26,582 bases of DNA, taken from Phycisphaerales bacterium. GTDB lineage: Bacteria; Planctomycetota; Phycisphaerae; Sedimentisphaerales; Anaerohalosphaeraceae. Below, piece after piece: positions 1 to 26,582 of the stretch. The notes beneath the pieces are model-generated. The model had not been told where the DNA came from. It ran no database searches and worked only from the letters and a program-made list of their open reading frames with translations. Location of the stretch: positions 1-26,582 of the forward strand of contig DRGS01000141.1 in NCBI GenBank assembly GCA_011053245.1. Direction: 5' to 3'. Numbering within the stretch: position 1 is the first letter of the stretch; each line of letters begins with the position of its first letter. Position numbers and translations under genes: made by a program.

Positions 1-641
1 AAACAACCCCGCCCTGCCCGCCGGTACAGTGATGCTTACCAGACATTGTCGAAAAGGCGGCCATGTCGCCGATTGTCCCGACAAGTCGGCCTTTGTATTT
101 CGCACCTTGCGACTGGGCGCTATCCTCGACTACGTAAAGGCTGTGCTTGCGAGCCAGCTCCATAATCGGATCCATGTCAACTGGTTCACCGCCGATGTGG
201 GCTATTATGATCGCTTTGGTCCGTTCGTTAATTAGCGGTTCAATCTGCTTTGCCGAAGTATTGTAGCTTCGCGGGTCGGAGTCGGCTAAGATCGGCACGC
301 AGCCGAGCATCACGACTGGCATGACTCCACCAGGATCGGTGATGGGCGGAATCCGATAACGCATCAAGTTGCAGCCCTCCAAGAGCACAGTAAACCGCGT
401 TAGTGCCGGAGTTGACACCGTCAGCGAAGCCGCCGCCCATGAAGTCTGCAAAATCCTTATCGTATTGTTGTTCGTAGGCACCTCCGTAACCGAAGGCGCT
501 TCCCGAGACGATTGCCTCGTCAAAAATCTTCATCGCGATGGCTTTTTCTTCTTCGCCAATAAGTGCCCTTGTCGGCATCGGTTTGCTGCGGATGGGTTGT
601 CCGCCATTAATCGCCAGTTTTTTTGCTATTTTAATATCCAC
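1..641 (-). pseudogene. DegT/DnrJ/EryC1/StrS aminotransferase, frameshifted and cut by window edge
   Basis: This is a PLP-dependent aminotransferase of the sugar/cyclitol type, which transfers an amino group to a keto-sugar or keto-cyclitol. The N-terminus (INGGQPIRSKPMP, then NSGTNAVYCALGGLQL) is in one frame. The protein then continues in another frame with PPITDPGGVMPVVMLGC, AHIGGEPVDMDPIMELA, VVEDSAQSQGAKYKGRLVG and AFSTMSGKHHCTGGQGG, where the Lys of SGKHHCTGG is the expected Schiff-base lysine. The frame change lies at about 348-372. By comparison with the usual linker, about 8 nt seem to be missing, so this is not a simple homopolymer slip. The start is GTG at 639-641, with GGAG about 8 nt upstream. 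The C-terminal domain lies outside the window. It follows a Gfo/Idh gene by 24 nt and is probably co-transcribed with it. The family is sure; the substrate is unknown; real decay and sequence error cannot be told apart. Confidence 0.85.
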
Positions 642-665
642 TTATAAACTCCACGTACCTGTAGG

Positions 666-1529
666 CTATTTCCCAACCTTCTCAATCTTGCCGGATTTCA
701 CGGATCTCTCCAACGCCTCGAGCACCAGGACAGACTTGAGTATCTGCTTGTACTCAAATGGTTCCTTGCCCGTTTTGAACATGTCCGTACACATTTTGAC
801 TCCGAAAAGATGGCGGTTCTTGTCGTAAGTAATAGCTTTGTGCAGTATTCCCTTGCTGCCAGCGGCGGTTATCGAAAAACCGTTGCAACCTTCCTTGATG
901 AGATTCATCGTGACAATTTTGCCGTCCGAATAGATCAGTTGCCCCGTCGCGCCGTTGCCATTTTTTGTAATAAGCGCGGAACGGACGTTATACCCAAAGG
1001 CCAACAAAGCCATTTCAACCTGGTGAATACCGTAGAAAAACACGCCGCCCCATTTGCTTTTCAGATCGCAGGGGCCATAAGTCGCGCCTGCAACGATGTC
1101 TCCCAGGCCAGCCATCTTTCTGACAAATCCTCTGAATGAATTCTGATGCGGAACGACGCCAAAGTTTGTTATAGGCGTCTTGTGTTTCCTGGCGATCTCA
1201 AAGAACCTTTTGCCTTCGTCGGACCTGTAACAAAACGGCTTGTCAATGTACGTCGGGATACCCTGTTCTATAAAAGGGATCGCCACAGCCAGATGATACT
1301 TACCGTGACGATGATCGACGATTAAGGCATCGATCTTTCCGAGCATCTGCTTAGGTGTTTTTACGATGTTGGAAATTTTTCCTGCTTTGGCAGCCTTGGC
1401 GGCGTATTTCTCGGTTTCGCCCCATACATAATCAACCGAAAATCCCTTGATCTTTTTCTCCACATTGATAATTTTCCCGATTGCTTCGGTATGGCTGTTC
1501 TCGGCCCCGATAATTCCAATTTTCTTCAT
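666..1529 (-). CDS. Gfo/Idh/MocA-family NAD(P)-dependent oxidoreductase (short form)
   Basis: This is a predicted cytosolic sugar or cyclitol dehydrogenase of 287 aa. The N-terminal Rossmann motif is MKKIGIIGAENSH (residues 1-13), with an AEN in place of the usual GxG. The lysine motif is DKP at 96-98 instead of EKP, followed by the alpha/beta dimerisation domain with FGVVPHQNSF and a GIHQVEM stretch that supplies the family histidine. It is shorter than typical members (about 330-380 aa). An in-frame upstream extension to 1616 exists, but ATG at 1527-1529 is preferred: it has AAAGGTG 7-8 nt upstream and puts the Rossmann strand at the very N-terminus. It lies between the M55 peptidase and the aminotransferase, on the same strand. 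The substrate cannot be inferred. Confidence 0.85.
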   Translation of the reverse strand: MKKIGIIGAENSHTEAIGKIINVEKKIKGFSVDYVWGETEKYAAKAAKAGKISNIVKTPKQMLGKIDALIVDHRHGKYHLAVAIPFIEQGIPTYIDKPFCYRSDEGKRFFEIARKHKTPITNFGVVPHQNSFRGFVRKMAGLGDIVAGATYGPCDLKSKWGGVFFYGIHQVEMALLAFGYNVRSALITKNGNGATGQLIYSDGKIVTMNLIKEGCNGFSITAAGSKGILHKAITYDKNRHLFGVKMCTDMFKTGKEPFEYKQILKSVLVLEALERSVKSGKIEKVGK

Positions 1530-1677
1530 GTCAAAAGCACCTTTCGTAATAAACTTCAATAAACTTGCGACTTCCTTTTCTTGAGCCCGGAAAAGCCCTT
1601 GGGTAGATATCCTCATAGGGATGCCGGTCTTGAACCGACTAATCCTGCAGTGTCAAATAAGTCTTTCTTTCAAATTT

Positions 1678-2473
1678 TTAAGCGTAAACAATTCGTTTTA
1701 TGTCATCGCCATGAATGCGAACTGTAAGTTCATCGACTATTTCTATGTTAGGCAGCTTTGATAGCCGATCAACTGTATCTGTATGAAAAAACCGCTTTTC
1801 AAGCACATAAGGTGGGTCCCATTTAAGAGGTGATATCGGACGATGAGAGTGTTCGCAAAGGGCCTTGCGAATACCCTCACGAATGCGGCGACAAGATTCC
1901 TTAGCAGATAAACTAATTGCACAGTTGCGACCCAAACCTTGCTTGACTGAAACTGTACTAATTTCCGGGACAAGATCCTTTGCCTCGTTACAGGCAGCCT
2001 CATCGCCGCTTAGGAAAATAACAGGCACATCAAACGTGCCTGCATAGAGAAAGAATTGCGATATTTCCCCAATCTTTTTTCCATTTAGTTTATAAAATTC
2101 GATGGTTTTATCACTTTGAGTATGGTTGAGGTTGGCTTCTTTAATTCCTGCCATGGCATGTTGGCCGATCATCATAGCTGCATCACAGGCACTAACTGGA
2201 TCGAGAAGTTGCTCAATCTTCGAAAATCCACCATGAATCAACTGAGCCTTTTCATGTAAATTTTCGAAACATATACCGCCAGGGGCCGTGGCCATCAGCT
2301 ACAATGATCTGTTCGACGTTCTCTTCCAGCAATCCAGCCACCGCAGCATTCACCTCATTGGTAAGTAATTCCCTGGCCTGATCACAGTATTTGCCGCCTT
2401 CATGCACATGGTTTTCGAATGATACCACTCCGGAGACACCCTCGAGGTCAGTCATTATGTAAACAGATTTCAT
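1678..2473 (-). pseudogene. dppA: M55-family D-aminopeptidase (DppA-like), single-base frameshift
   Basis: DppA-type enzymes are zinc D-aminopeptidases that release N-terminal D-amino acids and are often linked to dipeptide or cell-wall peptide salvage. The N-terminal part has MKSVYIMTDLEGVSG (metal-binding TDLEG) and VADGHGP. The rest is in the next frame: GGICFENLHEKAQL, MMIGQHAMAG (metal histidine) and FLSGDEAACNEA. The span is 796 nt, which is 3n+1. Removing one C from a C4 run (G4 on the plus strand at 2282-2285) restores a 264-aa protein, close to the 274 aa of Bacillus subtilis DppA. ATG 2471-2473 is the likely start, with GGAG 6 nt upstream; the possible upstream GTG overlaps that Shine-Dalgarno. 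All family motifs survive, so sequence error or very recent mutation is more likely than long decay. Confidence 0.88.
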
Positions 2474-2510
2474 TATAGTCTCCACAAGTTTTGGCTACGC
2501 TCAGCAAGGG

Positions 2511-3419
2511 TTAAGCTGTTTCTTGATTCCCCTGAGGTAGTCCGACCAGGCTTAAAGCGTTCTTGAAATAAATATTCGCCCGAACGTCTTCGGGTAAATC
2601 AAGGGATTCCAGAAACTCCTTCAATTCATTACCATAATCGTCCCGGCCAAACAAGATACGATCAGTAAAACGACAAAGAAAATTTTTGGCAAATTCCAAA
2701 TCACGCTGCAGGGCCCATAAGCCTGAACCTGCGGATAGGTCGATATGCAAATTATCATAAGTCTCTAATAAAACCGGAATCCGGCCTCCCGGGGCTATTG
2801 CTTCTTTCGGATAAATATTGGGGTTCCTATCTGCCTCACCGCTTATCTCTCGCCAAAAACCGGGCGCATGACCCAAAAAAATTGTATCAGGGCACGCCTG
2901 TAACACTCGCTCAAAATTCTCAATTGTTCCTCCATACCACAGGTTCTGATATACATGCTGTTTTTTATCAGAGTCGAACAAGTACGGGACGTCCAAATGC
3001 AATATCACCGGGCATTTGAGTTCGCCAGCTTTGCGGAACAATTCAATACATCGCGGATCATCAATTAGCATCCGAAACTTCCACTCGCCACAGACACGAA
3101 CTCCATGCATGTGGTAAGCAGCCTCAAATAGGGACGGTGCATCACCAAGAAGCGGATGAGGACAATAACCCAAAATGAATCTGTCGGGATAGTTTGTGCA
3201 AGCCTTGATCTGGTCGCCCAGTGTTATACCACCATGTGTGCCGTCTGGACGTAAATTCAGTGGATTTAGTGTCTCATGATAAGGAAGATGATCTTCTTCG
3301 GGTGCGATTTCCCAGGTCAAGAGCCAAGCCACATCAATACCATGCTTATCCATATCTGCTACAAGCTCGCGATCATCACGATTATGCCAGAATGCATGTT
3401 GGTGTGTGTCAATAATCAT
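2511..3419 (-). CDS. Amidohydrolase_2 family TIM-barrel hydrolase or decarboxylase
   Basis: This is a metal-dependent TIM-barrel hydrolase or decarboxylase of 302 aa, predicted cytosolic. Metal ligands visible in family order are H6 and H8 (DTHQH), H141 (VILHLD), H184 (FLGHAPG) and D260 or D261 (ILFGRDDYG). The ATG at 3417-3419 has AGGAG about 8 nt upstream. Family members act on lactones, cyclic amides or aromatic acids; in sugar clusters they are often lactonases, which would suit the oxidoreductases on both sides, but that is inference. It lies 37 nt upstream of the M55 peptidase start and about 194 nt after the second Gfo/Idh gene, so it may start its own transcript. Confidence 0.85.
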   Translation of the reverse strand: MIIDTHQHAFWHNRDDRELVADMDKHGIDVAWLLTWEIAPEEDHLPYHETLNPLNLRPDGTHGGITLGDQIKACTNYPDRFILGYCPHPLLGDAPSLFEAAYHMHGVRVCGEWKFRMLIDDPRCIELFRKAGELKCPVILHLDVPYLFDSDKKQHVYQNLWYGGTIENFERVLQACPDTIFLGHAPGFWREISGEADRNPNIYPKEAIAPGGRIPVLLETYDNLHIDLSAGSGLWALQRDLEFAKNFLCRFTDRILFGRDDYGNELKEFLESLDLPEDVRANIYFKNALSLVGLPQGNQETA

Positions 3420-3613
3420 TTAGAAAACTCCTATGATCAAAAAAACTCGCTCATCTTCTTCAGTTACGATAGGCCAAGGAAACAGTTCTGAATTGTCTCC
3501 CTATTTTGCCCCCTTACTCCTTATTGTTTCGGGCAACTCTCTGAAAACAAGCGGCCTGTGAATCTTTTGAACAATCTGCTGCGGTGAAAATTTACTTAAT
3601 CCTTAATCATTGA

Positions 3614-4669
3614 TTATAACTTCACCATTTTTAGATTTTTAGCAGACTGATATATTGCTCGGATAAGTTGCACAGATTTTCGGCCTTCATCGTCTTCCAA
3701 TTCAAATTTTTCACCTGACTCGAGGCAATCGATAAATCCTTTGAAATTGTCGACATGGCCTTGATAGCTTATGTCAGCAGGATCAGCAATGCCTGACTTG
3801 CCGTTAGTTTTAGCGAAGTTTTGACGGATTTGTTCATCTTCGGGCAATTCATTCCTAAACTGCCAGGTTACGATCATATCATCGCAAAGAACAACAGTTC
3901 CATCTGTCCCGGTTATTGTAAAACTTTTCTGATTGCCGGGATACGAGCCTGTTGTGCCATAAATTAAGCCAAGCGTTCCATCTACAAATCTTAGTGCTGC
4001 TACTGCGGTATCCTCTGCTTCAATCTGTGTATGCGCAAGACTATCCATATAGGCTTGAACTGACTCAACTTTCGGCATAACAGCACAAAGAAGGTCTATC
4101 GTATGAATGCTCTGGTTCATCAATGCCCCGCCACCATCAAGTTTCCATGTTCCGTGCCACGTGTCATTATAATATTCCTCATTACGCCAAAACGGTGCAA
4201 TCACTGAGGCAAATGTTACCCTGCCCAATCGCCCTCTAGCTACCGCATCCTTGGTAGCTCTGAATGCCTTATGAAATCGGGACGGGAATATTGTACAAAT
4301 GCGTGTTCCAGCTTTTTTGTGGGCTTCAAGGATTGCATCCACCCTTTCAGTTGTAATCTCCATAGGCTTTTCACAAATAACATGTTTGCCGGTTTCAGCC
4401 GCAGCAATAGAAGGCTCCATATGCAGACCACTTGGAGTAGCAATCGTTACAATGTCTATTTCTTTGTCTTGGCAAAGCTCCTGATATGAGTTGTAAGATT
4501 TACAGTTATGCTTAGCCGCCATTTCGTCAGCACGAGCCTTATTAATATCACAAACAGCGATTAATTGAGCATTATCTATATCAGCGATAGCTTTTGCATG
4601 AAAATCCGCTATCAAGCCAGCGCCTATAATACCAATGTTCCACTTTTTAATTTTTCCACTTCCTTCCAT
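3614..4669 (-). CDS. Gfo/Idh/MocA-family oxidoreductase (canonical)
   Basis: This is a complete 351-aa NAD(P)-dependent dehydrogenase of the glucose-fructose/inositol dehydrogenase family. The Rossmann motif is GIIGAGLIADFH (13-24). The catalytic lysine motif is CEKPM (99-103), and the C-terminal domain has DGGGALMNQSIHTIDLL (178-194) with the family His and Asp. Length is typical. The stop of the upstream isomerase gene is only 6 nt before this start, so the two are almost certainly translated from one mRNA. An isomerase/epimerase with a Gfo/Idh partner is a common pair in inositol and uncommon-sugar catabolism, where one oxidises the ring and the other rearranges the keto product. Confidence 0.93.
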   Translation of the reverse strand: MEGSGKIKKWNIGIIGAGLIADFHAKAIADIDNAQLIAVCDINKARADEMAAKHNCKSYNSYQELCQDKEIDIVTIATPSGLHMEPSIAAAETGKHVICEKPMEITTERVDAILEAHKKAGTRICTIFPSRFHKAFRATKDAVARGRLGRVTFASVIAPFWRNEEYYNDTWHGTWKLDGGGALMNQSIHTIDLLCAVMPKVESVQAYMDSLAHTQIEAEDTAVAALRFVDGTLGLIYGTTGSYPGNQKSFTITGTDGTVVLCDDMIVTWQFRNELPEDEQIRQNFAKTNGKSGIADPADISYQGHVDNFKGFIDCLESGEKFELEDDEGRKSVQLIRAIYQSAKNLKMVKL

Positions 4670-4675
4670 TAGACC

Positions 4676-5512
4676 TTAGCTAATTGTTAACCCAACTTCT
4701 TGAGCCATTTTTTTTGTTTCATTTATAGCTTGCGCGAATAATTCCGGACCTGTAACGCCTCCGAACCGGCCACCTTTTTGCAGGTGAGGTTCCATGGTAA
4801 TAAAATCAGCATAATTCATATCAGCAAGCTCTTTTAGTAACGGCTTTATTTGAGCATCGCCTTGGCCTGGCATGCTTCCCAAGGGAGCACCAACTTTCCA
4901 GTCTTTTATGTGTATATGGCTGACATAGGGTTTCATGATTGGCCAGCAGGACTGGATGTTGTCAGTTATCTCGAGGCCAACAGTAAAATTGGCGGGGTCA
5001 TAGCAAAGACGCAGCTTTGGAGAATCCACGGCTTCTACTAATTCAACGGCTTTCTCCGGAAATTGACCATAAATGTCAGCCTCGTTTTCGAGGACCATTA
5101 CAATATCAATATCTTTAAGCAACTCAACTTTTTTGAGCATCCGCTCAACTACCTGGTCATGATAATCAAAAATATTTTTACCATCTGGGGCATAGTAACT
5201 AAACATTCTTATCTTTTTTGTATCAAAAAACTCCGCTAATTCAATTGCGTGTTTAACCTTCTCCAAGTGATCCTCAAATGGCTCATCCAGCTTCACCTTC
5301 CCGATAGGAGAACCAATTGCACTAACTTCAACATTATTGTCGTCAAGAATTATTTTAGCTTCTTTTAGTTGAGGATCGTTGAGGTCCATTATATTTTCTT
5401 GGCCATCAAAAAACCGAGGCTCAATATAATTTACACCCTGTTTGATCAGAAAATCTACCTGGCCTGCAAATTCATATGTAGCTTCATCAGCAAAGGCACT
5501 TAGTTTTGCCAT
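4676..5512 (-). CDS. Sugar phosphate isomerase/epimerase (xylose isomerase-like TIM barrel)
   Basis: This is a 278-aa AP-endonuclease-2 type TIM barrel, the fold of IolE, IolI, hydroxypyruvate isomerase and tagatose epimerase. The four divalent-metal ligands are visible in order: E142 (MVLENEAD), D172 (LCYDPANF), H201 (SHIHIKDW) and E241 (ITMEPHLQ). The ATG at 5510-5512 follows a purine-rich AGAGAG that serves as a modest ribosome-binding site. Only 15 nt separate its start from the stop of the amidohydrolase remnant upstream, so it was once internal to an operon that is now interrupted by transposase sequence. The exact sugar is unknown. Confidence 0.9.
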   Translation of the reverse strand: MAKLSAFADEATYEFAGQVDFLIKQGVNYIEPRFFDGQENIMDLNDPQLKEAKIILDDNNVEVSAIGSPIGKVKLDEPFEDHLEKVKHAIELAEFFDTKKIRMFSYYAPDGKNIFDYHDQVVERMLKKVELLKDIDIVMVLENEADIYGQFPEKAVELVEAVDSPKLRLCYDPANFTVGLEITDNIQSCWPIMKPYVSHIHIKDWKVGAPLGSMPGQGDAQIKPLLKELADMNYADFITMEPHLQKGGRFGGVTGPELFAQAINETKKMAQEVGLTIS

Positions 5513-5527
5513 GTTCTCTCTATGTTA

Positions 5528-5662
5528 TTAGTTTAATTCAAGATTCAAAATTCTGTTTGCATTTTCCCATGTTATTTTTTCATAGGCTGTTTCTGAAATA
5601 CGACTATCGCAGGCCTTTTCGTTGATTCTATCAGGATTCCGGACATTCACAAGCCCTTTCTC
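5528..5662 (-). pseudogene. 3' end of an amidohydrolase gene, truncated by transposase sequence
   Basis: An open frame ending in TAA at 5528-5530 reads NVRNPDRINEKACDSRIS and then ETAYEKITWENANRILNL. The last block is the typical C-terminal helix of amidohydrolase_2 proteins, in which metal-dependent TIM barrels end with a T.ENA.R.L motif. There is no start codon or upstream domain. Going upstream, the amidohydrolase similarity fades at about 5662 into GC-rich DNA joined to an IS1380-type transposase fragment. The remnant is 15 nt from the isomerase start and in the same direction, which shows an ancestral operon order of amidohydrolase, isomerase, Gfo/Idh. Confidence 0.6.
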
Positions 5663-6332
5663 GGCCCCGGCAAGGTCCATTTGCCTGCCATCGGGCCGTG
5701 GTGCTGCCCGAAACGCCCTTCATCCGGGCGGTTGAACCAGGCACGGGCAAACCGGTTCCGTCGCCCCTGCGTCCCTCAGCCGTTCCACCCGCTTGCTTGG
5801 CCTTCGTCCGCCGCCGACTTCGTGCCGCATCGTCGGATCGATGCTCAGCCGTTCGGCGTCGCTGGTGTCCTTGTAGCCCGCCAACCGGCTATAGACGCAT
5901 TGCCGAAATAGTGCCGTCATCGTGTGCTGAGTGTTCTTCCCGGTTCGCCAGTCGTCCAGCATCTCACTGGCCATGTCAGTTAGACCGAGGGCCTCATCCA
6001 ACTCCCGATATACCAAGAGTCCAGCGTTGCTGGTGAGCTTACTGCCGTGGAATTCGAGCTTCAACATACCGTCAAAACCGATCCGTAAAGCGTCCTTGCC
6101 GCTTTCACCCATTGTGTTCTCCGATCTCACCGTCCGTGGAATCGAAAAAAAACCTTGTTTATGCGGTCAAACGACGCTCTATTGTACGTAAATTGTAGTT
6201 CTTATCTGGGAAATTCGGGGTAAATGCATATTCGAAAGATTCTCCGAACATGGCAATAATCCGTCAGATTGCCTGGAAATAGTCCATAGTCTGGGTTTAT
6301 ATAAATTAACACCTCGCAAGAAGTGCGAAAGT
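5663..6332. mobile_element. Remnant of an IS1380-family insertion
   Basis: This is the stretch between the broken amidohydrolase tail and the Gfo/Idh gene. It contains the transposase fragment and flanks of unlike composition: 5663-5900 is markedly GC-rich, while 6190-6332 is AT-rich and may hold the original intergenic region downstream of the Gfo/Idh gene. The exact ends are uncertain because no matching inverted repeats or target duplication could be recognised. Confidence 0.5.
5720..6130 (-). pseudogene. IS1380-type transposase, N-terminal fragment
   Basis: The first ~95 residues match the N-terminal region of IS1380-family DDE transposases: [34 protein letters not shown], then [20 protein letters not shown] and [16 protein letters not shown]. 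Family members are about 430-470 aa. Here similarity stops after MRHEVGG, and the reading frame runs into unrelated GC-rich sequence and a stop near 5720. The DDE catalytic domain is absent, so the element cannot move itself. ATG could be at 6128-6130 or 6113-6115. The insertion broke the amidohydrolase gene just downstream. Clear terminal inverted repeats were not found. Confidence 0.85.
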
Positions 6333-7565
6333 TTACGTTGGGGCATCTAAGTGAATTACCTCACCCGTATCCGATGATTTGCGAGCGGCCAGGGAAACTT
6401 GGACCGCAAGGCGGCCCTCATTCCAGCTACTCTTAGGTTTTTCCCCGGTATGGCACGCTTTTAGAAAATCTTTGATCATTCGATCGTCAGCTCCACCATG
6501 TCCACCTTTCGACATCTCTTTCAGATCATAATTTATTTTTCGCCTTGTATGTCGCTCTGTACATTCAATCGTCGCTTTTTCCAAATCGGCTTCAAGCATC
6601 CCCTCGCTACCGACTATCCGCAGTTGTCTGGTAGTTCGGGCAGCAATAACATTAAGAGTGTAAGTTGCGCGAATACCGTTTTTGTAATTTATTACCGCAA
6701 TACCATTATCTATCGTATCTTTATTCGACGAGTAAAGACAAAGATCCGACGGTTCGCCTCCTTTTTTTTCTTCTGCAAGACGAATGAGTTTACGGGTTTC
6801 TTCCAATTCATTATTTGCCGTGTAAGAGATATCATCGAAATCAGGACAGTCAAACTTCAACGAGCAGTCGCGGCATCGCCTGGCAGCATTAGCTTTGGGA
6901 CGGTAATGAGAAAGACCTGCCGTCGCATATATATTTTGGGCAGAACAGCCAGCAAGCCAATTTAAAATATCAAAATCATGGCAGGCCTTTGTAACCCACA
7001 AGCCTCCCCCGAATTCACGTAACCGATTCCAACGCTGAAAGTAAGTCTTTCCTTCATAATAGTATTCATTGGCTTCAATCGTGGAAATACTCCCCAATTG
7101 GGACGAACTGACCAATTGGTGAACAGTGTTATAAGTCGGGTTGTGACGCAGATTAAAACCAAGATAGAAAATAGCGGATGATTTCTCGGCAGCAACAATA
7201 ATTTTACTGCAGTCTTCTAAAGTCGTCGCCATGAGTTTTTCACACAAGACATGAATATTCGCATTCAACCCCGTTACCGATGGTTCTACGTGAGCAAAAT
7301 CAGGTGTACAGACGATCAAGGCATCAGGTCGGGATTTCGACAGCATTTCTTCTGTATCATCGAATATTTTCGGTTGAATCTTATATAGTTTAGCCCACAG
7401 TCTGGCCTTTTCAGGAATTTTGTCGCAAAGACCGACTATCTCACCTTCATCCTGATTACGAGAAAAATATTTTAAGAAGGACCCTGCTCTGCCTCCCGTA
7501 CCAACCACTGCTATACGGAAGCGTGAACGAGCAGTTTCCTTAGAAATTTCTTTATTTATACCCAT
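6333..7565 (-). CDS. Gfo/Idh/MocA-family oxidoreductase with cysteine cluster
   Basis: This is a 410-aa oxidoreductase. Its Rossmann motif is AVVGTGGRAGSF (19-30). The lysine motif is CEKLM (108-112), so the usual Pro is Leu. The C-terminal domain has FGGGLWVTKACHDFDILNWL (185-204), which supplies the family His and Asp. A loop holds RRCRDCSLKFDCPDF, with Cys 231, 234 and 240; this C-x2-C-x5-C cluster occurs in a subset of the family and could bind a metal. The ATG at 7563-7565 has AGAGG about 9 nt upstream. It lies 82 nt after the glycosidase gene and probably processes the sugar that gene releases, though this rests on position only. Confidence 0.88.
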   Translation of the reverse strand: MGINKEISKETARSRFRIAVVGTGGRAGSFLKYFSRNQDEGEIVGLCDKIPEKARLWAKLYKIQPKIFDDTEEMLSKSRPDALIVCTPDFAHVEPSVTGLNANIHVLCEKLMATTLEDCSKIIVAAEKSSAIFYLGFNLRHNPTYNTVHQLVSSSQLGSISTIEANEYYYEGKTYFQRWNRLREFGGGLWVTKACHDFDILNWLAGCSAQNIYATAGLSHYRPKANAARRCRDCSLKFDCPDFDDISYTANNELEETRKLIRLAEEKKGGEPSDLCLYSSNKDTIDNGIAVINYKNGIRATYTLNVIAARTTRQLRIVGSEGMLEADLEKATIECTERHTRRKINYDLKEMSKGGHGGADDRMIKDFLKACHTGEKPKSSWNEGRLAVQVSLAARKSSDTGEVIHLDAPT

Positions 7566-7647
7566 ACAGTTTTGCCTCTTTCATAGTTTAACAAAAAACT
7601 CAGACTATTGTCGCATCAGAAAGCAAGCTATGCACTTGAATTTACGA

Positions 7648-10600
7648 TTATTCCATTTTGAGGATTCTCGTTTGCGATTTCTGCAATTTCAACATAAATG
7701 TTTTTTTGTTTTCGGACAGCACTTCTCCGGTCAAAGCATCGATTATTTTTCGACGTTCCGGCAGTTTTATTTTTAGATTACGGTTCTGTTCGTACCCATT
7801 ATTGACCATAAGCAGACGGTTGTCGGCGGCAAGCACAACATCCTCATCGCAATAGATATGAACACCAGCGAAGTCCGCCACGTTTCTAAGGACATTCGTA
7901 TCTAACACAGGTACGGCGCTGTAGATCGAATTCCATTCGTCAAATTGCCGCAGGGCTAGAGCAGTCTTGCCGTCCGGGTAAGTCCCGAGCGATATTGCAC
8001 GGGGATCATCTACATAGAATACCGGCCCAAGTATTTCCGGATGCAGCGGCTCCCAAAACTCGTCCCTATACCCCTTTGCGATAGATCCTTTCCCCCCAAC
8101 GTTTTTGATTATAGGGTGTCTCCGGTCAGACATCTTGAATCGCAGTAATTCACGGCGCTTGTCTTTTTTGCTTATCTTGATGCCGGTTACTTCGCTGATC
8201 CCTTCGGTAATCAATCCACGTTCCCGATCGACATATCCGGGCGCGTAAAACCACAGTAAGGTTTTGCCTTTGCCTTTCAGTTTTTGGACAGCTATTCGCT
8301 CCTGTGGTGTCATAAAAAACGGATTGAGGAAAATATATAACTTGTAATCCTTTTTGATCTTCGGGTTGGCCAAATCACTCATTAAATAAATGTCGTAAGG
8401 CGCTCCTATCATATTCATATCCCTGAAGAGCATTTTACTAATCAGGTTATAGTAGAGTGGGGGTGCTCGATAAATATCTTCGTACCGAGGGGTTGAGGCG
8501 CTTACAAACACCGCAATTTCAGATCCTGAGGCATGTTTTTTCTTGAGTCCTTCGGTAAAGATGTCGAACATTTGGCGCATCGGGGTAGTCGTTTCTTCGC
8601 GGGAAAACCAAGGGTATCGCATAGCGTCCCATTTACGAGGTCGGCCATAGCTCATATCTGCGAACCAGGCCCCGCAATTCTTGACCATATACCAGCCAAT
8701 GTCCCGCATCATGACCGCGCACGTCTCTTTGACGCCGCGATGTCGTCCGTGACGCAACGTTCCGGCTGAAAAAGTCCTTTCATCATTATCGCCCGCATAC
8801 ATCCTGCCATGCAGTGTTACTGAATCCACGGGGATATAGGTGAAGTAGGGTTGGCCTGCATGCCGTGATTCATAAAGAGGAGCAGATACATATACATCAA
8901 TGTTTGGGTCTTTGAGCATTTCTAAAAAATCATTATTATTGGTATGCTGTCGTGTCCCTATTGGCTCGCAGTTCTTGAGAGTTGCCGTAATCGTTCCATA
9001 ATGCATCAGCACCAATGCCTTACCATCGGTTTTTTCCTTGAAAAACTTGGCAAGCCGCCTTTTGAATGAACCGAGCAGGGAAGGGAAAAATTCAAAATAA
9101 TCATAAGCGGCGGGACTTTTCAATGGATCACGGAAAATACCGCCCTGAGCACCTGCTTCAACCAGTTCACTGATTACCGGTTTTGCTGTTTCAAAGGTAA
9201 TATGCTTATCCCCCCAAGCCTTTCTGAGATCATCAAGTGACCCATGGTATTTTTTGCGTAGCCAATTTTGATACGCCGCAATAGCTCCAGGATGGAAATC
9301 TCCTATAGAAATTTTACTTCGGTCGGTTTGTGATCTGTTCCGGCGAATGCCTCCAATAAAGCTATCATTTTCTGTGCATACGAGAGGATGCCAACCCACA
9401 ATACGGTTGGCGTAAGGTTTCTTCTCCAAAAAACTCATTAGTTTACTGATAAATTCTTTGCAATCAGCTTCATATTTTTTTTGAGCCAAAACTGACAACT
9501 CCTGCTTCGCCCTTATAAGCAGGAGAACTCTTCTCACCGAAAGCATCAATCATTAGTTCCTTAGGGTTGGCTCTAAGCCATGCAGGATTAGTCCTAAGGT
9601 CTATGCCAATCATGAAGTAGCTGTTCGGGCGGACCCGGAGCATATTGCTAATATTCTGGTCAAGTTGATCGAAATATATTTGCCACTCCGAGGGCAAGCC
9701 CATACAGCGATTATACATCAGGAAATACTGTATGTTGATACCATTGGAACGAGAGCCGTAAAAACGCTCAAATCCGGCTATATACATATATCGCATAAAA
9801 AACGGCAAGTGGAACTTTCCGCCGATTTCAAACCCTCGTTGGCCGTTATTCAATACCAGTTTTGCTGTTGGAGCAGTATCCACTTGCTTAATTTTGTCAT
9901 TGCGCTCAACTTCTATTGCTCCAAGTTTTTGGGTCAATTGCTTCGGATGTCCCACTGCTGCAAAATGTTTGCCATCCCAGCTTATCGCGGCTATCTTGAT
10001 ATCGGATTTCCCCTGAGGTGTATAATCGGGCAGGTTGAACTCCACAATGACTGGATATTTTTTCCTCGGCTTCCACTTCGAACTGCGAATCCTTGTCGTG
10101 CCAATTGCCGATGCTATCTCAAAATTTCCCTTCGAAGCGATTACCCCGATTTCCTTGATGTCGGCCAGAAAATAGTAATCCTTTTGCAGACGCCGGGACG
10201 AACTGGCCGAAAAGCTGACTTTCACCTTTCCCCCGGGGCCGCTCTTTTTCGGAGTTATCTTTATATCGGCGATTGTGAGCGCCTCTTCAGGGGCGTCTTT
10301 TTTTGCCTCGAGTAGCCATCTGGGTGGTATTGGTTGTTCAAGTCCGTAAACTTCGAGTTCTGATAATTCCAGCGGATGGGTTGCCTCTGTGATATCCAAT
10401 CGCAGACGCCGGGTACGTTTTTTCGGAAAAGTCAGAATGGTTTGGGATTCCCAAAGCGCCCCGGCCGGCCGCCACTGACCTTGATGCCAGACGGATAGAG
10501 TTGCTTGCTTCAGGCCGCGTCCACGATAGACAAAACGGCTTACGACGAGCGGGTATCTCCAATGCATTTCAATCCAATGTGGTGCTTCTTTATCCATTGG

Positions 10601-10813
10601 ACGCCAGAAAGTGTTTACCTTGCCATCCCCCAGATTTTCATAATAGCTGTCGGTTTTAACCGTTCGATCTGTGGTCCCCTTGAAAGACGATGCGAGGAAA
10701 TTCGCGCCTTTCACCAAGTTGATATTGCTAAGCGGAACTGTCTCCGCTGCAATAGTGGGAAAAAATGTGAATAATGGCCCCGAGATTAATACTATCAAGA
10801 TGCGGAAAGTCAT
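7648..10813 (-). pseudogene. Secreted GH42-like glycoside hydrolase with discoidin domain, split by a frameshift in A8
   Basis: Two overlapping frames together form one protein of about 1054 aa. The first frame has a signal peptide (MTFRILIVLISGPLF, then AAE), a discoidin-like carbohydrate-binding domain (NTFWRPMDKEAPHWIEMHW to LELSELEVYGLE), a beta-sandwich region, and the start of a TIM barrel (YFMIGIDLRTNPAWL). It ends with VVSFGSKKI and a stop. The second frame continues with KKYEADCKEFISKLMSFLE, IVGWHPLVCTENDSF, YVSAPLYESRHAGQPYF, VDSVTLHGRMYAGDNDERTF, a trimerisation-like domain (LYIFLNPFFMTPQERIAV) and a C-terminal beta domain. The switch is at an A8 run (T8 on plus, 9475-9482); removing one A restores the frame. 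The start is ATG 10811-10813, with AGGAAAGG upstream. It is probably a periplasmic or surface beta-glycosidase; linkage and sugar are unknown. Confidence 0.8.
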
Positions 10814-11109
10814 GTGAGTGATTACCTTTCCTCTTTTTTCACTATTGCAGCAATGAGTTGCCAACGCTTTGTTTCATTGTCGAAATCCCAGGAATTTCAA
10901 TCTGAAGGGGGCTACGTTCGTCATATAAATCCGACTTTTGGTATTGAGCTTGTTGCACAATAATTCCCCAACCGTTGGATTCGATAGCTACGTGAGAAAA
11001 GCGGCTCAAAGTTCTCGTTCTCTTGCAACGTCTGTCAAATTTTGTCTATATGCATCACATTTTGTCGGGGGATCAAGCTAAATCGCGCACATTGCCAAAA
11101 CGCATTTTT
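10814..11109. other. Intergenic region between pseudopilin and glycosidase genes
   Basis: These 296 bases have no convincing gene on either strand. They carry the ribosome-binding site of the glycosidase (AGGAAAGG near 10825) and a near-palindrome CCAACCGTTGG at about 10967-10977 that could be an operator half-site pair, but no matching regulator site is known. No clear terminator for the pseudopilin gene was seen. Confidence 0.4.
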
Positions 11110-12009
11110 TTATTCAAAAAGAGTGCTGGTGTAGGCATAATTAGGATCACTGCCTGTATTAGCTATACTCTCTAAATATTCTCCTTCTTCCGGACTCCTT
11201 GCCCACTCAACATGACTATCAACAAATAAAATATTGATCCCGTTAGAGTGCCGATAAACTACCCCACGATAATAATAGTCAGGCTGTGTGCGTAGAAGGT
11301 TATTCAGCGACGGTTCACCATTACCATCTGCAAGAAGTAGAGTTTCGCTTGGCCGATGCACTCTGGATATTTTTTCAGCCGGACCATCCCCACCATCCTT
11401 CTCGAGCCCGCCATCGTCGAAACGATAAGGCAAAACATCCGCGTTAGCACTGTAGTTTCCCAGATCTACAACCCCGCTAAACTCGTTCCATGTGTCATTG
11501 ATCATAGTGGGGCACCAATGGAGACCTTTAGTGTTTAAATGGTCTGCCATGTAATCGGAATCCTGGTCTTCATTACCTATATAGGGAGCTAAAAAATCAA
11601 ACCACTCTCTATGTGGGGTGTATGTCTCGTCCCTTGAGTAAGAAAAGAGTTCATCGTTCTCTTGAAGATACAGCCACTCGGCTAATCCCCAGTTTTTTAA
11701 GTTGCTGGCACACATCGAACGACGGGCCAGCTCTTTTGCTTTACTAAGACTTGGCAGGAGAATGCTCACCAACAGGGAGATGATCGCAATGACGACGAGT
11801 AGTTCGATAAGCGTAAAAGCCCTGCTTTTTCGCTTCCTCACTACCCTGTCTTCGACCCTGAGGCTCAGACCCGAAGGGAGCTTGTCGAAGGGCAGTTCGA
11901 TAAGCGTGAAACCCGTCTTTCCGGTAAGTTTCCGCTGACGCTTCCGGGCGGGCAGAGATACATGGTTAATAAGATACGGGATATCCATTTCTTTTCGAGC
12001 CGTTTCCAT
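11110..12009 (-). CDS. Type II/IV pseudopilin-like protein with H-X9-D C-terminal motif and doubled FTLIEL motif
   Basis: This is a prepilin-type protein of about 299 aa of the kind expanded in Planctomycetes (DUF1559-like), exported and N-terminally processed by a prepilin peptidase. The true hydrophobic signal is [20 protein letters not shown], followed by [20 protein letters not shown]. The C-terminal motif is [17 protein letters not shown]: His, nine residues, then Asp-Ser instead of Asp-Gly. A second, incomplete processing motif (KTGFTLIEL) lies 31 residues upstream, and between them is an insert starting [15 protein letters not shown] that is encoded by a palindromic repeat. ATG 12007-12009 has GAGG about 9 nt upstream and is preferred over the in-frame GTG at 12018. 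Whether the protein is still processed is uncertain. Confidence 0.85.
11801..11913. repeat. Palindromic insert with a 93-bp direct duplication inside the pseudopilin gene
   Basis: The 14-mer AGTTCGATAAGCGT occurs at 11801-11814 and again at 11894-11907, exactly 93 bp (31 codons) apart; both copies encode the end of the FTLIEL motif. Between them is an inverted repeat with arms CTTCGAC (11850-11856) and GTCGAAG (11884-11890) around a GC-rich centre. The TTCGACAAGCTC-type sequence resembles widespread REP-like palindromes. The insert stays in frame. Confidence 0.7.
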
Positions 12010-12194
12010 GATAGACACCTCAATCCGAGTACTGTCTTTCTCGGCAATCCTTTTTTATCCATGCTTTCTGGACCAGAACCGGAGACATACACGCTCCATA
12101 AGGCATAAGCCATGATGAGCCGTGCCAGGTATCTTCAAACCGGGTCGCACATGCTTTCTAAGGGGTTTAAAAACAAATCTTCAATTATCCACCG

Positions 12195-12225
12195 GGCGTC
12201 CCGGCGGCTTTTTGGCCGGGACGCC
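12195..12225. terminator. Strong hairpin downstream of the first PEP-CTERM gene
   Basis: A perfect 11-bp stem (GGCGTCCCGGC with GCCGGGACGCC) closes a 9-nt loop, 70 nt beyond the stop of the PEP-CTERM gene on the minus strand. There is no T-tract on either side, so it may be a factor-assisted terminator or mRNA-stabilising hairpin rather than a classic intrinsic terminator. The remainder of 12010-12296 holds no gene that I can support. Confidence 0.5.
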
Positions 12226-12296
12226 AAGTATTACAAACAGCTCATCGAGGGACGATTACGGAACACATCACAACCCTCGGGGTCAATCTTTGCGAT

Positions 12297-13029
12297 TTAA
12301 CGCCTCTTGCGACGGATCAACATCAGGCTCCCAGCGCCCAGCAGCAGCATCGTCGCTGGTTCAGGAATATCAACCACAAGGTTATCAATGTAATAGTCTT
12401 GCAGGTACCCCTTAATGTCCAGCTTGCTTACCGCTGTTGCATCAGCTCCATTTTTTGAAGGAAAATGATGTCTGGACGCCAACAGTCAAAGGCGTGCCAT
12501 TTAATGTTGCACTGAATGTATCACTGCCGGTGTCGAAATTGATAGCCAGTGAATAATCTGTATTCTGGGCAACAGCCTGATCGAAATTGACGTTAGTACC
12601 ATCGTCCTGGGCATAGCGAATGGTAGTATTACCAGGACGCAAATCGGCGACGATCTCAATATAAGCGCCAGTATCATAATCGTCTACTGCATTTATAATA
12701 AACATACCGGTAACCACATTGAAATCCAACGAAACCACCCCGGAAGAAAGACCGGGGTTGGCGCCGCGGTATTGGATTCTACCATCTCCACTAGCACCGT
12801 CAGATATCCGCATACTTTGGTTTCCTGCTCCAGCGAACGGGCCGTCATCTACAACGGCAATTGTGCCTGTCACGTAACGCGCTGGTCCGAGAGAGGCTTC
12901 ATCACCGACGCCATAGTCACCGAGCGTCAGGCCATCGAAATCCTGATCGATGATAGGTGTCGCCTGAACTGTCATTGCACCTACTGCCAATACCAATCCT
13001 ACCATTACTAAGTTTTTCATATCCCTCAT
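12297..13029 (-). pseudogene. Short PEP-CTERM protein, single-base frameshift
   Basis: PEP-CTERM proteins are exported and then cleaved and anchored by an exosortase. The N-terminus has a signal peptide (MKNLVMVGLVLAVGAMTVQA), then a single concanavalin/LamG-like beta domain (IIDQDFDGLTLGDYGVGDEA to DTFSATLNGTPLTVGVQ). The C-terminal sorting signal is PEPATMLLLGAGSLML followed by RRKRR. The two halves lie in different frames: 733 nt is 3n+1, and dropping one A from an A6 run (T6 on plus, about 12451-12456) gives 243 aa. ATG 13027-13029 is chosen, with AAAGGAG 8 nt upstream; the in-frame ATG at 13018-13020 is an alternative. It is a paralogue of the longer PEP-CTERM gene at 14895-16455 and lies 128 nt after the regulator stop. 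Confidence 0.85.
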
Positions 13030-13157
13030 CTTACTGCTCCTTTACCAAAAAAAACCTCTTGCTTTTTCCGACAGACAACCCATCGGAGACTCTAAGACTC
13101 TAAAAACTTATCCGTTTCAAATCCCCCTGGCGTTTTCTTTTGCCTTGGCGGTTCAAT

Positions 13158-14372
13158 TCACGCCAACATCGGCAGCATTTCTGCATCAGGCTGCCGGGCA
13201 TGTTCCTTTTCTATTTCCTCTAAAATACTTTTTGCTTTCGGAGGAGTCGTATCGCGAAGAACTAAAGGTGCTGGAATAATCTTAGCGGGCAACGTATACT
13301 GACCTGTTTTAAGCATCCGCTGAATCATCTCCATTGCTGTTTTTCCTGTTTTTACCGTTGGTAGTTCGACCGTGCTTATGGGAGGTTCGTAATCAACCAG
13401 GTCGGGAAGACCGGTCGAACTGATTATGCTGACATCCCTACCGGGAATAAGCTCGCTGCTGCGAATCACATCAACCGCAGCCTTGGCAAGATGGTCTCCA
13501 CTGGAATAAATAAAATCAGGGGCTTGGGGATATTTTTCGAAGGCTTTGAGCATACCCTCAACACCATCGTCGTAACCCACATCTTTAGCTAAGGCAATAG
13601 TAATCCCATTAAAACGGCCATCCTCAAACATGAGTCCATCACGAAGACCGCGAATACGCTGACGGTTTGAAGGCCAACTCGGTTGTTCCGTCAGCAGCCA
13701 GATGTGTTTGGCACCAAGCCTCGCTGCCAATTGACCAACGACCACAGAAGAACCATAATAATCCGGACTCGCATAGTTCGTCGTACCCAGATCATCAAGC
13801 GGATTGATCAATATCCAGGGCAGCCCCAGATCATCCAGCACATCAATTAGTACACGTCCTTTCCCGGGAAAACTGATTAGTCCGTCAATCCCTTTCAATT
13901 GTGGCCTGATAGCGTTTCTCAAACCTTCAACGGTAGGATTACTCCATATTTCCGATGGCACTGCAACTGTTTTGATTCTGATTTTATGTGTTTCACCGGA
14001 TTTGTATATTCCACGGAGTATCCTGTATCCCCAACTCTCGCTTTTTAAAATTCCCGGCTGATTATCAAGCAATTCAGCAATCCCGGTTTCCACCACCAAC
14101 CCGATGGTCCAGATTCCTTCTTCAGAATCAATGTCAAACGTATCAACCGGACGCATCAGAAAAGTTCCACTTCCAACCCCTGAATCAAGAATTCCATGCT
14201 TGGTAAGATGACGGACAGCAGAATGTACCGTATTGACACTCACCTCAAACTTCTTGCTTAACTTGAACATGCTCGGAATTTTATCGTGCACTGCAATATC
14301 ATTCTCTGCTATCCAATTAAGAAGCTTCGAAGTGGTAGATTTCACTTGTCGAGATAATTTCACTTTAACCAT
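13158..14372 (-). CDS. GntR-HTH / LacI-type ligand-binding transcriptional regulator
   Basis: This is a 404-aa hybrid regulator like AraR. A GntR winged helix-turn-helix occupies about residues 10-72 (KIPSMFKLSKKFEVSVNTVH, then HLTKHGILDSGVGSGTFL). A periplasmic-binding-protein fold follows from about 85, with typical LacI-family blocks: IDGLISFPGK, WILINPLDDLG, GSSVVVGQLAARLGAKHIWL, APDFIYSSGDHLAKAAVDVI and PGRDVSIISSTGLPDLVDYE. It probably senses a sugar and controls sugar-use or surface genes; the target is unknown. ATG 14370-14372 is chosen because an in-frame GTG at 14399 lies inside the promoter, upstream of the expected transcription start. There is no Shine-Dalgarno before the ATG. 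A decayed copy lies at 16583-16762. Confidence 0.9.
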   Translation of the reverse strand: MVKVKLSRQVKSTTSKLLNWIAENDIAVHDKIPSMFKLSKKFEVSVNTVHSAVRHLTKHGILDSGVGSGTFLMRPVDTFDIDSEEGIWTIGLVVETGIAELLDNQPGILKSESWGYRILRGIYKSGETHKIRIKTVAVPSEIWSNPTVEGLRNAIRPQLKGIDGLISFPGKGRVLIDVLDDLGLPWILINPLDDLGTTNYASPDYYGSSVVVGQLAARLGAKHIWLLTEQPSWPSNRQRIRGLRDGLMFEDGRFNGITIALAKDVGYDDGVEGMLKAFEKYPQAPDFIYSSGDHLAKAAVDVIRSSELIPGRDVSIISSTGLPDLVDYEPPISTVELPTVKTGKTAMEMIQRMLKTGQYTLPAKIIPAPLVLRDTTPPKAKSILEEIEKEHARQPDAEMLPMLA

Positions 14373-14381
14373 AGGGGGAAT

Positions 14382-14410
14382 AATATACCACAAAATCACG
14401 ACAAGGTCAA
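14382..14410 (-). promoter_or_regulatory. Sigma70-type promoter of the regulator gene, near-leaderless
   Basis: On the minus strand, TTGACC (14405-14410) and TATATT (14382-14387) are separated by exactly 17 nt. Transcription would start at about 14374-14376, only a few bases before the ATG at 14372, so the mRNA is leaderless or nearly so. The same arrangement survives as TTGACC-N17-TACATT before the decayed second copy, about 16772-16800. AT-rich repeats upstream (14415-14450) may act as an UP element or operator. Confidence 0.7.
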
Positions 14411-14477
14411 GGATTATCTTAAAATATTATAAAATATCTCAAAATAATAGTTCAGCTCCCGAAAAGTTGGTAGAAAA

Positions 14478-14710
14478 TGACCTGCCCCCCGAGAACTGGT
14501 CCAAGTTTTGTGAGAGTCTCAGCCGACACTAAGTCGGAAGGAGACTTAAAAATGAAGAGATTTTCACCGCAGCGGATTGTTTAAAAACTTCGTCAGGCTG
14601 ATGTAGAACTGGGTAAGGGTAAAAACATCAAGGAAGCCTCCCGAGTCATCAAGATTAGCGAATATATCTATTATCGCTGCCGATATCGGCGGGGGGGGCA
14701 GAAAGAAACA
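14478..14710 (+). pseudogene. IS3-family OrfA remnant with in-frame stop
   Basis: A ribosome-binding site (GGAG) and ATG at 14552 begin a frame reading MKRFSPQRIV, then a TAA stop at 14582-14584, then KLRQADVELGKGKNIKEASR and VIKISEYIYYRCRYRRGGQK. This is the helix-turn-helix N-terminus of IS3-family OrfA (the family form is KLREADV.L..G.....E..R.L.IS..TYYRWR). No OrfB follows. Upstream, TGACCTGCCCCCC at 14478-14490 resembles an IS3-group terminal repeat, and GGGGGGCAG near 14694-14702 may be its reverse at the other end. It is a short dead relic on the plus strand between two minus-strand genes. Confidence 0.7.
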
Positions 14711-14894
14711 AAAATCACACCCCAACACACAAAGGTGAACTGCAAATTGGAGATTAAAGCCGATTGATCATCATCTCACCTGGCAACGAGTGACGGGACC
14801 ATTATCGCAGCCGCCATCCTTGAAAAATCCACTTTTGCATGCAAACCCCACTATTGGGGAGAGGCACGGGTACAACTTTTTTGCTAGCTTGCCT
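14711..14894. other. Non-coding gap with palindrome and weak hairpin
   Basis: No gene is visible. There is a perfect 12-bp palindrome TTTGCATGCAAA (14834-14845), immediately followed by CCCC-N6-GGGG (14846-14859). On the minus strand the second hairpin is followed by TTT and lies about 35 nt past the stop of the long PEP-CTERM gene, so it could be a weak terminator. Confidence 0.35.
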
Positions 14895-16455
14895 TTAGCG
14901 TTTCTTACGAACCAGCATCAGCAGCCCGCCGATGCCCAACAGTCCAATCGTTGCGGGTTCGGGAACGGGCACTGAGCCCAACCCCCCCGCCATTTCCCCG
15001 AAGTGCAACTGCACGGAACCGAAATCATCCGCGGAGACAACACCGTCTTGGTTGGCATCGCCCAACAAGCCGCCACCTGGAGCACCAGTGTCGCCGAAAT
15101 ACAACTGCACGGAACCGTAGTCATCCGCGGAAACCACGCCGTCATTATTGGCGTCACCTACCAGGAAAGCTGGTGCGACCCCAAGCCAGATGTTATCAAC
15201 GAAAACGTCTGCCGCGTAACCAGCATCATGATAAGTTTGCAAATCCAACTTGGCAATCTCCGTTGCAAGACCTATGAAGGGAAATACTGTCTGAACGCCG
15301 ACAGTCAAAGGCGTGCCATTTATTGTTCCACTGAACGTGTCGGTGTCGGTGTCGAAATCGACAACCAGTTCATAATCTGTACCCGCAGAAACAGTCTGAT
15401 CGAAATTGATGTTAATGGAGGGCGTGTCGTACCGCAGGATAGTGCTACCACCACGACAATCAGCGACAAGCTGAACACCATTGTTCCCCGTGTCGTCTTC
15501 CAGATCCACCCTGAACAGACCGTCGGCCACATTAAAATCCATCGAAAAGCGGCCGGCTCCAGAAACAGAACCAGCACCGTCGTACCGCACTCTGCCATCA
15601 ACACCGCCGTACAGCCGCAGACTTTTGTTTCCTACTCCACCGAACGGGTCGACCGGGGTCGAGACGCTATCTACAACGGAAATTTGGTCCGCCTCTTCCG
15701 TGAAAGTCCCACCGACATCGGAGGCCTCGTTGTAGTCACTGACCGTTATGGCATCGAAATTCTGGGTGATGAGAGGTCCCCCACCGGAAAGCTGAATGTT
15801 ATCAACGAAAGCGTCTGGGGCATTGTCATCATTATAAAGGTTCATGTCCACCCTGGCTCTGTTAGTTGCAGCAGATTTGAAGGGAAATGATGTAATGAGC
15901 CCGCTGTTGGTAGTCAAAGTCGTTCCATTTATTTGTTCCACTGAACGTGTCGGTGCCGGTGTCGAAATCGATAGCCAGTGTATAATTTGTACCCGGGGAA
16001 ACAGTCTGATCGAAATTGACGTTAATGTCGCCGGAGCCGTACCGCAGTGGATTAGTGGCACCATAACGATTATTAGCGGCAATCTGAACGGCAATGTTCG
16101 CACCATCCGAGGGAACCAGGTTCGCAGTGAACTGACCAGCTGTCACATTGAAATCTACCGAAAAGCTGCCGGCTCCAGAAATAGAGGCAACATCGCCGTA
16201 CCGCATTCTGATATCATTAGATCCGTATAGTCGCAGACTGTTTCCTGCTCCAACGAACGGGTCGGACGCGCCATCTACAACGGAAAATTGGGGTCCAGGG
16301 TTCGTGTCATACGAACCGACATCGGAGGCCTCGTTGTAGTCACCGGCCAGTAAGGCATCGAAATCCTGGTCGATGACAGGTGCCCCCTGAACCGACACCG
16401 TCATGGCACCTACAGCCAATACAAATCCTATCATTACCAAGTTTTTTATATGCAT
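14895..16455 (-). pseudogene. Two-domain PEP-CTERM protein with dockerin pair, single-base frameshift
   Basis: This would be an exported surface protein of 519 aa. It has a signal peptide (MHIKNLVMIGFVLAVGAMTV), two tandem LamG/concanavalin-like domains of about 200 aa (starting VIDQDFDALLAGDYNEASDV and LITQNFDAITVSDYNEASDV), a dockerin-type pair of calcium loops (GDANNDGVVSADDYGSVQL and GDANQDGVVSADDFGSVQL), and the sorting signal PEPATIGLLGIGGLLMLV followed by RKKR. The frame breaks in the first domain at about 15926-15938, where the sequence has ACAAATAAATGG. The second domain has ACAATAAATGG, so one extra A explains the shift (1561 nt is 3n+1). ATG 16453-16455 has AAGGAG 8 nt upstream. 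It could bind carbohydrate or cohesin-like partners; its relation to the short paralogue is clear, its exact ligand is not. Confidence 0.85.
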
Positions 16456-16830
16456 CTTCCTACTCCTTAACTGAAAAGACCATTTCCTCACGTTTTCCGA
16501 CAGGCTATCCATCGAAGACTCTAAAAACTTATCCGTTTCAAATCGCCTTGGCGTTCTCTTTGCCTTGACGGTTCAATTCACTTCAACATCGGCAGCATTT
16601 CTGTATCACACAGCCGGGCATGTTCCTTCTGATTATGCTGACATCCCTACCGGGAATAAGCTCTCTGCTGCGAACAACATCAACCGCTACCTTGGCAAGA
16701 TACCCTCCACTGGTATAAATAAAATCAGGGGCTTCAGGACATTTTCCGAAATTATTGGACATAATGTACCACCAAATCACGATAAGGTCAAGGATTATCT
16801 TAAAATATTGTAAAATATCTCAAAATAATG
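16456..16830. repeat. Duplicated copy of the PEP-CTERM/regulator intergenic DNA
   Basis: This stretch aligns with 13030-14450 (with the two deletions noted for the regulator remnant). Shared blocks include the leader before the PEP-CTERM start (CTAAAAACTTATCCGTTTCA, near 13097 and 16522), the regulator 3' end, and the AT-rich promoter region (GGATTATCTTAAAATATT, near 14411 and 16792). The neighbouring PEP-CTERM genes are part of the same duplication. Confidence 0.85.
16583..16762 (-). pseudogene. Deletion remnant of a second GntR/LacI-type regulator
   Basis: The frame contains KCPEAPDFIYTSGGYLAK and VAVDVVRSRELIPGRDVSII, almost identical to residues of the intact regulator at 13158-14372. 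Two internal deletions are visible by alignment: roughly 220 bp near the 3' end (matching 13208-13430) and roughly 800 bp removing the helix-turn-helix and half of the ligand domain (matching about 13560-14376). The 3' end (matching 13158-13208) and the promoter region are kept. ATG 16760-16762 could still start a 59-codon product, but it has no DNA-binding domain. Confidence 0.85.
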
Positions 16831-16874
16831 GTTTTCCTACTCGAAACAAGAAACTGCACATAGCGAAAACTCTA

Positions 16875-17465
16875 GTGCGACAGGAAAGTTCCGTTGAGTG
16901 AGGATTGGAAATGTAAACTTAACATAACATGAAACCTCAAGTTGAAACCCTGTGGAAGGAAGAATTCCACCCGGTAAGTGTCCCAACGGCCGGAAGCGAG
17001 TCTTGCGTGGTGTTTGCCTGATATTGGCAGGAGCAATCTGCACTGCGAAGCGTAGACAGCGGGTGCATAGGTGGCGTGATTGAACCGCGAAATTCGGATA
17101 ATCGTCAGGGCTGACGTTTTTAGAGTAGCGGAAAGCAACATCTGGTATTCTGAAAGGGAATTGAATATCAGATCTGGCCGAGGTCAAAGAGCAGAGCATG
17201 TGCACAAGGGTTTCCGGGAAACCTGTGAGATCCCATCATCTCCATGTCTGTGGGCTGGAAGCGCGCGCCGGCAGTACGCCGGACGTACATCGATAAAAAT
17301 GGCGGCAAGCAGCAACGACCGCTCGGGATTCCGACGGTTGAAGACAAAGTCTTGCAGCGTGGCGTTGCGATGATTCTTGAAGCGGTGTACGAGCAGGACT
17401 TCTACGACTGTTCGTATGGATTTAGTCCGAAACGGAGTCCCCATCAGGCATTGAAGTCATTGCGT
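16875..17465 (+). mobile_element. Group II intron, 5' part with truncated reverse transcriptase
   Basis: The element begins with the canonical group II 5' end GTGCGAC at 16875, followed by about 370 nt of structured, stem-rich sequence of domain I type, then a reverse-transcriptase fragment. The 3' part of the protein and domains V and VI are missing; the sequence changes abruptly near 17465 into the end of a cassette gene. It cannot splice or move. Intron class was not determined. Confidence 0.75.
17244..17465 (+). pseudogene. ltrA: Group II intron reverse transcriptase/maturase fragment
   Basis: The fragment reads [20 protein letters not shown], then [20 protein letters not shown], then [20 protein letters not shown] and LKSLRG. 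These match the RT1-RT2 region of bacterial group II intron proteins (the RPLGIPT.EDK and YGFRP.RS.H.A blocks). The usual protein is about 420-600 aa. Here the N-terminal ~60 residues, the YADD active-site region, the maturase X domain and everything after are absent. It is therefore inactive. The end at about 17465 abuts the cassette gene on the opposite strand. Confidence 0.9.
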
Positions 17466-17477
17466 GGGGTCTCTGGA

Positions 17478-17943
17478 TTAAAGACACGTGCAAATGATAC
17501 CAAACAACTTTTCGTCTCCCTTTTGAAACACGACACCTTTGTCCTTACAAAATACTTTAGGTTTTCTAGCACGCTTTGGTCAAGACCGTGGTGTGTCCCG
17601 CCACCACATGTATTGTTGTAATGAAGTTTCTCTCCTGCAGGAATCAGAGTAAGCTTTTCCTTAAATTCAGCTAAGCTTGTTGTCTTAATGATTTCTTTAT
17701 CCTTATACACGTACAATTCATAGCGAGGGACCGAATTCTCTGTAAAAGCATCATAGAAAATCATCATACCATAGCCATCTCTTAGTACGGCATGGCGTTT
17801 CTCTCCTCCAGCAGCCCATTCGTAAAAAATAAGATGCCCGTCAGCTGTTGTTGTACCTTGAGGTGTTCAGATGATGTGTTGGAACATCCGAGCGAAAGAA
17901 TTGGTAATAACATAAGCACTGCTAGGGCGATTCTATGTTTCAT
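17478..17943 (-). pseudogene. Small cassette-borne lipoprotein of unknown function, two frameshifts
   Basis: The N-terminus is a lipoprotein signal, MKHRIALAVLMLLPILSLGC, with the lipobox LSLGC, so the product would be anchored in a membrane. The downstream protein is read by shifting frame twice: after NTSSE to [73 protein letters not shown], and then to [16 protein letters not shown] and GIICTCL before TAA at 17478-17480. Each shift is repaired by adding one base (an A near 17872 and a T near 17551), which gives about 155 aa. The ATG at 17941-17943 has GGTGG upstream and lies only 14 nt after the conserved GTT of an attC-like site, as in integron gene cassettes. I do not recognise the family; the Cys and His pairs (CGGGTHHG) could bind metal. 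Confidence 0.6.
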
Positions 17944-17952
17944 TTTAATTCC

Positions 17953-18011
17953 ACCGAACGTCATGGATCAGACGCGGCTATTTGCCGTCGCCTGCATCCG
18001 GATTGTTAGTT
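17953..18011 (-). repeat. attC-like integron recombination site
   Basis: Read on the minus strand, a 59-nt imperfect palindrome runs from AACTAAC (R''-like) to GTTCGGT (R'-like). The arms GGATGCAG and CTGATCC pair except for one bulged G, and GACGGC pairs with GCCGCGTC around the short AAATA loop. Bounding AAC and GTT triplets and an extrahelical base in one arm are the hallmarks of attC sites. The outer 7-mers each differ from the RYYYAAC/GTTRRRY consensus at one position. The lipoprotein gene begins right after it, in cassette orientation. No integrase gene is in the window. Confidence 0.65.
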
Positions 18012-18060
18012 TTCTCTTCTCCAATTCTGCTTGCAGAATGGGTGGCTTTATCCCACGGCA

Positions 18061-18465
18061 ATGACAGAAGGAGTTTTTTCGTCCATTCTTGCAGTTCATC
18101 GCGCCAAAGGGTTTTTCGAGGACTGTGCATCACTGTATCCTGGAAAATTTTATTGCTTCACGATGGCAACTTTTGCGAAAGATTCGAACGAGCCTCTTTT
18201 TGATTACCCTCGAAAATCTTCAGACCAGACAATTGAATTACTTCGTAAGCATGTAGAAATTGGTGCACGTGGACTCAAAATACTTAGCGAGCTTGGACTC
18301 AAGTGCAAAGATGCAACTGGAAGGCTCATCAAAATCGACGACTCTGAATTATCGGATAAAAGTGCTGGCATTCTGGAGAGCTTTTTAAGCATGGGCAAAG
18401 GGAGTCTTATCTTTATTTTCTTACGAATCAAAGTCAGCCAACAGCGTTCGCCTAGCATTTACTAG
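18061..18465 (+). pseudogene. Amidohydrolase gene fragment
   Basis: The segment KGFFEDCASLYPGKFYCFTM, then ELLRKHVEIGARGLKILSEL and GLKCKDATGRLIKIDDSEL, matches the region before the first barrel histidine pair in a group of amidohydrolases (G.KGLK.....GL...D..GR.I..DDP.L). Similarity runs from about 18090 to 18357. The N-terminal HxH metal site and everything after the DDSEL block are missing, and the tail (GILESFLSMGKGSLIFIF) looks unrelated. It overlaps the 3' end of the toroid gene on the other strand at 18452. It may descend from the same kind of protein as the 5528-5662 remnant, but that is only a guess. Confidence 0.55.
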
Positions 18466-19426
18466 AGCTTATAGCCTCCTTACTCTCCAAAACTGCCACA
18501 GATTCCTGGAGCCAAACGTTCAAACCAGCTGCGTGGTCGACATGAATAAGGAGCTCATCCGACTCATCATCATAGCACCAGCTACCATCGGGAAGCTGTG
18601 TTTCCACAAGGAAGTCACACCACCGATACGCGGCTTCTTTTGCCTTCTCGTCACCAGTGAACAAGTATAATAGTGCCGCCCCAAGGGTGCTCTTTCCGCT
18701 TCCCCAGTAGGCGAAGCCGTCTTCGCGGCAGCGCAGTTTGAAATCTAAGAATTTACTTACATAATCCAGATAAGATTTGTCACCGGTCACCTGATACATT
18801 CTGCACATGAGTATCATGGGAAAACCCACCTCCCAATAGCACTGCATAGTCTTGGTTGAATCAATGAACTCTGCATTAGGATAATCTTTTTCGGTGGCAA
18901 GCTTACCGTCTTGGGTCATCTGGAAGTAGAACCTGTCCTCCCGAGGCTGCTGCTCAAGCATGCTGATGCAGCACTGAGCGACTTTCTTAGCTACTTCTAC
19001 ATTTCCATAATAAAGTGCCGAAACCCCCGTCCAAGCCGTAGCCAGCGACCGAATCAATTCGTCGCCTGCAAAATGCGGAAAGCCTCCGCATGGCGCCTGG
19101 CAAGAGAGGATAAATGACATCACTGGATAAGACAGGTCGAACCGTCCCAATTTATGGGCTCCCTGAAAAAACCAGGAATGCTTGTAGATGTCGCCGCTAA
19201 AATCCTTCAATTGACCGTCGGATTGCAGCGTGTTCTTCTTCACCCAGTTCAGGAGCCGTTGCGCCTCGCTGAAATGACCGAAAAGCTGCCATGTGTAAGC
19301 CTGCTTATGATAGGCATCTTTGACAAAACCCTCCCAGATGTAACCTCCATCAGGCTGCTGAAATTTTAGTGTGAATTCCACAGCCTTTAGGCCGGCATTT
19401 CGGTAGGCGTCCAGTTTATTTTTCAT
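18452..19426 (-). CDS. Alpha/alpha-toroid protein (terpenoid cyclase / six-hairpin glycosidase-like fold)
   Basis: This complete 324-aa protein is built of helical repeats, each with a Gly/Trp-rich turn: FQQPDGGYIWEGF, LQSDGQLKDFSGD, CQAPCGGFPHF, CREDGFAYWGSGKSTLG and TQLPDGSWCYDDESDELLIH. These QxxDGxW-like turns are typical of the alpha/alpha barrel shared by squalene/terpene cyclases, prenyltransferase beta subunits and several glycosidases and uronyl hydrolases. There is no signal peptide. The DxDD motif of class II cyclases is not evident, so a carbohydrate-active or unknown role is as likely. ATG 19424-19426 has AAGGAG about 9 nt upstream. It diverges from the flavoprotein operon and may share its control region. 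Confidence 0.7.
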   Translation of the reverse strand: MKNKLDAYRNAGLKAVEFTLKFQQPDGGYIWEGFVKDAYHKQAYTWQLFGHFSEAQRLLNWVKKNTLQSDGQLKDFSGDIYKHSWFFQGAHKLGRFDLSYPVMSFILSCQAPCGGFPHFAGDELIRSLATAWTGVSALYYGNVEVAKKVAQCCISMLEQQPREDRFYFQMTQDGKLATEKDYPNAEFIDSTKTMQCYWEVGFPMILMCRMYQVTGDKSYLDYVSKFLDFKLRCREDGFAYWGSGKSTLGAALLYLFTGDEKAKEAAYRWCDFLVETQLPDGSWCYDDESDELLIHVDHAAGLNVWLQESVAVLESKEAISSSKC

Positions 19427-19760
19427 TGTCTTCTGCTCCTTTTTTTCGATTTTCTTTTATTTTTCCCCAAAACGCACCGCACTCTTCACATTGATATAAC
19501 ACATCAATACTACACCGTCCATAACAAGTTTTGAGCACGTTAAGATTTATACACTTTGGCTTTTGCAACGTCAATTATTTTTTTAGGTCACTCCAAGAAC
19601 GGCCTCATCGAAATTTTTACAAAAATTACCGCGGAAAAGAATTTTTTTGACAGTTCAAGGTGGATTTTTATAAGGTCATTAGTGTCGTATGGAGAAAAGT
19701 ATGCTTTTAAAACGTTAAAATGGAAAATGTCAGATTAAATCTAAATGAAGGAACCATGTT
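19427..19760. other. Divergent control region between toroid gene and flavoprotein operon
   Basis: This AT-rich 334-bp gap separates two divergent genes and has no supported ORF. It contains the toroid ribosome-binding site (AAGGAG near 19436), a near-palindrome AATTTTTACAAAAATT at about 19613-19628, and the plus-strand promoter listed separately. No operator for a known regulator family could be named. Confidence 0.5.
19647..19674 (+). promoter_or_regulatory. Sigma70-type promoter for the flavoprotein operon
   Basis: TTGACA at 19647-19652 and TATAAG at 19669-19674 are 16 nt apart. The predicted start is about 80 nt before the ATG at 19761, leaving room for the AAGGA ribosome-binding site 9-10 nt before that ATG. 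Confidence 0.55.
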
Positions 19761-21800
19761 ATGTCTACCCGACGAAGTGGAAAAATGGTAGATCCCTGCC
19801 CGAGTCTAGATACTATCCATCCGGATGTTTTGAAGCAATTCCCCCATCTTTTCGAGCCTCTATCTATCGGTAACCTTTACATCCGAAACCGTGTCTTTAT
19901 CTCTGCTCACACTACCATGCTGGCAGAGAATGGAGGGCCGGGAGAGAAATTGATTGCTTTTCTGGAAGCTAAAGCAAAAGGTGGCGCTGGTCTAATTATC
20001 AGCGAAGCTGTTAATGCACATCCTTCCGGAAGCGAAAGTAAAAATGAACTGTGCAGCTGGGAGCCCTTCTTTCCCGAAGGTCTAAAGAAGCTGAGAGAAC
20101 GATTGGATTTGTACGGAACAATTTTTTTCGTTCAGCTCTTTCACAGTGGAGGTGGAGGAACCCATGCGGGTATTATGGAGAAAGGGCCTAATATCCAACC
20201 GAGCAATATATCATTTCTTTGCGAGGGATTGGTAGGCACATCTCATGCCTTAAGACTGGAAGAAGTAGAAGATTTAATCGAGGGTTTTGCAAAATCAGCC
20301 CTGATCTGTAAGGATAACGGGGCTCATGGAGTGGAAGTAGCAGCTGCGCATGGCTATTTAATTCACCGCTTCCTATCGCCTCTCCATAATCAGCGTATAG
20401 ATCGCTTTGGTGGAGATTTTAATAAACGCCTAACTTTTCTCAGGGAGATTCTCATTGCCATCCGAAAAAAAGTAGGCGGGGATTTCCCCATTGGAGTGCG
20501 CATCGGTTGTGATGATTTCATTCAAGAGAGTCTCTCCAACGACGATATCATAAAAATCTGTAAGACTCTTGAACAAGAAAAACTTGTAGATTTCTTTGAT
20601 ATTACGGGAAGTCACGAATTTATCGACAGAAGTCTTATCCATCATTACGCGGTCATGGACGATAAGCTTGGTCACATGGTACCCGAAGTTTCCAATATCC
20701 ATAGAGCTGTGTCTGTTCCCGTCCTCCATGCCGGGCGAATCATTAATCCTCGTCAGGCAGAGGATATATTAGCTGCAGGACATATTGATATGGCGGGTAT
20801 GACTCGCGCATCTATCGCTGATCCCAATTTTATAAAAAAAACTGTCGAGCAACGGGAAGCAGACATTATCTACTGTGTAGGTTGTGCTCAGGCCTGTATG
20901 GGGAGGGTGAATCGTAACCAGCATGTTACTTGTTTTCAAAATCCGTTCACGGGACGTGAACATGTTTGGGGAGAACTAACAAATACTACTAATAGGAAGA
21001 AAATCGTAGTCGTTGGTGGAGGACCTGCCGGTATGTCTTTTGCCTGGGTAGCCGCTTCAAGGGGTCATGAGGTTAATCTTTACGATGACCATCATGAACT
21101 AGGAGGACAGGTCCTTTTAGCAGAACAGCTACCCTTGTGTTTGGAGTTGGGCACGGTGGCGAGAAATCTTTCCCGTCAGGTTTATCAAGCCGGTGTCGAG
21201 GTTTATCTCAATACTTCTGCTACCAGTGAAACCGTTATTGCACAAAACCCTGATGAAGTTGTACTGGCCACAGGTTCTAAACCTTATCTACCTCAAAATG
21301 TGCAAGGGATAAATCAGAACCACGTTTTCACTTTCGAGCGAGCCTTTACTCAGCCAGATTTACTAGGGGACTCAGTCCTGTTGATTGATAACGACGGCCA
21401 TCAAAGAGGCGCCTCGACCGCTGCCTGGTTGATCAAAATCGGAAAAAAGGTTCAAGTCGTGACTGAATTTTCTCACATAGGTTCTAACTTTGAAATGTCT
21501 TTGCTAAGAGTGCGAATTTATCAGATTTTTTTCAAAAATAAAATCCCGCTTTATCCTCATTATCGGCTAATCGAAATTGGTCGCAAATCCGTATTTTTTA
21601 AAGACAATTATGCTGATACTGATCTTGAGATCAAAGGGATCGACAGCGTGGTGGTTCTCTATCCGCCTATTGCCCAAACCGAACTTGAAAAAGATTTACG
21701 AGCTTCAGGGAAAAAATTACATCTTATTGGAGATTGCCTAACACCAAGAAATATTGAATACGCCTCTTTTGTCGGAGCCAGACTGGGAAGGAGTATCTAA
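19761..21800 (+). CDS. Old Yellow Enzyme-type flavoprotein with [4Fe-4S] and FAD/NAD domains (TMADH / dienoyl-CoA reductase superfamily)
   Basis: This is a complete 679-aa oxidoreductase. Domain 1 (about 30-370) is an FMN-binding TIM barrel, with FEPLSIGNLYIRNRVF, then HGVEVAAAHGYLIHRFLSPL (189-208) carrying active-site His/Tyr candidates, and NQRIDRFGG (210-218). A [4Fe-4S] site follows: C372, C375, C379 and C391 (C-x2-C-x3-C-x11-C). Domain 3 begins with the dinucleotide fold VVVGGGPAGM (416-425) and ends with LHLIGDCLTPRNIEYA. This order matches trimethylamine/dimethylamine dehydrogenase, 2,4-dienoyl-CoA reductase and the DgcA-type N-demethylases. The next gene starts 3 nt after the stop, so the iron-sulfur protein is probably its electron acceptor. 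The substrate is unknown; an N-methyl compound is one possibility by analogy with DgcAB. Confidence 0.9.
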   Translation: MSTRRSGKMVDPCPSLDTIHPDVLKQFPHLFEPLSIGNLYIRNRVFISAHTTMLAENGGPGEKLIAFLEAKAKGGAGLIISEAVNAHPSGSESKNELCSWEPFFPEGLKKLRERLDLYGTIFFVQLFHSGGGGTHAGIMEKGPNIQPSNISFLCEGLVGTSHALRLEEVEDLIEGFAKSALICKDNGAHGVEVAAAHGYLIHRFLSPLHNQRIDRFGGDFNKRLTFLREILIAIRKKVGGDFPIGVRIGCDDFIQESLSNDDIIKICKTLEQEKLVDFFDITGSHEFIDRSLIHHYAVMDDKLGHMVPEVSNIHRAVSVPVLHAGRIINPRQAEDILAAGHIDMAGMTRASIADPNFIKKTVEQREADIIYCVGCAQACMGRVNRNQHVTCFQNPFTGREHVWGELTNTTNRKKIVVVGGGPAGMSFAWVAASRGHEVNLYDDHHELGGQVLLAEQLPLCLELGTVARNLSRQVYQAGVEVYLNTSATSETVIAQNPDEVVLATGSKPYLPQNVQGINQNHVFTFERAFTQPDLLGDSVLLIDNDGHQRGASTAAWLIKIGKKVQVVTEFSHIGSNFEMSLLRVRIYQIFFKNKIPLYPHYRLIEIGRKSVFFKDNYADTDLEIKGIDSVVVLYPPIAQTELEKDLRASGKKLHLIGDCLTPRNIEYASFVGARLGRSI

Positions 21801-21802
21801 TT

Positions 21803-23122
21803 ATGAATGAATTGCGAAAGAACTTGGGTGAAGCGAATCTCGAACTGGATCGCTGTATGAGTTGTGGATTATGCCTCGACGATTGTCCGACTTATACTAC
21901 GACCGGTCGCTCCACTTCTTCTCCCAGGGGTAGAATGAGGCTTATGATGAATCTCATTAAAGGAACGATAGATATCAACGATAAAGTTCCTTATACGAAC
22001 GTTAGTGTTCGCCACGAATTGGAAACCTGCTTGGGTTGTTTAGGATGTAATACATCTTGTCCTGCAGATATTCAGCATACAGATATGTTTGAATGCCTTA
22101 AAATGATGTTTTTTAAAAATAATCCCCAATATAAAGAACAATTGAAGGCTTTCTTAAAAGAAATGCCCATTGATAACCCCAAAAAATTCAGAACATTGAT
22201 GATTCTTCTATTTGTCGCCAAAAGGACCGGAGCGATTTGGATAACACAAAATACTCCTCTTAAATACCTATTGCCATCGACAAAAAGAAATATGGTTAAA
22301 CTCCTCGCCAAAAAGATCCCATATCGACCATCTTCACGGGTATTGTCTGGATTCAATCCCGCTATTGGTAAAAAGAAAATGAGAGTAGGGGTTTTCCTGG
22401 GTTGCATAAACGATCATATGTTTGCTGAAGTCAATATTGCTATGGTGCGGGTTTTGCAGCGCTTGGGTGCTGAGGTTCTTGTTCCAAAGACCGAAGCGTG
22501 CTGTGGTGCCATTCACCAGCACATGGGAGAACGTGAAATATCCAGTAAGATGGCCATTGAGAATTGTGAGCGTTTTTTGGATATGGGAGTCGACACCATC
22601 GCAGTTAATGCTGCTGGTTGTGGTTTGAGGGTCAAAGCATATACACGTGCTTTGCCCCATCATCCAGTGATTCAAAAGATTGGTCCCAAATTCAAAGACA
22701 TTCATGAAATTATTTGGGAGTTATTAGAAATGAATCCAGCTTTGAAGAATCAATGGATTTGGCCTGGTGGCAAAGAAAGGTATACCTATCACGATGCCTG
22801 CCATCTCGTACATGGACAAGGCATTAGTGACATTCCTCGGAAACTACTGCAATGCATTCAAGGCCTGGAATACATTTCTCTAAAAGAATCTACCATGTGT
22901 TGCGGTTCAGCGGGAACCTATAATATATTTCATCCTGAATTAGCACAAAAGATTCAATCGAGAAAAATTATGAACATCTTAGATACGAAGGCAAGCATTG
23001 TCGCTGTAGGTAATTCCGGGTGCTCGCTTCAAATTTTATCTGGACTAAAAGAGAAGGGTAAAAGTAACGTAAAATGCTACCATCCCGTTGAAATGATAGA
23101 CATAAGTTGGCGCAAGGTTTAA
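21803..23122 (+). CDS. GlcF-like iron-sulfur oxidoreductase subunit with two CCG domains
   Basis: This is a complete 439-aa protein. Two ferredoxin-type [4Fe-4S] motifs lie at C18-x2-C21-x2-C24-x3-C28 and C76-x2-C79-x2-C82-x3-C86. Two cysteine-rich CCG domains follow: first VGVFLGCINDHMF, TEACCGAIHQHMGE and NAAGCGLRVK, second YTYHDACHLVHGQGISDIPR, STMCCGSAGTYNIFHPELA and VGNSGCSLQI. Order, length and motif text match GlcF, the iron-sulfur subunit of glycolate oxidase (about 407 aa), and more loosely GlpC and heterodisulfide reductase subunits. The usual partners GlcD and GlcE are absent; instead it follows an OYE-type flavoprotein by 3 nt. It probably passes electrons from that enzyme toward quinone or another carrier at the membrane. 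Confidence 0.9.
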   Translation: MNELRKNLGEANLELDRCMSCGLCLDDCPTYTTTGRSTSSPRGRMRLMMNLIKGTIDINDKVPYTNVSVRHELETCLGCLGCNTSCPADIQHTDMFECLKMMFFKNNPQYKEQLKAFLKEMPIDNPKKFRTLMILLFVAKRTGAIWITQNTPLKYLLPSTKRNMVKLLAKKIPYRPSSRVLSGFNPAIGKKKMRVGVFLGCINDHMFAEVNIAMVRVLQRLGAEVLVPKTEACCGAIHQHMGEREISSKMAIENCERFLDMGVDTIAVNAAGCGLRVKAYTRALPHHPVIQKIGPKFKDIHEIIWELLEMNPALKNQWIWPGGKERYTYHDACHLVHGQGISDIPRKLLQCIQGLEYISLKESTMCCGSAGTYNIFHPELAQKIQSRKIMNILDTKASIVAVGNSGCSLQILSGLKEKGKSNVKCYHPVEMIDISWRKV

Positions 23123-23362
23123 TCTCCTGTCCGATGGCCGTAAACATTGCCTTTTCAGGGATATGCTCATCACGAAAAAGAAAGCAATTTCTTCTCATTT
23201 CAAAACTTCTATGTTGATACTAGTTTTGACGCTAACATTATCTATATCATAAATAGACATTAAAATAGTGCCTAGACTAAAAAAAAATTACAAAACGTAT
23301 TACCTGATGAATAAACTGAGAACATTACAATAATTAAAACTAAAGTTTGTAGAGGATATTCA
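23123..23362. other. AT-rich intergenic region after the flavoprotein operon
   Basis: No gene is visible in these 240 bases and no clear intrinsic terminator follows the GlcF-like gene. TTGACG at about 23226-23231, with AT-rich sequence downstream, may be a promoter for the small frame at 23363, but no convincing -10 box is seen. Confidence 0.35.
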
Positions 23363-23590
23363 ATGCGATTAAAAAATAAGAAATCACTAGTTAATCGAAC
23401 GTATCAAATTGATAATCATTAACACACCGAAGAATCCGACCGGTTACGTGGCTACGCAAGAGGATGTGGAAGCTATAGCAACCTTGGCAAAAAAGTACGA
23501 CCTTCTGGTTCTTTGTGATGAATCTTACGACCGCTTTATATACGATGATAAAAAACATATAAGCTTCGCATCCCTTCCCGATGTGGCTGG
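23363..23590 (+). pseudogene. Fusion scar: possible SDR start joined to class I/II aminotransferase fragment
   Basis: An AGAGGA site precedes ATG 23363, which reads MRLKNKKSLV. This resembles the first residues of many short-chain dehydrogenases (MRLKNKVALVTGA), but the frame ends 10 codons later. From about 23391, in another frame, the sequence reads ERIKLIIINTPKNPTG, YVATQEDVEAIATLAKKYDL, LVLCDESYDRFIYDD and KHISFASLPDV. This is the middle of a fold-type I aspartate-like aminotransferase: NPTG substrate-binding loop and D..Y PLP-binding residues. It stops before the PLP lysine (about 23585). Neither piece is functional. The aminotransferase identity is confident; the SDR identity is weak because so little remains. 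Confidence 0.65.
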
Positions 23591-24195
23591 GAAGGCTGCT
23601 ACGCTGGGGCCGAATTGTCCGTCGAACCTCCTGCCTCTCCCGAAAACCTCGTCCATCAGTAATGACAAGGGCTTACGACAAGTGATCTTTCCAGCACAAT
23701 CGGCAAGGATTCCGATTTTGCTGAATTGCCGATGCGATTATTTCACCTTATTTGGATCTTAGTGGGGGCCTTGTTTGTTCGCCGGGCCAGCTCAAGATCA
23801 GGAGGTGGTAAGAGTATGGACTACAAGAAGGCGTTGGATATAGGCCACGAACGGGCCGACCAGGCTTCTCGAAGAATTTTTCGCCGTTTTAGCGTCAAAG
23901 TGTTTATTGGCACCGCAGCAACAGTTAATAACATAAGCACCTAAAAAGTCCCGGCTGATTAATACCAAATGGTTACGCCACAAATTTGAACGTTCTCCAA
24001 AATGCCACTTTGATGTAACGCGGTACAAATCCCGCCCCCGCTAGTGCGTAAGGTCGGCTGACTTTGTGAGTTACGAAGACCGTCTGAAACGACGGAGCGA
24101 GATCAGGCCCATATCCCAAGCACTAAGATTGTTGTTTTCGAAGTACTTTCCATTGCCATGTTCTGCCGACAATAGAATCACAATGTTCGGGCCAG
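23591..24195. other. Mixed-composition intergenic region with hairpins
   Basis: No recognisable gene was found in about 600 bases apart from one small ORF listed separately. An 8-bp inverted repeat, ATCGGCAA (23699-23706) with TTGCCGAT (23726-23733), could be a terminator or mobile-element end. A smaller hairpin, CCGTC-N6-GACGG, lies near 24080-24096. The composition shifts from AT-rich to GC-rich at about 23590, which marks the edge of the aminotransferase fragment as a junction. Confidence 0.4.
23816..23944 (+). CDS. Small ORF with strong ribosome-binding site, unknown
   Basis: A 42-codon frame starts at ATG 23816, with AGGAGGT about 8-9 nt upstream, and reads MDYKKALDIGHERADQASRR followed by IFRRFSVKVFIGTA. 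I do not recognise it. The basic, helical N-terminus resembles the start of a larger protein, and the tail looks unlike it, so this may be the 5' end of a lost gene. The strong Shine-Dalgarno is the only support; there are no neighbours to place it. Confidence 0.3.
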   Translation: MDYKKALDIGHERADQASRRIFRRFSVKVFIGTAATVNNIST

Positions 24196-26582
24196 CTACT
24201 GGCGGGTCACGAGGAAGGTTTTAGTTATCGTATCCAGGCCGTCGGTGGCGGTGAGTTCTACTTCGAAGGTTCCAGTCAGGCCTGACGGGAGATTGATGGT
24301 CAACTGGCCGGCGGCGATGGCGCAAGTTACGCCGACTGGGACGATGACTTCTTGCTGATTTATCAATTTCCACGGATCGTCGTGATACAGGCTGTCAACC
24401 TGCCCGACCAGCCCGACGAGATACTGAAACACTTCGCCGGTCGGCAAGATGTAGTAGTACAGGCCTGTGTCGCTTTGCATCCACTTTCGGCCGGTCCCGA
24501 CGTGGTTGTCGTATTGCGGGAGGTACCATGCAAGGCCGAGTCGCTGGGTCAGCTCGTAGGCTGTAGCGCCAGTCGTACTTACTGAGGCGGTGTACGTAAT
24601 CGCATCGCCGTCGATATTCGTCGCGGAAACAGGCAATACCAGCGAGGTCTGACCGACAGTGACGGTCTGATCGTCGGGTACCTGCTGCCACACGGGAGCG
24701 GCATTGGTCACGGTTACGCTGAACGTGTCAGTCACCATCGCGGCCTCGTCCGTTGCGGTTACGTCCACCAGGAACGTGCCGACAAAGTCAGCAGGCGGTG
24801 TGATATCACAAGCTACGTTTCCGCTGTCCTGGCTTAAAGAAAAGCTCACAGCCGGCGTCGCGACAGGCTGCTGGTCGATCAGGCTTTGCGGATCGGCATT
24901 GTACGACGGGTCGACCTGCCCGACCTGCCCGTCGTGGTACTGGAAAACCTGGCCGCTCGGCAGGATGTAGTAGTACAGGCCTGTGTTGCTCTGCATCCAC
25001 TTCTCGCCCTGCCCCCAGATGTTATCATATTGCGGCAGATAGGTCGCCAGGCCCAGCTCAGTCTTGACCTCATATGCGTGAGCAGCCGTGGTGTTGAGAC
25101 TCGCGGTATAAGTCACATCATCGCCGTCCGCATCCGTTGTCGGGCCAAGGGTAACCGACAGCGGCAGATCATTATGTGGCACGGTCTGGTCGTCGATGGG
25201 CCCGATTACAGGTGCGGTATTATTAACTGTTACGAGGAAACTGCCGCTGATTTCCGCAGCCCCGTCGCTTGCCGAAACATTAACCTGGAATGTGCCTTCA
25301 AAGTCAACTGGCGGGTCGATTGTCAATTGGCCACTGGCTGTCGTGAACTGCACAGCCGGCGTCGCGACAGGCTGCTGGTCGATCAGCAATTGTGGATTGG
25401 CATTGTACGACGGGTCAACCTGCCCAACCAGCCCGCCGCCGTACTGGAAGACCTGGCCGCTCGGGAGGATGTAATAGTACAGTCCGGCGTCGCTCTGCAT
25501 CCACTTTTGGCCGAGGCCGCCGTGGTTGTCGTATTGGGGTAGATAAATCGTCAAGTCAAGTTCTGTCCGCAACGCATGGGCTTCCGCCCCGGCAGTGTTC
25601 ACGGCGAAGCTGTACGTAATATCGTCGCCGTCGGAGTCCGTCGCCGAGAGAGGCACGGTAAGCGTGTCGTCATTGTGTGACATCTCCTGATCCCCGGGGA
25701 GGTCAACCCACGTCGGCGGAATGTTCACAACCGTTACCTTAAAACTGCTGGAAACAGCAGCAGCCCCGTCGCTTACTGTCGCAATTACTTCGAATGTGCC
25801 GACAAAGTCAACTGGTATGTTGACCGTGAGCTGGCTGGTGGAATAGATATACGTGAACGTCACATCGGGGGATGCCAGCGGCACCTGGTCGATCAGCGAT
25901 TGTGGATTGGCATTGTACGACGGGTCAACCTGCCCAACCAGCCCGCCGCCGTACTGGAAGACCTGGCCACTCGGGAGGATGTAATAGTACAGTCCGGCGT
26001 CGCTCTGCATCCACTTTTGGCCGAGGCCGCCGTGGTTGTCGTATAGAGGTAGATAAATCGCCAAGTCAAGTTCTGTCCGCAACGCATAGGCTTCCGCCCC
26101 GGGGGTGTTCACGGCGAAGCTGTACGTAATATCGTCCCCAGCCGGATCGATCGCCGACAAGGGAACAACGTACGGGTCGTTGTGCGAGACCTGTAGATCA
26201 TTGGGCAACAAACTCCACACGGGACCCAGGTTATTGACCGTTACCGAGAAAGTGTCGACGACGGGAGCCGTTACGCTATCCGTAGCCGTCACTTGAACAT
26301 TGAACGAGCCGACGAAACTGATATCCGGTGAGATTGTCAGAACATTGCCATCCATGCTGACAAACTGAGCCAGGCCGGGGATTTCCGCAGGCCCGGCGTC
26401 AATAAATGATTGTGGATCGGCATAATATGACGTGTCAACTTGCCCTACCTGCCCACCGAAGTACTGAAAGATCTGGCCGGTCGGAAGGATGTAATAGTAC
26501 AGTCCAGCGTCGCTCTGCATCCACTTCTCACCCCGCCAGGAGGTGTTATCATACCACGGCAGATAGTTCGTCAGGCCGAGCC
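24196..26582 (-). CDS. Large surface repeat protein with Ig/cadherin-like domains and a Trp/Tyr-rich module, N-terminus outside window
   Basis: The open frame continues past the window edge, so at least 794 residues of a larger protein are present and the start is not visible. Five units of about 168-170 aa follow each other. Each unit has an Ig/cadherin-like strand set (DGDDITYSFAVNT to GTFEVIATVSDGAA, then SFKVTVVN) interrupted by a 60-residue module with TELDLAIYLPLYDN, KWMQSDAGLYYYILPSGQVF, QYGGGLVGQVDPSYNANPQS and LIDQ. The invariant KWMQS..GLYYYILP core is encoded near 26520, 26010, 25500, 24996 and 24480. It ends with TKTFLVTRQ and has no PEP-CTERM tail. DNA here is clearly more GC-rich than the catabolic cluster. 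The protein is probably exported and adhesive or structural; no enzyme motif is seen. Confidence 0.85.
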   Translation of the reverse strand, partial: LGLTNYLPWYDNTSWRGEKWMQSDAGLYYYILPTGQIFQYFGGQVGQVDTSYYADPQSFIDAGPAEIPGLAQFVSMDGNVLTISPDISFVGSFNVQVTATDSVTAPVVDTFSVTVNNLGPVWSLLPNDLQVSHNDPYVVPLSAIDPAGDDITYSFAVNTPGAEAYALRTELDLAIYLPLYDNHGGLGQKWMQSDAGLYYYILPSGQVFQYGGGLVGQVDPSYNANPQSLIDQVPLASPDVTFTYIYSTSQLTVNIPVDFVGTFEVIATVSDGAAAVSSSFKVTVVNIPPTWVDLPGDQEMSHNDDTLTVPLSATDSDGDDITYSFAVNTAGAEAHALRTELDLTIYLPQYDNHGGLGQKWMQSDAGLYYYILPSGQVFQYGGGLVGQVDPSYNANPQLLIDQQPVATPAVQFTTASGQLTIDPPVDFEGTFQVNVSASDGAAEISGSFLVTVNNTAPVIGPIDDQTVPHNDLPLSVTLGPTTDADGDDVTYTASLNTTAAHAYEVKTELGLATYLPQYDNIWGQGEKWMQSNTGLYYYILPSGQVFQYHDGQVGQVDPSYNADPQSLIDQQPVATPAVSFSLSQDSGNVACDITPPADFVGTFLVDVTATDEAAMVTDTFSVTVTNAAPVWQQVPDDQTVTVGQTSLVLPVSATNIDGDAITYTASVSTTGATAYELTQRLGLAWYLPQYDNHVGTGRKWMQSDTGLYYYILPTGEVFQYLVGLVGQVDSLYHDDPWKLINQQEVIVPVGVTCAIAAGQLTINLPSGLTGTFEVELTATDGLDTITKTFLVTRQ
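24360..26582 (-). repeat. Five tandem ~510-bp protein-coding repeats
   Basis: Modules lie at about 26400-26582 (partial), 25888-26076, 25378-25566, 24871-25062 and 24360-24549. Copies two and three are nearly identical over about 250 nt of DNA with only around eight differences, while the others differ more. This points to recent duplication or gene conversion. Confidence 0.85.

What the first reader, a model, noticed from the sequence alone, without database searches (positions are those of the whole stretch)
19761..23122. Two-gene redox operon: OYE-type flavoprotein plus GlcF-like protein without GlcD/GlcE
The flavoprotein carries FMN-barrel, [4Fe-4S] and FAD/NAD domains, and the partner starts 3 nt later with two ferredoxin motifs and two CCG domains. 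GlcF proteins normally serve a glycolate oxidase flavoprotein of a different fold. The nearest known logic is DgcAB-type demethylases, where a TMADH-like enzyme pairs with a CCG iron-sulfur protein, but that partner is longer. The pairing suggests an electron-transfer dehydrogenase or demethylase delivering electrons to quinone. A sigma70-like promoter lies 80 nt upstream.
Basis: partly seen in the sequence, partly recalled or inferred. Interest (0 to 1): 0.75.

Follow-up and report, generated by a model that had tools for sequence, protein, structure and literature searches.

The report
Yellow-enzyme and GlcF-type iron-sulfur pair
Two neighbouring genes in an unidentified, probably uncultured bacterium encode a three-cofactor flavoenzyme and an iron-sulfur protein of the type that normally serves glycolate oxidase; related sequences suggest that the two travel together as a separate, uncharacterised family, perhaps passing electrons from an unknown substrate to the respiratory chain.

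Summary
The genes are real: a 679-aa OYE/FadH/TMADH-type flavoprotein (19761-21800) and a 439-aa GlcF-type dicluster/CCG protein (21803-23122); no GlcD or GlcE is found in the window. Each belongs to a small clade of unnamed sources, set off in the listed hits by an identity gap (61% to 38% for the OYE). Six pairs of relatives share contig length and source and paired distances correlate, so linkage is probably not unique to this genome; adjacency itself was read only here. The OYE groups with none of five reference enzymes nor with DgcB-linked OYEs and misses the NCBIfam cut-offs. The partner is GlcF-like, far from DgcB. Of the 30 best Pseudomonadota GlcF relatives, 29 have GlcD/GlcE in the flanks and 0 an OYE. 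The OYE lacks FadH's NADPH-binding glycines but keeps four cluster cysteines, unlike 9 of 9 DgcB-linked OYEs. Best reading: an NAD(P)H-independent dehydrogenase passing electrons through the GlcF-type protein to quinone, in the manner of DgcAB but with another partner line. Substrate, direction and acceptor are inferred. New variant of a known kind. The promoter claim is not above chance.

The parts
19761..21800 (+). OYE/FadH/TMADH-type flavoprotein, 679 aa: FMN barrel 30-366, [4Fe-4S] motif C372/C375/C379/C391, FAD domain (GGGPAGM 419-425), second nucleotide fold without FadH's NADPH-binding glycines (DNDGHQRG 543-550)
21803..23122 (+). GlcF-type iron-sulfur protein, 439 aa: two CxxCxxCxxxC ferredoxin motifs (C18-C28, C76-C86) and two CCG domains
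   Evidence: AF2 model poor, pLDDT 66.4
21786..21793 (+). GGAAGGAG, Shine-Dalgarno-like, inside the end of the OYE gene, 9 nt before the GlcF-like ATG
   Evidence: sequence; function inferred
19647..19674 (+). TTGACA-16-TATAAG, promoter-like, 87 nt upstream of the OYE start; not above chance

Best explanation
A two-subunit, NAD(P)H-independent flavo-iron-sulfur dehydrogenase. The substrate is oxidised at FMN in the OYE barrel; electrons pass through its [4Fe-4S] cluster (and probably FAD) to the GlcF-type protein, and through that protein's clusters to the quinone pool. It works like DgcAB, but with a partner from the GlcF line instead of a DgcB. Shown: gene anatomy, two distinct clades, intact cofactor motifs, missing FadH-type NADPH motif, GlcF-line partner. 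Inferred: physical complex, direction, quinone, substrate.
For: Two genes 3 nt apart. Both proteins lie in clades with SH-aLRT 100. Distance correlation of six pairs r 0.957, reached by 4 of 720 permutations. FadH's GCGGIG is replaced by DNDGHQ in 16 of 16 clade rows, comparable to DDDHYY of the two histamine dehydrogenases; NCR, which also has no NADPH site, takes electrons from a one-electron donor (PMC6502838, passages). GlcF relatives have GlcD/GlcE in the flanks in 29 of 30 loci, that is, proteins of this type serve oxidising flavoenzymes. Of 16 candidate ligand cysteines of the GlcF-like protein, 15 are kept in 14 of 14 rows and C18 in 13 of 14.
Against: No substrate gene, transporter or ETF is in the two-gene operon. 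The OYE-type proton-donor Tyr is kept in 14 of 16 clade rows, which would also suit a reductase. Co-location elsewhere is inferred, not read, and for 6 of 12 OYE-clade entries on contigs of 4 kb or more no partner match is seen. The lack of the NADPH motif is shared by most of the 68 rows compared, so it is not specific to this pair. Distance correlation shows shared inheritance, not contact.
Confidence: 0.5

Rival explanations
1. Reductive direction: the GlcF-type protein collects electrons and feeds the OYE, which reduces an enoate, dienoyl-CoA, aryl-CoA or steroid-like substrate, as NCR or BaiCD do.
For: Nearest solved structure by sequence and fold is NCR, though FadH and TMADH follow closely in Z; second-best NCBIfam model is BaiCD; Y199, the OYE proton donor (NCR Y197 by the alignment and the passages), is kept in 14 of 16 clade rows. 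The partner's best NCBIfam hit is LdhH (201 bits), and TfrB, a fumarate reductase subunit, scores 165.
Against: Y199 is Phe in P0015 and P0016, which branch deepest in the clade; GlcF relatives with an identified neighbour sit with GlcD/GlcE; BaiCD cut-off not met (359 against 825).
Confidence: 0.22
2. A dimethylglycine/N-methyl demethylase of the DgcAB type that has exchanged DgcB for a GlcF.
For: Same gene order and logic as DgcAB (PMC12093977, passages).
Against: Separate clade from the 9 DgcB-linked OYEs; CxxC instead of CxxA and Tyr or Phe instead of His/Gln; no ETF, sarcosine-oxidase or Rieske gene among the 20 window ORFs scanned with Pfam.
Confidence: 0.12
3. A mycofactocin-system OYE with an unrelated GlcF gene next to it.
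For: Best NCBIfam hit is mycofact_OYE_2, 536 bits.
Against: Cut-off 793 not met, whereas P0041 scores 951; no mycofactocin gene among the 10 ORFs scanned with NCBIfam, in a window of only 26.6 kb; four Pseudomonadota OYEs, two with and two without a CCG partner, score alike (532-608), so the model is not specific here.
Confidence: 0.04
4. The adjacency is accidental and the proteins act apart.
For: Adjacency was read only in the window.
Against: Six shared contigs inferred, including the deep member P0015/P0139; congruent distances; 0 of 30 GlcF relatives in Pseudomonadota have an OYE in the flanks, so this neighbourhood is not common by chance.
Confidence: 0.08

Closest known systems
DgcAB dimethylglycine demethylase (with EtfAB/FixAB)
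   Same: OYE/TMADH-type flavoprotein directly followed by a ferredoxin-CCG iron-sulfur protein
   Different: DgcB-like proteins have open frames of about 640-710 aa and an N-terminal DUF3483 domain in the two tested, and score only 34-54 bits against the profile of the window partner's clade; the DgcB-linked OYEs have CxxA in the cluster motif (9 of 9) and form another clade
2-naphthoyl-CoA reductase (NCR)
   Different: 30% identity; window OYE has H50 and H197 where NCR has Thr and Val in the alignment; no GlcF-type partner is mentioned in the NCR passages read
FadH (2,4-dienoyl-CoA reductase)
   Same: domain order and CxxC-x3-C-x11-C cluster motif
   Different: no GCGGIG NADPH motif; no CCG gene in the 7-kb fadH region of E. 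coli K-12 shown
Trimethylamine/histamine dehydrogenase
   Different: no Cys for covalent FMN (T51; Ala in P0015 and P0016) where both histamine dehydrogenases have Cys; no ETF gene found beside it
GlcDEF glycolate oxidase, GlcF subunit
   Same: the partner is a GlcF homologue with GlcF-type ferredoxin and CCG motifs
   Different: no GlcD or GlcE in the window; below the GlcF cut-off (199 against 333 bits) and slightly nearer the C-terminal part of LdhH (201 bits, cut-off 800)

Membership tests
mycofactocin OYE_2 (TIGR03997) | score over the curated cut-off 793 | tested here: not met
   536 bits
BaiCD (NF041087) | score over the curated cut-off 825 | tested here: not met
   359 bits
FadH | NADPH-binding GxGGxG motif in the second nucleotide fold | tested here: not met
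   DNDGHQRG in place of GCGGIG
DgcA | groups with DgcB-linked OYEs in a tree | tested here: not met
   separate groups, both SH-aLRT 100; no experimentally characterised DgcA sequence was in the tree
DgcA | partner with DUF3483 (DgcB) | tested here: not met
   no DUF3483 in the partner; the DgcB-like proteins of L050 and L053 have it
Trimethylamine/histamine dehydrogenase | Cys for 6-S-cysteinyl FMN (recalled feature) | tested here: not met
   T51 where both histamine dehydrogenases have Cys; TMADH itself was not in that alignment
NCR | activity on naphthoyl-CoA | not testable with these tools
   30% identity only
GlcF (PRK11274) | score over the curated cut-off 333 | tested here: not met
   199 bits
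GlcF | genes for GlcD/GlcE beside it | tested here: not met
   none found in the window by tblastn
OYE superfamily with [4Fe-4S] and FAD domains | FMN barrel, four-Cys cluster motif, FAD domain, in that order | tested here: met
CCG/dicluster electron-transfer proteins | two ferredoxin motifs and two CCG domains | tested here: met

The most novel reading that the evidence does not exclude
A previously undescribed respiratory complex in uncultured, perhaps planctomycete-like bacteria: an OYE-type enzyme with a new substrate that reduces quinone through a GlcF-type protein, a pairing that arose independently of DgcAB.
Probability: 0.42. Interest if true: 0.62.

Novelty: new variant of a known kind. 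Interest (0 to 1): 0.48.

Why it matters
It would show that GlcF-type iron-sulfur proteins are exchangeable modules that can link quite different flavoenzymes, here an OYE instead of GlcD/GlcE, to the respiratory chain, and that OYE-type enzymes have been joined with CCG proteins of two different lines (DgcB and GlcF). It also defines a testable enzyme family; one pattern-based scan of 84,980 species genomes found no member.

Tried and rejected
Looking for the clade in species genomes: the one scan of genome contigs with A1, based on two short peptide patterns, found 3 remote loci and no clade member; one viral scan found none. Absence is limited to that sensitivity.

Divergent neighbour 18452-19426 as a third component: 204 hits, broad taxonomy. 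Weak linkage, left out.

Contig-length evidence: the six matches include P0021/P0140, both fragments (383 and 254 aa). One further length, 2637, is shared between a non-clade OYE and a clade GlcF from different sources, a chance match. Lengths are those of the longest contig of each 90% cluster.

Reading relatives' contigs directly was not possible, as metagenome scans are capped at 0. Whole-genome comparison outside Pseudomonadota was not possible either, as no genome is held for the window and no handle in another phylum was at hand; so OYE-GlcF pairs in other phyla are untested.

An HMM search of 41 loci with the GlcF-clade profile at 1e-5 found nothing; as it held no positive control I repeated the question by tblastn with one and by HMM with the window in the set. 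The GlcF-like model has pLDDT 66 and was not used for a fold search. A riboswitch near the pair: none at gathering thresholds. Papers on an OYE-GlcF pairing: 0 in the narrow searches; the library lacks most subscription journals.

Trees: both are quick trees with SH-aLRT and no bootstraps. In the OYE tree the deep order is open and long branches are flagged, so only the separateness of groups is used. In the GlcF tree E. coli GlcF and GlpC are long branches, and E. coli GlcF does not group with the other GlcD-adjacent GlcFs. Rows chosen: OYE, 16 of the 21 clade entries (5 shorter ones left out), 24 of the 99 further listed, 9 of the 14 loci with a weak ferredoxin hit in a flank, 14 others, 5 references; GlcF, 14 of 20 clade entries (6 shorter ones left out), 34 of 100 further listed (every third), 6 of 9 DgcB-like proteins, 4 plasmid GlcFs, 2 E. 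coli references. Against a neat split: other_L068 groups with the DgcB-linked OYEs but no CCG gene was found in its region; CxxA also occurs in 5 of the 24 further OYE rows, whose neighbours are unknown. In the alignment FadH's His lies one column off H50. H197 is Phe in 2 of 16 clade rows (P0007, P0012). R290, H295 and Y296 also occur singly or in pairs in some rows outside the clade (for example L046, P0033, P0038, P0114), so only their combination with H285 marks the clade.
Full report
The observation. The window holds an ORF of 679 aa at 19761-21800 and one of 439 aa at 21803-23122, both on the + strand. The first has Oxidored_FMN and Pyr_redox_2 domains, the second Fer4 and two CCG stretches. 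No GlcD- or GlcE-type domain appears among the 20 window ORFs scanned with Pfam, and tblastn with GlcD and GlcE finds nothing significant in the window.

A separate clade. Among the best 120 hits listed, the OYE has 21 at 61% or more (the window's own included), then the next is 38% (4679 hits in all, only the 7998 candidates sharing most words were scored). The GlcF-like protein shows the same: 20 listed, all at 61% or more but one at 44%, then 38%. None of these clade entries carries an organism name. A scan of 84,980 species genomes found no clade member. In a tree of 68 OYEs the 16 clade rows form one group (SH-aLRT 100, stem 1.18), apart from 9 DgcB-linked OYEs (100), the histamine-dehydrogenase/6-HPON-oxidase group (100), FadH and NCR.

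Do the genes travel together? Of 20 OYE-clade and 20 GlcF-clade entries with a contig length, six pairs share both length and source: 8053, 8682, 8860, 14351, 31954, 49978 bases. Among 99 x 99 non-clade entries no length is shared. Short lengths can coincide by chance (2637; 1281 and 2037), but these six are 8 kb or longer and agree in source. Six of the 12 OYE entries on contigs of 4 kb or more are matched; for the other six no partner shows, which may reflect clustering at 90% or a real absence. Distances among the window pair and five matched pairs correlate, r 0.957, reached by 4 of 720 permutations; without the outlier 0.974, 2 of 120. This speaks for shared inheritance, not for contact.

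Comparison with other genomes. In 299 Pseudomonadota genomes, 83 have an OYE match at 1e-60 or better, at 29-36% identity (at most three candidates per genome were scored). Of the 30 loci returned, with flanks of about 1.5 kb, none has a GlcF-clade-like neighbour, and 14 have a weak ferredoxin-motif hit (E up to 1) in a flank. Nine of these 14 were fetched at length: 9 of 9 have an OYE followed by an open frame of about 640-710 aa that matches the GlcF profile weakly; the two tested are DUF3483-Fer4-CCG. In PMC12093977 (passages read) dgcA encodes an NADH:flavin oxidoreductase-domain protein, dgcB an Fe-S protein with DUF3483, fixAB follow, and a dgcA deletion fails to grow on dimethylglycine. 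Of 11 regions around other OYE hits, 0 have a match to the GlcF profile in the fetched flanks of about 3 kb or more. In reverse, 115 of 299 genomes have a GlcF match at 1e-30; of the 30 best loci, 29 have GlcD/GlcE in the 1.5-kb flanks and 0 have an OYE. On plasmids I looked at 4 of 396 records with a GlcF relative: two beside a GlcD-type oxidase (Metabacillus, Parageobacillus), one beside two FAD-linked oxidases (Rhodococcus), and one (Priestia) with no listed gene in the 1.4 kb before it in a gene table known to be incomplete. Of 2270 records with an OYE relative I looked at 3: no CCG gene is listed beside the OYE.

The partner is not a DgcB. In a tree of 60 CCG proteins the window clade (14 rows, SH-aLRT 100) lies among GlcF-type proteins, while six DgcB-like proteins sit on a branch of length 8.99. 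The clade profile scores four plasmid GlcF relatives at 277-312 bits and nine DgcB-like proteins at 34-54. So OYE-type enzymes have been joined with CCG proteins of two lines, either by two separate pairings or by replacement of one partner (inference from the two trees).

Chemistry read from residues. FadH's NADPH motif GCGGIG is DNDGHQ in 16 of 16 clade rows, comparable to DDDHYY in the histamine dehydrogenases; most of the 68 rows lack a FadH-like motif. NCR has no NADPH site and was reduced only by low-potential one-electron donors, not by NAD(P)H (PMC6502838, passages). All four cluster cysteines are kept in 16 of 16, whereas in 9 of 9 DgcB-linked OYEs the second is Ala, as also in 5 of 24 further rows. 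The proton-donor Tyr is kept in 14 of 16 and is Phe in two; in DgcB-linked OYEs it is His (8) or Gln (1). H197 is kept in 14 of 16. H285, R290, H295 and Y296 are together invariant in the clade and may bind an anionic substrate (speculation).

Mechanism. The simplest reading is a dehydrogenase without NAD(P)H: substrate to FMN, to the [4Fe-4S] cluster, to the GlcF-type protein, to quinone. The quinone step rests on what GlcF-type proteins are taken to do (established knowledge, recalled, not tested). The reverse direction, a reductase fed through the GlcF-type protein, is not excluded; the kept Tyr and the NCR-like fold favour it, the Phe in two deep members speaks against a conserved ene-reduction. 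A demethylase is possible but not favoured.

Host. The window carries PEP-CTERM, dockerin, Gfo/Idh/MocA and H-X9-DG pilin-like genes, and the few named relatives of the neighbour 18452-19426 include Planctomycetota, but also Aerophobetes, Clostridiaceae and Zipacnadales MAGs. That PEP-CTERM and H-X9-DG genes point to planctomycete-like hosts is recalled. The host is not established.

Noticed in passing
window 16962-17193 (+) and 17244-17621 (+): A group II intron (Rfam RF02005, 121 bits) followed by a short reverse-transcriptase fragment of 125 aa (RVT_1, 24.6 bits, under its cut-off of 29.6); the maturase frame looks broken.
   Followed up: partly
window 23409-23762 (+): A class I/II aminotransferase fragment (Pfam E 2.9e-12, profile positions 149-205 of 361) just after the pair; looks like a remnant.
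   Followed up: partly
window 24196-26520 (-): A 774-aa repetitive Ig-like protein in a stretch of 57% GC, against 41-48% in the other 2-kb steps of the window.
   Followed up: no
window 18452-19426 (-): A 324-aa divergent neighbour with weak alpha-toroid/GH88-like matches; 204 hits, of which 5 of the 120 listed carry an organism name (Planctomycetota twice, Aerophobetes, Clostridiaceae, Zipacnadales).
   Followed up: partly
L049-L057: DgcB-linked OYEs replace the second cluster cysteine with Ala in 9 of 9, so the cluster of DgcA-type enzymes may be bound unusually.
   Followed up: partly
window 19761-21800, residue 13: An N-terminal extension before the barrel with an invariant Cys (C13, 16 of 16 clade rows); the rows outside the clade lack this stretch.
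   Followed up: no
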